From contig JAKAGT010000023.1 of assembly GCA_021825585.1 (NCBI GenBank), positions 1 through 64,000 of the forward strand: a DNA stretch of 64,000 nucleotides, read 5' to 3'. Numbering within the stretch: position 1 is the first letter of the stretch; every line of letters begins with the position of its first letter. The notes below the pieces were generated by a model. It had not been told where the DNA came from. It saw only the letters and a list, made by a program, of their open reading frames with translations, and did no database searches. Position numbers and translations under genes: made by a program. Positions 1-64,000 of this stretch are shown here, one piece after another. Source of the stretch: Bacteroidota bacterium (GTDB lineage Bacteria; Bacteroidota; Ignavibacteria; Kryptoniales; JAKASW01).

Positions 1-2
1 AA

Positions 3-50
3 GGATATCCATATCGGGACAGGACATATCAATCCATTTGTCCTATATCC
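3..50. repeat. imperfect palindrome at the broken end of comM
   Basis: Two nested inverted repeats are visible: GGATAT (3-8) with ATATCC (45-50), and AGGACA (21-26) with TGTCCT (39-44). They sit where the 3' part of comM should be. This could be the edge of a small inserted element, but no transposase or target duplication is seen within the window. Confidence 0.4.
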
Positions 51-87
51 CCCAGTCCCTCAATTCCTCCGCTTTGGCAACGCAACC

Positions 88-1146
88 TCATGGGTTCATC
101 GCGGCGAGGAGCATGAACTTCGATGGGTAGTCGAGCGAAAGCCTCGTGCGGCTGATCGTCACGTGTCCGTCTTCGAGCGGCTGGCGGAGGACCTCGAGAA
201 CGCTCCGTTCGAACTCCGGCAGCTCGTCCAGGAATAGGACACCATGGTGCGCGAGCGATATCTCGCCCGGTTTTGGTATCGTCCCTCCACCCACGAGTGC
301 ACTGTCGGAGATGGTGTGATGAGGCGAGCGGAAGGGGCGCGTCGCGATGAGTCCCGCATCGACCGGAAGGAGTCCCGCAACGGAATGTATCTTCGTCGTC
401 TCTATCGCCTCTTCAAAAGTCATATCCGGCAGTATCGTCGGAAGCCTCTTGGCGAGCATCGTCTTCCCGCTCCCGGGCGGACCGATCATGATGACGTTGT
501 GTCCGCCTGCCGCCGCGACCTCCAGCGCCCGCTTCACGTTCTCCTGCCCTTTCACGTCTGCAAAGTCTATCTGGTACGACTGTGTCTGTCCGAATACTTC
601 TTCCTTGTTTACATGGAAAGGCTCAAGGAGTCTGTACTCGCCGCCGATGAGCTGGACGGCCTCGGCAAGGTTCTCGACCGGATACACGTTCACCCCTTCG
701 ACCATCGCCGCCTCTCTGGCGTTCCCCTTCGGGACGATCATCGCCTCCATTCCCCGCTCCCTCGCTTCCACGGCGATTGGGAGAACGCCGTGCACGGGCC
801 TGACGCTGCCGTCGAGCGCGAGCTCGCCGAGCACGATGAACTTCCCCAAGTCCGATGGATCGACGGTGCCTCCTGCTGCAAGCACACAGACGGCTATGGG
901 AAGGTCGAACGCACTCCCCTCCTTTTTGATGTCCGCCGGAGCGAGGTTGATCGTGATCTGGTGGTTCGGGTACCTGAGGTCCGAGTTCTTTATCGCGGTC
1001 AGTACCCTCTCCTTGCTCTCCTTGACGGCGTTATCCGGAAGTCCAACCATCCACCAGTTGAAGAGTCCGCCGCCGACATTGGTCTCGATATCGACTACAA
1101 ACGCGTTTACTCCGTAAGTAGCCGCGCTCATAACATGCGAAAGCAT
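88..1146 (-). pseudogene. comM: truncated YifB/ComM-type Mg-chelatase-like AAA ATPase
   Basis: The 352 residues match the N-terminal two thirds of ComM/YifB proteins, which are about 510 residues long and act as hexameric helicases in branch migration during natural transformation. Residues 20-165 form the Lon-protease-like ChlI domain. The AAA core starts near residue 190, with Walker A GPPGSGKT at about 222-229 and Walker B VLFLDE near 305. The frame stops right after AAMNP, exactly where the family continues with a CPCG motif, and none of the three frames of the remaining 87 bases restores it. The start [12 protein letters not shown] fits the family. The C-terminal third is lost, so the product is probably inactive; a contig-end artefact is the alternative. 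Confidence 0.85.
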
Positions 1147-2139
1147 GACGTCCCCCGACTCCTTGTTTTCGAAATTATGAAAGAGAGCTTCGCCGCATGA
1201 CCCGTATTACATTTACAGACTCTTTGTCACGAACGATCGACTTAACCTGCTAATTCGGGTGCTTCGATGAGTGAGTAAATTGAACCATGTTGTTAGGGTT
1301 CCTGTGGCGTGCGCCTGTATCCCCTTGACGCGTCTAATTCTTGCCTAGCAAGGACAACTTGCCTGAAGCAGGCTCCTGGTCGATCTATTGAATCCCTTGA
1401 AGCACGCGGGCGAACGGCTTATGAAATCCCGGCTGCTTTATCTGTGCGCGTTACAATACGTGACTGCCTGGCCGATCCTGAAGCACTTCCGTTATGACAA
1501 AGTTTTCCGTCATCACCATTTTTCAATCCGTCGAAGGCCTTTGAAATCCCGTCTATCCTCATCATCATGTCGTCGACGGAGGAATCATCCTGGAGCATCT
1601 GAATCCGCCCAATTGCCGCCTTTCCCATGGTTTCGATGACGATGACCTCCTGCGCAAGAAGGTAAAGTGCAGGAGTTGAATTGTCAAGTACGAAGGGACG
1701 GCAGGGGTAATGCCTCACTGAAAGGGTTATTTCTCTCGCAAAGGCGCCAAGAACGCAAAGAAATGTTGACGAGCGGTTCGCTTTGCGAGCGGCTTGGCGA
1801 GAAACCATGAGTGTGGGGTTACCGGCAGGGATTGTATGTTTTGAACTGTAAAGGCACACTGGAGGTACAGGCCGGGGACATATTGTGCTCACAATTATGG
1901 TAGTTAGTCATGACGGGGCTTCCCTGCCGAAGGCTAATACAGACGGACGGCCCGAAGATTGAGGCCAAATGCGGCCTGTCAAATTCTGAGTCGAAGACAA
2001 GGTGCTTTTCAGCAATCTGCCGGTGAAATTCACATAACTACCTCGTGATCGAACTTCAGCGCAGACCTATTGAGGCCCGGCTTCCAAACCGCGACCGGGC
2101 CTCAACGGAAAAAACAGAGAAAGGGATGAGACTATTTCG
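1147..2139. other. intergenic stretch with a CGCAAAG-type repeat
   Basis: No convincing gene is visible in about 1 kb. A minus-strand frame at 1419-1892 has no recognisable family and runs through a repeat at about 1736-1803 (cgcaaaggcgccaagaacg and the following bases), a type of interspersed sequence also seen near 9.45 kb, 44.8 kb and 55.3 kb. Part of that frame, about 1480-1660, has protein-like composition and might be a remnant of a small gene. Confidence 0.5.
2071..2104. terminator. hairpin downstream of the beta-helix protein gene
   Basis: TGAGGCCCGG (2071-2080) pairs perfectly with CCGGGCCTCA (2095-2104) across a 14-base loop, 36-69 bases past the stop of the minus-strand gene. There is no clear U-run on the minus side, so a role in termination or RNA stability is inferred from position. 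Confidence 0.45.
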
Positions 2140-5100
2140 TTATTTAAGCAGAATCATCTTCTTGACCTGATCTGTGCCGGGAGCTGTCAGGCGATAGAGG
2201 TAGACGCCACTGGCAAGGTTATCGCCGTTGAACTGTGCAGTGTGTACCCCTGCAGATTGATAACCGTCCACCAGCGTTGACACAAGCCGGCCCAGGACAT
2301 CGTAAACCTTGAGAGTGACCTGGCCGTTCCGTGGCAGCTGAAAACTGATCTCCGTTGTCGGGTTAAACGGATTGGGATAATTCTCAAGTAGAGTCCCGGT
2401 TAGAGCCGATATTGAGTCAACGTTGGCTGCCGCCGCTTGTGATGAGGCCGGAGCCAGGGGTTGAGAAGTTAATTTCGCACCCAAAGATAGAAGTAATCCC
2501 TTATCCACCGAGGTCCCGTACTTCAGGACCAGCTGGTTTAGCGCTTCCGACGACACCGCTGTCGCGCTTGTATCAAAGTCCCTCATTGACGCCAGCAGTA
2601 TAAGAGCATCCTTCTCGAACTCCGTACCGGGATGGGCCGTGACAATGTTGTTCAGGATAGACTCCGCCTTGGATGTTTGCTTTGTAGCTTCGTATGCATA
2701 ACCGAGAAGTTCCTGGCCTCTCAGGCCTAATTCGCCAAGGGATTTCGAACAGGTCTGAAGATCGCCAATAATCGTGCTGTCGCGCGAAAGTTGAAAATCA
2801 TTAAAAAGTCTGAATAGGGCTCTTTCCTTCAGTGCGGAGGATATTGAGTCCTTCAAAAGGACACGGTACGCAGCTGTGGCTAATCCATATTGACCATCCT
2901 CCCTTGCTTGCCGGGCAAACTGAAAGAGCGAGGTGGGATCATTTCCGGAAGGCGTTGTGCCCCCGGATATCGTCTTGCCACTCAGGGTTACTTCTTGGGC
3001 AGTCAAACCACTTATAGGGCAATTTGCCTGTGAAGACAGAGCTCCGGTATAGTCAATTGTTGAGGAACTGTTGTCAGTCCAGAACTTGGAGGCATCAGGC
3101 GGCGACTGCCCCCACCAGTCGTATTCTGCCGTTATGTAGCTAGTGTTGCTCGCATATGCGTTATAAGTTATGTTGCCGTAGATGCTGTTACAGGTCCCGT
3201 CGTAGAAGCGGCCAGTATAATCGCCGAAGGAGACCGTTGAATTCTCCGTGGCACCGATTCCGTCAGTATTGTCCGTGATTGTGTTTCCGCCGGCCTGACT
3301 TTCACCGCCAGTTGAGATGATGGAACCATTTTCACAGTATATGCCGACGTTGTTATCTGAGCTCTGGTCATTAAGCAAGTACGCCGCAGACTGATCCATC
3401 ATTAGCCCGTCTGATCCATTGTATTCAAGAGTATTGGATTCAATGTTGGGGGACCCCGTGCCATCACTCCAGCAGGCTATACCGTGGTAATAGTTGTGCT
3501 CGATAGTGTTGCCGGAGATTGTAGGACTCGAGTTACCCTGAACAGTCACGCCTTGTCCCAGGCCAAGGGTTTGGATAATAGAATTTGAGAGCGTTCCTCC
3601 GCTGGAGTTCGTGTAAGCCACACCATTGGCCGAGCCGGATTGTCCGTCGATCGTAAGGCCTGAGATGGTCGGGGAAGAATTGCTAACGGATACTGCCTCT
3701 CTTCTTGAAAAGTTTGAATTGTTGATAGTCACGCTTGAGATGGTTGCGCTTGACGCACCACTTATGTTTAGCGGCAGATTTGCTTCCGATATTGTACAAT
3801 TACTCACGGACGCGCCGCTTGTATTAACGACTACTCCAGTCCATGTACCGGAGCTTGCAGCCAAGCCCATTCCGCCGCCGCTAAGAGCACCGTTTATGGT
3901 AAGGCTTGATCCTGATGGAAAGTTGAGCGTCGCACCGGAGCTACCGGTCAAAGTTACACCTGACGGAACGGTAACACTGCCCGCCATAGGCCACGACCCT
4001 GAAGAAACGGTTGCGTTGTACGTAACGGTAGAATAGCTGTAATTGGCAATTATGGTTGCACCTGACGAGTTAAACACAACTGCAGTTGTCGGGGAAGAAG
4101 CAGACTGAAAAGACGCTGAACCACTTGGCGAGCAAGTCCAGCCGGCAAAGAATGCAGCATAGCCGTTAACTGTTTGAACAGACGGGACACTAACTGAATA
4201 AAAAGGCGTTGAGCCGCCGAACAGCATGTTAAGGAAGGCTCCCCCATACGAGGTTGAGTTGTTGTTTTGTATGGCAAATGGAGACGAGTAGGATTTGAAT
4301 TGATCGCTTTGTTGCCAATTGCCATTTGCATCTTGATAATAATACCATGGGTCCTCAAGGCTTACATTACCGCTACCGACACTACCATTTACCATGGTTT
4401 CTATTGTTACAGGACTTGTGCGGTTGAATTCCGCTATCAAAGATGAAGACGTGTGGTCTACGTTTGCAATGAAATTATAATTCAGTACATAATTACTCGA
4501 AGGATTAACATACCAGTAAGCATGTTTCTCCGTGTAGCTTCCACCATTCCATGCGGCTTCAAAAGGAAGCTCGTTTGTTGTGGAAATACAAGTGTCATTT
4601 AATGTAAGCCCGACCACCGTGCCGGAACTCACACTGCTGGTGGTATTTTTTGTGTTGTCCCTGATGGTCAGGGAGCCATAGTTATCCGTTCCCTCTATTT
4701 CGTTAGCTAGCTGGAAGTTCTGGATGGGGGTCGTATACCCTATGGTCAGCTCAACACCAGGGCTGGACTGATCCCCGTTTCCACTGTAGTCATCTATCTC
4801 GTCTACTGCGTCCGGTATGGAAGAACCGACGACCTGAATACCGATGGCAAGAAAATTTTGTCCTGATTGAACAGCGCTGTTGACTGCCGTCACCACCGGT
4901 CCAGAGGTGAAAGTCATATCGAAGTACGCATAACCATCAGAACTCGGTGCGATAGACTCAGTATACAATTGGTCGCTGGGGGTAAACGCGTCATAGTAAT
5001 CGAAATTGTTGTCACCGCTGTTATGATTAATGTTGTTCAAGGCAAACTGAAAATTATTCGGGGCCATCCCGTACGCTCGGAAACGTATGCGGACGCTGGT

Positions 5101-5353
5101 TACAGTCGCCTCAGTGGGTAAGTTCGAGTAGGCCCAATGATAGAAACTGACGCATCTCGCGTTCATCCAATTATTGTTGTCGAGGAAATAGCCGATCTCA
5201 CGAAACTGTCCCCAGGCTTGCGGGGTTGATGAGCCGCTTTGCTCATACCAGCTTTCGTATGTGTCGTCCAATACGGGACCATTAGGTGTGCTGGTCCTGC
5301 GCCATAACTGGGGTTATAGTTGCAAGCAAAAGAAGCAATAAGAAGGTTCTCAT
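2140..5353 (-). CDS. secreted parallel beta-helix protein with T9SS sorting domain, frameshifted after signal peptide
   Basis: The main frame (2140-5271) encodes a surface or secreted protein of about 1040 residues. It starts with a possible carbohydrate-binding-like beta region, followed by NosD/pectate-lyase-type beta-helix repeats (about residues 500-740, GNTI/SNTL strands). A TPR-like helical segment (about 770-890) follows, and a type IX secretion sorting domain ends the protein (NYPNPFNPTTEI to VKKMILLK). No start with a signal peptide exists in that frame. One frame over, an ATG at 5353 preceded by GGAGG begins MRTFLLLLLLATITPVMAQ, a classic signal peptide, and hits TAA at 5282-5284. 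A single-base indel near 5285-5295 would join the two. Either the gene is broken or the assembly has an error. Substrate unknown. Confidence 0.8.
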
Positions 5354-5477
5354 TTTTACCTCCAATTGATGATTCTTGAAATATTGGTTCGTATCTTTTG
5401 ACGGCAGACAAAAAAGCACGCAGCTTGCTAAGCTGACCTAGTGTGTCGAGGCACTGACCTTTTTGGTTTGCCGCGTT

Positions 5478-5509
5478 GCCACGGTGTTGCCGCACCGTGG
5501 CGCTTTTTT
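5478..5509 (+). terminator. rho-independent terminator
   Basis: GCCACGGTG (5478-5486) pairs with CACCGTGGC (5493-5501) and is followed on the plus strand by GC and a seven-T run. It lies between two minus-strand genes, about 20 bases beyond the stop of the lipoprotein gene. The U-run faces the plus direction, so it may be bidirectional or terminate antisense transcription. Confidence 0.6.
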
Positions 5510-5529
5510 AGAAGCGCTTACTCCTCTTT

Positions 5530-7011
5530 TCAGTTCCTCTTGAATATTATTACGGTCGCCACCCATTGGGGATTTGCGGTAGTGAACCCTGCCACCACTA
5601 TCGTGTTCCCTTTCATCGCTGCCGACGTCCAGATGTAAGGACTGTTAGCGGCGTAAGGCATCCCCAGTTGCTGCCACGTGCCTCCGTTGAAATGTCTGAC
5701 TGTGTTTCCGTTACCGACTATTACCATGTCATTGTCCGCATTTCCCCTTATCCTGGAAATGTAACCCCGGTATTGAATACTTGAATTTCCGTACGGGTTA
5801 TTCCCGGGCAAACTCCTCACAAGCCCGTATTGTCCGAGCCTGTATCTGTAGAGGTAAGCGCCGCCGAAGTAAACGGAATTTGAACCGCTCACCCAGACTG
5901 TAGATATCACTCCATCAAAGTACGGTTTGAACAACTGGCTTTGATCTGCCACAAACCTGCCTTCCTTCATCGTCTGAAACCCGCCCGCGTTTCCCTTCAG
6001 CAGTATCCCTTCATCGCTGATTGGGTCACCCCCTGCTATATATACAGTCTGTCCGTCATTGGAACATGCATCGTATAGGCCTAAATCCGTACCCGTGAAA
6101 ACTTGTTTCCAAACAAAGCCATCATAATAGCCGACGAACCCATTGGTCCCGGTGACATACACAAATCCATTCACCCCGTACAATTCTTCAAGATCCCGAT
6201 TACCATAACCAGAGGATATGCAAACAGGCTGGGGAATGCCGTTCGTCAAATGCACCATAGAACCACCGCTGCATAGCCAAATATCATCTCGTGAGAATGA
6301 ATAAACCCCGTTGGCCGGAAAGGGGCCGCTCCCGACCTGCGTTCCATTCGAGTCATACAGAGGAAATTCTAATCGACGCAGTTGCCAGCTTCTTCCATTC
6401 CATGTCGCCATGTTGTAGGGCGGATATCCGTCCAGCGTCGTGGAATCGTTAACGTATATTTGACCTACCGCAATGATCGTTGTGTCATTAACGATGGCAA
6501 TGTCGTTGAATTTGCTTGGATATCCCGTTTGCCATTCTCCAAGTCTGAAAAGCTCCCAGGTGTAATCACTGCTCGTTGTATCTGGCGTCGTAACCTGGAT
6601 CGGAATACCAAGCTCAATCACCTTTCCGTTTGCGAGCTTGTAAGCCTGGTAAGTGTAAGTCCTATTGGGCTGGGTAGTAGTGTCTATTACGGTAGTATCC
6701 GTTCCAGAGAAGCTGCCGGTTAGGACAGTCGTACTGTCGCGCGTGATCTTGTACGTTCCGCCGCTTGTGGCTGATTGCTGAGCGCTGAAGGCTATCTTCA
6801 GCCATACCTCCGTACATGCCACATAACCGGCAGATAACTGCACGTTTCCTGTGACTTTTGGGCCGGTTGGTGAACTCCTGCAGGAAGCGAGTAACACCGA
6901 AAGTATTGCGATTAATAGGGCGCCCGTAGATTTGGTTCCCGTCTCTGTCACCTTTCCAGTAGGACCTTCGCGCTTCTTCCGAATCTTCCTCTCAAAGCAT
7001 GCAGAAGGCAT
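5530..7011 (-). CDS. secreted lipoprotein with beta-propeller-like body
   Basis: The N-terminus carries a hydrophobic stretch ending in the lipobox LLASC (about residue 44), so the mature protein is predicted to be lipid-anchored and exported. A fibronectin-like segment (about 50-140) precedes repeated short motifs such as NDIAIV, DDIWLCSGG, SVYFGG and WQQLG, which look like blades of a Kelch/Sel1-unrelated beta-propeller of the kind found in Bacteroidota surface proteins. Two starts are possible: ATG at 7011 or GTG at 6951. The latter gives a signal peptide of more usual length (VTETGTKSTGALLIAI). No enzyme motif is visible and the function is unknown. It is the next gene upstream of the beta-helix protein on the same strand. 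Confidence 0.75.
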   Translation of the reverse strand: MPSACFERKIRKKREGPTGKVTETGTKSTGALLIAILSVLLASCRSSPTGPKVTGNVQLSAGYVACTEVWLKIAFSAQQSATSGGTYKITRDSTTVLTGSFSGTDTTVIDTTTQPNRTYTYQAYKLANGKVIELGIPIQVTTPDTTSSDYTWELFRLGEWQTGYPSKFNDIAIVNDTTIIAVGQIYVNDSTTLDGYPPYNMATWNGRSWQLRRLEFPLYDSNGTQVGSGPFPANGVYSFSRDDIWLCSGGSMVHLTNGIPQPVCISSGYGNRDLEELYGVNGFVYVTGTNGFVGYYDGFVWKQVFTGTDLGLYDACSNDGQTVYIAGGDPISDEGILLKGNAGGFQTMKEGRFVADQSQLFKPYFDGVISTVWVSGSNSVYFGGAYLYRYRLGQYGLVRSLPGNNPYGNSSIQYRGYISRIRGNADNDMVIVGNGNTVRHFNGGTWQQLGMPYAANSPYIWTSAAMKGNTIVVAGFTTANPQWVATVIIFKRN

Positions 7012-7161
7012 CCGTGCTGCGATCCGACTTCCTCAAGTTACAAAGCACGAACGCGCTGCGCAACTGGCCGAATGGGTAGTATTTTCATACATGCACCATT
7101 ACCTCAATTTCCCATTGCCCGTGACCTCGGAGTCCACTAAGAACCTAGCCACTGCTGCTGC

Positions 7162-7352
7162 CTAGCTGTGCACCCCGAGCTTTCTGTACGCATTCTCAAG
7201 ATGGAATTTGACTGTGCTAATACTCACGTTCAATTGTTGCGCGATCTCTTTCCGCTGCCACCCCGCGGCTAGAAGTCGGACAACTTCTGCCTCTGTACTT
7301 GTCAGGCCCTTTCTCCCGCCGGTGAGTTCTCAGACCGTTTCGATTGAGATTT
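7162..7352 (-). pseudogene. remnant of a LuxR/NarL-type HTH regulator
   Basis: Reading minus from about 7352 gives EISIETV, a stop, then a GerE-type helix-turn-helix of about 55 residues: LTSTEAEVVRLLAAGW, then KEIAQQLNVSISTVKFHL and ENAYRKLGV, ending at TAG (7162-7164). Only the DNA-binding domain survives, and an in-frame TGA precedes it. No receiver or sensor domain is found upstream before glnS. This is a decayed transcription factor. The HTH itself is intact, so a short product from an internal start cannot be ruled out. Confidence 0.65.
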
Positions 7353-7615
7353 CATTGATTTAGTCTCCTTGCTGTTGCTTCGGAAAATCCTTGCGTTTAT
7401 CAACGCTGGTATCATAGCTGCTCTAACTGATCCGCTTACCGGTTAAATCAAGACAAAAGCCATGCCAAAACTCACCGCCCAAAAGGCGTCGATATCGTCT
7501 TGGGTTGACATGCTTGAATAGTCAGTGTTCGCTTTCGATAGACTCGCTGTTCGGTTTCGATACAAACCGTACACTATGCCGGCTGTTTGCAAACTTGCCC
7601 CGGGAGTCGACCCGG

Positions 7616-9316
<1,701 letters not shown>

Positions 9317-9439
9317 GAAAGCCACCAAATGATAGGTTATGCAGTAAGGCCAAACTTGTTTTACATATTCGCAAGTTTTGGACACATTTTCAACGGGATT
9401 CGCAGGTCGGTTGTATCTCAGCTTCGGGTTACTACGGAT

Positions 9440-9603
9440 TCCAGAGGGTGTTTTTTGCCGCAAAGTGCGCGAAGCACACAGTGCAAGACACGGTCGACCT
9501 CGAAGGTGAAATGTTCTCCTTTGCGTTCTGCGTCTGTTGCTCTCTTTCATTTCATTCATATAGAGTTTTTGCGATCTTTGTGTGGAATACTACGGGAGCG
9601 TGT
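9440..9603. repeat. CGCAAAG-type interspersed repeat between gltX and glnS
   Basis: The 287-base gap holds a degenerate copy of a low-complexity repeat (TTGCCGCAAAGTGCGCGAAG at about 9454-9475, then CTTTGCGTTCTGCGTC at about 9521-9536). It belongs to the same loose family as the stretches at 1.74, 44.8 and 55.3 kb. It separates two aminoacyl-tRNA synthetase genes that probably shared a transcript. Confidence 0.45.
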
Positions 9604-11070
9604 TTAAGCTGCAGCGGGTTTTATTCTATCGATTGCGGAACCGATCCTGCGGATCGTCTCTTCCTTCCCGAGTATCACGAGGATGTCGAACAGCCCAGGC
9701 CCCTCACCCATTCCCGATACCGCCAGTCTCAGAGGATGAATCAACTCGCCGTTGCCGACCTTCAGCGACTCAGCAGTCCTGTGGAGTGAGTCCTCATATT
9801 CCTGCTTCTGCGGCGATGCGAGCTTCGCAAACTGTTCGCCCAATTTCGACAGATATTCCGCGGACTGCGGCTTCCATCTCTTCTTGATGATGGCTGGATC
9901 ATACTCATTCGGCGCCCGGAAAAAGTACGGACTCTTTTCAGTATAGTCCTTGATGAACGAGACACGCTCCCGCATTGCTGTGATCACCCGGAGAAGGTAG
10001 TCATCGCCGAATTTCGCGGGATCCATACCAGACTTTGCAAGATGCTCCTTCAGCATCGCGAGGACTTCGCCGTCGGGTTTACTCCGAAGGTGCTGGAAGT
10101 TCAGCCAGTTGAGCTTCTCGACGTTGAAGACCGCACCGGCCTTGTTCACCCTCTCGAGCGAGAACTCTTTTTCCAGTTCGGCGAGCGAGAATATCTCCCT
10201 CTCGTCGCCCGGATTCCAGCCGAGAAGGGCGATGAAGTTGATGAGCGCCTCCTTCAGATAACCTTTCTGCTGGTAATCTTCTACCGCCACGTCCCCCTGC
10301 CGCTTGCTCAGCTTGGACCTGTCGGGATTCAACAGCAGCGGCAAATGCGCGAACTGCGGCATCTCCCAACCGAACGCCCGGTACAACAGGACATGTTTCG
10401 GCGTGCTCGAGAGCCATTCCTCGCCGCGGATGACGTGCGAGATCCGCATGTGGTGGTCGTCGACCACGTTGGCAAGATGATAGGTCGGGTATCCGTCGGA
10501 CTTTATCAGCACCTGGTCGTCTATCTGCCTGCTGTGGAATTCGACGTCTCCGCGTATGATATCGTTGAACGAGACGTTGACGTCATCGGGCACTTTCATG
10601 CGCACGACGAACGGCTTGCCTGAATTCAGGTTCTCGCGGATTTCATCTTCGGAAAGTCTGAGACAGGTCCGGTCGTACTTGGGAGTGAGCTTCTGCTTTT
10701 CCTGCTCTCTGCGCATCTGTTCGAGCCTGTCGGGGGTACAGAAACAGCGGTAGGCCGCCTTCTTCTCGAGGAGAATTTCCGCATGCTGCCTGTACAGTTC
10801 CGTCCGCTCGCTCTGGATATAAGGACCGGATTCCCCGCCGGCGCCGGGCCCCTCGTCGAAATCGAGTCCGGCCCATTTGAGCGTCTTGATGAGATTTTGT
10901 ACGGCCCCTTCTACGTAGCGCCCGCGGTCGGTGTCCTCGATTCGCAGGACAAACCTGCCCGATGATTTCTTAGCGAAAAGGTAATTGTATAACGCGGTGC
11001 GGAGCCCGCCGACGTGCAAATAACCGGTCGGACTGGGCGCAAAGCGCACCCTGACTGGGCTCTCGGTCAT
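9604..11070 (-). CDS. gltX: glutamyl-tRNA synthetase
   Basis: Charges tRNA-Glu with glutamate. The 488 residues match bacterial GltX. Visible are the class I motif APSPTGYLHVGG (residues 11-22), the zinc-type segment CFC...C near 112-140, the KLSKR signature (about 255) and the helical anticodon-binding region at the C-terminus. The start ATG at 11070 overlaps the stop of the upstream response-regulator gene (11067-11070, ATGA), so translation is probably coupled to it. The coupling of an essential synthetase to a two-component pair is unusual. Confidence 0.96.
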   Translation of the reverse strand: MTESPVRVRFAPSPTGYLHVGGLRTALYNYLFAKKSSGRFVLRIEDTDRGRYVEGAVQNLIKTLKWAGLDFDEGPGAGGESGPYIQSERTELYRQHAEILLEKKAAYRCFCTPDRLEQMRREQEKQKLTPKYDRTCLRLSEDEIRENLNSGKPFVVRMKVPDDVNVSFNDIIRGDVEFHSRQIDDQVLIKSDGYPTYHLANVVDDHHMRISHVIRGEEWLSSTPKHVLLYRAFGWEMPQFAHLPLLLNPDRSKLSKRQGDVAVEDYQQKGYLKEALINFIALLGWNPGDEREIFSLAELEKEFSLERVNKAGAVFNVEKLNWLNFQHLRSKPDGEVLAMLKEHLAKSGMDPAKFGDDYLLRVITAMRERVSFIKDYTEKSPYFFRAPNEYDPAIIKKRWKPQSAEYLSKLGEQFAKLASPQKQEYEDSLHRTAESLKVGNGELIHPLRLAVSGMGEGPGLFDILVILGKEETIRRIGSAIDRIKPAAA

Positions 11071-12497
11071 CCCCTCGTTCCTTCGGATACCTCTTTCTTC
11101 GGCTCATATTTGATCTTAAGCTGCTGCATCCGGTAACGAAGGCGCGACCTGGTCAAACCGAGGATCTTCGCCGCCTGTATCTGGTTTCCTCCGGTGATAT
11201 CGAGCGTCTGCATGATCGCCTCGCGCATTATCTCATCCATCTTTATTCCCTGTGTCGGGATCGAGACTATATAGTTGTCCTCGATTGCCTTCGCCGAGTT
11301 GAAACCGGGATGGTAGTCGAGAAATGCCAGGTGTTCGGGCTTTATGAACGAATCGTTCTCGAGAAGCGTGACCCGTTCGATGGCGTTCTTCAATTCGCGG
11401 ACATTTCCCGGCCACCTGTATTTCTCAAGCGCCTTGAGTCCGTCGGGAGTGAAACCCTTTATCGATTTGGCAAACTTCTTGTTGAACTCGTCGAGAAATG
11501 TATTGGCAAGAAGCGGTATATCTTCAACGCGCTCCCTGAGCGAAGGCACATGCAGTTGGGCAACATTAAGGCGGTAGTACAGATCTTCGCGGAATGTCCC
11601 CTTTTCCACCGCGGCTTTCAGATTCTTGTTTGTGGCGGCGATGATGCGAACGTCAACGCTTATCTCCTTGGCCCCGCCGAGCCTGTAGAATCTCTTGGTT
11701 TCCAGCACGCGGAGGAGCTTCACCTGTGTCTCGTGGTTGAGCTCGCCGACTTCGTCGAGAAGGATCGTCCCCCTGTTTGCAAGCTCGAACTTTCCCTGCC
11801 TCATCTTGTCCATCGCGCCGGTAAAAGCGCCCTTCTCATACCCGAAGAGTTCGCTTTCCGCCAGCTCTTTCGGAATCGCACCGCAGTTTATGGAGATGAA
11901 TGGGCCGTCCGCCCTGTCGCTTTTCTCATGAATGAGACGTGCGATAAGTTCCTTTCCGGTCCCGCTCTCACCTATTATGAGGGCGGTCGTGTCGGCACGT
12001 GCGAGCCTCTCGCTGGTATGGACCACCTTCTTCAGGTTCTCGCTTTTCCCGACAATCATATAGGGACCGAATTTCTGCTGCAGCTCGTCTTTCAGCAACT
12101 CGTACCGGCGTTCCAGATTCTTCCGGCTCAGTGTCTTGTTTATCAGTATCTCCAGTTGCTCCAGGTCGAGCGGTTTCAGGACAAAATCCTCGGCGCCGAG
12201 CTTTATCGCACGGACCGCGCTGTTGACGTCCGAAAATGCGGTAATGAGGATTACGGAAGTTTCGTTCTTGTCGCTTCTGAGCTTCTGAAGGATATCCAGC
12301 CCCGTTATGGATCCCAAATAAAGATCGAGCAATACGACGTCAGGCTGGAAATCCACTATCTGCTGGAACGCTTCCTCGCCATTGACGACCGAGACCACTT
12401 CATAGCCGCTCCTCGTGAGAACGGCATTCAGGGAGTTGTTCAACAATTCGTCGTCGTCAACAATCAGTAGCTTGCTGCTTCCCATCCTCATCTCCAT
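11067..12497 (-). CDS. NtrC-family sigma-54-dependent response regulator
   Basis: A 476-residue enhancer-binding protein with three domains. The receiver (residues 8-125) has the acidic pair VDDDE and phospho-acceptor in LLDLYLG. The central AAA+ domain has Walker A GESGTGKE and the sigma-54 contact loop GAFTGA. The C-terminal Fis-type HTH reads AAKILGLTRSRLRYR. It should activate sigma-54 promoters when phosphorylated. Its start overlaps the 3' end of the sensor kinase gene by 10 bases, making that kinase its likely partner, and its stop overlaps gltX. Regulated genes are unknown. Confidence 0.93.
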   Translation of the reverse strand: MEMRMGSSKLLIVDDDELLNNSLNAVLTRSGYEVVSVVNGEEAFQQIVDFQPDVVLLDLYLGSITGLDILQKLRSDKNETSVILITAFSDVNSAVRAIKLGAEDFVLKPLDLEQLEILINKTLSRKNLERRYELLKDELQQKFGPYMIVGKSENLKKVVHTSERLARADTTALIIGESGTGKELIARLIHEKSDRADGPFISINCGAIPKELAESELFGYEKGAFTGAMDKMRQGKFELANRGTILLDEVGELNHETQVKLLRVLETKRFYRLGGAKEISVDVRIIAATNKNLKAAVEKGTFREDLYYRLNVAQLHVPSLRERVEDIPLLANTFLDEFNKKFAKSIKGFTPDGLKALEKYRWPGNVRELKNAIERVTLLENDSFIKPEHLAFLDYHPGFNSAKAIEDNYIVSIPTQGIKMDEIMREAIMQTLDITGGNQIQAAKILGLTRSRLRYRMQQLKIKYEPKKEVSEGTRG

Positions 12498-14035
12498 CTT
12501 TGGAAATGAATCGCGACCGCCGTGCCAATGTTAGGCTTACTTTCTATGTCCAGACTTGCACCGTTCAATTCCAGGAGACGGTTCGAAATCGACAGCCCCA
12601 TCCCGCTTGCCCCCTCCTTGGTCGTGTAGAACGGCTCCATCGCCAGCTTGGCAATTTCGTCCTCCATTCCCAATCCTGTGTCGACGATCCTGAGAATAAC
12701 CTCGCCCTCTTCATCCGAGTCTTCGAGCCGGAACTTCAGCGTCCCTCCCCTCGACATCGCCTCGATTGAGTTCTGGACTATATTCAGGACAGCGTGGAGA
12801 ATCTGAGACTTGTCGGCCAGCACCACATCGTTTATCGCAGTCTTCTCTATCTCCATCCGGATCCTCGACTTGAACAGGGATGTTTTGGCGAGGCCCGCGA
12901 TCTCTGTGACTATGTTGTTGAGCCTGAACGGGGACTTGGCGGGAGCTTGCGGCTGGGCAAAATTCATCGTCTCTCGGATCACCTTTTCGATGCCGGTTAC
13001 CGCCTCGAGAGCCTGCTGGGTTTGTCTCCGCTCGGCCGTGTTTTGTTCGAGGCTCCGCTCGAGAAACTGCAGGTTGACGGAGATTACGTTCAACGGATTT
13101 CTAATCTCGTGCACAAGGCCGTGCGAGAGCCTCCCCAGCGCGCGCAGCTTGTCCATGGCGATGAACCTCTCGAGCCACTCGCGCCGCCTCGTGACGTTCC
13201 GCAGGATTATCAGATACAGGTTGTCTTCCGTTCCTATCGGCGCGCCGCCGATGTCGAGATAAGTTTCGGGACCGCCGTCGCTATATGAACTTTCAAACTG
13301 GACGCACTCCGCACGCGAGATCTTGTCGGCGAGGAGCTCACCGAACGGCCTGAGATCGTTCAGCTTCCGGTATGAGAGCTCATTGTCGTTCAGCCTCAGG
13401 ATTTTTCTTGCGTGTTCATTCGCCTCTGTGATAACGCCGCTTTTCTGATCAACCAGGATGATCCCGTCGTTTGCCGAGAGAAACAGCTGCCTGTATTTTC
13501 GTCTCTCGTATTCGAGCTGGGCGTTTCTTTCCACGAGCCTTCGGTTAAGCCCTTCAAGCTCCTTCATCTTGGCTTCCAGCCGCCTGACGAGGACGGTGTT
13601 GTATTCCTTCAGGTATTCGTCTTCGGCAAGCGAGCCTTCAGTCCCATCAGGGAATCCGGTACGCTGAGGAAGCACCTTCAGATTACTGAGCGCTTCCAAC
13701 AGCTCTCCAATATTCCCCGTTTTTTGAAGGACCTTGGAGGCTCCCACGCTCAAAGCGAATTCCTCATCAGATTTGTCTATGTATTCCCCCGTCAGGATAA
13801 TAAAAGGAACGCTCTTTTTCTCACTATCCGACTTCATTGTTCTGCAAAGCGCGAAACCGTCCATACGAGGCATCAGTGCATCTGAGATAATCGCATCAAA
13901 TTTCCTGTTTTCTACTATCTCCAAAGCTTCATAGCCGTCGGACGCAGTATCAACCGAAAAGCCCTCGGCTTTAAGTACTTCGGAAAGTGTAAAGCGATTA
14001 TGCGAGTCGTCGTCAACCAGCAGGATGTGCATCAT
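12488..14035 (-). CDS. hybrid sensor histidine kinase (receiver-PAS-HisKA-HATPase)
   Basis: No transmembrane segment is seen, so this is a cytoplasmic kinase. Order: an N-terminal receiver (1-120, LLVDDD and SDALMPRMDG), a coiled-coil linker (about 140-180), a PAS domain (about 182-290), the HisKA helix with phospho-accepting His in LVHEIRNPLN (about 311), and the catalytic ATPase with N-box NIVQNSIEAM and GMGLSIS. The N-terminal receiver suggests control by another phosphodonor. It pairs with the overlapping NtrC-type gene. The signal sensed by the PAS domain cannot be told. Confidence 0.92.
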   Translation of the reverse strand: MMHILLVDDDSHNRFTLSEVLKAEGFSVDTASDGYEALEIVENRKFDAIISDALMPRMDGFALCRTMKSDSEKKSVPFIILTGEYIDKSDEEFALSVGASKVLQKTGNIGELLEALSNLKVLPQRTGFPDGTEGSLAEDEYLKEYNTVLVRRLEAKMKELEGLNRRLVERNAQLEYERRKYRQLFLSANDGIILVDQKSGVITEANEHARKILRLNDNELSYRKLNDLRPFGELLADKISRAECVQFESSYSDGGPETYLDIGGAPIGTEDNLYLIILRNVTRRREWLERFIAMDKLRALGRLSHGLVHEIRNPLNVISVNLQFLERSLEQNTAERRQTQQALEAVTGIEKVIRETMNFAQPQAPAKSPFRLNNIVTEIAGLAKTSLFKSRIRMEIEKTAINDVVLADKSQILHAVLNIVQNSIEAMSRGGTLKFRLEDSDEEGEVILRIVDTGLGMEDEIAKLAMEPFYTTKEGASGMGLSISNRLLELNGASLDIESKPNIGTAVAIHFQRWR

Positions 14036-14321
14036 CTATTCGAATGTGAATTAATTTTAATGAAACCGGAGGTAACTTGCAATCTGGCACGCGTCAATAC
14101 GCCAAACGGAGATAGTTAGGGTGTGAAATTACACGGGATATGACGATGCCAGCACCATATGCTGAACCCGCAGCGGTCCCTCTAAACCTCCCGCCAGCAG
14201 GGAATTATAACAAGACCGGGTAGAAATCAAATCGTTACCAGTTCCTCCTTTTCAATATGTCACAAAGGGCAATTCCCGATACATCGTAATCAATGCCGGA
14301 GGCCAGCCCGGCAGATCATCG

Positions 14322-16768
<2,447 letters not shown>

Positions 16769-16796
16769 CTACTTCTCCTCTCGTTATTTTTATGCA

Positions 16797-16842
16797 CAAA
16801 AAAACCTCTCCCTGCGCCGGAACGATGGCAAGAAGAGGTACC
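16797..16842 (-). terminator. intrinsic terminator of the SAM riboswitch
   Basis: On the minus strand ACCTCTTCTTGCC pairs with GGCGCAGGGAGAGGT and is followed directly by seven Us. It lies between the aptamer and metY, the standard expression platform of a transcription-attenuating S-box. Confidence 0.8.
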
Positions 16843-16849
16843 GATTCTT

Positions 16850-17013
16850 AGCTCATCTTTCCCATTCAGCCATTGGCCGACATGCCTCTCACGCAGCAGA
16901 ATCCATGGGCAGGAATTAGCACCGGGCTCCCGACTAATCTCTACGATTGGTCGGAACGGTTGCCAGGGTTTCGTCGGGCCTGATCCCTCCACCCTTCTCG
17001 ATGAAATGACACA
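16850..17013 (-). promoter_or_regulatory. SAM-I (S-box) riboswitch upstream of metY-metX
   Basis: The minus strand shows the conserved S-box core. P1 strand TTCATC (about 17002-17007) pairs with GATGAG (16852-16857). After P1 comes GGTGGAGGGA, then GGCCCGACGAAACCC and GGCAACC, and later CGGTGCTAATTCC. These elements bind S-adenosylmethionine. A hairpin with a U-run follows before metY, so SAM binding is expected to terminate transcription and shut off methionine synthesis. Confidence 0.93.
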
Positions 17014-17153
17014 ACTTGTTAAAAGAACTTCTCTAATATAAGAATCTGGAAACTAATGTCAAGTATTCAGAACGGACAATTTTTTCAAAATCGTCAAGTG
17101 TTATGGGGAAAGGGGGGCAGGTGCAAACGATAAAACATGCCTGTCAGCAGAGC

Positions 17154-17708
17154 TTACAATCTGACTTTCTTATCGATGAATCCCTGCAGTACTGATGCCG
17201 CACCTTTATTTAATTGTTCGATGCGGGAGTTCGGATTTGGGCCGCCGGATCGAAACATCGAGAATTTCTTGCTCCCGCACTTCGGACAATAAAACTCGTT
17301 ATTGCGCATGAACAAACGCATGCCGTGATCCGGACAATAAGGCATCGGCTCGACAGAACCGTCTCCAGGAAAACCCTTCCATAACAAATCCTTGTTGGGA
17401 AACCGGATCATCTTGAATTTCTTCCTCGGTCGTCTGCGTTCCCATTCCCTTCCCAGGAAAAAAAACAGTGCAAAAAGAACTATCATCAAAACCGAAACGG
17501 CTGATAAATCCATTGCCGTCCAATCCCGTGACGGCCCTTTTCCAGAATTCCGCCAAAGGCCTGAAAGAAAAACACCGCCCAGAAAAATCAGAAGAGCGAA
17601 CAAGGCCAGGTATACCGCTACCAAAATTTTATTGATCGCCTCTTTCACGGTGGACAGCAGTACATCCCCGGCATCCTGCTTTGGCGTTTCCACTTCGGCT
17701 TTTTGCAT
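17154..17708 (-). CDS. membrane protein with C-terminal zinc ribbon
   Basis: Not assigned to a named family. From the ATG at 17708, which has AAGGG eight bases upstream, the protein is 184 residues. Two transmembrane segments (VAVYLALFALLIFLGGVF and SVLMIVLFALFFFLG) are followed by a basic stretch (RRRPRKKFK) and a cytoplasmic zinc-ribbon-like module with paired C..H and CPKC cysteines. The open frame reaches 17837, but upstream codons lack a ribosome site. It is divergent from the 2-deoxyribosyltransferase-like gene. Function unknown. Confidence 0.7.
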   Translation of the reverse strand: MQKAEVETPKQDAGDVLLSTVKEAINKILVAVYLALFALLIFLGGVFLSGLWRNSGKGPSRDWTAMDLSAVSVLMIVLFALFFFLGREWERRRPRKKFKMIRFPNKDLLWKGFPGDGSVEPMPYCPDHGMRLFMRNNEFYCPKCGSKKFSMFRSGGPNPNSRIEQLNKGAASVLQGFIDKKVRL

Positions 17709-17864
17709 CGCGATTCCCTTCGGCATGTTGGATTTAGCAATAATATGGAGACCCTGATGTGTTATTCCAAACCGATTTGCGCATGCCAGACCGATGGTGT
17801 AGTGCTGCAAGGCGCCCGCCATGACAGGCTTGGACAAGACGATACGAAGTTGTTAATTTCACTC

Positions 17865-18338
17865 ATGACACTAAGAGCATATTTGTCGGGAGGCATGGAG
17901 TACGCCGAGAACTACGGCGCAGACTGGCGAAAAGAGATGGTATCGTGGCTGAAGAAGGAACTGCGCCATGAGCCATTCGACCCGGTGGCGGCGAGCGAGA
18001 AATTCCTCAAGTCGATACATCCCGGTGTCGATTTCCGCCGCTCGAAAGTTCACGACCTGAAAACACACTTGAAGATTGCGAAAGAGATAGTCGAGCTGGA
18101 CAGCAAGGAAATAATCCTGCACAGCGACTATCTCATCTGCTATTACGACGAAAGCGCACAAAGGGGAGCCGGAACAAAGGGAGAGCTTACCGTCGCCCGG
18201 ATCTTCGGGAGACCTGTCTATCTCGTAAGAGGGATGGAGCTTGATTCGGTCCCGAGCTGGGTCCTCGGCTGCGTGGACCGCATCTTCAACGATTTCGGGG
18301 AACTCAAGTCTTTCCTGAAGGAGAAGTACTCGACTTGA
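17865..18338 (+). CDS. nucleoside 2-deoxyribosyltransferase-like protein
   Basis: A 157-residue protein with the Rossmann-like fold of the nucleoside 2-deoxyribosyltransferase/YspA superfamily: N-terminal AYLSGGME, a central DYLICYYDE strand-turn and GAGTKGELTVARIFGRPVY, where the conserved glutamate sits on the G(T/S)xxE motif. Members cleave or exchange N-glycosidic bonds of nucleosides or related small molecules. Homology starts at MTLRAYLSGG, so ATG 17865 is chosen over the longer open frame. The true substrate is not evident. Confidence 0.75.
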   Translation: MTLRAYLSGGMEYAENYGADWRKEMVSWLKKELRHEPFDPVAASEKFLKSIHPGVDFRRSKVHDLKTHLKIAKEIVELDSKEIILHSDYLICYYDESAQRGAGTKGELTVARIFGRPVYLVRGMELDSVPSWVLGCVDRIFNDFGELKSFLKEKYST

Positions 18339-18368
18339 TACCCGGCCGCATATCCGGCCCGCTTTTCA

Positions 18369-18431
18369 AAATGAGATTGAGAACCAGCGGAGGCATGCCT
18401 GTACTCACGCCTCCGCGCATGAATCTCATTT
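18369..18431. terminator. bidirectional terminator between convergent genes
   Basis: An outer inverted repeat AAATGAGATT (18369-18378) / AATCTCATTT (18422-18431) encloses an inner one, GCGGAGGC (18387-18394) / GCCTCCGC (18109 offset: 18409-18416). It sits between two converging genes and overlaps the stop of the subtilase gene. A-rich and T-rich flanks allow termination in both directions. Confidence 0.6.
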
Positions 18432-21350
18432 CAATATCATAATTTTTCTGACCTGGAAATAGGTCTGGTTCGCGGATTTTGCCGTCAGCCTGACGAAATA
18501 CACTCCGCTCGCGAGTCCGTCGCCCGAAAAGGTCAGGTAGTATGGACCGCCTTTCCCATAAGTGCTGTTGTTGAGCGTCCTTACCTTCTGACCAATTACG
18601 TTGTATACGTCCACAGTCACGGTTGCCTGAGCTTTCAAGACAAATGAGATAGTTGTGGTCGGGTTGAACGGGTTTGGATAATTCTGGTAAAGCTCTGCGA
18701 GGTTCTTCAGAGTCGGGAGCGCGCCGGGACCGATGATTTGATCGTAAGTTTCCTTCGCGACCGCAACCGCCCTTTCCAAATCCTGGAGAGTATCTCCCGC
18801 CGTGAGGACAAACGAGAGCACGGTGCTGTCGGCGGGCCCAATCGACAGCGGCCCTCCCGAAACGACCATCGATATATCACTCGGGCCTGCGGATGAATGC
18901 ACCGTCCCCTCTGAGAGCGCCTGCCACTTGTGAAGCTTCGAGAAGCCGTTATAGATTCCGTTCGCCGCGCTGGCATTATCGATAGCCGTGAAATTAGGAT
19001 TCCCGCCATCGAGAAGTGCGCATCCGACGTAAGTTCTTGTGACCCGGGTGGAATCGTAGGCATAACCAAGCTGATAATTCTTGTCGTAAGCGGCAATATT
19101 ATTCGCACCGTTGGGGCCTACGTCCCAATCGAAAAACAGGCCGGCATAGAGATTCTGGATGGGGAATGTATTCAAATTGTGTATTGTATACTGGAGAATT
19201 ATGAAATCCGAGGTCGAATCTCCTTTATATGCATACGAATGAAGGTTAACCCGGATACCGATGCGGTTCGAGGTAGCATTGCTGTCCGTGAAAGCCGCGA
19301 ATGCCTCCTGGTCAGCGGTCACACCGGGGGTTTTGACGCTGACCAGCCCTATCGGCCTGAAGTCATTGTCCTCCTCGGCTGCGTTCTGCGTCGAGTCGCG
19401 GGCTACATCCACAACCTTGTCGGCCGAGGTACCCGCCATGAAGGCCCCTTCGAAGAGAACGTTGTCGTTATTGGGCGTATAGATGAAACCGACTCCCTCG
19501 GTATTGTTCGGATAATCGTTGTAGCCGATGTTCCCTTTCGCCGTGATGGTTGTGTTTATGCTGTTAACATCCACCTGGTTGAATATCGGATTCAGCAGCG
19601 CCGTGAAACTTCGGTAATCGCTGTATGTGCCGTCTGTAATCCTCACGACGAATGTCACCTCATAATCCGTAGGAGTCCCCGGGTTAACCTTGAAGCTGAG
19701 CGGATTGCTGCGGAGGTTGTAAGTCCCTTCCGTCTGGAGAGCGCCGATGCTGATACTCCCGTGCAAGATCGTAACGTTCGGATCGTTGGACGTAAGCGAA
19801 ATCTGGAGATTCGAAGTCGGCTGCAGCCAGTCGGTAACGGTGCCGAAAACCTGTATGGTCTCGCCGTCCGTATAAATTCCGTCGTTGTTGCCTCCGGCAG
19901 AGTCGCTCAGCGCGATGCCGCTTACCTGTACTCCCGGAGAAGAGACCGTCAGTGCGCGATAGGCGTCGACCCGGCCGAAGCCGATCTCGTCCGTATAGCC
20001 GGGATTTATTGAGTTGATATTGTCTGCGCTGACGCGGACCTGCTCCAGTATCTGCTCGGGAGTATAGTCAGGATGTTGACTTGCGACCAGGGCCGCCACC
20101 CCGGCCGCACACGGAGATGCCATCGAAGTTCCGCTGAGCGTCGCGTATGAATTGGTCCCCCACGTGGAAATGATATCGAGTCCCGGCGCTGACACCGAGA
20201 CATTGTAGCTGTAGTTTGTAAAATAGGTCGCCAGGTCGTTTTGATCCGTGGCCGCCACGGAGAGAACCCCGCGGTAGTACGCTGGGGTTTGAAATTCGGT
20301 GGAATGGTCGTTACCCGCGGCAGCTACCACCAGAGCTCCTTGCGATTCAGCATAAGTAATCACGTCCTGTTCATACTGCGAGTAGCCGACGCCGCCCCAG
20401 CTGCAGTTGATGATGCGGGCGCCGTTCTCTGCCGCGTACGCAATCCCTTCGAAGCCGAAGACGATATAAGGTTCACCAGTCGACGGGTCGACCTGGTCGG
20501 CCTCGGAGACCTTCACCGGCATGATCCTGCAGTCAGGCGCGACTCCGGCAATCCCGATGCGGTTGTTCGCCACGGCCGCGACGATCCCCGCCACATGTGT
20601 TCCGTGAGCGGGTGTGTCTTCCATGGGGTTGCTGTCCGGTGTGCCGTTTGTGCCGCCGAAATCCCAGCCGATCGAATCGCCGGGAAAATTCGTGTCAGTC
20701 TGCCAATGGGGGTTCTGCCAGATGTTTGCAAACAAATCCGGGTGCATCCAGTCGACGCCGGTGTCGACTATCCCGACGATGACGCTGGGATCGCCCATAG
20801 ATATGTTCCAGGCATTGAATGCCTGGATTTTCGACAGGGCGTATTGTTCCGAAATCAGCGAGTCGTTGGGAGTGACTTCAACGTCGCTGACTTTGTACAT
20901 GTAGTGGGGTTCGGCATACTGGATTCCCTGATTTCTGTCGAGCGCCTCTGAAAGAAATGCAGGCGTCACGCTTCCGGTATAATGAACGATATAGATGTTG
21001 TTCAGTATCTCGGATGATTTGTCCAGCCTCATATGAAGCATTCCGAGAAGCGGACTCATGGAAGTCACGTTCGCTTCCTTCACGATCCGGCCCTGCAGTT
21101 CGGGGAGGCTCATCAGCTGCTGCATGCTCGAGGAAACGCCGGGCTTGAACTTGACGACGACCACGCCCGGCAATGCAAGCTTGTTCGGATTGATCGACGC
21201 CCCCTGCATGTAGATTCGCGCCCCCGCCTGCGTGTTTCCTGTCGAGGCGAAAGCACTCTGGCTAATGGCTAGAGCAAGGGCAGTAAAGATGATGCCCAGA
21301 AATGGAAATCCCTGACCGCGGCTGAAGCTCCGAAAAACTCTGAAAAACAA
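18426..21350 (-). CDS. subtilisin-like serine protease with T9SS sorting domain
   Basis: Secreted S8-family protease. The catalytic Asp is in VDTGVDWMHPD, His in AHGTHVAG and Ser in SGTSMASP, preceded by an inhibitor-I9-like propeptide (about residues 60-150). Beta-sandwich domains follow the protease, and the last about 90 residues form a type IX secretion sorting domain (NYPNPFNPTTTI to IRKIMILK), so it is probably exported and cell-attached. The open frame reaches 21407, but a TTG at 21350 has AAAGGAG seven bases upstream and leads straight into a signal peptide (FLGIIFTALALAISQSAFA). That start is preferred and gives 974 residues. Confidence 0.92.
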   Translation of the reverse strand: MFFRVFRSFSRGQGFPFLGIIFTALALAISQSAFASTGNTQAGARIYMQGASINPNKLALPGVVVVKFKPGVSSSMQQLMSLPELQGRIVKEANVTSMSPLLGMLHMRLDKSSEILNNIYIVHYTGSVTPAFLSEALDRNQGIQYAEPHYMYKVSDVEVTPNDSLISEQYALSKIQAFNAWNISMGDPSVIVGIVDTGVDWMHPDLFANIWQNPHWQTDTNFPGDSIGWDFGGTNGTPDSNPMEDTPAHGTHVAGIVAAVANNRIGIAGVAPDCRIMPVKVSEADQVDPSTGEPYIVFGFEGIAYAAENGARIINCSWGGVGYSQYEQDVITYAESQGALVVAAAGNDHSTEFQTPAYYRGVLSVAATDQNDLATYFTNYSYNVSVSAPGLDIISTWGTNSYATLSGTSMASPCAAGVAALVASQHPDYTPEQILEQVRVSADNINSINPGYTDEIGFGRVDAYRALTVSSPGVQVSGIALSDSAGGNNDGIYTDGETIQVFGTVTDWLQPTSNLQISLTSNDPNVTILHGSISIGALQTEGTYNLRSNPLSFKVNPGTPTDYEVTFVVRITDGTYSDYRSFTALLNPIFNQVDVNSINTTITAKGNIGYNDYPNNTEGVGFIYTPNNDNVLFEGAFMAGTSADKVVDVARDSTQNAAEEDNDFRPIGLVSVKTPGVTADQEAFAAFTDSNATSNRIGIRVNLHSYAYKGDSTSDFIILQYTIHNLNTFPIQNLYAGLFFDWDVGPNGANNIAAYDKNYQLGYAYDSTRVTRTYVGCALLDGGNPNFTAIDNASAANGIYNGFSKLHKWQALSEGTVHSSAGPSDISMVVSGGPLSIGPADSTVLSFVLTAGDTLQDLERAVAVAKETYDQIIGPGALPTLKNLAELYQNYPNPFNPTTTISFVLKAQATVTVDVYNVIGQKVRTLNNSTYGKGGPYYLTFSGDGLASGVYFVRLTAKSANQTYFQVRKIMILK

Positions 21351-21438
21351 TGGTTCACTCCTTTTGAAAACGCGAGAAACAAATAACGTACTAAGTAAGA
21401 ACAACAAACTGCCTCGGCCGCGTTCAAGGATTCCGGCA

Positions 21439-22473
21439 TCAAATCGTCACTCCGATTCCTGCCGAAGCGACGTTTATCGCGCCCAGGCTGTAATCCACAT
21501 TGACTGAAAGCACTCCGAGTCCGAGATTAAGCCCGAGCAGTTCCCTGAAAGTGTTCTTCCCCTTTAGACTGAACGATATGGGGATAGGCTTCGGATTGGG
21601 ATTGATCGATGTGGCGGGTGGCAGGTAGTTGTAGTTTATGTCGACCGACGAGCTCTCCGTCTGCAACCCCGCATAAACTGTCAGGATCGCAAATGTCTTG
21701 CTAACTTCGAGATTGGCGGCAAACGCGGAAGCTTTAAGAACCTTACTCCCGGTCGAGTCCTGAATCGACAGATTCTGCCAGCCCAATTGCACTGCAATAT
21801 CTACAGGACAGAGTGGGATATACTGGCTTACGCTGTGCCTGATGCCGTACCCGAGAAGCTGGAACGAGCCGTAGTTGCCTATTTTGATCTTCGGCAGATA
21901 CCGCACGAAAACATCCGTGCCCATTACGCTCCCGATGCCGACCTGTGGAATTGGTATCGGTGCTATCGTAGTCTTGAGGAGTCCGGGTATCGTCGAGATG
22001 GTTGCGGAAGAATCGAGGTTAAAAGTGTGGGAAAAACCGTTCTGAGTTATCGTCGTGTCCTTCTGCACATTGAAGGTCGCCTGCCCGTCAGTCTTCTCCC
22101 CGAAAATTGTCGGCGCGTTTTGGACGGTGAAGGTCGTCGGCACATTTATGGTATATGTCCGCCCATTGTACGATTCATTGAAAGCAACCGTATCCAGGTA
22201 AGACAAGCCGAAAGACTGATCTGAACTTGGTATAAATGAGGCAGCCGCCTTGACTCCCACGTAGAGGTTCAGACCGAATGGGAGTATCCCTCCGACCTTT
22301 GCAGTGTTGAAGAGACCCGAATTAATGTCGGCGCCGAAGGCATTTACTGCGGGTGCAACGTATGCCTCCGCATATTGATTGCCGACTTTACTGAGAGTGC
22401 TGGATAAATCCTGTGCGTTCGCGAGCCCGTAGATCAAGAATACAATTGCTGCCGCGGAAATCGACTTGCGCAT
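21439..22473 (-). CDS. outer-membrane beta-barrel-like protein (DUF6588-like)
   Basis: The 344-residue product starts with a signal peptide (MRKSISAAAIVFLIYGLANAQ) and then shows alternating hydrophobic strands rich in Gly, Ser and Asn, as in outer-membrane proteins of Bacteroidota. The overall pattern (N-terminal VGNQYAEAYVAPAVNAFG, C-terminal SVNVDYSLG) resembles the DUF6588 family, whose function is unknown. GAGGA precedes the ATG. It lies 31 bases short of the adk-side gap, downstream of adk on the same strand, and upstream of the protease gene. Confidence 0.75.
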   Translation of the reverse strand: MRKSISAAAIVFLIYGLANAQDLSSTLSKVGNQYAEAYVAPAVNAFGADINSGLFNTAKVGGILPFGLNLYVGVKAAASFIPSSDQSFGLSYLDTVAFNESYNGRTYTINVPTTFTVQNAPTIFGEKTDGQATFNVQKDTTITQNGFSHTFNLDSSATISTIPGLLKTTIAPIPIPQVGIGSVMGTDVFVRYLPKIKIGNYGSFQLLGYGIRHSVSQYIPLCPVDIAVQLGWQNLSIQDSTGSKVLKASAFAANLEVSKTFAILTVYAGLQTESSSVDINYNYLPPATSINPNPKPIPISFSLKGKNTFRELLGLNLGLGVLSVNVDYSLGAINVASAGIGVTI

Positions 22474-22555
22474 TTTTCCTCCTTGAGTTTTGATTGACTT
22501 TTCATATTCCTGAAGTTATAAAAGCAGTGCCATCCTGCAGCCCGGAATCAGGACA

Positions 22556-23194
22556 TTATTTGAGTATATTTTTCAACCGACTCGTAATCTCTTCAATTTC
22601 ACCCAAGCCGTCCATTTCAACAAGCATATTCTTGTTTCTGTAGAAATCCTTAACCGGCTTTGTCTGTTTCTGGTAGACTTCAAAGCGGCGCGCGATTGTC
22701 TCCTCCTTGTCATCGTCTCTCTGGTAGAGTTCGCCGCCGCACCTGGGACAAACAGAATCGTTCAATTGATCGATGAGGAGGTTGAATATCGAGCCGCAGT
22801 TCCTGCAGACGCGGCGGGCTGTGAGCCGCTTGACCAAAAGGCCCCGGTCGACTTCCATGCTGATGACATGGTCCACCTTGATCCCCGCCTTGCGGAAGAC
22901 CTTATCCAGGGCTTCCGCCTGCGGAAGGGTCCTGGGGAAGCCGTCGAGTATGAAACCGCTGCGCGCGTCATCTTCCTTTAACCGGTCCTGAATGATGCCG
23001 ATTACCACGTCGTCGGGGACAAGTTCACCCCGATCCATAAAAGCCTTTGCCTTCTTGCCCATCTCGGTTGCGCGGGAGACTGCCTCGCGCAGTATGTCGC
23101 CCGTCGCTATGTGGGCAATCTTCATTTGACTTGAAAGAATCTTTGCCTGAGTCCCTTTTCCGACCCCCGGCGGTCCGAAGAGAATTAAGATCAT
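22556..23194 (-). CDS. adk: adenylate kinase
   Basis: Interconverts ATP + AMP and 2 ADP in the cytoplasm. It has Walker A GPPGVGKGTQAK at the N-terminus, the GFPRTLPQA motif, and a LID domain with four cysteines (CRNC...CPRC), indicating the zinc-type long form. The length of 212 residues is standard. The start overlaps the rlmN stop (23191-23194), placing it last in a four-gene coupled set. Confidence 0.97.
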   Translation of the reverse strand: MILILFGPPGVGKGTQAKILSSQMKIAHIATGDILREAVSRATEMGKKAKAFMDRGELVPDDVVIGIIQDRLKEDDARSGFILDGFPRTLPQAEALDKVFRKAGIKVDHVISMEVDRGLLVKRLTARRVCRNCGSIFNLLIDQLNDSVCPRCGGELYQRDDDKEETIARRFEVYQKQTKPVKDFYRNKNMLVEMDGLGEIEEITSRLKNILK

Positions 23195-24342
23195 GCGGTT
23201 ACCTCTGAGTTTTTATGCTTTCGAACGTTTTTGGCAGCGAGCTGACCGCATGCGCCATCGATATCCTCTCCTGAATTAGAACGCACAAAGACCGTAATAC
23301 CCTTTTCGCGAAGCCCGTCCGCAAATTTATCTATGCGATCACTCGGTTTTAGTTTAAGTGCCGCGGGATCAATCTGCAAGCCAAGTCTGGACAAATGATC
23401 CAGAGGGTGGTATCGAAGGAGATTTATCTTGAGCGGGATCTCGCCGGACAGCCTGACGAGCCTGGCGATATCCGCATCGGTATCGTTGAGTCTATCGAAC
23501 AGTATGTACTCGAAGGTAATCCGGTCGTGCCTCAACTTCGCAAATTCCTTCACCGCCGGGAGGAGCCGCTCCAGTTTGTATTTCCTGTTTATCGGCATGA
23601 GGAGGGAGCGGACTTCTTCGTCGAGACTGTGCAGGGAGATCGCGAGTCTGAATTTCACGCTCTCCCTAGCGAGGAGCGGCAGCTTGTCGCTGATTCCAGC
23701 CGTCGAGACGGTTATTCCCTTTGCACGGATGTTGATCGACCTGTCATCGGTCAGTATGCCTATCGCTTTGACTACGGCGTCGTAATTCAGAAGCGGTTCG
23801 CCCATGCCCATGAAGACGACGTTTGTAATCCGTTTCCTCGCGTGACGCTGCGCGATAAGCACCTGCGATACGATCTCGCCCGTGGTCAGGTTCCTCGATA
23901 ACTTCATCGCACCGGTCGCGCAAAACTTACAGTCGAGCGGGCAGCCGACCTGGGTCGAGACACACACCGTCTCCCTGATCGATCCCCCCTCATCGGGTGA
24001 TTTTTCTTTCGGGATGAGGACGGTCTCGATCTTGTTCCCGTCTTCAAGCTGCAGAAGGAGCTTCAGAGTTCCGTCGAATTTCGACTCCTCCGAGCCTGCA
24101 ACTTCCGGGTATTTTATTTCGGCTATATCCGAAAGCTTCGCACGCAGCGACTTCGTGAAGCCGGTGATGGGTTCAAAGCCTTCAACCTGCTTCTGATATA
24201 TCCAGTTGAAGAGCTGCTTTCCTCTGTACGGAGCCTCTCCGATATCGGCGAAGAACTTCTGAAGCTCCTCGTCCGTCTTTCCGAGAAGATTCAACCTGGT
24301 TTTGGAACCATCACTTCCTATTGCTTCGAACCGGGCTGTCAT
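23191..24342 (-). CDS. rlmN: 23S rRNA/tRNA adenine-C2 methyltransferase
   Basis: Radical SAM enzyme that methylates A2503 of 23S rRNA and A37 of some tRNAs. The cluster motif CKFCATG, GMGEPLLNYD and the C-terminal methyl-carrying Cys in GACGQLA are all present. The open frame extends to 24414, but the ATG at 24342 (MTARFEAIG) overlaps the previous stop (24339-24342) and gives the usual length of 383 residues. It is translationally coupled on both sides. Confidence 0.95.
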   Translation of the reverse strand: MTARFEAIGSDGSKTRLNLLGKTDEELQKFFADIGEAPYRGKQLFNWIYQKQVEGFEPITGFTKSLRAKLSDIAEIKYPEVAGSEESKFDGTLKLLLQLEDGNKIETVLIPKEKSPDEGGSIRETVCVSTQVGCPLDCKFCATGAMKLSRNLTTGEIVSQVLIAQRHARKRITNVVFMGMGEPLLNYDAVVKAIGILTDDRSINIRAKGITVSTAGISDKLPLLARESVKFRLAISLHSLDEEVRSLLMPINRKYKLERLLPAVKEFAKLRHDRITFEYILFDRLNDTDADIARLVRLSGEIPLKINLLRYHPLDHLSRLGLQIDPAALKLKPSDRIDKFADGLREKGITVFVRSNSGEDIDGACGQLAAKNVRKHKNSEVTA

Positions 24343-25286
24343 AAAGGAAGCTGCGTCCCGACCTTTCTCTCGACGGCCCGCTTGTATACGATGTCCGCAA
24401 TGGCAACGTCCCACGGGGCTATCCCCTGAGACTTGAACAATGTAATCTCATCGTCGTTCTTCCTGGCGGCGTGGCCGTTAAACATGTCGGCGAACTCGGA
24501 GATTTCGCTCCAATGGAGTTTCCCCTTGTCCACAAGAGGGAGAAAATCCCCGCATTCAATTTGTCCCTGCTCGCGGCTGTCTATTACAATAAGGCCGCTT
24601 CTTTCGACAACCCTCTCGTCAAGCTCCCGCTTGACGAGCATGTTTCCCCCGACGGCGTTTATATGACAGCCGGACTTCAGCATGTCTCCAAAGAGGACCG
24701 GCGAGACTGCACTGGTGGCGGTTATCACCACATCCGAGGAAGCGGCATCCTCGACTTTCCTTACAGGTTCGAGCTTCGGCTGCAGCCCGGTCTGCATCCT
24801 CTCACAAAATTTCTCCGCGTGCTCGAAGTTCCTGCTGAAGATTCTTACGGACTTGAATTTCCGGACTGTGGCTGCCGCCGTCAACTGGGTCTCCGCCTGG
24901 TAGCCCGAGCCGATTATGCCGAGAGTCTCGACGTTCTTGCGGGCGAGTATTTTCGTGGCGGCGCCGCTTGCTGCGCCGGTCCGGAGCTGGCCCAGCCTGT
25001 CGGCCTCGATGATGGCGCGAAGCTCTCCGTTCCTGTTGTCGAACAGGAACACGAGGAAGCGGGCAACACCCTTGAAACTCGTATACGCCTTGTAACCGAA
25101 ACAACCGTCTTTTTCGAGCGCGGCCGGCATGAGGTGCAGAAAACCGTTTTGCATCCTCAACCTCGCACGCGGGATGAAGGTCGCCTCCCCCTCCGCAAGC
25201 AAGTTGCCGGCGTTCTCGACCGCCGCCAATGCCTCAGTCATCCCCACCAGCTCGGATACCTGTTCTTCGGTGATATATAATGTCAT
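24339..25286 (-). CDS. ornithine cyclodeaminase / mu-crystallin family oxidoreductase
   Basis: A 315-residue NAD(P)-dependent enzyme of the OCD/alanine dehydrogenase family. It has an N-terminal substrate domain (GFLHLMPAA, GYKAYTSFKG) and a Rossmann domain with GIIGSGYQA (about residues 122-130). Members act on ornithine, alanine, ketimines or related amino acids, and the substrate cannot be read from sequence. It overlaps ypdA upstream (25283-25286) and rlmN downstream by four bases each. Confidence 0.85.
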   Translation of the reverse strand: MTLYITEEQVSELVGMTEALAAVENAGNLLAEGEATFIPRARLRMQNGFLHLMPAALEKDGCFGYKAYTSFKGVARFLVFLFDNRNGELRAIIEADRLGQLRTGAASGAATKILARKNVETLGIIGSGYQAETQLTAAATVRKFKSVRIFSRNFEHAEKFCERMQTGLQPKLEPVRKVEDAASSDVVITATSAVSPVLFGDMLKSGCHINAVGGNMLVKRELDERVVERSGLIVIDSREQGQIECGDFLPLVDKGKLHWSEISEFADMFNGHAARKNDDEITLFKSQGIAPWDVAIADIVYKRAVERKVGTQLPL

Positions 25287-26296
25287 AATTTGGCCAGATT
25301 CTCTGCTATTTGTTTGCCGTGCTCTCTGCCGTTCTCAATGAAAATCTTGTTGCAATCGTAGCCGGCAACTATGGAACCGGCAACGTAGATTCCCGGCACA
25401 TTCGATTCAAAGGTCTCCGGGTCATGTTTTGGAATGCCGGTTTCCTGGTCGATTTCAATTCCCAGACACCTTAGAAAATTAACATCGGGATGGTAACCGG
25501 TCAAAGCATATACATAGTCACACTTGAATTCCTCCACTTTGCCTTTGATGTCTGCTATCACTCTGTCCGGCTTGATTTCGAGCACTTTGGTATTGAAGCT
25601 CGCCTTTATCTCGCCGTTCTTGACCCTGTTTTCGATGTCCGGAAGCATCCAGTACTTCACGCTCTTTCCGAACCATTCCCTGCGGTAGAGGATGGTTACG
25701 TCGACGCCGTGCCTGTACAGGTCGAGCGCGGCCTCGATGGCGCTGTTCTTCCCTCCGATTATGACGACCTTCTGCCCGAAGTGCAGTCCGGATTCCCGGT
25801 AAGTATGGGAAACATTCGGGAGCCCTTCTCCCGGAACGCGGAGCATGTTGGGGTTATCGAAAAACCCTGTCGCAACCACGACTTTGTCGGCGGTGAGAAA
25901 GCTCAGTTGGGAAGTCATCTCGTTCTTGACTTCCAATGTGAAACCTGTCCGTCCGTTGGATATCTTTTGGACTGAAATTACCCTCGAGTTTCCTTTGAAT
26001 TCTATTCCGTGAGACCGCGCCACGCGGGCGTAGTAGTTTACCGCCTCTGCTCTCGTCGGCCGGGGTGAACCGGCGATGAATGGGACTCCACCGATTTCCA
26101 GCAGCTCCACAGTTGAAAAGAAAATCATGCTCGGGGGAAATTTTTGTATGGAGTTCACGATCGCGCCTTTGTCGAGAACGAGAACATTCAAATTTTTCTT
26201 TTTGGCTTCAATCGCGGCGGACAATCCTGCGGGACCTCCGCCTATTACAATCAAATCTCGTTTCATCATAGTCTCATTAATTTGAATTTTATTCAA
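25283..26296 (-). CDS. ypdA: YpdA-family FAD/NAD(P) disulfide reductase
   Basis: Resembles YpdA, the flavoprotein that reduces bacillithiol disulfide in Firmicutes and has relatives in Bacteroidota. The FAD motif VIGGGPAGLSAA (about residues 17-28), the NAD(P) motif VIIGGKNSAIEAA (about 186-198) and the C-terminal flavin signature NVPGIYVAGS are visible. The start may be internal (ATG 26269, MMKRDLIVIGG), as no clear ribosome site precedes either. It heads the coupled operon with the OCD-like gene, rlmN and adk. A truncated paralogue lies at 28.5-29.6 kb. Confidence 0.85.
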   Translation of the reverse strand: MNKIQINETMMKRDLIVIGGGPAGLSAAIEAKKKNLNVLVLDKGAIVNSIQKFPPSMIFFSTVELLEIGGVPFIAGSPRPTRAEAVNYYARVARSHGIEFKGNSRVISVQKISNGRTGFTLEVKNEMTSQLSFLTADKVVVATGFFDNPNMLRVPGEGLPNVSHTYRESGLHFGQKVVIIGGKNSAIEAALDLYRHGVDVTILYRREWFGKSVKYWMLPDIENRVKNGEIKASFNTKVLEIKPDRVIADIKGKVEEFKCDYVYALTGYHPDVNFLRCLGIEIDQETGIPKHDPETFESNVPGIYVAGSIVAGYDCNKIFIENGREHGKQIAENLAKL

Positions 26297-26676
26297 TTAG
26301 GTTGGTTGCTTTCATGTAAACAAAATCTTCGTCGGTAAGATTCACGAATACCGTTTTGACCTCTGCTATAAACGCGGGAAGACGTTTAACGCGGGCCTTA
26401 GTGGGGTGATGCCGCGAGGTCAAGAGGCTGCACATTCTGGTCACCGGGGAAGCGCCGTTGGCGACACATCAGTGAGATAGTGCGATTGACGTGACCACCT
26501 ACGGCTTTCTGACCACCATGTCTAAGGACTATCCGGAAGAACGGGAAGTTCCCAAAACCCCACTCGACGAATGCAATGCCTGTGTGGAGTATATATCCCG
26601 GCACGGACGGACTGTCCATGTGAGAAAGAAAGGTCCATCATCGGATGGCTGGAAGATGTCTGGCAATTAGCAGCCC
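26297..26676. other. intergenic region
   Basis: Nothing recognisable as a gene in 380 bases. It should hold the promoter of the ypdA-led operon. A minus-strand open frame at 26398-26619 has no family resemblance and no ribosome site. Confidence 0.5.
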
Positions 26677-27423
26677 TCAGTTGAAGCCTATGCCGACCTT
26701 CACGTGCAAACCGAAGAAACAGTCCCAGAGATGATAATGCTCCGTCAAGGGAGGAAGCCCGGTCTGTGACCCGCTGTGAACGGCAATGGGAAATACAATT
26801 CTGAGGTCAGGCTCAACGAATACGTACTGCCCGTAACGTCTACTTACTCCCAGAAAAACAGCAGTGTATGTAAAGTTGGGGGTGTCCTGATCTACCTGAC
26901 CGTGTGTATTTCCATTTAGCACCCCTGCCTCCGCCCGGTACTTGTTCAGCGTTATACCTCCGTATATAGATGCCAAATTGTACGGACCTGGCGGCGCATA
27001 CGGTGGACCATGAAACGGAACGCCATCATCCCCGCCCAATCCGACAACATAGTCCAGAAACACCGGGTGAACCCTGATTTCAATCCCAGCATTCCAAAGG
27101 TCCGGCGTGGCCAGGTGATAACTAAAACCCGAGCTAAGGTGCAATGCGTACAATCCAGGGCTGACGAATATATCTGCGCCTACGGACGACGGCCACCAAT
27201 TAAAGTTGATATATTTGGTATAGTTGGTATCAATGAATGCGTAATGGGCTGTGTCGGCCGCGGCATTAGTAACCGCCACCACAAATTTGTGAGAACTTCG
27301 GCTATCAAGAGGAATTGTCGTTGCCATTTGTGTGCTGCATGTTCCACTTTGAGCAGCGGCGCTGTTGCCGGCAACAATCAGCAGCATTGCGGAAACGATC
27401 ACGAGACATTTCTTAGGCTTCAT
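26677..27423 (-). CDS. exported protein of unknown function
   Basis: Not recognised. The 248-residue product has a signal peptide (KKCLVIVSAMLLIVAGNSAAAQ) and a body of alternating short beta-like strands ending in VKVGIGFN, as in outer-membrane beta-barrels of Bacteroidota. It overlaps the upstream small lipoprotein gene by four bases (27420-27423), so the two are probably made together at the cell envelope. Confidence 0.65.
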   Translation of the reverse strand: MKPKKCLVIVSAMLLIVAGNSAAAQSGTCSTQMATTIPLDSRSSHKFVVAVTNAAADTAHYAFIDTNYTKYINFNWWPSSVGADIFVSPGLYALHLSSGFSYHLATPDLWNAGIEIRVHPVFLDYVVGLGGDDGVPFHGPPYAPPGPYNLASIYGGITLNKYRAEAGVLNGNTHGQVDQDTPNFTYTAVFLGVSRRYGQYVFVEPDLRIVFPIAVHSGSQTGLPPLTEHYHLWDCFFGLHVKVGIGFN

Positions 27424-27611
27424 TGTACTAACGGCTGGATGCCAGATACCTTTTTCTCACCCGATTCCTTCATAACTGTGCTATCCGCTTTTTGAACAGT
27501 GCTCACGGCTGTGGGCGATTGTTCATGGTTGAAGTTTTGATTACATGATTGAAACATAGCGAAACTGACGGCCAAAATAAAAATGGCGTGCAAATTTGTC
27601 AAGTGTTTCAT
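27420..27611 (-). CDS. small lipoprotein
   Basis: A 63-residue protein beginning MKHLTNLHAIFILAVSF with a lipobox-like MFQSC, followed by a polar Asn/Ser/Lys-rich tail of about 40 residues. GGAGG lies close upstream of ATG 27611, which is preferred over the longer frame from 27638. It overlaps the next exported-protein gene and is probably anchored to a membrane. No family recognised. Confidence 0.6.
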   Translation of the reverse strand: MKHLTNLHAIFILAVSFAMFQSCNQNFNHEQSPTAVSTVQKADSTVMKESGEKKVSGIQPLVQ

Positions 27612-27887
27612 TTCAGCCTCCTGATCGCTCGTACACATTGGTGAATTGTTGGTTTCTCATAGACACCCTGACGTCGGACGTTCGGTTTTGATACACCACC
27701 TGTACGGATCTGATACAAGCGTTCTCTTATGTCACGTCATCAATCTAAAGCATCCTTCTTGAGACGTTTGCGCGTCGATATTCGTCTGGGGCTCCCCATT
27801 GCAGTGGTAAATTCTAAATGAGGGAGAACCGACGACCTTGGCATCGAAAGCGCTACATTCGGATGGAATAATCCCCCAAAAATAAGT

Positions 27888-27907
27888 ATGCCTCCTCTCG
27901 GAGGCAT
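27888..27907 (-). terminator. terminator of the tRNA-Thr gene
   Basis: ATGCCTCC (27888-27895) and GGAGGCAT (27900-27907) form an eight-pair stem with a four-base loop. On the minus strand it is followed by ACUUAUUUUU. It begins 15 bases after the tRNA 3' end. Confidence 0.75.
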
Positions 27908-27921
27908 CATTGTTACTTCTG

Positions 27922-27994
27922 AGCTGGCGGACGGATTTGAACCGACGACCTGCGGTTTACGAAACCGCTGCTCTACCAGCTGAGCTACGCCAGC
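27922..27994 (-). tRNA. tRNA-Thr(CGT)
   Basis: A cloverleaf is visible on the minus strand: acceptor GCTGGCG/CGCCAGC, D-arm GCTCAGCTGGTAGAGC, anticodon stem GCGGT/ACCGC with loop TTCGTAA (anticodon CGU, reading ACG) and T-loop TTCAAAT. The T-stem has one apparent T-T mismatch. CCA is not encoded. Confidence 0.9.
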
Positions 27995-28008
27995 ATGCTA
28001 AAACCATG

Positions 28009-28397
28009 CGGGTAAAATATAATTCGCCGGCGGGGAAGTTTCAATTCGAATTCCAACTTCGTTTCCCGAATCCCGAAACAGCACCTCGGTGGACGTCCGG
28101 TTGGTAACGTACTTCTCTGCCTGCGAATGAAGGTGGACCTGCTTCAATCTCCCATGATTTCGTCGTGATCGGCCCCTCTATTCTACGAGGGTCCGGCGTA
28201 ATTCTTCATCTACATCATAAAATTCACGTTCCTATTGACTTTAGCGGAAATGCACGCTAGATAATGAAAAACTCCTCGCGCAAGCGTCGAGGTATCGTTC
28301 GGTCATGCCAGCGAACGCTGGCATCCAGTTTCTGGATTCCGGCTTTCGCCGGAATGACGCCGCGAGCGGCAGGGAATGTAACCCTGAGTGATTCAAG
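28009..28397. other. intergenic region with a palindromic repeat
   Basis: About 390 bases without a gene. The only clear structure is the double-hairpin repeat at 28302-28358, described separately. The region ends at the hydrolase fragment. Confidence 0.5.
28302..28358. repeat. double-hairpin interspersed repeat
   Basis: Two adjacent stems, ATGCCAGCG/CGCTGGCAT (28305-28324) and ATTCCGGC/GCCGGAAT (28336-28355), lie inside outer GTCAT...ATGAC arms. This is the REP/ERIC-like type of short palindrome found dispersed between genes in many bacteria. Confidence 0.75.
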
Positions 28398-28523
28398 GGC
28401 TTTGCTTACGCCGTTGTAAGAAGCGTCTACGGCATGCTCGACGAGCCCACCTACAGCAAGCTGGGGAAGATCTCAGTCCCGACGCTCATCGTCTACGGGA
28501 AGTATGACGGTCTGATTCCGAAC
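28398..28523 (+). pseudogene. fragment of an alpha/beta hydrolase
   Basis: In one plus frame 42 codons read GFAYAVVRSVYGML...SVPTLIVYGKYDGLIPN, the typical segment around the catalytic Asp of alpha/beta-hydrolases (PTLIVYGxxDxLIP). No start, nucleophile elbow or catalytic His is present, and the frame is lost just before the ypdA-like sequence begins in another frame. This is a gene scrap left by a rearrangement. Confidence 0.6.
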
Positions 28524-28542
28524 GCTTATTTACATCCCGGCT

Positions 28543-29619
28543 TCCCTTCAGAACTTCCCACGTGATATGGTTTTCTTCTCCTCACTCGAACAGCTTGAGA
28601 TTGGCGACGTTACTTTCGAACTCGGTTCGTCGGACACGAGGTCAGCCGGAGGAGTACTCGTGCAAAGGGGCATTTACAGGCTTAAGAAAGGTTTCCGCGC
28701 TATGACGAATAGTTCTGCATGGAGAAACGCGTTGAACCCGACATCCTCGACAGGCCAGCCTCTGTCCGGTCCGGGGGACAAATCTTTTCTCAGGAAAATC
28801 GCCGCCGTGATGAGATCGACGATCGAGGCATTGCCTTCCCCGCACCCGACCCGCGCCGAGACCGTAGAATACTACAGGCATGTGGCAGAGTCGTATCAGA
28901 TCGAGTTCAAGGGTAATTCAGAAGTGGTCTCGGTCAAGCGTGAATCGGGCGGAGAGGGATGCTTCAGTATCGGATTCAAGGGCCCTGCCACATCGGATTT
29001 GAGTTTTGTTTCAGCCGACAAAGTCGTGGTGGCAACCGGTTTCTTCGACAATCCCAACATGCTCGGTGTTCCGGGCGAGACACTCCCCAATGTATCGCAT
29101 TTCTATATGGAAGGGGAAACGCATTCCGGGCAGCGGATTATTGTGATAGGCGGAAACAACAGCGCGGTCGACGCTGCGCTGGATTTGCACGCGCACGGGG
29201 CTGTTGTGACACTGGTCCACAGGGGAAAGACCTTCAGCAAGGACGTCAAACCCTGGGTGCGTCCGAAGATCGATGCCCTGCTGAAAGAGAGCAAGGTCAC
29301 GGCACTCTTCAATTGCCGGATCCTCGAAATACGACCTGACAGCGTCGACGCGGAGATAAACGGGGGCAGACGGACGATGCCCTGTGATTTTTTGTATGCA
29401 ATGATAGGTTATCATCCTGACGTCAGCTTCCTGCGAAACATAGGAATCGAAGTCAATGATAAGACAGGGATCCCGAACCACAATCCACAGACATTCGAGA
29501 CAAATGTTCCTGGGATATACGTGGCCGGTGCAATAACCGCCGGATTCGACTGCGATAAAGTGTTCATTGAAAACGGACGGGAGCACGGGAAAGCAATCCT
29601 GAAGAGCACGATGAACTGA
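28543..29619 (+). pseudogene. N-terminally truncated YpdA-like flavoprotein
   Basis: Homology to the intact ypdA at 25.3 kb begins abruptly at SLQNFPRDMVFFSSLEQLEIG (codons from 28543) and runs to the end, including NAD(P) motif VIGGNNSAVDAA and NVPGIYVAGA. The first about 50 residues, with the FAD-binding GGGPAG motif, are missing, replaced by a hydrolase fragment. About 65 residues (28625-28835) are inserted in frame between TFEL and PSPHPTRAE relative to the paralogue. ATG at 28567 could start a 350-residue product, but without the FAD motif it should not work as a reductase. Confidence 0.75.
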
Positions 29620-30079
29620 GGGCGCCGAGGACTTGCATCAACCCCCTCGCCGCTCGTCCCTTGTCCAAGTTGTTCAGGGAACATCTTCATTGCCCCGATG
29701 GTTGTGAATACTGACGATTGATTTGCAATTCAAGTCGATGGGGCAGGGTGCCGCGACAGTCTCCGCTCCGTCCTTCTAAATTTGCGACTTAAAGGAGTCA
29801 GAGTCTGGCGATCGACGAATCTTGAGAAAAGCAGGCACATTATTTTCTTGAACAGAAGGGGCATAATCCTCTTCCGGCGTTTTCTCTCTTACTCCTCGGA
29901 CAGTGTTTTGAAAAATGACGGAACGCTTAATGGAGGGCCAACGCGGAATGACCGGACTTTTGTCACAACTTATGGTTACGGCCGATCCGTACATGGCGGA
30001 GGTTTGGCGTCTTTGCAGTGTGGTTTCTTTCAGCATCAATGGGGTGGGACTTTGAAGGCGAACAGAAGGTGCAAATAGA
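29620..30079. other. intergenic region
   Basis: 460 bases with no gene that can be supported. Overlapping open frames on both strands here (for example plus 29782-30078) show no family features. The ribosome site of the next gene lies at its right end. Confidence 0.45.
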
Positions 30080-31021
30080 TTGACCGGCGACACGGCGAAA
30101 TTCATTAGAGTCGGTGAAATTGTCGAGGTACTCGCGCCATCGGAGATTATCGAGACCCTCGACGGGGATGGAACGCTTGATGGTCTCCCCTTCATGCCGG
30201 AGATGATCGAATACTGCGGCAAGAAGTTCAGGGTTTTGAGTAAAGCGAGCAAAACCTGCGTAGGGATCATGGGCCTGGATCTTACGCTGCAGATGGCCGA
30301 GTTCAAGAATGACGACGTCTTCTTCCTGGAGGGGCTGCGATGCACCGGCATCGCTCATGGTGGATGCGGCAGGAGTTGTCGTTTATTCTGGAAGGCGGCC
30401 TGGCTCAGGAAAGCAGCCGGGCAGGCCGAAGCTGGACCGACATGCCAGGCAGATTCGGAGAAGCTGAGAGGCCGCCTGAAGACCAGGCGGGATGAGAAGA
30501 CGTACTTCTGTCAATCAACCCGACTCCGGGAGTCCACCGGCACCATTTCCCGATCGAAGAAGATAGTAAAAACATGTGAGGACCTTCTCTCCGGCTCCTG
30601 CACGGGCACTGATGCAATAATGGCAACCACGAGCCCGGTTGTACGGAAACTCCTGGAGAAGCTTAAGCCTGCCAATCCCGGGAAGACGATCCTGAGCACA
30701 CCGGAAGAGACGCTAAGCCTTCAGCCGGGGGAGATCGTCGATGTTAAGCCTATCCGGGAAATTGAAGCCACGCTCGATGCAAATGGGAAGAACAGGGGAC
30801 TGGCCTTCATCCCGGACATGAAGAGATATTGCGGCAAGCGTTTCAGGGTGAGAAGCCGCATCGAAAGAATTATTCTGGAACACAGCGGCGAAATGGTCGA
30901 GGTGAGGGATACCGTCCTGCTGGAGAAAAACACCTGCACCTACGACCATACGTTCGGGGGGTGTCCCCGGAATGAATTCAATTACTGGAGAGAGATCTGG
31001 CTCAGAAGGGTTCATCAATGA
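30080..31021 (+). CDS. tandem-domain cysteine-rich protein of unknown function
   Basis: The 313-residue product contains two copies of one domain (about residues 10-110 and 215-312). Shared motifs are GEIVEV/GEIVDV, ETLD/ATLD, LPFMPEM/LAFIPDM, YCGKKFRV/YCGKRFRV and a C-terminal block with HGGC or FGGCP followed by W..AWLR or W.EIWLR. Conserved cysteines and histidines suggest metal binding. Single-domain relatives are, as far as I recall, small hypothetical proteins near surface-polysaccharide or peptide-synthesis genes. The linker (110-210) is basic and low-complexity. The start is TTG at 30080, with AGAAGGT about ten bases upstream. Confidence 0.6.
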   Translation: MTGDTAKFIRVGEIVEVLAPSEIIETLDGDGTLDGLPFMPEMIEYCGKKFRVLSKASKTCVGIMGLDLTLQMAEFKNDDVFFLEGLRCTGIAHGGCGRSCRLFWKAAWLRKAAGQAEAGPTCQADSEKLRGRLKTRRDEKTYFCQSTRLRESTGTISRSKKIVKTCEDLLSGSCTGTDAIMATTSPVVRKLLEKLKPANPGKTILSTPEETLSLQPGEIVDVKPIREIEATLDANGKNRGLAFIPDMKRYCGKRFRVRSRIERIILEHSGEMVEVRDTVLLEKNTCTYDHTFGGCPRNEFNYWREIWLRRVHQ

Positions 31022-31274
31022 CCTTCAGAATTGCCGTGACGTAATTCCATTTCTTCACTAATTCCGCCGACAGCGCTCCGGCTGCCCGCGGCTGCCGGAG
31101 CCGGCTCAACCGCTGACCAGCTGGCGCCCAATTGTCAAAGGTGCAGTGGACTTCTTCCCAAATACGCGTCTCAAAACCAACCGGCCTGTTGCGGGACAGA
31201 TGCCCTTGGCTGAAGTCATGGCATTACCCCGGCTTCCAAAAACTTTTTCACAATAACTCTCGTCTTACTAGTGC

Positions 31275-31874
31275 ATGCCTGACAATGCAGAATCGGAACT
31301 TATCGCGAGGTTCAAGGCCGGAGACCTTTTCGTCTTCAACCTCATTACGAGAATGTGGTACGAGAAAATTTTGAGCTTCTTGTACAGATTTCTCGCAGAT
31401 ATCGACGAATCGGAAGATGTCTGCCAGAAGACATTCATAACGGCTTATTCCAGACTCAACCAGCTGAACGAGAACGATAAGTTCGCGCCATGGTTATACA
31501 GGATCGCCCACAACTGCGCGCTCGATCATATCCGGGACCGGAAGAACGGCTTCGGCAGCAAAACGGGGTTACGCACGGACGGTACAGACGAGACCGCGGA
31601 CTTTCCGGAAACAGACCCGGTTGACCTGGAGGGGCGGATCGACGGGATCGCGCTGCGGCGCCTGTGCGAGAGGGCGCTGACTTCGATTCCTGACGAACAG
31701 CGGGTCGTGATTGTGATGAAGCTCTACCAGGATTTGAAGTTCACCGAAATCGCCGAGATACTCAGCATTCCTGTCAACACTGTGAAGACGCGCATGTATA
31801 CGGGACTTCGCGGTCTGAAGGAATCCCTGAACAAGAACAGATTCATCGAGGAGATTTTGAGAAATGCGATGTGA
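31275..31874 (+). CDS. ECF-family RNA polymerase sigma factor
   Basis: A 199-residue sigma-70 protein with region 2 (about 10-80, ESEDVCQKTFITAY and FAPWLYRIAHNCALDHIR) and region 4 (about 130-185, FTEIAEILSIPVNTVKTRMYTGLRGL). Group 4 sigma factors answer envelope or stress signals. The next gene overlaps its end by 11 bases and encodes a zinc-finger anti-sigma factor, the classical partner. Confidence 0.93.
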   Translation: MPDNAESELIARFKAGDLFVFNLITRMWYEKILSFLYRFLADIDESEDVCQKTFITAYSRLNQLNENDKFAPWLYRIAHNCALDHIRDRKNGFGSKTGLRTDGTDETADFPETDPVDLEGRIDGIALRRLCERALTSIPDEQRVVIVMKLYQDLKFTEIAEILSIPVNTVKTRMYTGLRGLKESLNKNRFIEEILRNAM

Positions 31875-32529
31875 AGATATTAAGGAAGAGATGGTTTCGT
31901 TCGTGTTGGGCGAGCCGGACGAATCCGCGAGCAAAGCGATACAGGCCCACCTTGACTCGTGCGAAAAGTGCAGAGCCGACGCAGCGGAATACCGCCGGAC
32001 ACTCCTCGCGCTCGGCCGCTGGAGTGTGCCGGCCCACGGGCGACCGCCAAATTTCGCGTTCCTCCCTGCCCCTCCGGCGGCGCGTGAAGACAGGGTGCGG
32101 CGGAGACACAGCTATAGAATATTCGTGCCGGCCCTGATTGCTGCCTCATTTGTCGCGTTGTTCGTAACAGCTTCGCTCCTTGGTACACAAATCAGCTACG
32201 GCGGCGGCAAGCTCTCCGTCAGCCTCGGAAGGCCACAAGCCGAAACCGCCGCGGCTGACTCGGCGAGGATAGCGGCAATCGTCGACAGCGTGCGCATGCA
32301 GGACATGCAGCTCGTATCCAAACTGATAGCGGCGAGCGAGGCACGCCAGGCACAACTCTACCGCGCGGACCTGGCTTCGTTTTCGCGACAGATCAACTCC
32401 CGGCAGCGAAGCTATGTCACCTACATGATGGACCATATTTACCGCCTGCAACAGCAGGATCAGATAGCTTATTACCAGTCGTCAGCTGCGCTGAACGGCG
32501 TGGCGAAACTCGCAAGTTCGGTCAGGTAG
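31864..32529 (+). CDS. membrane-bound zinc-finger anti-sigma factor
   Basis: Residues 1-45 carry the ZAS-type motif H...C..C (HLDSCEKC) used to hold the sigma factor. One transmembrane helix (VPALIAASFVALFVTASLL, about 80-100) leads into a periplasmic, largely helical domain. The ATG at 31864 lies inside the 3' end of the sigma gene, so translation is coupled. It should sequester the sigma factor until an envelope signal releases it. Confidence 0.85.
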   Translation: MRCEDIKEEMVSFVLGEPDESASKAIQAHLDSCEKCRADAAEYRRTLLALGRWSVPAHGRPPNFAFLPAPPAAREDRVRRRHSYRIFVPALIAASFVALFVTASLLGTQISYGGGKLSVSLGRPQAETAAADSARIAAIVDSVRMQDMQLVSKLIAASEARQAQLYRADLASFSRQINSRQRSYVTYMMDHIYRLQQQDQIAYYQSSAALNGVAKLASSVR

Positions 32530-32571
32530 ATTTCGTTTCAAGATTCACGTTTCGATAAACAGGAGGGAATT

Positions 32572-33780
32572 ATGCTTCGAATAGAAATTGCCTCGGGCCT
32601 CATCGTAACATTGATGCTCCTGGCCCCGGCTTCAACGATCGCACAGGAGAGAAGTGCCGCTTCGTATCCCGACATTGGCGTCATGAGCAGTGTACTGCGG
32701 CAGCTTCTAAGAGGCACCACTGGAGAGGAGCATTCCGGAGTCGAAGTTTCCGGCAGCTACCTACCGGATTATGGACTCCTGTTCGTCGTCGACTATTCCG
32801 GCGGCGATTTCGGCCCTGAATTGCTGGCCGGAAAACTCGCACAAGGCGGCCCGGTGATTGACATGCGAGCCTTCGACTCGTCGATGGCTGCATTCGATTC
32901 GGCGATGGCCAATCTCGACATCAGGTTGAGACATTATGATGCGATGATGGCGCACAAGGACTCGGCTATAGACCGGGTGGACAGGAAGATGGGGCATTAC
33001 GATTCCATAATCGCACGCAACGACTCCATCATCTCGCGCCACGGGCCGATTGTGAGAGTTCACCCGCCCCGGGTCGACGTTCGGACTCTGGTCGAAAATG
33101 AAAGGTGGCAGTTCACCAAAGAAAAGCTCGCAAAAATAGACGGGCAGATTGTAAAATTTCTGGGAAGTTACGCGGACGCAGAGAATAAGCTGGCAGCCAA
33201 TCAACGCGTTTCGGTAGTCGTCCTACTGGGGGGCGGCTCGCAGCCGAGATACTACACCGTTTCCAGAAAGCAGATATCCGATTACCGTTCTCAAGCCGAA
33301 TCAGAGACATCGTTCAGGCAGAACGTTCAGATAAGCGAATTACGCGAGCGCCACGACTCGGTCGGCATAATGGAGACCATACTCGACAAATCAATCGCCG
33401 ACCGCCTGGCGGGTGTGGACCGCCTGATTTTCGGCCCTAACAGCGCCGGAATCTACCTGAAAGGACTCGGTGCGTTCTTTGTCTGCAAGCTGAGCGGCCT
33501 CTCCGATTTCGAAATAACAAAGAAGGGCACGGGGTCGGCGACAATGGGGACTGCAGAGCTGGAGAACCTGATAGTTCGCACAATCGGCAACTACGGATCA
33601 ACATTGAAGTTCATGCCCGCTGACGAATCGATAATGGTTTCATTGCGATTCAACCTGTTCGGTTCGGGGGATGAGGATGTCTTGATGAGCGTGAAGAAGA
33701 AGGATGCCGATGCATATTCCAGAAACGAGATCAGCTACGATACATTCCGCCAGAGAACAACGGTGATTACATCGCGATAA
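32572..33780 (+). CDS. exported protein with coiled-coil-like repeats, third gene of the sigma operon
   Basis: Not recognised. AGGAGGG precedes ATG 32572. A signal peptide (LIVTLMLLAPASTIAQ) is followed by a segment (about residues 95-160) of repeated D-S-x-M/I units such as FDSSMAAFDSAM, HYDAMM and HYDSIIARNDSII that look like a helical repeat. The rest shows alternating strands. Position after the sigma/anti-sigma pair suggests a cell-envelope protein that is sensor or target of that regulon. Confidence 0.65.
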   Translation: MLRIEIASGLIVTLMLLAPASTIAQERSAASYPDIGVMSSVLRQLLRGTTGEEHSGVEVSGSYLPDYGLLFVVDYSGGDFGPELLAGKLAQGGPVIDMRAFDSSMAAFDSAMANLDIRLRHYDAMMAHKDSAIDRVDRKMGHYDSIIARNDSIISRHGPIVRVHPPRVDVRTLVENERWQFTKEKLAKIDGQIVKFLGSYADAENKLAANQRVSVVVLLGGGSQPRYYTVSRKQISDYRSQAESETSFRQNVQISELRERHDSVGIMETILDKSIADRLAGVDRLIFGPNSAGIYLKGLGAFFVCKLSGLSDFEITKKGTGSATMGTAELENLIVRTIGNYGSTLKFMPADESIMVSLRFNLFGSGDEDVLMSVKKKDADAYSRNEISYDTFRQRTTVITSR

Positions 33781-33825
33781 GGTCAGACACACTTTGAATT
33801 TCCCACCTCAAACCGACCAGCATAG

Positions 33826-33849
33826 CGCAGCCCCGGCAACGGGGCTGCG
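33826..33849 (+). terminator. hairpin after the sigma-factor operon
   Basis: CGCAGCCCC (33826-33834) pairs with GGGGCTGCG (33841-33849), starting 46 bases after the stop codon. No strong U-run follows, so termination efficiency is uncertain. Confidence 0.55.
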
Positions 33850-33869
33850 TGCATTATAATCTGGCGACG

Positions 33870-34095
33870 ACTCCTTATGCGGTCGCCCTGCGAAAGCAAC
33901 TCAGTCTCACTGTTGCAGGAGTGCGTCAGCACTGCGTGGCGATCCCATACTTATTGGTATCACCCGACGGATTTACTCCCATCGTTCACTGGTTTCATGC
34001 AGGGGATTGTCCCGTTCATTAATGTTAACAATTAATACACGGGATGCCGTAAAGCGGCACCACGTCGTCCCCCTTTGCAATGACATGAGGCCTTT
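33870..34095. repeat. MITE-like repeat, degenerate copy A
   Basis: It contains the same ordered blocks as the copies at 35.4 and 36.9 kb: TGGCGATCCCATACTTATTGG, GGATTTACTCCCATCGTTCAC, TTTCATGCAGGGGATTG, then ACGTCGTCC and GCAATGACA. The two ends are inverted with respect to each other (GGCGATCCC versus GGGGATTG). It fills most of the gap between the sigma operon and the DUF2156 gene. Confidence 0.65.
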
Positions 34096-34179
34096 AAGGA
34101 ACGCGTCCTGGTAACAAAACTCAAATGCCGCTTTCCTTGTTATTATGAGACCGATGCTTTGGATGAGTGACAGTATAGA

Positions 34180-35265
34180 ATGTTAGACACCCCGACACGA
34201 AAACAGGGACCCACCTCGCGGGATAAATTGCTGCGCGCAAGGGACCTGATAGCGAGATACGGCTGGAATGCAATGTCTTACCAGATACTCAACCCGGGAA
34301 TCAGGCTGTGGTTTTCTGAGGACCTCCATGGAGTGATCGGATATGTCGACACGCACGACTACCGCGTGGTGGCAGGCTCGCCGGTCTGCGATCCATCCAG
34401 GCTTCCGGAAATGGTCCGTGCATTCGGGCGCTGCGCGCTGGAAGAGAGAAAGCGAGTCTGTTATTTCGGCGCGCAGGAACGGATACCGGCCATAATGCAG
34501 GAGTTCGGACCGGTTGCAATGCTCCTGCTCGGATCCCAGCCCGTCTGGCATCCGGAGAATTGGAAATCACGCGTCTCATCGAAGGCATCACTCCGGGCGC
34601 AGTTCTCGCGGGCAAGGAACAAGCACGTAACCGTGACACCCTGGAATTCAGGAGATTCCCCCTTAAGTCCCGGCCTTGAACGATGTTTGAGGGAGTGGCT
34701 TGCGACGCGCGGACTCCCGCCGATGCACTTCCTGATCGAACCCGAGACTCTCGACAGGATCTATGACCGCCGAGTCTTCGTAGCAGAACGGGACGGGAAA
34801 CCCGTCGGTTTCATCGTAGCGTCGCCGGTCCAGCTGCGAAAGGGATGGCTGATCGAACAGATAATACGCGGCTACGATGCACCGAACGGAACTGCCGAGC
34901 TGATGCTCGATACCGCAATGAGGAACCTCGCAGAGTCGGGATCCGAGTACGTCACACTCGGTCTCTCGCCGCTGTCGATTCGGTCGGGGATACCCCAGCT
35001 TCCCCTTCCAGTCTGGATCAATTTGCCTCTCCGGGGCGTCCGGATCCTCGGGTCGCGATTTTATAACTTCGACGGGCTCGATTCATTCAAAGCGAAGTTC
35101 ATGCCCGACAAATGGGAGCCGATCTACGCCGTCTCGAACGAACCCAGCATTTCGCTCAGAACGCTTTATGCCATCGCCGGCGCGTTCAGCGGGACGTCGC
35201 CCGTTTGGTTTCTACTTAAGGCGAGTGTACGGGAGCTGCAGAGAGAACTCAGGAAGATACTATGA
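34180..35265 (+). CDS. DUF2156 / MprF C-terminal-type transferase domain protein
   Basis: The 361-residue protein resembles the soluble GNAT-fold domain of phosphatidylglycerol lysyltransferases (DUF2156). Visible motifs are YGWNAMSYQILNPGIRLWFS, the acceptor-side GYVDTHDYRVVAGSPVC and ERDGKPVGFIVASP followed by GTAELMLDTAMR. It lacks the multi-helix flippase part of MprF, so it is a stand-alone version. Such proteins transfer aminoacyl or acyl groups to lipids or other acceptors. Substrate not determinable. Confidence 0.75.
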   Translation: MLDTPTRKQGPTSRDKLLRARDLIARYGWNAMSYQILNPGIRLWFSEDLHGVIGYVDTHDYRVVAGSPVCDPSRLPEMVRAFGRCALEERKRVCYFGAQERIPAIMQEFGPVAMLLLGSQPVWHPENWKSRVSSKASLRAQFSRARNKHVTVTPWNSGDSPLSPGLERCLREWLATRGLPPMHFLIEPETLDRIYDRRVFVAERDGKPVGFIVASPVQLRKGWLIEQIIRGYDAPNGTAELMLDTAMRNLAESGSEYVTLGLSPLSIRSGIPQLPLPVWINLPLRGVRILGSRFYNFDGLDSFKAKFMPDKWEPIYAVSNEPSISLRTLYAIAGAFSGTSPVWFLLKASVRELQRELRKIL

Positions 35266-35394
35266 ACCCCGGGTGCGGGAAGTCCGCATGAGTCAATACC
35301 CTCAGGCGTGCGCGGACAACAAATCGCAACGCGGTGAACCTCTCAAGAAACAGGTCATCGCGAGTGCGCCTTTCGCGCCACCACTCAAAGAGCG

Positions 35395-35520
35395 TGGGAG
35401 CCGTGGCAATCCCATACTTAGTGGCATTACCCATGGATTTACTCCCCCCGTTCACAGGCTTCATTCGGGGGATTGCCACGTCGTCACGCCTTCGGCGTGA
35501 CTCCTCGCAATGACTGGTTG
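35395..35520. repeat. MITE-like repeat, copy B
   Basis: This copy begins with CCGTGGCAATCCCATACTTA and ends with a 52-base block (35469-35520) that is identical to 36931-36982. The block contains GTCACGCC/GGCGTGAC, a perfect hairpin. Inverted end motifs (GTGGCAATCCC and GGGGATTGCCAC) suggest a foldback element without coding capacity. Confidence 0.8.
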
Positions 35521-35761
35521 TTGGCAGGCAACTTCCGCACTGCTAGATTTGCTGACCAACACCTCGAAGACATTCACCGCCATACTCCTCCTCTTCCTCT
35601 GCGTTGCCGTCAGCTCGAAGTCGACCACGGCACTGGACTCCGCGGGGTGGCAGATGATCGCGACACCGTCGGTCGTCGTGCTTTACACGCTGGCCTGGAG
35701 TCTTATGATTGCTGTAACCTGGAGGGTAAAACAGCGGAGGATGGAGAAAGACGAAACCTAA
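35510..35761 (+). CDS. small two-helix membrane protein
   Basis: Up to 83 residues with two hydrophobic helices (FTAILLLFLCVAVSS and SVVVLYTLAWSLMIAVTW) and a basic-acidic tail. The ATG at 35510 lies inside the repeat; a TTG at 35549 (LLTNTSKTF) matches the point where similarity to the broken second copy at 37.1 kb begins, so it may be the true start. Function unknown. Confidence 0.5.
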   Translation: MTGCWQATSALLDLLTNTSKTFTAILLLFLCVAVSSKSTTALDSAGWQMIATPSVVVLYTLAWSLMIAVTWRVKQRRMEKDET

Positions 35762-35809
35762 GTTCCAGGAAGTGCCTTTTTTATGCCGCAAAAAGAGTTG
35801 GTGGTGGAA

Positions 35810-36076
35810 TTACGGGAAGGCTTTATAGATATCTTTACGGTGAACTATCCTTGCAAACTGTACCAGGTCGTCTTCGACGAAAATTCCGATTCGGTAATCG
35901 CCAAGTCTTATTCGATATGCCGATTTGAACCCGGTCAGTTTCTTGACCTGTGGAATGTTGCTGAGTGATTCGGCCGCTTCAATCTGGAGGATCAATCTTG
36001 CAACCGACCTCTTGACGCTTTTTACAGGAATCTTGTTTATGTCCCTGCTAAACCTCTCGAGGAACTCAACGCGCAT
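35810..36076 (-). CDS. RelE/ParE-family toxin
   Basis: The 88-residue protein has the fold signature of the ParE/RelE superfamily: N-terminal MRVEFLERFSRDINKI, central IPQVKKLTG and the core YRIRLGDYRIGIFVED, followed by FARIVHRKDIYK. Such toxins block translation by mRNA cleavage or act on gyrase. It starts two bases after the stop of the antitoxin-type gene, the usual order for this class. Confidence 0.88.
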   Translation of the reverse strand: MRVEFLERFSRDINKIPVKSVKRSVARLILQIEAAESLSNIPQVKKLTGFKSAYRIRLGDYRIGIFVEDDLVQFARIVHRKDIYKAFP

Positions 36077-36078
36077 TA

Positions 36079-36276
36079 CTATTTCAACTTCTTCATTACA
36101 GACTTGCGACTGACTTTTTTAGTCCTGTCGGCTTCTTTCATCATTGAAGACAGCCCCGCATCCTCGATAGCCTCTTCATCGACAAGGCTCGACTTGATTC
36201 CAAGTTTGTGCAGGAGGTCGGATAGAAATTTCAAGTCTGATTTTGTTTTCGGTTTGACGACAAGTGCTTTGCCCAT
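36079..36276 (-). CDS. antitoxin partner of the RelE/ParE toxin
   Basis: A 65-residue highly charged protein (MGKALVVKPKTKSDLKFL...RKSVMKKLK), the size and composition of small antitoxins, ending two bases before the toxin gene. GGAAAAG precedes its ATG. No DNA-binding motif can be named, so the assignment rests on position and size. Confidence 0.75.
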   Translation of the reverse strand: MGKALVVKPKTKSDLKFLSDLLHKLGIKSSLVDEEAIEDAGLSSMMKEADRTKKVSRKSVMKKLK

Positions 36277-36364
36277 TGCTTTTCCTTTCTGTGCTTAAAA
36301 ATACCAAAACTTCCCCCATCTTACAATTCGCCGGTGAATTGAGGGTGGATTTCCCCTTTCAGAC

Positions 36365-36480
36365 CTCCTGTCATCGCCACGCGAAGCGCGTGGTCGGGGC
36401 GTGACAATCCCCCACACGACCCCTATCATCGCGATCCCGAACACGCGATGGCGGGATCGGGAGTGGCAATCCCCTTCTTA
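36365..36480. repeat. MITE-like repeat, partial copy C
   Basis: TGTCATCGCCACGCGAAGCGC, GTGACAATCCCC, ATCATCGCGATCCC and GGGAGTGGCAATCCCC are the same building blocks as in the neighbouring copies, arranged as two half-elements in tandem. Confidence 0.65.
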
Positions 36481-36485
36481 CAAGT

Positions 36486-36788
36486 CTATGGCCCCCACTC
36501 AAGCACCTGGTCGCCCAGGTCCAACCACCCGGGGTTCATGCTGTTTATCAGCTCCTCCTTCTTCTTTCTCGACCACGATTTGATTTGCTTTTCGCGGGCT
36601 ATTGCGGTATTCGCATCGGAACAGAATTCATAATACACCAGCTTGTCGACGTTGTACCTCTTTGTGAACCCCGGGAATGCTTTCTCTTTGTGTTGTCTTA
36701 CTCTTTGCTGCAGGATGCTCGACACGCCCGTGTAGAGCACGGTGTTATACTTGTTTGTCATCATATAAACGCAAAACACTTTCTCCAT
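36486..36788 (-). CDS. GIY-YIG domain protein
   Basis: A stand-alone 100-residue GIY-YIG nuclease-fold protein. The signature is VYMMTNKYNTVLYTGVSS, the arginine is in QQRVRQHKEK, and the conserved E and R appear in AIAREKQIKSWSRKKKEELI. Such small proteins resemble the catalytic part of UvrC and homing endonucleases, but their biological role is not established. It is flanked on both sides by MITE-like repeats. Confidence 0.88.
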   Translation of the reverse strand: MEKVFCVYMMTNKYNTVLYTGVSSILQQRVRQHKEKAFPGFTKRYNVDKLVYYEFCSDANTAIAREKQIKSWSRKKKEELINSMNPGWLDLGDQVLEWGP

Positions 36789-36824
36789 GCCGAAGAAAAT
36801 ATACCAAAGCCTCTGTCAACATAC

Positions 36825-37065
36825 TCGTCATTGCGATCCCGAGCACGCGACAGCGTGATCGGGAGTGGCAATCCCAAACTTGGTGGTACAACGCCAGGGA
36901 TGTGCTGTCCCGATTCGCAGGTTTCATGTTGGGGATTGCCACGTCGTCACGCCTTCGGCGTGACTCCTCGCAATGACTGGTTAATTGGCAGGGACAATTC
37001 CTAAAAGTCACCTGTCATCGTGAGTGGCGCGTTTCGCGCCACGTGACGATCCCCTACTTAGTAGA
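36825..37065. repeat. MITE-like repeat, copies D and E
   Basis: Copy D (36825-36985) runs from CGTCATTGCGATCCC through GGGAGTGGCAATCCC to the 52-base block shared with copy B. Copy E (37013-37065) is a half element beginning TGTCATCGTGAGTGGCGCG with its own hairpin GGCGCGTTTCGCGCC. Confidence 0.8.
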
Positions 37066-37080
37066 TCCGCGGCTCCCACA

Positions 37081-37278
37081 CTGCTCGGCTTGCTGACGAA
37101 CACTCCGAAGTCATTCACCGCCATACTCCTCCTCTTCCTCTGCGTTGCCGTCGGCTCGAAGACGGCGCTTGAATTCGAGGGATAACACATAGTTGCGACA
37201 CCATCCGTGATTGCGGCTTACGCGCTAACTGCATGTCTTATGATTGCTGTAACCTTGGGGTGGAGCGATGGAGAATAA
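37081..37278 (+). pseudogene. broken second copy of the small membrane protein
   Basis: Codons from 37081 read LLGLLTNTPKSFTAILLLFL and continue CVAVGSKTALEFEG, a TAA stop, then IVATPSV...CLMIAVTLGW. This aligns end to end with the 35510-35761 product. The stop replaces a tryptophan of the intact copy and no ATG is present. Confidence 0.65.
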
Positions 37279-37339
37279 TGAGAGATCGAAGTTAGCGGCT
37301 TGGTGGAAGCCTATAAGTCTCTATCGACTGCGAAAGGCG

Positions 37340-37430
37340 ATCCCCTCACAATTCCTGTCATCGCGAGTAGCGCAACGGGGCAATCCCTACACATCCGCCA
37401 CCATGGATTGGTATGCCCCCATGAAATGTC
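37340..37430. repeat. MITE-like repeat, partial copy F
   Basis: TGTCATCGCGAGTAGCGCAAC, GGGGCAATCCCTACAC and CCACCATGGATTGGTATG match the left half of the repeat family. It ends immediately before the defence cluster. Confidence 0.6.
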
Positions 37431-37439
37431 TTTTACTAC

Positions 37440-37925
37440 CTAAAAGGCATTTGTCTTTTGTGCAGCAGGGGACGACGCGTGGTCGGCGGGGAGGAACGAT
37501 CCGCGACCTTTATGGGCCTCGCCCACAAAGCGAGACACACGAGAGACACACTTGAATGGTTTGGCTGATAGATCATGCTCCCAGATTCTAACTACGTGCC
37601 AACCATTATCACGTAGGATTCGGGTCACTTTCTTATCTCGAGCAACATTTGCCGACAGTTTCTTTTTCCAGAACCCGCGATTATTCCTGGGCATCTTCGA
37701 GTGAAGAGGACATCGATGCCAAAAGCACCCGTCGACAAACACAACAACTTGGCTCTTGGGAAACGTGAAGTCCGGCCTTCCGGGCAAATCAAGGTGCAGT
37801 CTCCACCCAGATATTTTGTACTTCCTGAAGAGTCTGGCGAGGACTTGTTCGGTTTCTTCGTTGCCTCGCCCGCGTATGCGCGCCATGACCTCCGAGCGTT
37901 TCGCCTGACTAAAAACATCTGACAT
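37440..37925 (-). CDS. vsr: very short patch repair endonuclease
   Basis: Nicks DNA at T:G mismatches that arise when 5-methylcytosine deaminates. The catalytic Asp is in LPGRPDF (about residue 51), the zinc/aromatic segment in VDGCFWHRCPLH, and the C-terminal block NVARDKKVTRILRDNGWHVVRIWE is typical. The length of 161 residues fits. It is last in a five-gene run with a cytosine-C5 methyltransferase, five bases after the previous gene, as expected for Vsr guarding against that methylase's mutagenic by-products. Confidence 0.95.
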   Translation of the reverse strand: MSDVFSQAKRSEVMARIRGRGNEETEQVLARLFRKYKISGWRLHLDLPGRPDFTFPKSQVVVFVDGCFWHRCPLHSKMPRNNRGFWKKKLSANVARDKKVTRILRDNGWHVVRIWEHDLSAKPFKCVSRVSRFVGEAHKGRGSFLPADHASSPAAQKTNAF

Positions 37926-37930
37926 TTGGG

Positions 37931-38452
37931 CTAGTGCAAAGCGTTTTTCTTAGGCGGTTGGGCCTTATCGACAGAGAAGACAAGTTTTGCCTTCGAGAGG
38001 GTCTTCATTGAACAGCCCACGTACCAAGCGTTCATCCTCTTATCCCACAAGCGGACCTTGGTAAATTGTTTCCAGGAGAACTGGTGAATCGATTTTAGCG
38101 ACCAATCGTCGTGCAGGGAAACTATTAGAAGTTCTTCGAAGAGTTGCTTGTGCTCGTCCTCCGGGTCAGGATAGATCGTTCCACTTTTTTTGGCATTGCA
38201 TATTGTCTTGATGGAATATCTGTCCCCACCGCGTGAAAGTGCATCAACATTCTTTGTTCCCTTTGGCGCCGCTTGGAGTTTCGGAAGGCCCGAAGTCTCT
38301 CGAAAATATTTGACGGCAAGCTTTTCGCCCAGCTCCCCAACAGTAAATGCGATGCCTCGTTTCCTCATCTCCTTATCAAGGTTTGCGCGGAGTAAGACCA
38401 ACTGATCATCAGATAATAAACCAAGATTGTTATTCATCTTCATCAGGTTCAT
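37931..38452 (-). CDS. putative restriction endonuclease of a cytosine-methylation locus
   Basis: A 173-residue protein without a named catalytic family that I can assign firmly. The segment GELGEKLAVKYFRETSG followed by NVDALSRGGDRYSIKTI places Glu, Asp and an IK pair in the spacing of a PD-(D/E)xK-type nuclease core. The C-terminus (FSWKQFTKVRLWDKRMNAWY) may be a specificity part. It resembles DUF6998-type proteins. It lies between vsr and the receiver gene in the cluster, so it is the best candidate for the restriction nuclease. Confidence 0.6.
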   Translation of the reverse strand: MNLMKMNNNLGLLSDDQLVLLRANLDKEMRKRGIAFTVGELGEKLAVKYFRETSGLPKLQAAPKGTKNVDALSRGGDRYSIKTICNAKKSGTIYPDPEDEHKQLFEELLIVSLHDDWSLKSIHQFSWKQFTKVRLWDKRMNAWYVGCSMKTLSKAKLVFSVDKAQPPKKNALH

Positions 38453-38466
38453 TAGCCAGCAAAAGC

Positions 38467-39651
38467 CTATCGAACGTTTTCGGAGGGCGTTGATGAACCC
38501 GGATCCGAAGAATTTCTAGGCAAACCAGCCTTCAGTCGATCGATCACAACAGTCTTATCAAGATCAGTCGTTCCCAGCCGACCGAAGTATCTGGAAAAGC
38601 GGGAAAGTAGCGCTTCCGCATATGGACTGTCCAGATGCGCGACTACGACAAGGGCGCTTAATTCCTCTTTTGTGACTGCTTTTAGCATCTGAAAATCTAC
38701 GATCAAATCAGGCATGAAGAAGGTTCCAGGAAGGTACTTGAACCTCTCTGATTGGACGTCCAATCTCCCATCTGCTATGAGGGCTTTTAACGAAGCTAGC
38801 TCCTCCCCAGCCTTTTCGTCTGTCGCCCACTTTTGATATTCAGGCTGATCCGTCAGGTGGTGGCATCGTCCTAGGAGCACTCGCTCAATCCTATCCTTCT
38901 GTTCGAAGTCACATGAGGGGGTAAGGACAACCCAGAAGACCCCATCGCCCCCCACCTTTTCGGTAACTATCTCTCCAGCCGAATGATTCTCTGCCAAGGG
39001 TGGGAAAATATACAACTCCATCGGATGTGCCTTGTGGGGGTCCGCCACCGGTATTCCCTTACCTGCAATGGGATGAACGAGCTTTCTTGCTTTACCCTCT
39101 AGGGTCATGGCAAGTCTTCGAGCAAGTAGGTAAGCCAAGTCGCTCTGCTCATGAGCAGATTTGAAGCTCGCCCAATTCTTATGGACAAAATCCCACATGT
39201 ACTCTCTCTGTGCCTCATCAATAATTCTGATAATCGAAGGCAGGCCCGTTTCAAAGATGTTCTTAATCTTTTCTCCGACTGCAGAAATGCCGTCAGTCTT
39301 CTCAACGACGTGGACAAATGCGGTTTCTTCAGGCAAAACACGCTTCGGTAACGCTGTGTAGAATACAACAGCGGCGAATCGTTGCTTCTTTATGTGCTCA
39401 TATATTTCCAAACCGGGTAGCTCTTCTGTTCCGAGTATGGAGCTTTTATCGTCCTTCAGGTCAACTATTGCAAAGTCATATCGAAGGGAATCCAGTCCTT
39501 CCTTTGCGGACTTGAAGTCTTTGTAGACTTCAGATGTTGCGGTGTCAGGAGCTTGCACGAATGTCGGACATGCTTCGCTGAGCTGACGTGCTATGGTTTC
39601 GTCATCTTCAATTATTACAAAACGCCACTCAGTTCCTCCACTGGAACTCAT
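38467..39651 (-). CDS. receiver-domain protein with large unknown C-terminal domain
   Basis: Residues about 9-130 form a response-regulator receiver: acidic triad IIEDDE (15-17), phospho-acceptor Asp in FAIVDLKDD (64), Thr in VVFYTALP and Lys in VVEKTDG. The remaining 260 residues are not a known DNA-binding output; they contain WVVLTPSCDFEQKDRIERVLLG and FMPDLIVDFQMLK and look globular. The start overlaps the stop of the dual-ATPase kinase gene (39648-39651), its obvious phosphodonor. It may turn a phosphorylation signal into control of the nuclease. Confidence 0.75.
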   Translation of the reverse strand: MSSSGGTEWRFVIIEDDETIARQLSEACPTFVQAPDTATSEVYKDFKSAKEGLDSLRYDFAIVDLKDDKSSILGTEELPGLEIYEHIKKQRFAAVVFYTALPKRVLPEETAFVHVVEKTDGISAVGEKIKNIFETGLPSIIRIIDEAQREYMWDFVHKNWASFKSAHEQSDLAYLLARRLAMTLEGKARKLVHPIAGKGIPVADPHKAHPMELYIFPPLAENHSAGEIVTEKVGGDGVFWVVLTPSCDFEQKDRIERVLLGRCHHLTDQPEYQKWATDEKAGEELASLKALIADGRLDVQSERFKYLPGTFFMPDLIVDFQMLKAVTKEELSALVVVAHLDSPYAEALLSRFSRYFGRLGTTDLDKTVVIDRLKAGLPRNSSDPGSSTPSENVR

Positions 39652-41867
39652 ACTCGCCTCCGTAGCGTGATCAAAAAGTTTGCCCCCCTGAGAGGGCCTG
39701 GTGAAATGAGCTGAACAGTCCCATCGTAATAATCCGCGACAATCTCACCGACGATGGAAAGACCTAACCCGACGCCTTCAGGCTTGGTCGAGAAGTATGG
39801 CTGAAAGATGGATTCTCTGTTCGCTTGCGGAATCCCTGGGCCACTGTCCGAAAACATGATCTCTACTTGGTCTGCACCATTCCGTTCGATGGAAACCTTT
39901 ATCTCGCGCTTTGATTCTGATACTTGTCCGAGCCAATACAGACTGTTCTGTAACATATTCAAAATCACTTCTTGTATCTCGGCGGGATCAACTCGTACTA
40001 ATGTCTGTGACTTCGGCAACGCTGTTGTGACTTTGAGTTTGGAGATATCATCGTTCAAAACGTCAAACGCATCTTGCACAATGTCTTCTAGATACAGCTG
40101 GCTTGGCCGCCCACGCTTTCGTCCTCCAAAAGGCTCCATCCTACGGAAGGCGGTGGCAACGACGTCTCCCTGTTTCAGAATTGTCAAAAATCGACCAGCG
40201 AAAAGCCTGGATAGTTCCTTCTGAAGAGCATCTGATTGTTTTACATCATTTAAGCCGAGCTCTGCTTCGTTGTTGATGGAGGCAATCGGCTGTCTGCCTT
40301 CATGAAGTACATGATCGATCAACTGCCCGAGGGTAGCAAGTCTCTGATACCGGGCCAGCACAGTCTGTATTTCTTTTAGTTGCTCACCAATCTGTTGCTG
40401 AGTCGTCCTTAAAATCTCCTCAGCCTTTTCATCCTTAGGATGCTTTTTCGCAATGTGATCCGATAGTGATGATAAATCAAATCCAGAGAATATTCCGCCC
40501 ACCGCCTTCGGCCCCTTTGTGGACTCTTTCGGGCGTTTTGCTTCCCAACGCAATTCCTCTATCTTAGCAAGTATGGCATGGATGACATCCCGAAAATCTT
40601 CAAATGCTTGGTTCTCCTGCAAGCCTTGTCGGTTCGATTGGTCACTAAGCTGTGTGTTAGTGTCCGCTGAAATTGAAACAGCCCCGTACACTTGATTATT
40701 AGACAACCTGAGTGTGGGGTTCTGAACCCGGCGGCGTTCCAATTTGAACGAGTCGTCGTCAGGTTCGCCGTACGGCAAAACTCGGAATCCATCTCGATAA
40801 ATGTTTATCCCTGCAAATGCATCCAAATCGCGCCTTACTTCCTTGATCGTCGAATCTGTCTTCTGGATAACGTTACCCAGGTCATCCCGATCCCATGCTC
40901 TTAATTCAAATTCAAATGGGCCACATTCTATAAATTTTCTTTCTTCGGGCATCTCACCATGCTCCAATCCTCGAACCACAAATTGACCAGCGGTGTCTTT
41001 GATGCGCACGAATTGTCCTTTGAACTGCTTCTCGGTACCTTCCGCAAGCACCCTGCAACGGATCGCGTAGCTACCGTCGCTCTGTATAGTAGCCCGAACA
41101 AAGTAGTGTGGATACTTCAGAATATCCGGTGGTTCAACTTTGCTACTGTATTGAGAGAACTCTTCAGGTAAGCTTAACTCAATTTCAAAGTCCTGCGCTT
41201 TGGAAGCCTGAGGTGAAACGAGACGAGCCAAACCTCGTCTTAAGTCTTCGAATTGTTTTGTTTCCCATTTCTGCTTCAGGGAACTCATCCGAAGGATCGT
41301 TCCTTTTTCCAAGGCAGCGGGCCTCGGTCCTTTCCTTTCGTTTCTCCAAAGTGCCTCGATTGCTCCGCCCGGACAGATATCGGATGGCTTTCGGGACTCC
41401 CACAAAACAATAACTTCATCCAGATATTTCTTTTCATCCTCAAACTGGGTCCAGTCGAAGATCGCATAGACCTCCCTTTCCGTGCCTTCGAGTCGCGAGA
41501 TGACCTCAAGCTGATTTGCCAAGCGCGACGACGCGAATCTGCCGATCCCCTTTTGTCCCAAGTATCTACGCTTTAACCTTTCAGTGTGATCTCTTTCTCG
41601 TTTGGAAGGAGTTGCCGGTTCCATCCATACACTTTTGACGGTAGCGAGATTCATCCCGCGACCATTATCCATGACTTCTATTTGCCCGCTCATCTTTTCC
41701 AAAGGAGGTGTGAACTCAATAAGCACGCGGGTCGCGTCAGCATCGTATGCGTTCTTCACCAACTCAATGACCGCGACAACCTCATTGCTAATCAGTTCTT
41801 CGCCGAGAGTCCGCAGCATCCTGGCACGTGGACGCAGAAATGTCCCAGGTTCAGGTTGTCCAGTCAA
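39648..41867 (-). CDS. dual-GHKL protein: MORC/Hsp90-like ATPase fused to histidine kinase
   Basis: A 739-residue protein with two ATP-binding domains. The first (about 20-230) is of Hsp90/MutL/MORC type: VIELVKNAYDADA (34-46), MDNGRGM (66-72) and GQKGIGRFASSRL (104-116). A middle region (230-430) resembles the transducer part. A helical segment (480-545) carries a histidine in LHEGRQPIASI (His522), at the place of the kinase H-box. The C-terminal HATPase has N-box NMLQNSLYWL (637-646), SDSGPGI (673-679) and GVGLGLSI (698-705). No membrane segment. It overlaps the methylase gene upstream and the receiver gene downstream by four bases each. Confidence 0.85.
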   Translation of the reverse strand: MTGQPEPGTFLRPRARMLRTLGEELISNEVVAVIELVKNAYDADATRVLIEFTPPLEKMSGQIEVMDNGRGMNLATVKSVWMEPATPSKRERDHTERLKRRYLGQKGIGRFASSRLANQLEVISRLEGTEREVYAIFDWTQFEDEKKYLDEVIVLWESRKPSDICPGGAIEALWRNERKGPRPAALEKGTILRMSSLKQKWETKQFEDLRRGLARLVSPQASKAQDFEIELSLPEEFSQYSSKVEPPDILKYPHYFVRATIQSDGSYAIRCRVLAEGTEKQFKGQFVRIKDTAGQFVVRGLEHGEMPEERKFIECGPFEFELRAWDRDDLGNVIQKTDSTIKEVRRDLDAFAGINIYRDGFRVLPYGEPDDDSFKLERRRVQNPTLRLSNNQVYGAVSISADTNTQLSDQSNRQGLQENQAFEDFRDVIHAILAKIEELRWEAKRPKESTKGPKAVGGIFSGFDLSSLSDHIAKKHPKDEKAEEILRTTQQQIGEQLKEIQTVLARYQRLATLGQLIDHVLHEGRQPIASINNEAELGLNDVKQSDALQKELSRLFAGRFLTILKQGDVVATAFRRMEPFGGRKRGRPSQLYLEDIVQDAFDVLNDDISKLKVTTALPKSQTLVRVDPAEIQEVILNMLQNSLYWLGQVSESKREIKVSIERNGADQVEIMFSDSGPGIPQANRESIFQPYFSTKPEGVGLGLSIVGEIVADYYDGTVQLISPGPLRGANFLITLRRRV

Positions 41868-42850
41868 GGCTTCTTTAATCCTTCAAAGATCAATTCAGTG
41901 ACCACCGTTTTCATCACAGGAGGACAAACGGCGTTTCCTATCATTTTAATTTTGTCTCTACGCGATCCATATTCAAATTTCATCTCTTCAGGCATTCCCA
42001 TCGCAGCCTTTAACTCGTCCACCTGCAACATGCGCATGAGATGCCCCTTGTTCGAAGGTTTCACGATCGCAAATCTATCTAACGTAGTGATCGTGCGAAG
42101 CGGTCTTCCCAACTTCTGCCAGCCTCCTCCATGATCAGAACCATAGTATACGATGAGAAATGGTCTATTCTCACCTACCTCTTTCATTGCGCGGCTGGCC
42201 CTGCGAAGAGTTGCCCGAGCGCGGTTCCTCTTTCGTAGAGGCGTCCAATCATACTTCCCATTTAGGTTGATTATTGCTTTTGCTCTCAGCAATCTGTTTT
42301 TATTTGGTCGAATTTGCGAAGGATTACGTTTCAAATCACACAGGATGAACAAGCGCCGGCGTGTTTGGGGTACTCCGAACAGAGAAGCGTCCAATACCTG
42401 TTCGCGTATGTTATAACCAAGTGCCTGAAGTGAATCCTTCAATTCCATATAACGACCCCATCGCCTCATGCTCACCACGTTTTCAATTACAATCCATCGC
42501 GGTTTGAGCTTCTTTGCAAAACGAACAACTTGGAAAGCAGTATCCCTGCTTTTCGCTGAACCGGGTTTGTTTCCACGGGCTGGGCTATGGCTGGTACATT
42601 CAGGAGACGCGATAATAAGATCTATCTCCCCAACTTCTTTGGCAATCTGATTTATGTCAAGATCTTCGACTTGTCCTGGATAGAACTTAGCCGAAGGAAA
42701 GTTCGCAACGTGGGTTTGACCAGCTACGTTCCATGAATCGAAGGCCGCTACAATCTCCACACCAGCAGATTTGGCGCCCCAACTGCTTCCGCCCCCGCCA
42801 CTGAACATATCAATTGCACGAATCGTTCTTTTGGAAATCTTGCTCATCAC
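41864..42850 (-). CDS. dcm: DNA (cytosine-5-)-methyltransferase
   Basis: Makes 5-methylcytosine at an unknown target. Motif I is DMFSGGGGSSWG (about residues 14-25), the catalytic Cys is in SPECTSHSPARG, motif VI is IVIENVV, motif VIII QTRRRLF and motif X GNAVCPPV. The length of 328 residues means a short target-recognition region (about 180-260). GTG (42850) or the adjoining ATG (42847) starts it. First gene of the five-gene defence run, separated from the neighbouring type II system by 240 bases. Confidence 0.94.
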   Translation of the reverse strand: MMSKISKRTIRAIDMFSGGGGSSWGAKSAGVEIVAAFDSWNVAGQTHVANFPSAKFYPGQVEDLDINQIAKEVGEIDLIIASPECTSHSPARGNKPGSAKSRDTAFQVVRFAKKLKPRWIVIENVVSMRRWGRYMELKDSLQALGYNIREQVLDASLFGVPQTRRRLFILCDLKRNPSQIRPNKNRLLRAKAIINLNGKYDWTPLRKRNRARATLRRASRAMKEVGENRPFLIVYYGSDHGGGWQKLGRPLRTITTLDRFAIVKPSNKGHLMRMLQVDELKAAMGMPEEMKFEYGSRRDKIKMIGNAVCPPVMKTVVTELIFEGLKKP

Positions 42851-43090
42851 AATTGATCCAACGCTTGACCGATTTTATGGCACAGGCGGCTACTATACAT
42901 GATAAGAAAAATAGTCATCTGAACCTTGACGAACAAGCTTCTAACGCGCACGCATGCCACCGGCTAATGTGAGCCGTCTTAGTCGCCCCCTGCGAAGGCG
43001 GGTTAAACTTCCGCATTAACATGGTATAGTTTATGCCGAGGAGGTTGCTGTCGAAGGCGGCGTGGTGGATCTTGCAGGCTGTTCCCGTTG

Positions 43091-43777
43091 TCAGCCCTTT
43101 CGGCCATATCCTTTCGGTGCTTCGAAAAACGCGAGTTGGGCATCAACGTGTGCCTTTCGCTTTGCAACACCGTGGAATGAATTTCTTTCGACGTCTTCAT
43201 TCCCCCATTGGTCCCATCCGTCACGCTTGAACCTCGCGAACAATTCCAAATAAGGTCCCGGCGAACACGCCTCGATCAGATCGTAAAATTCGTCCGGCTT
43301 TCTGGAGTGCTCACGCTTGCGCGTGCTCAGCAGATTCACTTGTGTCCGGCCGGACTGCAGTGTTCTCATCCTCCCCCGTATTCCGAAAAGAATCAGCTCG
43401 GTGACATTCCGGAAATAGAAACCAACTCCTCTACCATCAGGACCGCCATCCTTGCGCACCTTGTACCACACAAGGTTGGTCTTGTATGTAAAGCCCCATG
43501 CCTCCATGACACGCAACCCATCCTGGAGCAGTGCGTTCGGAACCCATAGATATAGGTGAGACTTTGCCGCGGCAAGCTGGCGTACCGGAAGCTCCATAAT
43601 TTCCTTAAGCTCCATCGTTGGATATCTCAGCAGCCGCCTGTGCTCGGGGGCTACCTTTCCCGTGCGGTTCTGAAATTGCCAGGGCGGATCAACGAGAATC
43701 GTTGAATACGGACCCGTCGCCTTTGAAACCAAATCTACTGAAGCGTTCGGCTCACTTACTTTATAAACTTTACCCAT
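43091..43777 (-). CDS. MT-A70-family DNA adenine methyltransferase
   Basis: N6-adenine methylase with the catalytic motif in LVDPPWQFQNR and family blocks LYLWVPNALLQDGL, WGFTYKTNLVWYK and REHSRKPDEFYDLIE. The length of 228 residues is typical. GGAGAG sits before the ATG. It follows the BglII-like endonuclease gene by 20 bases on the same strand, making the protective half of a type II restriction system. Confidence 0.92.
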   Translation of the reverse strand: MGKVYKVSEPNASVDLVSKATGPYSTILVDPPWQFQNRTGKVAPEHRRLLRYPTMELKEIMELPVRQLAAAKSHLYLWVPNALLQDGLRVMEAWGFTYKTNLVWYKVRKDGGPDGRGVGFYFRNVTELILFGIRGRMRTLQSGRTQVNLLSTRKREHSRKPDEFYDLIEACSPGPYLELFARFKRDGWDQWGNEDVERNSFHGVAKRKAHVDAQLAFFEAPKGYGRKG

Positions 43778-43797
43778 ATTTCATCTCTCCATGAACA

Positions 43798-44526
43798 TTA
43801 AATAACCACGACGTCTATCGGGATGCCGATCAAAAGCAGAGGACACGGATTCCCGACTCCTCTATGCACCCGGTCTTCAAGCTTTCTCCAATGCGTCGTT
43901 GCCTCTCCAAATTTATCGCCCATGAAGGCGTGCGCCCATCCCTTTTCAAATGACTTTTTCGATTTAGCTGCCTGTCTGATCTTTTCCTTTTGCCGGTCGG
44001 TCGGATGGTAAAACCTCTGAAGCTTCTCAATTGCGTCGATCCCGTTCTTCTTGGCAAAAGCTTCGAACGCCTTTTCAAGACCTTTGTGCAACGACTCTCC
44101 GCGGGTGATTATCCCACCGATGGAAATCACCCCGTCCGCGTGAAGTCTTTTGAAGTTTTCCAGGTCACGATCGTAGAAGGGATCTTTATTATTCCACTCG
44201 ATCTCCAGCGCAAACGTCCCGCTCTGAAACTTTTTCACGTGATCAATTTCGTGAGAAATGGATTCCTTTTCCACTCCGTCCACGGTCTTCTTGATTTCAA
44301 AGATATGCTTTTCCCAACCGTATGTCTCTGCAAGAGAGTGCCTCAATCTCTGCGTCAGCTCCCCCTCGCCTCCTCCGCCGTAAACGAGTTCTTCGATAGG
44401 TATGCTGATGCTTCCCATGACTGCCTCAAGCTCCTTAACTGCAGTTCCCATGTCGTGTTTCAGGATGGCCTCCGCATGGTGAAGCGTAAGCACCTGAAAG
44501 CCCTTTTTCCTAATTGATTCAAACAT
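43798..44526 (-). CDS. BglII/BstYI-like type II restriction endonuclease
   Basis: The 242-residue protein matches the BglII-family layout. The acidic site lies in SHEIDHVK, followed by FALEIEWNNKDPFYDRDL and the downstream block LHADGVISIGGIITRG. The Glu-x-Glu before WNNKD is the metal-binding centre of this PD-(D/E)xK branch. Recognition sites in the family are GATC-centred, but the specificity of this enzyme cannot be read. It is paired with the MT-A70 methylase 20 bases downstream. Confidence 0.85.
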   Translation of the reverse strand: MFESIRKKGFQVLTLHHAEAILKHDMGTAVKELEAVMGSISIPIEELVYGGGGEGELTQRLRHSLAETYGWEKHIFEIKKTVDGVEKESISHEIDHVKKFQSGTFALEIEWNNKDPFYDRDLENFKRLHADGVISIGGIITRGESLHKGLEKAFEAFAKKNGIDAIEKLQRFYHPTDRQKEKIRQAAKSKKSFEKGWAHAFMGDKFGEATTHWRKLEDRVHRGVGNPCPLLLIGIPIDVVVI

Positions 44527-45218
44527 TCAGTTTCCCGGTTTGGTCGATTGGAAAGCCGAACACAAGCAATCTTTCCGCCCTGCGGTCAATGCCCTGTCGA
44601 TTCGCAGTCCATGTTGTGTCAATTTATTCCATCACCGGTGGACTTGCAAACTTTGCCCTTGATTGTCTTAGCGCCTAAACTCTCCAAATCTCACCTCCAG
44701 CCTTTCCTTGTCCGGCCAGTCGGACTTGTGCCTGGGGAGAATGATCTTATGACCATGGAGCTCCTGGAGGCCATGTCTCAGCACCGGCCCGTTGTGGCCG
44801 GGGTTTTTCACCGCTGAGACACAAGGGACGCAAAGGCCGGAGAGGGAGTACCAACTCTTCTTTCCGAGCTTTGCGTTCGTAGCATTTCGCAATTCAATCA
44901 TTCCCGGCAGCACTTTGCGGTTAAATCTTTTCGACCACCGTTCCGCCCGCTTTCCTTTTCCAGGAAGTTTGGAGAATCGGGCGAACCGGCGGGTCCGTGA
45001 CTCATACGGCCCCTGCTCATGCACATGCACAGGTCCAATGTGGGCCATTACCACAACAAAACAAAATCTAGACGGCACAAAGCTGGGAAAGTTGAACCGG
45101 CTTCGGTGTTCCTCCCCGGTGCGCTCTGATTGTGCACTCTACTTCAGCCGATGACGGGTCGTATTTGTGTTTTCCGCGCACTTTCGATAATATCTTGCAA
45201 CCACAACCGGGAAGGATT
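44527..45218. other. intergenic region with CGCAAAG-type repeat
   Basis: About 690 bases without a supported gene. A repeat at about 44805-44935 has inverted-looking ends (CACCGCTGAGACACAAGG with ACGCAAAGG; CTTTGCGTTCGTAGC with CTTTGCGGTTAAATC). A minus-strand frame of 136 codons crosses it and is judged spurious. The right end must hold the dCMP deaminase promoter. Confidence 0.5.
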
Positions 45219-45665
45219 ATGTCTAAGAAGAGAGTCGATTGGCTGGAGTATTTCATGTCGATAGCGGAACAGGTTTCCACCCGCAGCACGTGCGACCGCA
45301 AGAACGTCGGGGCTGTCATCGTGCGCGACAAAGTCATACTTTCCACTGGATACAACGGGAGCCTTCGCGGCGCGCCTCACTGCGATGAAGTGGGCCACGA
45401 TATGGAGAACGGCCATTGCGTGCGCACGATGCACGCCGAGGCAAACGCGGTTGCACAGGCGGCGAAGAACGGCGTGAATATCAACAACTCCGAACTCTAC
45501 GTCACCGCCTCCCCCTGCCTGAACTGCTTCAAGCTCCTCGCAAACTCGGGCATCACCACCATCTATTACAAGGAATTTTATCGCGACGAGAGAATAAGCA
45601 GGTACGCCGGGGAGGCGGGAGTGAAGCTGGTGTACATGGGCGACGAATCGAAAATAACGGAATGA
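45219..45665 (+). CDS. dCMP deaminase (ComEB-type)
   Basis: Zinc-dependent deaminase converting dCMP to dUMP for thymidylate synthesis. The zinc/catalytic motif MHAEANAV and the second PCLNCFK pair are present, preceded by STCDRKNVGAVIV. The open frame begins at 45132, but ATG 45219 (MSKKRVDWLEYF) has GGGAAGG close by and matches the family start, giving 148 residues. Confidence 0.93.
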   Translation: MSKKRVDWLEYFMSIAEQVSTRSTCDRKNVGAVIVRDKVILSTGYNGSLRGAPHCDEVGHDMENGHCVRTMHAEANAVAQAAKNGVNINNSELYVTASPCLNCFKLLANSGITTIYYKEFYRDERISRYAGEAGVKLVYMGDESKITE

Positions 45666-45843
45666 CCCGCCGCCGACAACGCGATTAGAGAACTGAGACA
45701 CACAGACTCGGTTGGATCAGTGATACTCTCCCTGTCTTGCGTGCCTCCGGGTTTAGATTCGACGCGGAACATACTTCATCGGACCGGCGTTAGGATACTC
45801 ATGAAAAGAGAATTCGCCCCCATTTGACAGAGACCGATATCGA

Positions 45844-46683
45844 TTGCAGTCAATCAAAATGAATCTGAGTTTCGTCGAACCCCGCGCCGAGCTGAAGCCT
45901 TACATCCAATCCATATGGGTTTTTGAGAGCGTGATCGGAATGCCGCCGTCCGACACAAGCCTCGCCGCCCCCAACGGCGCTCCTAAAATCATCATCAATT
46001 GCGAAAACTCAGTCACTTCCATTGTGGACGGACGGGTACAGGAAAGCCGTGAACATGGGATGTATTTTATCGGGACGAGGGACAAGTCCGTACTGCTTCA
46101 GACAAGCACCGGAAAGACTTGTTTCATCGGGATCGAGTTTCACCCACACGGGGCCTATCCTTTTTTCGGCATGCCGATGGTTGAATTGACTAACCGTTTT
46201 CTGCCCGCCGACCTGGTATTCGGCAAGTGGGGTCGAAATGTCTGTGAAATCTTGCCGGGGCTGAACAGTCTGGGCGGAAAAACGAATTTTATCCAGAATC
46301 AGCTCGCCAGGATGCTGAGGAAAAGCAAACCCCAGAACCGTATTGTCGAATATTGTGTCGGCTCTTTGAAGTCGACCGATGGGTTGGTGGCCGTCTCGGA
46401 ATTGGAACGTCGGACCGGTTATACCCGCCGTTATCTCGAAATCCTCTTCAGAGATCATGTCGGTTTATCACCAAAGGTGCTGGCGGGGATATTCCGTTTT
46501 CAGAAATTTTATCGGAACTGGGCCCGCAATATCCCATACGACGAAATCAGAGACGAACTCTACGACTACTATTATGACCAGTCGCACTTTGTAAGAGAAT
46601 TCAAGCGGATGACAGGTTTTTCTCCCCGCAAGTTTAACCATGAAGTCTCCAACGAGTTCGGAAGACGGATCTTGATCCATTAG
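45844..46683 (+). CDS. AraC-family transcriptional regulator
   Basis: The 279 residues comprise an N-terminal domain of about 150 residues of the type found in environmental-sensing AraC proteins (PRAELKPYIQSIWVFES) and a C-terminal double helix-turn-helix (about 180-260: LERRTGYTRRYLEILFRDHVG, YYYDQSHFVREFKRMTGFSP). ATG at 45859 (MNLSFVEPRAE) is an alternative start. The next gene on the same strand, an SRPBCC protein, may be its target. Confidence 0.88.
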   Translation: MQSIKMNLSFVEPRAELKPYIQSIWVFESVIGMPPSDTSLAAPNGAPKIIINCENSVTSIVDGRVQESREHGMYFIGTRDKSVLLQTSTGKTCFIGIEFHPHGAYPFFGMPMVELTNRFLPADLVFGKWGRNVCEILPGLNSLGGKTNFIQNQLARMLRKSKPQNRIVEYCVGSLKSTDGLVAVSELERRTGYTRRYLEILFRDHVGLSPKVLAGIFRFQKFYRNWARNIPYDEIRDELYDYYYDQSHFVREFKRMTGFSPRKFNHEVSNEFGRRILIH

Positions 46684-46765
46684 CAGTTCGCATTTTTACA
46701 ATGAACCGTCACGGAATAGTTTTAGTTTGTCTTAATGAAGAACAAGAACTGCCGGAGAAAGTACG

Positions 46766-47233
46766 ATGACGACTAAGAATGAAACAGGGCAAAGAGATTA
46801 TCACAAAACCATTATGGCAAAGATTACTCCAGAAGAGGCTTTCAACAATATCACTAATGTGGCCGGCTGGTGGACAAACAGTTTCAAAGGAAGTGCGAGA
46901 AAACTGAACGATGTGTTCGATGTTACTTTCGGTGAGACTAAAGTCACCTTCAAAGTGATCGAAGCGGTTCCTTGCAAGAAACTAGTGTGGCTGGTCACCG
47001 ACTGTAATTTGCATTGGCTCAAAAACAAAACCGAGTGGAATGGCACGAAGATAGTCTGGGAAATTTCGGAGGAGAAAAATGCGACTAGAATCAATATGAT
47101 GCATCTCGGACTCCTTCCCGGCATTGAGTGTTACAATGATTGCGAGGCGGGATGGGATCACTATGCGGGCGAAAGCTTGCCCAAACTAATAACTACCGGT
47201 AAGGGCGTGCTTGTGCAAGCGCGTCATTCGTGA
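46766..47233 (+). CDS. SRPBCC/AHSA1-family protein
   Basis: A 155-residue helix-grip protein: YHKTIMAKITPEEAFNNITNVAGWWT, then a beta stretch with ELVW-like KLVWLVTDCNL and TKIVWEIS, and a C-terminal helix (YAGESLPKLITTGKG). Such proteins bind hydrophobic ligands or act as Aha1-like chaperone cofactors; the ligand is unknown. GGAGAAAG precedes the ATG. It follows the AraC gene. Confidence 0.85.
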   Translation: MTTKNETGQRDYHKTIMAKITPEEAFNNITNVAGWWTNSFKGSARKLNDVFDVTFGETKVTFKVIEAVPCKKLVWLVTDCNLHWLKNKTEWNGTKIVWEISEEKNATRINMMHLGLLPGIECYNDCEAGWDHYAGESLPKLITTGKGVLVQARHS

Positions 47234-47437
47234 AGAATCTTCGTGCACATTGTGGCTGATGTTTTCGGCCGTGCTCCCATGCGACAATGTCCGCATCGGT
47301 GTGAGGTACGACGAGTCACCCCTCGCAGATGAAGAGATTCCGAAGGCGATCTGGCTCGATCATCGCGTCGATGACCCGGTAGCGCTCAAGAAAGGGATTC
47401 TCAATTCCGGAAGGCGCTCCGCTGTGGGGCCAGTTCC

Positions 47438-47869
47438 TTAGTTCCTGCTCATAGACGGGGAGACGAGGTCCACATAGTTCTTGTCCGCTATGTCTTGCCG
47501 GATTTTGGCGCGTTGTTCAAATATGTGCGCCAGGGCTATGTAGAATCCGGTTCCGATCAACCCGAGCATCAGAACGAACAGGCTTTTCGCGGCGACGGAG
47601 TAAATGAGGATCGCACCTACAAAGGCGTACATGGCAAATTCAAGAATCTTTAGTCTGCTCGCTATCCTTTTTCGCTCCGTCTCGTTCGTCCAGTAGTATA
47701 TGAACGGTTTTCGATCTGGTCCCATCGTCGATGCCCAGATCGTGTTGACCGCCAAAGTCTCCCTGTCCTTCGCCGTCAAAAGACAATCACCGTGCGAGAT
47801 GTTATTCAGGTTGACCGACATCCGCCCCTCATTCTCAGTTCGAGTGCCAATTCCGTAAGCCGTCGCCAT
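47438..47869 (-). CDS. two-helix membrane protein of unknown function
   Basis: Not recognised. From ATG 47869, with AAAGGAAC upstream, the product has 143 residues. A polar N-terminal part (MSVNLNNISHGDCLLTAKDRE) leads to two transmembrane helices (LEFAMYAFVGAILIYSVAA and LFVLMLGLIGTGFYIALAH) and a charged tail. The longer frame to 47935 has no ribosome site. Confidence 0.6.
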   Translation of the reverse strand: MATAYGIGTRTENEGRMSVNLNNISHGDCLLTAKDRETLAVNTIWASTMGPDRKPFIYYWTNETERKRIASRLKILEFAMYAFVGAILIYSVAAKSLFVLMLGLIGTGFYIALAHIFEQRAKIRQDIADKNYVDLVSPSMSRN

Positions 47870-48414
47870 CTCTGTTCCTTTCTTCGTAAGCATTACATTG
47901 GGGCAAGTATTATGCCGGCAAGAGCTTACGGTCATTCAGCGCGCGTATCCCTGTGTAATCAAAGAAAAGCGCCTCGTGGAGGGAGCACATTCTGTAGATG
48001 GTCAGGCAAAAGACCACAACGCGAGGTAAGGCAGCCCGCACCCGCCCCGTCCACCCGTCGTAAGTAGTCGCAACACGCGCACTTGGCGGTTCTGAAAGGA
48101 CGCAGGTCGCGGATTGTCTGATTGCTTGAAACGGAGTGAGTTCTCCGTTTCCATCCGGTAGAATTGACCGATACCGGTCGACCGGATTATACCGGTTCGG
48201 ATGCCATAAAGACCAATGAGCAAGACTCAGCCTTGTGCACCAACCAGGTAAATCTGACGCTTGGCATTGTATTAATTTCCTAATGGCATCGTCATCCCGA
48301 AAGGGTCGCAGACTCTTTCGGGACAAGTTTGCAATGGATGCTGTTACTAACCACCGGCAGAGGCCCGCCGCTGAAGCGCAGAGGCCCCCGGTCGATTTGC
48401 TGTGACACGGCTTA
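47870..48414. other. intergenic region with a hairpin
   Basis: About 545 bases with no gene I can support. TCCCGAAAG (48295-48303) and CTTTCGGGA (48315-48323) form a perfect stem. An open minus-strand frame of 189 codons spans the region but has an unusual composition and no family match. Confidence 0.45.
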
Positions 48415-48684
48415 TCAGGCTGGCTGCGTTCCGCCGCCCCCGTCGTCTTCCCAACGACATTCGTCGTCCGCCCGCACAAGAACGGCAGACTGCCCTTCGC
48501 GTATTTGCTCCATATAGTATTCGGGCCGCCGCGGTACGGTCTGGACTGCTCTCACCCAATGAGCTCCGTTGACCCCGTCATCAAGCCATCTCTCCAATTT
48601 CTGGAACGGAGGAGAGCTTCCCCTGGAACCGTTGGAGTGGGACCTCCGATCCTGCATTTCATTCGATCTCTCATCTCTTTTCAT
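48415..48684 (-). CDS. small hydrophilic protein of unknown function
   Basis: An 89-residue charged protein (KRDERSNEMQDRRSHSN...ADDECRWEDDGGGG) with no recognised domain. Its ATG overlaps the stop of the upstream 66-residue gene (48681-48684, ATGA). This coupling is the main argument that both are real. Confidence 0.4.
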   Translation of the reverse strand: MKRDERSNEMQDRRSHSNGSRGSSPPFQKLERWLDDGVNGAHWVRAVQTVPRRPEYYMEQIREGQSAVLVRADDECRWEDDGGGGTQPA

Positions 48685-48881
48685 CGCCTATCGCTTCGTT
48701 TCCTGCGCTCGATTTTCTTCGCAAATGCCAGCGCCTGATGCTCGTCGATGAACCAGTTTGACGAGACAAGTTTCTTGAACCACAAGAACTTCGTCCAATG
48801 CCTCACGATCCACGATGCGGGAGCGTGATAGATTAGCTCGATGAAGCCGCTTCGATCTCTATATATTATAGTGTTTCCCAA
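48681..48881 (-). CDS. small basic protein of unknown function
   Basis: 66 residues (MGNTIIYRDRSGFIELIYHA...KIERRKRSDRR), with a basic tail and an aromatic middle (WIVRHWTKFLWFKKLVSSNWF). It begins at TTG 48881 with AAGGG five to six bases upstream and overlaps the next gene by four bases. No family recognised. Confidence 0.45.
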   Translation of the reverse strand: MGNTIIYRDRSGFIELIYHAPASWIVRHWTKFLWFKKLVSSNWFIDEHQALAFAKKIERRKRSDRR

Positions 48882-49008
48882 AATTGTCCCTTCGTGAATA
48901 TACTTTGTTATCCTGTGTCAATTGAAGTCCGACGATTTCACAGCGTCTGCGATAACTTACGTTCGTTCCTCCCGAATCCTCCCTGTCCATCCGATCATCC
49001 GCCTGCTT

Positions 49009-49263
49009 TTACTCATACTTCTCGCAGGCGATAGTCACTTCAGCCAATGCCTCGGGCCCGCAGCCATTTCCTTGTGCCGCCCTGCAGCGCTGCCATATGA
49101 TCCGTGGTCTCACCTTACCCAGCTCAGCGACATTGCCTCCATATATGGAGCGGATTGCGTTCCGGATCCTCACGCTGAGGACGTACTCGTCGGCGACAAG
49201 CATCTTCAGGGATGCAGCGGCACGTCCGGGTCCTTCGCCGACTGTCCCTCTTTTCAACTCCAT
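49009..49263 (-). CDS. small protein of unknown function
   Basis: An 84-codon frame with AAAAGGA before the ATG and codon use similar to its neighbours, encoding LKMLVADEYVLSVRIRNAIRSIYGG and a short cysteine-containing tail. No domain recognised. It may be a real accessory gene or chance. Confidence 0.35.
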   Translation of the reverse strand: MELKRGTVGEGPGRAAASLKMLVADEYVLSVRIRNAIRSIYGGNVAELGKVRPRIIWQRCRAAQGNGCGPEALAEVTIACEKYE

Positions 49264-49519
49264 ATTCCTTTTCTATTTCTGATAGCTTAACGCTATGACC
49301 CGCGCCGCCAGACGGCATACTGGTGTTAAACCATCTGACGGTCGGGTTTCATGCCCTACCTAGAAGGCAATTTGATTGGTCCCGTTTCGTTATCACATGG
49401 CATGTAATTCCGGGCTTCCTTCGATCCCGGCCTGTAGGCGGCAAGAGGAAACCATGCAGGCGCTCTCGATGGAGCGACCGGACAGCTCTGCCGCATTAGG
49501 GTAAATCCCGCGAGTCGTT

Positions 49520-49726
49520 TCACATCTGCGCTTTCTTGTCCCCGATCATCCGGTGCGGCAGTCTGATGAGAGACTCTCTCCATCTCCGCAAATCAAAGAG
49601 CCTGTGGACATTAAGCCATCCAATCCCAACCAGTTGTTTGTACTTGGCCGAGATCCCGGCCAGCATTTCCTCAAGCGACCTCTCCCACCGTACCTTCCAT
49701 TCTTGCTTAATTCCCTCCGATTTCAT
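49520..49726 (-). CDS. small protein downstream of a response regulator
   Basis: A 68-residue basic, helical protein (MKSEGIKQEWKVRWERSLEEML...NVHRLFDLRRW) with AAAGGA eight bases before its ATG. It starts 41 bases after the NarL-type regulator stop on the same strand, so it could be part of that transcript. No family recognised. Confidence 0.45.
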   Translation of the reverse strand: MKSEGIKQEWKVRWERSLEEMLAGISAKYKQLVGIGWLNVHRLFDLRRWRESLIRLPHRMIGDKKAQM

Positions 49727-49767
49727 CGTTCTGTTTCCTTTCAGTTACTTACCTTTCGACATTTTCT

Positions 49768-50457
49768 CTAGCTGCCGACCACGGAAATGCTGCCCACAAT
49801 TGTCTCCAGGGTACCGTCGGTGTACTTGTAGTTCCTCACCTCCAGGCGATTATGCAGAGTCAGCTTGTTCAATATGTTTTGGACGTGAGTCTTGACGTCC
49901 TGGACGGGAAGATGAAGCTTTCCTCCGATTTCCTTATCGCTCAAGCCACTACCCACAAGTCCGAAGACTTTTCTCTCCGGCGCCGTCATCTTCACCGGCT
50001 CCGTCACTTTGCTCTTCTTTCCCTTCACGGCATGTTCGATGATCCGGGAAAAAAGCGAGTCGGAAAGGGTAGGTGGGAGGACTTGCGCTCCATCCGCAAC
50101 CGCGCGTATAGTGGCCATAAAATCTTCGAGTGTCGTGTCCTTCAGTATGAATCCTGATGCCCCCGCTTTGACGTATTGAACGACGTCGCCGTGGACAGGG
50201 GCAAGGTCCATAACGACTACTTGAGCGTCGGGAAATTCCTTCTTGACGAGTCCGACCACGTGCAGGCTGTTTTGACTGCGCAGATTAAGGTCCATGAGTA
50301 TCACGTTCGGTTTAAGCTGATGAATCTTCAATATGGTGTTTTCGCTGTCGCCGGACGTGGCGACGATGGAAATGTCCGGGCGATTTTTGAGAATCGAGAC
50401 TAGTCCCTCCCTGAGGAGGCGGTTCTTCTCGATGAGCAAAAGCCTGATCTTCTTCAT
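49768..50457 (-). CDS. NarL/FixJ-type response regulator with altered receiver pocket
   Basis: A 229-residue protein. The receiver (1-120) has phospho-acceptor Asp in ILMDLNLRSQNS and Lys in FILKDTT, but the N-terminal acidic pair is replaced by LLIEKNRL (Glu-Lys), and Asp stands where a Ser/Thr is usual (VVVMDLAP). The LuxR HTH follows at about 160-215 (LTAPERKVFGLVGSGLSDKEIGGKL). The altered pocket may change phosphorylation chemistry. Paralogous to the next gene upstream. Confidence 0.88.
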   Translation of the reverse strand: MKKIRLLLIEKNRLLREGLVSILKNRPDISIVATSGDSENTILKIHQLKPNVILMDLNLRSQNSLHVVGLVKKEFPDAQVVVMDLAPVHGDVVQYVKAGASGFILKDTTLEDFMATIRAVADGAQVLPPTLSDSLFSRIIEHAVKGKKSKVTEPVKMTAPERKVFGLVGSGLSDKEIGGKLHLPVQDVKTHVQNILNKLTLHNRLEVRNYKYTDGTLETIVGSISVVGS

Positions 50458-50613
50458 TTAAAACTCCTGACTTATGAATAATGACTTGCGTGTGGAATCC
50501 GGTTTCGGGAGAGCGCGACCTCTCCAATCCGTCACACCATTAAGCTAGGCTGCCACCCGTGACGGGACAATCGTCCAATGGGATGAAATAGGGCTTAACT
50601 CCCTTCTGGGGAG

Positions 50614-51309
50614 TTATTCTTCGATGAGGGAAATGCTCTCTTCCGCTTTCATCAGCTGCGAGTTCGTCAGCGCGTATTTGGCTATTTGAACCCGGGAACG
50701 AAGGAGAAGCTTCTCGAGTATGTTGTGGACGTGGCTCTTTACGGTATAAGTGGAAAGGTGGAGTTTGTTGGCGATTTCCTTGTTGGACAAGCCGTCGGCT
50801 ATCAGAAGTATTACCTGGCGTTCGCGCCTTGTCATTCTTACGGCCTCAGCAACTCTCGGCGTAATCCTCCCGTCGACCGCTTGCTCCACGATCTGAGAGA
50901 AGAGGGAATCAGTCATCAACTGCGGCAGGACCTTCTTGCCCCGTGCGACAGAACGGATAGTCTTCAGAAAATCCTCGGTTGTGGCGCCTTTCAGCACGAA
51001 ACCCGATACCCCCGCATGCACGAAGAGCAGTATGTCCGCTTCGGTCGGGGCAAGGTCCATGACTATCACCTTGACCTGCGGGAAATCTGTCCCGACAATT
51101 CTGACAATATCTAGACTATTCTGGTTTCTCAGGCCGAGATCGAGTAGGAGAACATTCGGCTTCAAATCACAAATCATCTGCGTGGGTCTCTTTCGGCTCC
51201 CCGACTCCGAGACGACTCTGATGTCCGCCTGCCTCTTGACAATTGCCGATATACCCTCGCGGAGGAGCGGATTATCTTCGATTATGAGTAGTCGGATTTT
51301 GTCAGCCAC
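50614..51309 (-). CDS. NarL/FixJ-type response regulator
   Basis: A 231-residue regulator, a close relative of its downstream neighbour. The receiver keeps the acidic pair LLIIEDNPLL and the phospho-acceptor in LLLDLGLRNQNS, but has Asp in place of Ser/Thr (VIVMDLAP). The C-terminal LuxR-type HTH is RRERQVILLIADGLSNKEIANKL. The two genes are 156 bases apart and probably arose by duplication. No histidine kinase adjoins them, although a PAS sensor lies 1 kb upstream. Confidence 0.9.
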   Translation of the reverse strand: MADKIRLLIIEDNPLLREGISAIVKRQADIRVVSESGSRKRPTQMICDLKPNVLLLDLGLRNQNSLDIVRIVGTDFPQVKVIVMDLAPTEADILLFVHAGVSGFVLKGATTEDFLKTIRSVARGKKVLPQLMTDSLFSQIVEQAVDGRITPRVAEAVRMTRRERQVILLIADGLSNKEIANKLHLSTYTVKSHVHNILEKLLLRSRVQIAKYALTNSQLMKAEESISLIEE

Positions 51310-51392
51310 GCTTCCTCCGGTTCCACATGCCTGTTTTCCGGCATGTCATGATGATGCTCAGACCCATTCAGACATTTACGATCCAACAAAAG

Positions 51393-51686
51393 TTACCCAA
51401 CCCGGATGAGTTGTGCAATTGGAGGAAGAACCTGAGGGATAAACCTTGTGAATGTGTACTTCGTAAGATCGATGACGTTAACGTGGAATTCCGTCCACGA
51501 GTAGTTCTTCGGCTTCACGTTCATCGCGTGATTGTTATGCAGGAAGTGGAATGGAAACGGCAGGACGTTGCCGGCCCGCCGGTATTCAAGATTGAGCGGC
51601 GCCGCATCGCTGATTGCACCGATATAGAAGATGCCGACATTATCAGGAAGCTCGTCTACCAGGTTCTCGAAACCCGCATAACGCAT
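51393..51686 (-). pseudogene. possible remnant of a radical SAM protein
   Basis: The 97 residues include FHFLHNNHAMNVKPKNYSW and HVNVIDLTKYTFTRF. They recall the C-terminal accessory part of B12-binding-type radical SAM proteins, but no radical SAM or cobalamin motifs are present. The ends look ragged (RFIPQVLPPIAQ). Interpreted as a leftover fragment, with low certainty. Confidence 0.35.
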
Positions 51687-51930
51687 AAGTGTAACTTCAC
51701 GTCCGGGGTCTCGAAGGAAAGGATAGCTTAAGCGCTTCAGCTCCTCTCCTGAAGCGGGCCGCTCTCATGCGGCCTTCAGACCCGCTTTTTGTCAGGAGTC
51801 AAAATACGGAAGCCGATCTCATCTTGAAATCGGCCAAAGGATTCAGCCCATTGGAGAGTCGGGTGCCTGAGGGGAAAATTAGGATGTGATGAGGTACTCT
51901 ATGACCGGCGCTGGCGACCGGCCATTGCCC

Positions 51931-52311
51931 CTACAGCTTAATCAGGAAACCGCCTTGCTTTCTTTTCTGATTCTTAAGCCGCCTGGAATCGGCGCGCAGG
52001 GATTTTTCGGCCGATATGAACGTTTCATGAACGAATGAACACATGTTTGAGAACTCGATCTTCGGGTCTTGATCCTCCGAGAATTGCTCGCGGAATTCCA
52101 GGATGACGCCTGCGGCGGATTCCGAGACTTGATGGACCCCGTCGAAATCGAGGACAAGTGTAGTCGTATATTTTCCCGCGTTTGCCGGTCTAGTGCGCCA
52201 CTGAGCTATTACGGCTCTTACCAACCTATCAGCAGAGTCCCTGGATTGCAGTGTCTTCGGAAGCGATTCTGCCACCCGAACCGTGAACTTATTTTCCGCT
52301 TTCTCTTTCAT
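51931..52311 (-). CDS. STAS-like (DUF4325-type) domain protein
   Basis: A 126-residue protein with an N-terminal SRDSADRLVRAVIAQW helix and a strand-loop-strand VLDFDGVHQVSESAAGVILEFREQF resembling the STAS-like fold of DUF4325 proteins, which often accompany sensor kinases. The tail is basic (RRLKNQKRKQ). It starts nine bases after the stop of the PAS gene, so it was probably co-transcribed with it. Confidence 0.65.
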   Translation of the reverse strand: MKEKAENKFTVRVAESLPKTLQSRDSADRLVRAVIAQWRTRPANAGKYTTTLVLDFDGVHQVSESAAGVILEFREQFSEDQDPKIEFSNMCSFVHETFISAEKSLRADSRRLKNQKRKQGGFLIKL

Positions 52312-52320
52312 GGAGCCTCC

Positions 52321-53685
52321 TCATGAATCAATATAACACAGCGGGCCTTGATAACCCCATGAAACACGCGACGAAAGACTAAAGATTTCCGGGCCGGTGA
52401 GCTTCCGCGGAACTCCCGGCGGCAATCGAAACCCAGGCTCACGCCCGTGCGCACGAATCGACGATCCATCATCGACTATCGGTGATCCAGGACATACATA
52501 TCGTCGATGAAAGATCCCACCCTCAATCACCGGTCCCATTTTCCTGAAGTGAACGCCATCGCTGCTAACCGCAAGCCCGATGTGATAGCCGGGCGTGCCG
52601 ATCGCGGAGTAGTAAAGAAAGACCCTGGAGCCGAACTGCACGGCAGAAGGATCGAGCACCATCCCGTCGTCGAAGCTCCCCTTCCTGCCGATCGGAACGA
52701 TCGGATGTCCGTGATTCAGTAATTCATACGAAATGCCTTTTGTGCTGATGCCATTGAGTTCAGCAACGCCGATCTGATCGTGGAATGCCCCGTCATCCGC
52801 CGATGTCGTCCCGTCGCCGCGGTAATACAGGAGCGTCTTGCCGCCGAAGTTAAGAAAGTCCGGGTTGGCCGTCCACCGTTTCTGCCATGAATTCCCCTCC
52901 AGATTTCGCGCCGAGAGATCCTCATATGATGAATATCCGAGCATCGCGACGAGCGCAGGGTTTGCGAGGAGTATTCTGCCGTCCGGCGTAGTCCTGTAGA
53001 TGCCGACGCTACTGTTCTCGTAAAGGGTCCTGAATTTTTCCTCGCTCTCGCGCAATTCCTCGCGCGCCTTGACCTGTTCCGTCACGTCGCGGTGGATGAC
53101 CGTATATATCTTCTTGCCGCCGACTTCGATCTTCGATATTGATGCTTCCATCGGGAACTCTTCACCGTTCGCCCTGAGGCCCGGGATAATCCTCATCCCC
53201 ATCATGTGGCGGGCATGGCTGATGCCGTCCGACTCTCCGAAAGCAGATATGAGCCCCTCGTGCTTCCTGCGGTATCTCTCCGGTATCAGCCTGTCCAGCG
53301 GTTTGCCAAGCATCTCCTCTGCGCTGACCCCGAAAATCTTCTCGGCGGCGGGGTTGAAGAGAATGACCTTTCCATTCTCGTCGAGACTGACTATCGAGTC
53401 CATGGCAGAATTGATGAGCCCGAGGAGTTGTTGCCTGCTCATCTCCAGCTCTTCCGCCGCAAGTTTCTGCTGTGTAACCACTTCCGAAAAGAGGATAATA
53501 CCTCCTACCTGTCCCGCTTCTTCATACCACGGCCGAATTTCCCATCTTACCCAATCAACGGTTCCGTCCGGCCGCTCAAAGATGTCCTCGTCACATTTTT
53601 CAACATTGCCTGTGAATTTCTTTCCAGCGCTCCGGCATTCCCGGAAAGACATCGTAGTGTGAGCTGCCGACGATATCGCGTTCAC
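52321..53685 (-). CDS. PAS-domain sensor part fused to a glycosidase-type beta-propeller
   Basis: The N-terminal 265 residues are two PAS domains plus the end of a third (VTEQVKAREELRESEEKFR linkers). From about residue 268 the sequence changes to RWTANPDFLNFGGKTLLYYRG, GSFDDGMVLDPSAVQFGSRV and GLAVSSDGVHFRKMGPVIEGG, the strand pattern of five-bladed GH43/GH130-like enzymes. A kinase core is missing. The first codons (1-30) are the frame-shifted continuation of the PAS gene at 53600-54946. Probably a rearranged remnant rather than a designed fusion. Catalytic acids of the propeller cannot be confirmed. Confidence 0.6.
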   Translation of the reverse strand: MNAISSAAHTTMSFRECRSAGKKFTGNVEKCDEDIFERPDGTVDWVRWEIRPWYEEAGQVGGIILFSEVVTQQKLAAEELEMSRQQLLGLINSAMDSIVSLDENGKVILFNPAAEKIFGVSAEEMLGKPLDRLIPERYRRKHEGLISAFGESDGISHARHMMGMRIIPGLRANGEEFPMEASISKIEVGGKKIYTVIHRDVTEQVKAREELRESEEKFRTLYENSSVGIYRTTPDGRILLANPALVAMLGYSSYEDLSARNLEGNSWQKRWTANPDFLNFGGKTLLYYRGDGTTSADDGAFHDQIGVAELNGISTKGISYELLNHGHPIVPIGRKGSFDDGMVLDPSAVQFGSRVFLYYSAIGTPGYHIGLAVSSDGVHFRKMGPVIEGGIFHRRYVCPGSPIVDDGSSIRAHGREPGFRLPPGVPRKLTGPEIFSLSSRVSWGYQGPLCYIDS

Positions 53686-54946
53686 CGAGACGGTAATCGC
53701 TAAGAAACCGCCGGCTCACAACCACGTATTTCATCTCGCGATCGAACATTGCAACCGCCGCAGGGCTGTTCTCTATGAACAGCCTCAAGATCTCCTCCTG
53801 TCTTCTGAGCTTCTTCTCCCCTTCCCTTCGACTCGCAATATCACGTATCAGACTGATTACTGTGCGGGAACCGTTGACGTCGATAACACGTGAATTCATC
53901 TCTACAGGGAAAGTACTCCCGTCCTTTCGGAGGTGGACGGTTTCGAAAAGGAGCCCTTTTTCGGCGGCCTCGGTTTCCTGTTCCGTCGTCCATCTTGTTT
54001 CGCCCAGACTGCGGATGTCGTCGATAGACATAGAGAGGAGTTCTTCGCGGGTATACCCGTATGTTTTTACCGCCGCGGCGTTGGCCTCGACGATTCGCCT
54101 GTCATCCAACCTAACGAACAGGATAACATCTCTCGCATAATCCGCCAACAGCTGATATTGACCAAGGGCTCTTTCCGTTTCTTTCAGCTCGGTGATGTCC
54201 TGAAACGAACCTCTCAACTTGACGACCCGGTTCCCTTCCTTCACAGACGCCCCTATCGTCCTCACCCACTTATGGTTCCCCTTCGCAGTTGTCATCTCCA
54301 ATTCCAGGTCGTAACCCTTCCCAGATTCGATCGCTTCCCTGACAGCCGATTCAATCTTTGTCCGCGACTCGCCCTTGAAGAAGCTCAATCCTATTTCAGC
54401 GTTGGTCTTCACCTTCGGATCCAATTCATGGATTCTCGCTGCCTCTTCCGTCCACGTCCCTTCCAGGGTGTCGACATCGAACTCCCATCCGCCCACCTTT
54501 GCCATCCTGCCCATCTCGGACAACAAGTCCTCTCTCTCCCTGACCGCCCTTTCGGCCCGCTTCCGCTCGGTGACGTCGTATGCGACCACGATGGCCGCTT
54601 CCCGCCCCTCGAATTCGAGGGTGTGGGATGTAATATCGACATCGATGACACGTCCATCCTTCAGTCTATGTCTCCACTCTCCTGACCTGCGCAACGTCGG
54701 GCGATTCGCATCCACCAACAATTCAACTCTCCCGATTTCTTCTTCGGGATGAATATCCCTGATCGTCATGGAGAGAAATTCGCCGCGCGAATACCCGTAC
54801 TTTGAGGTTATGGCATCGTTGACTTCGAGTATGGCGAGCGATTTGACGTCATACACCAGCATAGGCTGTGGATTCGCGTCGAACAGCAGCCGGAACTGGC
54901 CTTCAGCCTCAGGAATTCTTCCTTTCATGAAGCGGTCGCCTCCCAA
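53600..54946 (-). CDS. multi-PAS sensor protein, frameshifted at its 3' end
   Basis: A 448-residue cytoplasmic protein with four PAS/PAC units (starting at about residues 17, 140, 265 and 385), with linkers VTERKRAERAVRERED, ITELKETERALGQ and IASRREGEKKLRRQEEILR. It ends in PGMPERWKEIHRQC and a stop. The natural continuation, CDEDIFERPDGTVDWVRWE, is found one frame over in the following gene. A deletion between short GGCAATGT repeats would explain the shift. Without the frame change it lacks any kinase or output domain. Confidence 0.75.
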   Translation of the reverse strand: MGGDRFMKGRIPEAEGQFRLLFDANPQPMLVYDVKSLAILEVNDAITSKYGYSRGEFLSMTIRDIHPEEEIGRVELLVDANRPTLRRSGEWRHRLKDGRVIDVDITSHTLEFEGREAAIVVAYDVTERKRAERAVREREDLLSEMGRMAKVGGWEFDVDTLEGTWTEEAARIHELDPKVKTNAEIGLSFFKGESRTKIESAVREAIESGKGYDLELEMTTAKGNHKWVRTIGASVKEGNRVVKLRGSFQDITELKETERALGQYQLLADYARDVILFVRLDDRRIVEANAAAVKTYGYTREELLSMSIDDIRSLGETRWTTEQETEAAEKGLLFETVHLRKDGSTFPVEMNSRVIDVNGSRTVISLIRDIASRREGEKKLRRQEEILRLFIENSPAAVAMFDREMKYVVVSRRFLSDYRLGERDIVGSSHYDVFPGMPERWKEIHRQC

Positions 54947-54971
54947 AAAGTGTTTTCTAGCACATTCCTAA

Positions 54972-55672
54972 TGATCCGGCTGCAGAATCCGGTTGGCGTA
55001 AGACATACTTTCCGTGTTGGCAGGGTACTTTGGCTGTACTACTTATGTGCTGCACCTTCGTCTTCATTGCGCCCATCGCACCAGTACTCCGGACACTTCT
55101 CAAAGTTCTCCGTAAACTACATAACGCACATTCCAGATTTGACAATACAGCGACTTGATTACCCGGCAACGCTTTGAAAAGTCCCCTCATACACTGCTAA
55201 AGCAGCCAGCAAAACATCCGCTTTATATTAGTGCGTTAAGCATCACCAAGTTTTCTCAAGAATCTATGAAATACACTTCCGACAAGCAAGCGCCGATTTC
55301 TGCAGCGTCCTTTGTTACTCCCTCGAAGGCGCAAAGTCCGCAAATGACGAATCTCGACGATCTTTCCCTTTGAAGGCCTGGCAATTTTGCAGGAAGACTT
55401 TTTCCGGAGTCGTAATGAACGTAAATGCAGCCGGGGTTATTCAAAGCAGCTCACTATTTCTATTTCTCTCCGGGAGGTTCGCACCTCCCGAGTCCGTTGG
55501 GATTCGTCCGGGGACACACGGGAGACATTGCCGGTAATCCCCAGATGCCCTTACGCGGTTCGCGGCCTCCGATGAGCCTCATTTCGATGAATTAGAACCG
55601 ATTCGCGTTTGAACGGACTCCGGACCGCGGCCCGATCATTGAATACCAGAATGAACAGAACTAAATTGTAAA
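54972..55672. other. intergenic region upstream of rimO
   Basis: About 700 bases without a gene. Part of it (about 55290-55375) resembles the CGCAAAG-type repeat (TTTGTTACTCCCTCGAAGG, CGCAAAGTCCGCAAATGAC). The rimO promoter must lie near the right end. Confidence 0.45.
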
Positions 55673-56959
55673 GTGAGTGAGAAAAGAGTTCATATCATCA
55701 CACTCGGATGCCCGAAGAACGAGGTCGACAGCGAAGTGCTCGCCGCCCAACTCAGGGCGAACGGCCATTCCATTGTGCATTCCCCTGGTGAAGCCGAAGT
55801 GGCGGTTATAAACACGTGCGGCTTCATCGACGCCGCCAAGAGGGAGTCTATCGAGACGATGCTCCGGGTGGCCCAGCAAAAGAGCCGCGGCAAGCTGAAG
55901 AAGGTTGTCGTCACCGGCTGCCTCGTCGAGAGATACAGGAACGAGCTGAAAGCGGGTCTCAAGGAGATCGACGCCTTCTACGGCACCGGCGAGTTGAAGG
56001 AGCTCCTGAACGAGCTCGGTGCAGAGTACAAATACGAGACGCTCGGAGACCGCGAGCTATCAACGCCGGCCCACTATGCCTACCTGAAGATTTCCGAAGG
56101 GTGCGACAATCCCTGTTCGTTCTGTGCTATCCCGCTGATGCGCGGGAAACACGTCTCCAAGCCGGTTGAGCAGATAGTCCGCGAAGCCAGGCTCCTCGCG
56201 GGGAAAGGCGTCAAGGAACTGATCGTAGTCGCGCAGGATACGACTTACTACGGCCTGGATATTTACGGAAGGCGGGAGCTTCCGAACCTGCTGGAGAAGC
56301 TGGCCGGAATAAGTGGAGTGGAATGGATTCGGCTGATGTACGCCTATCCCGCAAAATTCCCCGAAGCGGTACTTGATGTCATGAGGGAAAACGACAAGAT
56401 ATGCAGGTACATCGACATCCCGATCCAGCATATATCCGACAACGTATTGAAGTCCATGCGGCGCGGTATAACACGCCGGAAGCTCGAGGAGCTTCTGAAC
56501 ACGATACGTGAGAAGATACCCGGCGTGGCGATCCGCTCAACGCTCATTGTCGGTTATCCGGGTGAGACCGCAAAAGAGTTCGACGAGCTTTATAATTTCG
56601 TGAATGAGTTCAGGTTCGACAGGCTGGGAGCTTTCACATATTCCCCGGAAGACGGAACGACTTCATCGGAATTGGGCGATCCAGTCCCGCAGGAGGAAAA
56701 AGAACGAAGACAGGCGCTAATCATGGAGGCGCAGCGCCAGATCATTTCAGAACAGAACGGGAAGAAGGCAGGACAGAAGACGACTGTTCTTATCGACAGA
56801 AAGGACCACAAGAACTACATCGGCAGAACGAATCAGGACGCGCCCGAAATCGATTCTGAGGTCATAGTAACATCCCGGAAGCCGCTCGAAACGGGGACCT
56901 TTACGGAGATCACGATTGACGAGGGCTACGAGCATGACCTCTACGGCACAGCTAACTGA
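55673..56959 (+). CDS. rimO: ribosomal protein S12 methylthiotransferase
   Basis: Adds a methylthio group to an aspartate of ribosomal protein S12. It shows the UPF0004 domain with three cysteines (LGCPKNEVDSE, NTCGFI, TGCLVERY), a radical SAM core with CDNPCSFC (about residue 144) and a C-terminal TRAM domain (about 365-428). LGCPKNEVDSE and GCDNPCSFCAIP are RimO-type rather than MiaB-type. The start is GTG 55673 and the length of 428 residues is normal. Confidence 0.95.
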   Translation: MSEKRVHIITLGCPKNEVDSEVLAAQLRANGHSIVHSPGEAEVAVINTCGFIDAAKRESIETMLRVAQQKSRGKLKKVVVTGCLVERYRNELKAGLKEIDAFYGTGELKELLNELGAEYKYETLGDRELSTPAHYAYLKISEGCDNPCSFCAIPLMRGKHVSKPVEQIVREARLLAGKGVKELIVVAQDTTYYGLDIYGRRELPNLLEKLAGISGVEWIRLMYAYPAKFPEAVLDVMRENDKICRYIDIPIQHISDNVLKSMRRGITRRKLEELLNTIREKIPGVAIRSTLIVGYPGETAKEFDELYNFVNEFRFDRLGAFTYSPEDGTTSSELGDPVPQEEKERRQALIMEAQRQIISEQNGKKAGQKTTVLIDRKDHKNYIGRTNQDAPEIDSEVIVTSRKPLETGTFTEITIDEGYEHDLYGTAN

Positions 56960-56973
56960 GGAGGTATGCAATC

Positions 56974-58269
56974 ATGAAGAAGATGCTTTTTCTGTTTCTT
57001 CTAATGACCCTGCCAGCATGGGCTCAAGTTGAACTCCAGCGGGTCCATTCTTACACCCCACCTCATTTTTTCTTCGATGCGCTGAACTTCAAAGCGGAAT
57101 CGAACCGGAGCAGACTGGATTTCTATTTCCAGATTCCGTACAGCGAGCTCCAATTCCTGAGAACCGGGAACGAGCTCACCGCTTCCTACGAAGTCTCCCT
57201 GCAGCTGCTTGATGAGGAGGGGAATCCAGTACTTGAGCAGGCGTGGGACGAAAGGACTTCCTGCCCGAGTTTCGACGAGACTCTTAACGAGAGGATTTTT
57301 TCCGTCTCTCAACGCCATTTCAACGTCAGACCAGGGTCTTACACCCTCCAGGTCGCCGTCACCGATTCCGAGACGAACAGGACATACATGGCAAAGCGAA
57401 GTTTTGTTGCCAGAGATTATTCGATCGGTTCTCCTTCTATCTCCGACGTGATGCTGCTCATGAGCTCTACTAGAGCCAACGGCGTATTCACGATCATACC
57501 CAATATCGAGGGGAACGTAATATCGCAGAGAGATTCCTTCCCTGTATTCTATGAGGTCTATTCTCCCCAAACAGGAGATTCCCTTTACCAATTGACAGAA
57601 ATATTCGGCGAGAAGAACAAGCCTTTGTATTCACACTCCGCCTGGCTGGAAATATCCGACACGGTCAAGAAGATTTTCGCAGACATCCCCAAGGATTCGA
57701 TTCCCATGGGAAATTACAGGCTGGCAGTCACTCTGAAGCAGTCAGCCGACAGGAACGCGCCCGTCATCGCGAGCGCGGTTAGAACGTTTTCAATCCACTT
57801 CCCCGAACTCCCCCTCACGATTGCCAGCCTGGACGAGGCGGCGGAAGAGATGATGTATGTTGCAGACTCGAAGACAATCGACAGCATCAGGCATGAACCA
57901 CACATGCTTTCGAAAGAAGAGATATTCATCCGTTTCTGGCAGGGGCACAATCCGAACCCGTCATCAAAACACAACCCGGTGCTGGAGGAATACTACAACC
58001 GTGTTGTGTATGCCAATGAACACTTTGCACACTACCGTGCCGGATGGAAATCCGATATGGGCATGATTTACATTCTCATGGGGCCGCCCAACTCCGTGGA
58101 CAGACATCCTTTCAACATAGACTCCAAACCGTACGAAGTCTGGCATTACTTCCAGCGGAACCGTCATTTCGTGTTCATCGATCAGACGGGATTTGGGGAC
58201 TACAGACTGCTGCTCCCGACAAGCGACGGTTACCCACCGCCATCGGCCTCGGACTTCTTCGGAAGATGA
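56974..58269 (+). CDS. GWxTD-domain exported protein
   Basis: A signal peptide (KKMLFLFLLMTLPAWAQ) is followed by beta-sandwich-like sequence (about 20-270) and the C-terminal GWxTD domain (about 320-430), with GWKSDMGMIYILMGPPNSV and YEVWHYF. The domain is common in Bacteroidota, Chlorobi and Acidobacteria, function unknown. GAGGAGG precedes the ATG. Its stop overlaps the GH57 gene (58266-58269), tying it to polysaccharide metabolism. Confidence 0.85.
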   Translation: MKKMLFLFLLMTLPAWAQVELQRVHSYTPPHFFFDALNFKAESNRSRLDFYFQIPYSELQFLRTGNELTASYEVSLQLLDEEGNPVLEQAWDERTSCPSFDETLNERIFSVSQRHFNVRPGSYTLQVAVTDSETNRTYMAKRSFVARDYSIGSPSISDVMLLMSSTRANGVFTIIPNIEGNVISQRDSFPVFYEVYSPQTGDSLYQLTEIFGEKNKPLYSHSAWLEISDTVKKIFADIPKDSIPMGNYRLAVTLKQSADRNAPVIASAVRTFSIHFPELPLTIASLDEAAEEMMYVADSKTIDSIRHEPHMLSKEEIFIRFWQGHNPNPSSKHNPVLEEYYNRVVYANEHFAHYRAGWKSDMGMIYILMGPPNSVDRHPFNIDSKPYEVWHYFQRNRHFVFIDQTGFGDYRLLLPTSDGYPPPSASDFFGR

Positions 58270-60374
58270 CCGGCACTGAGAAGCTGAAAATTCTATTCCT
58301 GTGGCACCACCATCAGCCTTACTACAAGACCGATGGCTCCTTCCTTCTTCCCTGGGTGAGAATGCACGCCATCAAAGATTACTGGGACATGGTCCGTATC
58401 CTTGACGACTATCCCTCAGTGAAACAGGCCTTCAATTTTGCTCCGTCGCTCATCGAACAGCTCCAGGAATACCTGGAGCACGGGGCCTTCGACGCCGCCC
58501 TGGCTCTTTCGAGGAAGGACCCCGCCTCTTTTACGGAACATGATAAGATAGAAGCGCTCAATACATTCTTCATGGCGAACGTCGAGCATATGGTGAAGCA
58601 GTATCCAGCATACAATGAGCTGCTCGAGAAGCGGGGCGTTGTCGGCAGCGACCGCGATGTCTACCGTGCTGCCGGAAGGTTTACCCCTCAGGATTTCAGA
58701 GATCTCCAGGTCTGGTGGAACTTATCGTGGGTGGGAGAGTATTCACGTTTCGATCCGCCGTTCAAGTACTACCTTGACAAACAGAAGGGCTTCTCTGAAA
58801 AGGAGAAGCAGAGGCTCCTGGACGCCCAGTTTGAGATTATGAGCAGGATCATTCCCTCGCACATAAAGGCGGCAAAGAGGAAGCAAATCGCCGTCAGCGT
58901 GTCACCATTATATCACCCCATCCTCCCGCTGCTTTGCGACAGCAGCATTGCAGTCAGAGCCAACCCGCGAACCATTTTGCCCGACAAACAGTACCGGCAC
59001 CCCGAGGACGCGGATTTCCAGGTCAAATCCGCGCTTGATTACGGCAAAAAGATCTTCGGCTTCCGGCCGAGAGGGATGTGGCCGAGCGAGGGCTCCGTAA
59101 GTGACGATGCACTCAGGATCATGATAAAGAACGGGGTGTCATGGACCGCGACCGACGAGGCAATCCTGCGCAAGACGCTCGCCGTATCGGGCAAAACAAC
59201 ATCGGATGATTTCCTCGAGAAATATTTCCCTTACGACTTTGTCAGCGACAAGGGCTCAGTACGAATGTTCTTCAGGGACCACGGGTTATCAGACCTTATA
59301 GGCTTTGTGTATTCCCGCTGGAGTCCCGACGATGCGGCTAACAACCTGATTTCCAGACTCTTGAAAATCAGGGACTCCCTTCTGAACGCGTATGGCGAAA
59401 AGGGCCTCGAATATGCCGTAGTCCCGATAGTACTCGACGGTGAAAACGCCTGGGAATTCTACCAGAGCGACGGCAAAGACTTCCTGCGCACGCTCTACCA
59501 CCTTCTGAGTAACGAAGCCCGGTTTGAGACTGTGTTGCCGGAGAGCGTGGGGACAAAGCCCCGCAACGTGTTGAAACATGTGGAGCCGGGATCATGGATC
59601 AACGGCAATTTCGATATCTGGATCGGTCAGCAGGAAGACAACAAGGCATGGGACCTCCTGTACCACGCACGGGGGACGTTCGCCAGGAAATCGAAGAAAC
59701 TGAACGTCCGCGCGAGGGACGAAGCGTACAGACAGATTTTGATTGCGGAGGGATCCGACTGGTGCTGGTGGTACGGAGACGAGCATAAGTCCAGCCAGGC
59801 AGGAGAATTCGACAAGCTGTTCAGAAGTAACCTCAAAGAGCTTTATCTCAAAGTCGGGGTCGAGCCACCGACCGAGCTGGACATTCCAATAGAACGGAAG
59901 TCGGAGCAGTTGACATACAGGCAGCCGTTGAAGTTGATCTCTCCGAGATTCGGCGCGGCAAAGGATACGGCCTGGGACAATGCCGGGTTTGTTGAGCATT
60001 CAGGGGATACCGATGCAATGCAGAAGACAGGCATGCAGATCAAACGCGTATACTTCGGCAACGACCATGATACCCTCTATCTGCAGATCGAGACGTCACA
60101 GCAGTTATCCGGCGAGAAGGTTACGGTCGAGTTCTTCTCCCCCGAGAGGATGAGCCTTCAAATAGGAGGCGGCGTTGCATTTCATCTCGACTCGAACGGC
60201 CTTCAGAGGAAGATCACTGCGGAATACAAGATCGGCGGCGGCGCTCAAATAGCGGTCGGGATCGGAAGCATGAAGACAGATGAGGCCGCGTTCGCCGTTT
60301 ACATTAATAAAGGGGAAGAGCTGCTGGATTCCATGCCCAGGCAGGGCATAGTCAAGTTCAGGATGTTTCAGTAA
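58266..60374 (+). CDS. GH57-family glycoside hydrolase
   Basis: The 702-residue enzyme belongs to the GH57 alpha-glucan family. Visible are motif 1 LFLWHHHQPYY, the nucleophile Glu in GMWPSEGSVSDDAL (about residue 275) and the acid/base region MFFRDHGLSDLIGF. A C-terminal beta-sandwich (about 610-702) follows. It acts on alpha-glucans such as amylose or pullulan, or as branching enzyme; the activity is not distinguishable here. Homology starts at MTGTEKLKILFLW (ATG 58266); the open frame to 58044 is out of frame with the coding of the upstream gene. Confidence 0.92.
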   Translation: MTGTEKLKILFLWHHHQPYYKTDGSFLLPWVRMHAIKDYWDMVRILDDYPSVKQAFNFAPSLIEQLQEYLEHGAFDAALALSRKDPASFTEHDKIEALNTFFMANVEHMVKQYPAYNELLEKRGVVGSDRDVYRAAGRFTPQDFRDLQVWWNLSWVGEYSRFDPPFKYYLDKQKGFSEKEKQRLLDAQFEIMSRIIPSHIKAAKRKQIAVSVSPLYHPILPLLCDSSIAVRANPRTILPDKQYRHPEDADFQVKSALDYGKKIFGFRPRGMWPSEGSVSDDALRIMIKNGVSWTATDEAILRKTLAVSGKTTSDDFLEKYFPYDFVSDKGSVRMFFRDHGLSDLIGFVYSRWSPDDAANNLISRLLKIRDSLLNAYGEKGLEYAVVPIVLDGENAWEFYQSDGKDFLRTLYHLLSNEARFETVLPESVGTKPRNVLKHVEPGSWINGNFDIWIGQQEDNKAWDLLYHARGTFARKSKKLNVRARDEAYRQILIAEGSDWCWWYGDEHKSSQAGEFDKLFRSNLKELYLKVGVEPPTELDIPIERKSEQLTYRQPLKLISPRFGAAKDTAWDNAGFVEHSGDTDAMQKTGMQIKRVYFGNDHDTLYLQIETSQQLSGEKVTVEFFSPERMSLQIGGGVAFHLDSNGLQRKITAEYKIGGGAQIAVGIGSMKTDEAAFAVYINKGEELLDSMPRQGIVKFRMFQ

Positions 60375-61198
60375 CTCCTGATTGAGACGCCGCCCATCGC
60401 GGAATCGATATAGATTTTCAATTCCGGTCCCGACTTTACGCTCGAACGATACACCCCGCCTCCCTGCGAATAAAATCCCGATACGTCCACGCTTGTCAGG
60501 AAACTCTCCGGAGTCATGATCACCGTATTGATGCTCGACGGAATCGAAACATCCAGAGAACCAAGTCCAGTCTTAACCCGGACGCTGCAGTCCGCCTTGA
60601 GTTTTCCGCCGAAGTCAATCTTCACCGAACCGACTCCCCCCTTGACCTCAACCTCTCTCGCACGGGCATTGGACAGATTATCGACAATGACGCTGGAGAC
60701 TCCGGATTTTATCGAGAGGTTATCGCACGATATCCGGTTGGGAGAAGAGAAGTCCAACTTGAAACTGCACACGCCGGTCGAGAAGTTCGCGTCCGATATT
60801 TCCATGCCGCCGAGATCTATGCTGGCATCGCAAACGCCGAACTTCATGTTCAAGGAGAGAGGGACAGAATTGGCCAGTTCAAGCCGGAGGGAGTCTTTGT
60901 TTCCACCGAATCCCGGAAACGGGAAGTGGTCTCCTCCCTTATCGTTGGAAAGCCTGAAATGTCCTTCATCTCCCTCCACCTCATACTCGAGTCTCGGGAC
61001 CTTTTCGCTCGAGGAATAATCATAAAAAATCTTGAAAGCTCTTTCGGAGTTATCGACACCCTTCAGTTTCATCTCAACGGCGCCGAGGCTGATAACCGCC
61101 TTCATTGACTTCGCGCCTCGAAGATTATCCTCGGTATGGAGAGTCATCTGGGCAAGCGAGGTGGAACACAGAAACAATATTGTAAGTAGAATACGCAT
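60368..61198 (-). CDS. exported toastrack (DUF4097-like) protein
   Basis: A 276-residue protein with a signal peptide (LLTILFLCSTSLAQ) and a repeated beta pattern (SIDLGGMEISDANFSTGVC, LSIKSGVSSVIVDNLS, VKGGVGSVKIDFGG, VKTGLGSLDVSIP), the one-sided beta-helix called toastrack. Such proteins sit at the cell surface and may sense envelope damage. It overlaps the end of the convergent GH57 gene by 7 bases and follows the sigma factor on the same strand, the likely controlling gene. Confidence 0.8.
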   Translation of the reverse strand: MRILLTILFLCSTSLAQMTLHTEDNLRGAKSMKAVISLGAVEMKLKGVDNSERAFKIFYDYSSSEKVPRLEYEVEGDEGHFRLSNDKGGDHFPFPGFGGNKDSLRLELANSVPLSLNMKFGVCDASIDLGGMEISDANFSTGVCSFKLDFSSPNRISCDNLSIKSGVSSVIVDNLSNARAREVEVKGGVGSVKIDFGGKLKADCSVRVKTGLGSLDVSIPSSINTVIMTPESFLTSVDVSGFYSQGGGVYRSSVKSGPELKIYIDSAMGGVSIRSY

Positions 61199-61233
61199 CT
61201 ACCGGTGTATTACGAACCTTTCCCGATTATGTT

Positions 61234-61833
61234 TCAATAATGCTTGATTTTGTCCTTAAGGAACTTGTACAGCATCTCACGGGCACGAAAGAGATGCACT
61301 TTTATGGTATTGACAGGCAGCCCGGTCTGCACCGCAATTTCCTCGTAACTCAGCTCTTCCTGGTGCCTTAGAACAATCACCTCACGGTATTTGTCCGGCA
61401 GAGAGTTGATTGCCTGCCGGATAAGCTTCGATTTCTGCTCGCGAAGAATATTGAGATCCGGCTCGTAAGTCGAATCGGGAATTTCGTAATCCATCTTCCC
61501 GTCTTCGGTCTGGATCTGCTCGTCTATGGAATAGACCCTGAGTTTCTTCTTCCGGATGTAATCGATACAGTGGTTGTTCGCGATTTTGAACAGCCATGAG
61601 GCGAATTGATGTTCGTAGTCGAAGTCCTGGAGATGCTGAAACGCCTTGATGAACACTTCCTGCGTCAGGTCCTCCACCTGACTTCTGTCTTTAACGAGCC
61701 TGTAGACTACCTGGGCCACAGGGTTCTTATACCGCCGTATAAGGGACTTGTATGCCTTCTCATCCCCGTCGATGGCGAGTTTGACGAGCGCGGCATCTTC
61801 TTTCGCTCTCCTGTGACGTTCTTCTTCCTTCAT
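61234..61833 (-). CDS. ECF-family RNA polymerase sigma factor
   Basis: A 199-residue sigma-70 protein with region 2 (YKNPVAQVVYRLVKD, VEDLTQEVFIKAFQHL, ASWLFKIANNHCIDYIR) and region 4 (SYEEIAVQTGLPVNTIKVHLFRARE). No zinc-finger anti-sigma gene is adjacent; the toastrack protein downstream may be the regulatory partner. It begins six bases after the inositol-phosphate synthase stop and is in the same operon. Confidence 0.93.
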   Translation of the reverse strand: MKEEERHRRAKEDAALVKLAIDGDEKAYKSLIRRYKNPVAQVVYRLVKDRSQVEDLTQEVFIKAFQHLQDFDYEHQFASWLFKIANNHCIDYIRKKKLRVYSIDEQIQTEDGKMDYEIPDSTYEPDLNILREQKSKLIRQAINSLPDKYREVIVLRHQEELSYEEIAVQTGLPVNTIKVHLFRAREMLYKFLKDKIKHY

Positions 61834-61839
61834 CCGCCT

Positions 61840-63189
61840 CTATTTATAATACTCAACCCCCAGATGAGTTATCAATTCCTCACCCATCAGGTAACGGAGA
61901 TAGTTCTTGAGTTTTGTCATTTGAATGAAAAGGTCGTGCTCGGGATAAACTTCCGGCGCACACATCGGGCTCTTGAAGTAGAACGACATCCATTCCTGGA
62001 TCCCGGATTGGCCGGCACGATGAGCCAGATCAAGAAAGAGTATAATGTCGAGAAGGACCGGTGCAGCGAGAATGGAATCGCGGCACTGAAAGTTTACTTT
62101 GATCTGCATCGGGTAGTTGAGCCATCCGAAGATGTCTATGTTGTCCCAGCTTTCCTTGTTGTCGCCGCGCGGAGGATAATAATTTATCCTGACTTTATGG
62201 TAGTAATCCGAATAGAGCTCCGGATACAATTCCGGCTGGAGGATGTATTCCAGGACCGAGAGCTTGCTTACTTCCTTAGTCTTGAACGAACCCGGCTCAT
62301 CAAGTACCTCGCCGTCCTGGTTCCCCAAAATATTCGTCGAGAACCAGCCGCTCAGACCCAGCATGCGGGCCTTCAGCATCGGTGCAAAGACCGTCTTCAA
62401 CAGAGTCTGCCCTGTCTTGAAATCCTTCCCGGCAAGCGGGAGTCCCTCTTTGCAGGCAAGCTCGTTCATAGCCGGGACGTCAACGGTCAAATTCGGAGCG
62501 CCGTTGGCAAACGGGATTCCCTCTTTCAGCGCCGCATAGGCATAGATCATGCTCGGAGGAATCTGCGGATCGTTTTCCCGCAATCCCTTCTCGAAATTCT
62601 TGAGGGTCTTGTGCACCTCACTCTGTTCGATGTAGGTCTCGGTACTACCGCACCACACCATTACGCCGCGCTGCGAGCCGTTTTTCTTCATCGTCGCTTT
62701 TATGTCGTCTCTCAGTTTCTCGGCAAACTCCATCTTCGACTTCGCCTTTTTCACAACCTTCGGCTGAAGGCGTTTTACATATTTCCTTTCGAAGACTGCG
62801 GGCATGACCTCGATCCCTTCGAGGAAATTCTTCGTCAGCTTGAGATCGTCCTTGTTCAACACGCCCGCTTTTTCTGCGGCATCGTAAGCCGTCCCTCCGA
62901 AAATATCCCAGCCCGCAAATTTCATGTCGTTGATGTCCGCCAGGGGGACGAAATTCTTTATCAACGGACTTCTCTTCTCCGTCCTCTTCCCGAGACGGAT
63001 TGTCCCCATCTGGGTTAACGAACCGACCGGGCCGCGCTGGCCCTTTCTTATCATCTCTACACCCGCCATTAATGTTGTAGAAACAGCCCCGATGCCCGGC
63101 GTGAAAACGGTCAATGGCCCGCTCGGATTTTCAATTTTCATTCCCCGCCTAGGACCGGGGACCTTCTTTTTTGAATTGTTGATGGACAT
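61840..63189 (-). CDS. ino1: myo-inositol-1-phosphate synthase
   Basis: Isomerises glucose 6-phosphate to inositol 1-phosphate with NAD. The Rossmann stretch TPGIGAVSTTLMAGV, the catalytic block MVWCGSTETY and the later SGWFSTNILGN are characteristic. The length of 449 residues matches. ATG 63189 has AGAGG eight bases upstream and overlaps the transferase gene by 41 bases; ATG 63141 (MKIENPSGPL) is an alternative. Together with the CDP-alcohol phosphatidyltransferase it points to inositol phospholipids. Confidence 0.94.
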   Translation of the reverse strand: MSINNSKKKVPGPRRGMKIENPSGPLTVFTPGIGAVSTTLMAGVEMIRKGQRGPVGSLTQMGTIRLGKRTEKRSPLIKNFVPLADINDMKFAGWDIFGGTAYDAAEKAGVLNKDDLKLTKNFLEGIEVMPAVFERKYVKRLQPKVVKKAKSKMEFAEKLRDDIKATMKKNGSQRGVMVWCGSTETYIEQSEVHKTLKNFEKGLRENDPQIPPSMIYAYAALKEGIPFANGAPNLTVDVPAMNELACKEGLPLAGKDFKTGQTLLKTVFAPMLKARMLGLSGWFSTNILGNQDGEVLDEPGSFKTKEVSKLSVLEYILQPELYPELYSDYYHKVRINYYPPRGDNKESWDNIDIFGWLNYPMQIKVNFQCRDSILAAPVLLDIILFLDLAHRAGQSGIQEWMSFYFKSPMCAPEVYPEHDLFIQMTKLKNYLRYLMGEELITHLGVEYYK

Positions 63190-63832
63190 AATATAGCCTC
63201 TGTATTGCAGTGAGATTAGTTAGTATTGCCAAAAGGAAAACGGCGAAAGCTACGGCGAACGGAGGGTGAGTATAACCGGCTCCGACGACGTCCCGGATGA
63301 CAGGATCGAATAGTTTATCGAAGAAATCGTCAAAAGCGTTGAGAATGAGTCCCAGTCCCAGGATTACGACCCTTTCCTGCCGCCGGGCCAGGCCTACATT
63401 TGCCTTGAATCCCAGCGTTTCTGCGCGTGCGCGGATGTAGCTCACCATGATTGAACCCCCGATCGCGAAAACCGCCGCAACCGAAGTCAGGTAGTATTCA
63501 TGGCCTATGAGGTAGATTCCCAATCCGAAGAAAACGGTCACCTCGGAATACCTATCGATGGTAGAATCGTAGACCGCTCCGAACCTCGTTACCCTTCCAG
63601 TCTTCCTGGCGACTGCCCCGTCAATTGTATCGAACAGGCCGCTGATGAAGACAAGGACTCCGCCTGTAACAAGTCTTCCTGCCGCAATCTCCCATGCACA
63701 GACGATGCTCAGGAGAAACCCAAGGGTCGTCAGCCAATTGGGATTGGTATTTTTCTTACCCAGCCATGCAGCCAGAGGTTCAAGTGATCGTTTGAAGGAG
63801 CTCTCGACGGAAGGCGGTATAAGGCTTCTCAA
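63149..63832 (-). CDS. CDP-alcohol phosphatidyltransferase, probable phosphatidylinositol (phosphate) synthase
   Basis: An integral membrane enzyme with five to six helices and the signature D(G)xxAR...G...D...D (DTIDGAVARKTGRVTRFGAV, YDSTID). It joins CDP-diacylglycerol to an alcohol phosphate or alcohol. Adjacency to ino1 suggests inositol or inositol phosphate as acceptor, but glycerol phosphate is possible. The start is TTG 63832, overlapping the rsmI stop (TTGA). Confidence 0.88.
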   Translation of the reverse strand: MRSLIPPSVESSFKRSLEPLAAWLGKKNTNPNWLTTLGFLLSIVCAWEIAAGRLVTGGVLVFISGLFDTIDGAVARKTGRVTRFGAVYDSTIDRYSEVTVFFGLGIYLIGHEYYLTSVAAVFAIGGSIMVSYIRARAETLGFKANVGLARRQERVVILGLGLILNAFDDFFDKLFDPVIRDVVGAGYTHPPFAVAFAVFLLAILTNLTAIQRLYYVHQQFKKEGPRS

Positions 63833-64000
63833 TCCCCGGCACCCTCGACGACTATCACGAATTCACCTCTCTTTTCGGAGGGGGGAATCGATTTCAATAC
63901 TTCGGAGAACTTCCCCCTGTAGAAAGTCTCATGGATCTTCGTAATCTCTCTTCCAACAACGCACCGTCGGTCGCCGAAGTATTTCACCAGTTCAAGGAGC
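63829..64000 (-). CDS. rsmI: 16S rRNA 2'-O-methyltransferase RsmI, C-terminal part
   Basis: The last about 56 codons are in the window (LVKYFGDRRCVVGREITKIHE, FYRGKFSEVL, KRGEFVIVVEGAGD). They match the end of RsmI, which methylates cytidine 1402 of 16S rRNA. The N-terminal part lies beyond the right edge. It leads the operon with the lipid-synthesis genes. Confidence 0.88.
   Translation of the reverse strand, partial: LLELVKYFGDRRCVVGREITKIHETFYRGKFSEVLKSIPPSEKRGEFVIVVEGAGD

Follow-up and report, generated by a model that had tools for sequence, protein, structure and literature searches.

A five-gene operon in the window, the 64,000-nucleotide stretch of DNA analysed here, encodes a C5-cytosine DNA methyltransferase (Dcm), a histidine kinase (HK), a receiver protein (RR), a 173-residue nuclease and a Vsr endonuclease, and it has an even chance of being a phosphorelay-controlled, C5-methylation-linked restriction operon for phage defence. 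HK and RR carry the conserved residues of a His-Asp phosphorelay, for which phosphotransfer itself is predicted from sequence. The 173-residue protein is assigned to the BisI nuclease family, which is generally 5mC-dependent, on the basis of its profile, predicted fold, catalytic residues and methyl-binding dyad.

Organization of the operon

The five open reading frames occupy positions 37440–42850 and all lie on the minus strand in the order dcm, HK, RR, nuclease and vsr (Table 1). Four-base overlaps join dcm to HK (TTGA) and HK to RR (ATGA), and gaps of 14 and 5 nt separate RR from the nuclease gene and the nuclease gene from vsr, respectively. These coordinates and junctions bear out the original prediction, which described five co-directional genes joined by 4-base overlaps or separated by fewer than 16 bases. 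In a genome-wide search, the dcm and vsr genes of the operon were the sole C5-methylase and the sole Vsr of the genome. Because both are located here and the core gene order recurs in unrelated taxa, the cluster did not arise by chance.

Table 1. Coding regions and predicted phosphorelay residues of the operon (window positions)
Feature	Position	Strand	Basis
C5-cytosine DNA methyltransferase (dcm), 328 aa, GTG start	41864..42850	-	PF00145, PADLOC, motifs
paraMORC-type histidine kinase (HK), 739 aa, TTG start	39648..41867	-	Pfam, NCBIfam, alignment
H522 codon CAT, predicted phospho-accepting His of HK	40302..40304	-	H in 58/58 homologues
Receiver protein (RR), 394 aa: REC ~6-138 + C-terminal domain	38467..39651	-	Model, alignment
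D64 codon, predicted phospho-accepting Asp of RR	39460..39462	-	D in 43/44 relatives
BisI-family PD-(D/E)xK endonuclease (predicted), 173 aa	37931..38452	-	Profile, fold, residues vs PMC11347163
Vsr very-short-patch T:G mismatch endonuclease, 161 aa	37440..37925	-	PF03852, TIGR00632

Dcm matches the Pfam DNA_methylase family (PF00145, 9.7e-42) and contains DMFSGGG (motif I), ENV, QTRRR and GNAVC, with the catalytic cysteine in a PEC sequence that replaces PPC. Vsr matches PF03852 (1.9e-17) and scores above the TIGR00632 cut-off (109.1 versus 97.85 bits). Despite a match of Dcm to the PADLOC DrmMII cluster PDLC02654 (1.3e-107), the locus was rejected as a DISARM system, and no helicase-sized ORF or DrmABC-like gene (DrmA, DrmB, DrmC) was found between 34 and 46.7 kb.

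Histidine kinase and receiver

HK contains an N-terminal GHKL module (HATPase_c_3, residues 31–149, 2.1e-21; Pfam) and a C-terminal half that consists of a DHp-like H-box (H522) and a kinase ATPase (HATPase_c, residues 627–737, 7.4e-24; Pfam). Residues 17–230 also match the BbrUII/HgiDII restriction enzyme family (2.2e-24; NCBIfam), a match that covers the GHKL part of those enzymes. HK lacks a membrane helix (maximum 19-residue hydropathy of 0.93). Both ATP sites are conserved in the alignment of homologues. The E35, N39, D67, G69, G71 and G104-x-K106-G107 residues of the N-terminal GHKL module are invariant (60/60), and the H-box histidine is accompanied by N, G1 and G2 boxes with a conserved N641 residue. 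H522 is a histidine in every homologue that covers this column (58/58), and the earlier description of a dual-GHKL kinase with its own H-box is thus upheld. HK agrees with the paraMORC definition (Iyer 2008) in its N-terminal GHKL module, intact ATP-binding motifs and location in a restriction locus.

RR has no Pfam match. In the RR model, residues 6–138 adopt a REC fold (Z about 15) that retains the acid pocket (E15/D16), the putative phospho-Asp D64 and T99. D64 is an aspartate in 43 of the 44 aligned relatives, in line with the intact Asp64 noted previously, and constitutes the sole invariant column among 38 divergent receivers. The C-terminal domain of RR contains the motif P245-S-C-D248 ... 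R358-x-G360 (CD/RxG). No known fold was matched to this domain, where model confidence is low and the REC domain occupied the fold lists. In profile comparisons, this domain showed a convincing relationship to another class of receivers (A8, probability 92%) and a weak one to Response_reg_2 (probability 32%, E 4.7e-4).

Recurrence of the HK-RR-methylase core

Of 395 genomes in the phylum, seven encode a full-length RR, beside HK and a C5-methylase in all seven and with Vsr in six. Ordinary response regulators dominated the REC-profile search, and its results were therefore restricted to matches at E<1e-100 and supplemented by matches to the C-terminal domain. Among 39 HK clusters on viral or proviral contigs, the receiver gene directly follows HK in all 37 that are readable, and a C5-methylase and Vsr are found near HK in 27 and 11 clusters, respectively. 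The HK, RR and C5-methylase genes occur together in many bacteria and prophages, with the order repeated in unrelated taxa, and this recurrence suggests that they probably form a switchable anti-phage system.

Recurrence of the five-gene order had been suggested as a check. The HK-RR-dcm core and often vsr do recur, but the nuclease gene is missing from every other HK locus found, including all 39 viral or proviral clusters. The five-gene set was therefore rejected as a conserved unit, and the BisI-like nuclease is accessory to the core. The lack of a fixed partnership between HK and the BisI-like gene (0/39 clusters) counts against the reading of the locus as a relay-gated operon.

A BisI-like nuclease

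The nuclease profile (A1) matched the solved BisI-family enzymes Eco15I (3.9e-9) and NhoI (0.0075), and the homologue L043 matched Eco15I as a single sequence (1.8e-10); the window nuclease as a single sequence retrieved no solved BisI-family enzyme at E<=1. The AlphaFold2 model of the nuclease (pLDDT 80.5) gave NhoI/Eco15I as the best Foldseek matches (E 1e-8, TMq 0.67). The predicted catalytic residues, E43, D70 and S80-I-K82, are invariant or near-invariant among relatives, and the putative methyl-binding dyad R139-M140 aligns with H139-V140 of Eco15I. The protein resembles BisI, NhoI, Eco15I and EcoBLMcrX in size, fold (TM 0.67 for NhoI) and the residue patterns E ... D-x9-[Q/S]xK and (H/R)(V/I/T/M), but differs from them in that SxK replaces the QxK usual for the family and in that its operon also encodes a C5-methylase and a phosphorelay. 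Profile and Foldseek results thus allow the putative PD-(D/E)xK protein of the original prediction to be named more exactly as a BisI-family nuclease. Structure prediction, which had been suggested for the products of 37931–38452 and 38467–39651, yielded a BisI fold for the first and the REC domain (6–138) for the second, but no fold for the RR C-terminal domain.

Membership in a 5mC-dependent family makes a simple reading, in which the methylase protects and the nuclease restricts, doubtful. It is also odd to find a 5mC-dependent nuclease paired with a 5mC methylase, which counts against a relay-gated operon.

It is quite possible that the nuclease is instead an independent modification-dependent (Type IIM/IV-like) enzyme that cuts incoming 5mC-rich phage DNA, with a different motif for Dcm and with the RR C-terminal domain or Vsr as the relay effector. 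The BisI-family profile, fold, catalytic residues and dyad (PMC11347163) are consistent with such an enzyme, as is the absence of its gene from other HK loci. BisI enzymes generally require 2–4 m5C in GCNGC, so a Dcm with another motif would be harmless, and BisI coexists with C5 MTases and itself adjoins an inactive C5-methylase (PMC4926085). Solitary relatives exist (L043, L044 and L092–L097), and other BisI-like genes adjoin dcm without any kinase on Rhizobium plasmids (L015, L016) and in phages (L088–L091); the nuclease may thus work without the relay. No relatives of the nuclease were found in named phage records. At Rhizobium L014, the linked dcm is truncated to residues 310–503, whereas vsr is still present, as is a nuclease gene whose C-terminal end has changed. 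However, the nuclease gene is tightly placed between RR and vsr in the operon, and BisI-like genes are repeatedly found next to dcm/vsr and next to phage dcm (L088–L091), which suggests more than chance.

Exchange of effectors and proposed mechanism

In sister loci, a short receiver is followed by an HNH nuclease (L105 and L122 by Pfam; L108, L125, L126 and L141 by eye) or, downstream of dcm, by a His-Cys protein (L123, L124 and L143) whose profile matches legumain (E 0.0016) and caspase-2 (E about 0.1). In addition, EcoRII-C (4.5e-68) is located beside HK-RR with dcm and vsr at L103, and an MZA anti-phage ATPase (MzaB 1.9e-122) lies two genes after HK-RR at L010. The presence of an HNH nuclease or a legumain/caspase-like protease in the post-receiver slot favours control of a swappable effector by the phosphorelay, a wiring that we infer. 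Detocs is a two-component phosphorelay in phage defence with swappable effectors, as proposed here, but has another kinase architecture, a decoy receiver, an effector fused to the receiver and no methylase. The window locus was rejected as a Detocs member, as its operon contains one receiver gene versus a kinase and two receivers (one decoy).

In the proposed phosphorelay-controlled operon, Dcm would mark host DNA, and Vsr would repair T:G mismatches that arise from 5mC deamination. The MutL/MORC-like GHKL module of the soluble HK occupies the place of the sensor in ordinary histidine kinases, and HK would close on DNA in an invasion-signalling state (unmethylated, damaged or single-stranded). 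HK would then autophosphorylate at H522 and transfer the phosphate to D64 of RR, and phospho-RR would switch on the effector through the conserved C-terminal CD/RxG domain. The effector candidate in the window is the BisI-like nuclease, encoded by the next gene of the operon, and the HNH nuclease or legumain/caspase-like protease would fill this slot in the sister loci. We infer the defence role, the signal sensed by HK and relay control of nuclease activity rather than transcription.

The HK-RR pair could also control the transcription or copy number of the methylase/nuclease operon, much as C proteins do in ordinary restriction-modification, rather than switch enzyme activity; this is rather unlikely. 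Transcriptional control is the usual job of orthodox two-component pairs, the analogous CapK/CapS acts on an immune operon promoter (PMC13373217), and several genomes encode the RR C-terminal domain on its own, as a protein of 186–188 residues. However, Pfam and NCBIfam recognize no DNA-binding domain in RR, and promoter binding alone does not predict short, output-less receivers whose neighbouring gene encodes a nuclease or protease.

Conventional Type II restriction-modification, in which the BisI-like enzyme has shifted to unmethylated sites, Dcm protects and the kinase pair is regulatory only, is improbable. Two characterized BisI homologues, Bce1273I and Bth171I, do cut unmodified sites (PMC4926085), the next closest fold to the nuclease model after NhoI/Eco15I is the modification-independent enzyme PvuII, and the dcm-vsr-nuclease unit is found again on Rhizobium plasmids. 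However, the putative 5mC-binding dyad is retained in the dcm-linked members (RM in the window, Rhizobium and L088–L091, with RT in L015) versus SK in L092–L097, and a toxic Type II enzyme would not be expected to outlast its linked dcm, as the nuclease gene has done at L014. A self-mark suicide switch is a long shot: Dcm would write 5mC on host DNA, the BisI-like nuclease would be restrained until the paraMORC kinase senses an infection, phospho-RR would then free it to cleave the marked host DNA and any phage DNA bearing the mark, and the same relay would fire HNH or legumain/caspase-like killers in sister loci.

Relationship to known systems

A 2021 study (HEF_HK/Response_reg_2, Bellieny-Rabelo, PMC8011034) had already reported a two-component-like pair next to C5-methylases and Vsr, and paraMORC/Dcm/Vsr linkage in restriction loci was described in 2008 (PMC2292703); the claim of an undescribed system therefore does not stand. 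The window locus resembles the HEF_HK/Response_reg_2 loci in its soluble HATPase_c_3, DHp-like and HATPase_c kinase adjoining a receiver-like protein and a C5-methylase, and in the Vsr and nucleases often found near. Its kinase (739 aa) and receiver (394 aa) differ in size from those of the members examined here (970–1000 and 525–580 aa, respectively). In hmmscan, the window HK did not match PF19191 (HEF_HK) at E<=1, whereas the control kinases L047 and L049 did (7e-20 and 9e-29). Likewise, PF19192 (Response_reg_2) was not found in the window RR, 10 relatives or 38 viral-contig receivers, whereas the positive controls L045 and L047 matched (5e-34 and 5e-32). Identity with the 2021 Pfam families was thus rejected. 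Because the window HK-RR pair fails both models and known members pass, it represents a sister class, and the locus is probably a variant of the kind of system computationally glimpsed in 2021. No experiments on members of this sister class were found.

The operon shares a GHKL ATPase with Dcm and Vsr with paraMORC/MORC restriction operons (PMC2292703), and the HK-RR-dcm-vsr genes adjoin an MZA-type ATPase at L010. Unlike paraMORC/MORC operons and MZA, the GHKL protein of the window carries a histidine-kinase core, and no Z1 helicase is present. CapK and VapK are GHKL kinases that phosphorylate a partner, releasing an immune operon or the VapC nuclease, and CapK is activated by ssDNA (PMC13373217). 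CapK/CapS and VapKSC are comparable in that a GHKL kinase controls an immune operon or nuclease via a partner, often near restriction-modification genes (PMC13373217), but they use serine phosphorylation of a STAS domain rather than a His-Asp relay and belong to other protein families. HATPase and REC domains also appear among the eight predicted defence systems in Fig. 6F of a 2026 prediction paper (PMC13092281).

Implications

Given the invariant His and Asp residues and the changing effector genes, point mutants would test the scheme directly. That a C5-methylase is paired with a BisI-family nuclease also bears on the natural target of the BisI family, an open question according to its structural authors (PMC11347163). 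If the relay works as proposed, restriction would be triggered conditionally by a signal instead of operating constitutively, and the sensor of the histidine kinase would be a MutL/MORC-like DNA clamp.

Organization of the operon

The five genes from dcm (C5-cytosine DNA methyltransferase) to vsr are co-directional and tightly packed, as originally noted. The dcm–HK and HK–RR junctions are 4-base start/stop overlaps (TTGA and ATGA, respectively), and gaps of 14 and 5 nt separate the 173-residue protein gene from the RR and vsr genes, respectively. Searches of the source genome (4.97 Mb, 88 contigs, completeness listed as 100%) detected one C5 methylase and one Vsr, both encoded by the operon.

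Genes of the window operon and protease-like genes of comparison loci (L numbers)
Feature	Coordinates	Strand	Assignment
dcm (C5 methylase)	42850-41864	-	Pfam
Kinase HK	41867-39648	-	Pfam HATPase_c_3 + HATPase_c
Receiver RR	39651-38467	-	REC fold in model
173-residue protein	38452-37931	-	BisI family
vsr	37925-37440	-	Pfam Vsr
Legumain/caspase-like protein	L123:8667-9272		Directly 3' of short receiver
Legumain/caspase-like protein	L124:9190-9855		Directly 3' of short receiver
Legumain/caspase-like protein	L143:9205-9873		Directly 3' of short receiver

Directly upstream on the same strand, a separate restriction-modification pair (43091-44526) consists of an MT-A70-type adenine methylase and a BglII-type endonuclease; together with the operon, it makes a small defence island of the region. 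Window positions 35810-36276 encode a ParE-like toxin and RelB-like antitoxin pair, and 36486-36788 a small GIY-YIG domain protein (100 residues). Beside vsr lie two long imperfect direct repeats of 89 and 92 nt (in 35431-35623 and 36894-37164; 87-88% identical), with a 48-nt repeat at 36426 and 36828 in the same stretch.

Kinase and receiver

The predicted dual-GHKL architecture of HK and its own H-box are both confirmed. In its N-terminal half, HK carries a GHKL domain of paraMORC type; a further match, to the ATPase portion of the BbrUII/HgiDII restriction enzymes, covers residues 17-230 (2.2e-24). The C-terminal half forms a histidine-kinase core containing the H-box, with no significant HisKA match, and no membrane segment is indicated in HK. 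Across 60 aligned homologues, every sequence keeps the N-terminal ATP motifs unchanged (60/60), and all 58 that cover the columns of His522, Asn641 and the G2 glycines keep these residues too.

RR matches no Pfam model. In the predicted structure, residues 6-138 adopt the REC fold, with Z scores of about 15 in comparisons to many response regulators. Asp64, originally described as intact, is an aspartate in 43 of 44 relatives and the sole invariant column across 38 very divergent receivers. The C-terminal domain carries a P-S/T-C-D motif and an RxG motif at its C-terminal end. By profile comparison, it resembles the 450-residue receivers of sister loci, that is, HK-receiver loci of other genomes and viral or proviral contigs (probability 92%, E 5.5e-7), and weakly the Response_reg_2 receivers (probability 32%, E 4.7e-4). 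The domain also occurs free-standing as a 186-188-residue protein. Proteins made up of this domain alone are encoded at L084-L087 and L027; by eye, those at L084 and L085 have genes for large helicase-type restriction enzymes, or what look like remnants of such genes, in their vicinity.

BisI-family nuclease

PADLOC assigns the 173-residue protein to methyl-directed Type II enzymes (2.5e-53). When ten relatives are combined in a profile, it matches two BisI-family enzymes of solved structure, Eco15I (3.9e-9) and NhoI (0.0075), and the homologue at L043 by itself matches Eco15I at 1.8e-10. The AlphaFold2 model (pLDDT 80.5) bears out the suspected PD-(D/E)xK fold, with NhoI and Eco15I as the best structural matches and PvuII next. 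Catalytic residues E43, D70 and K82 are conserved, and S80 replaces the Q of NhoI. The (H/R)(V/I/T/M) dyad, which touches internal methyl groups in NhoI/Eco15I (PMC11347163), is R139-M140.

Relatives adjoin dcm and vsr on Rhizobium plasmids. In four phage or prophage contigs (L088-L091), the BisI-like gene lies directly beside dcm, as in the window, without a kinase; at L043, L044 and L092-L097, relatives stand alone. On the Rhizobium sp. T1470 plasmid (L014), an IS5 transposase gene precedes the linked dcm, of which only residues 310-503 are left; vsr and a BisI-like gene with a changed C-terminus are retained. An inactive C5 methylase adjoins BisI itself (PMC4926085). Because a nuclease of a 5mC-dependent family shares the operon with the cell's only 5mC writer, the pairing is a real puzzle and not a plain restriction-modification pair.

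Recurrence and partner exchange

Of 395 genomes surveyed from the phylum, seven encode a full-length receiver (E<1e-100), in each case beside the kinase and a C5 methylase and in six with Vsr. Three of the seven (L024-L026) show the order dcm-HK-RR-vsr, which is the window order minus the nuclease. A Chloroflexaceae genome contains dcm, a MutY-like glycosylase, HK and RR. At L002, a MutY/EndoIII-like DNA glycosylase is encoded between dcm and HK (5071-5799) with no Vsr nearby, and may functionally replace it in T:G repair. Viral contigs were scanned with conserved kinase motifs alone, free of bias towards neighbours, yielding 46 kinases that fall into 39 clusters when grouped at 70% identity. 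A receiver-like gene lies directly 3' of the kinase in all 37 clusters having downstream sequence. A C5 methylase is found within 3.5 kb in 27/39 clusters and Vsr in 11/39; adenine methylases stand in for the C5 methylase in several of the remainder. Of the five-gene set, the HK-RR-C5-methylase core recurs, but the window is the sole place where a BisI-like gene was found together with HK-RR.

Partner genes are exchanged among sister loci. Short receivers (about 210-240 residues) lack the C-terminal domain and can be followed by an HNH nuclease (L105 and L122 by Pfam; L108, L125, L126 and L141 by eye) and, in part of these cases, then by an Eco57I-type methylase. In three dcm-HK-REC loci of viral contigs (L123, L124 and L143), the next protein has ~200-220 residues with invariant His-Gly and Cys, and a profile of the three sequences hits legumain (0.0016) and, at about 0.1, caspase-2. 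These proteins may be proteases that kill the cell, acting as effectors coupled to a DNA-methylase locus. Elsewhere, the partners of HK-RR are dcm, vsr and an EcoRII-type enzyme at L103, a McrB-like AAA protein at L022 and, at L010, an anti-phage ATPase of MZA type. The position of the BisI-like gene in the window is consistent with this effector slot.

Relation to known systems and proposed mechanism

The locus had been singled out as the best candidate in the window for an undescribed system, a view that does not hold: Bellieny-Rabelo et al. (2021) reported HEF_HK kinase and Response_reg_2 receiver pairs beside C5 methylases and Vsr, as in the window, in 628 strains (PMC8011034). Membership of the window pair in these families is ruled out, since it matches neither Pfam model, whereas true members pass the same library search. 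As the protein sizes also differ, the window pair represents a sister class of this known computational kind, to which the locus adds a BisI-family accessory. The locus is not categorically new. The literature searched contained no functional proof for any HK-receiver system beside a C5 methylase.

Gene identities, adjacency and conserved residues are established. In the most economical reading, the phosphorelay would switch an effector in answer to DNA state, and the operon may thereby serve in defence. An experimentally shown analogue is CapK, an ssDNA-activated GHKL kinase that phosphorylates a repressor and thereby releases an immune operon; the related VapK system controls the VapC nuclease (PMC13373217).
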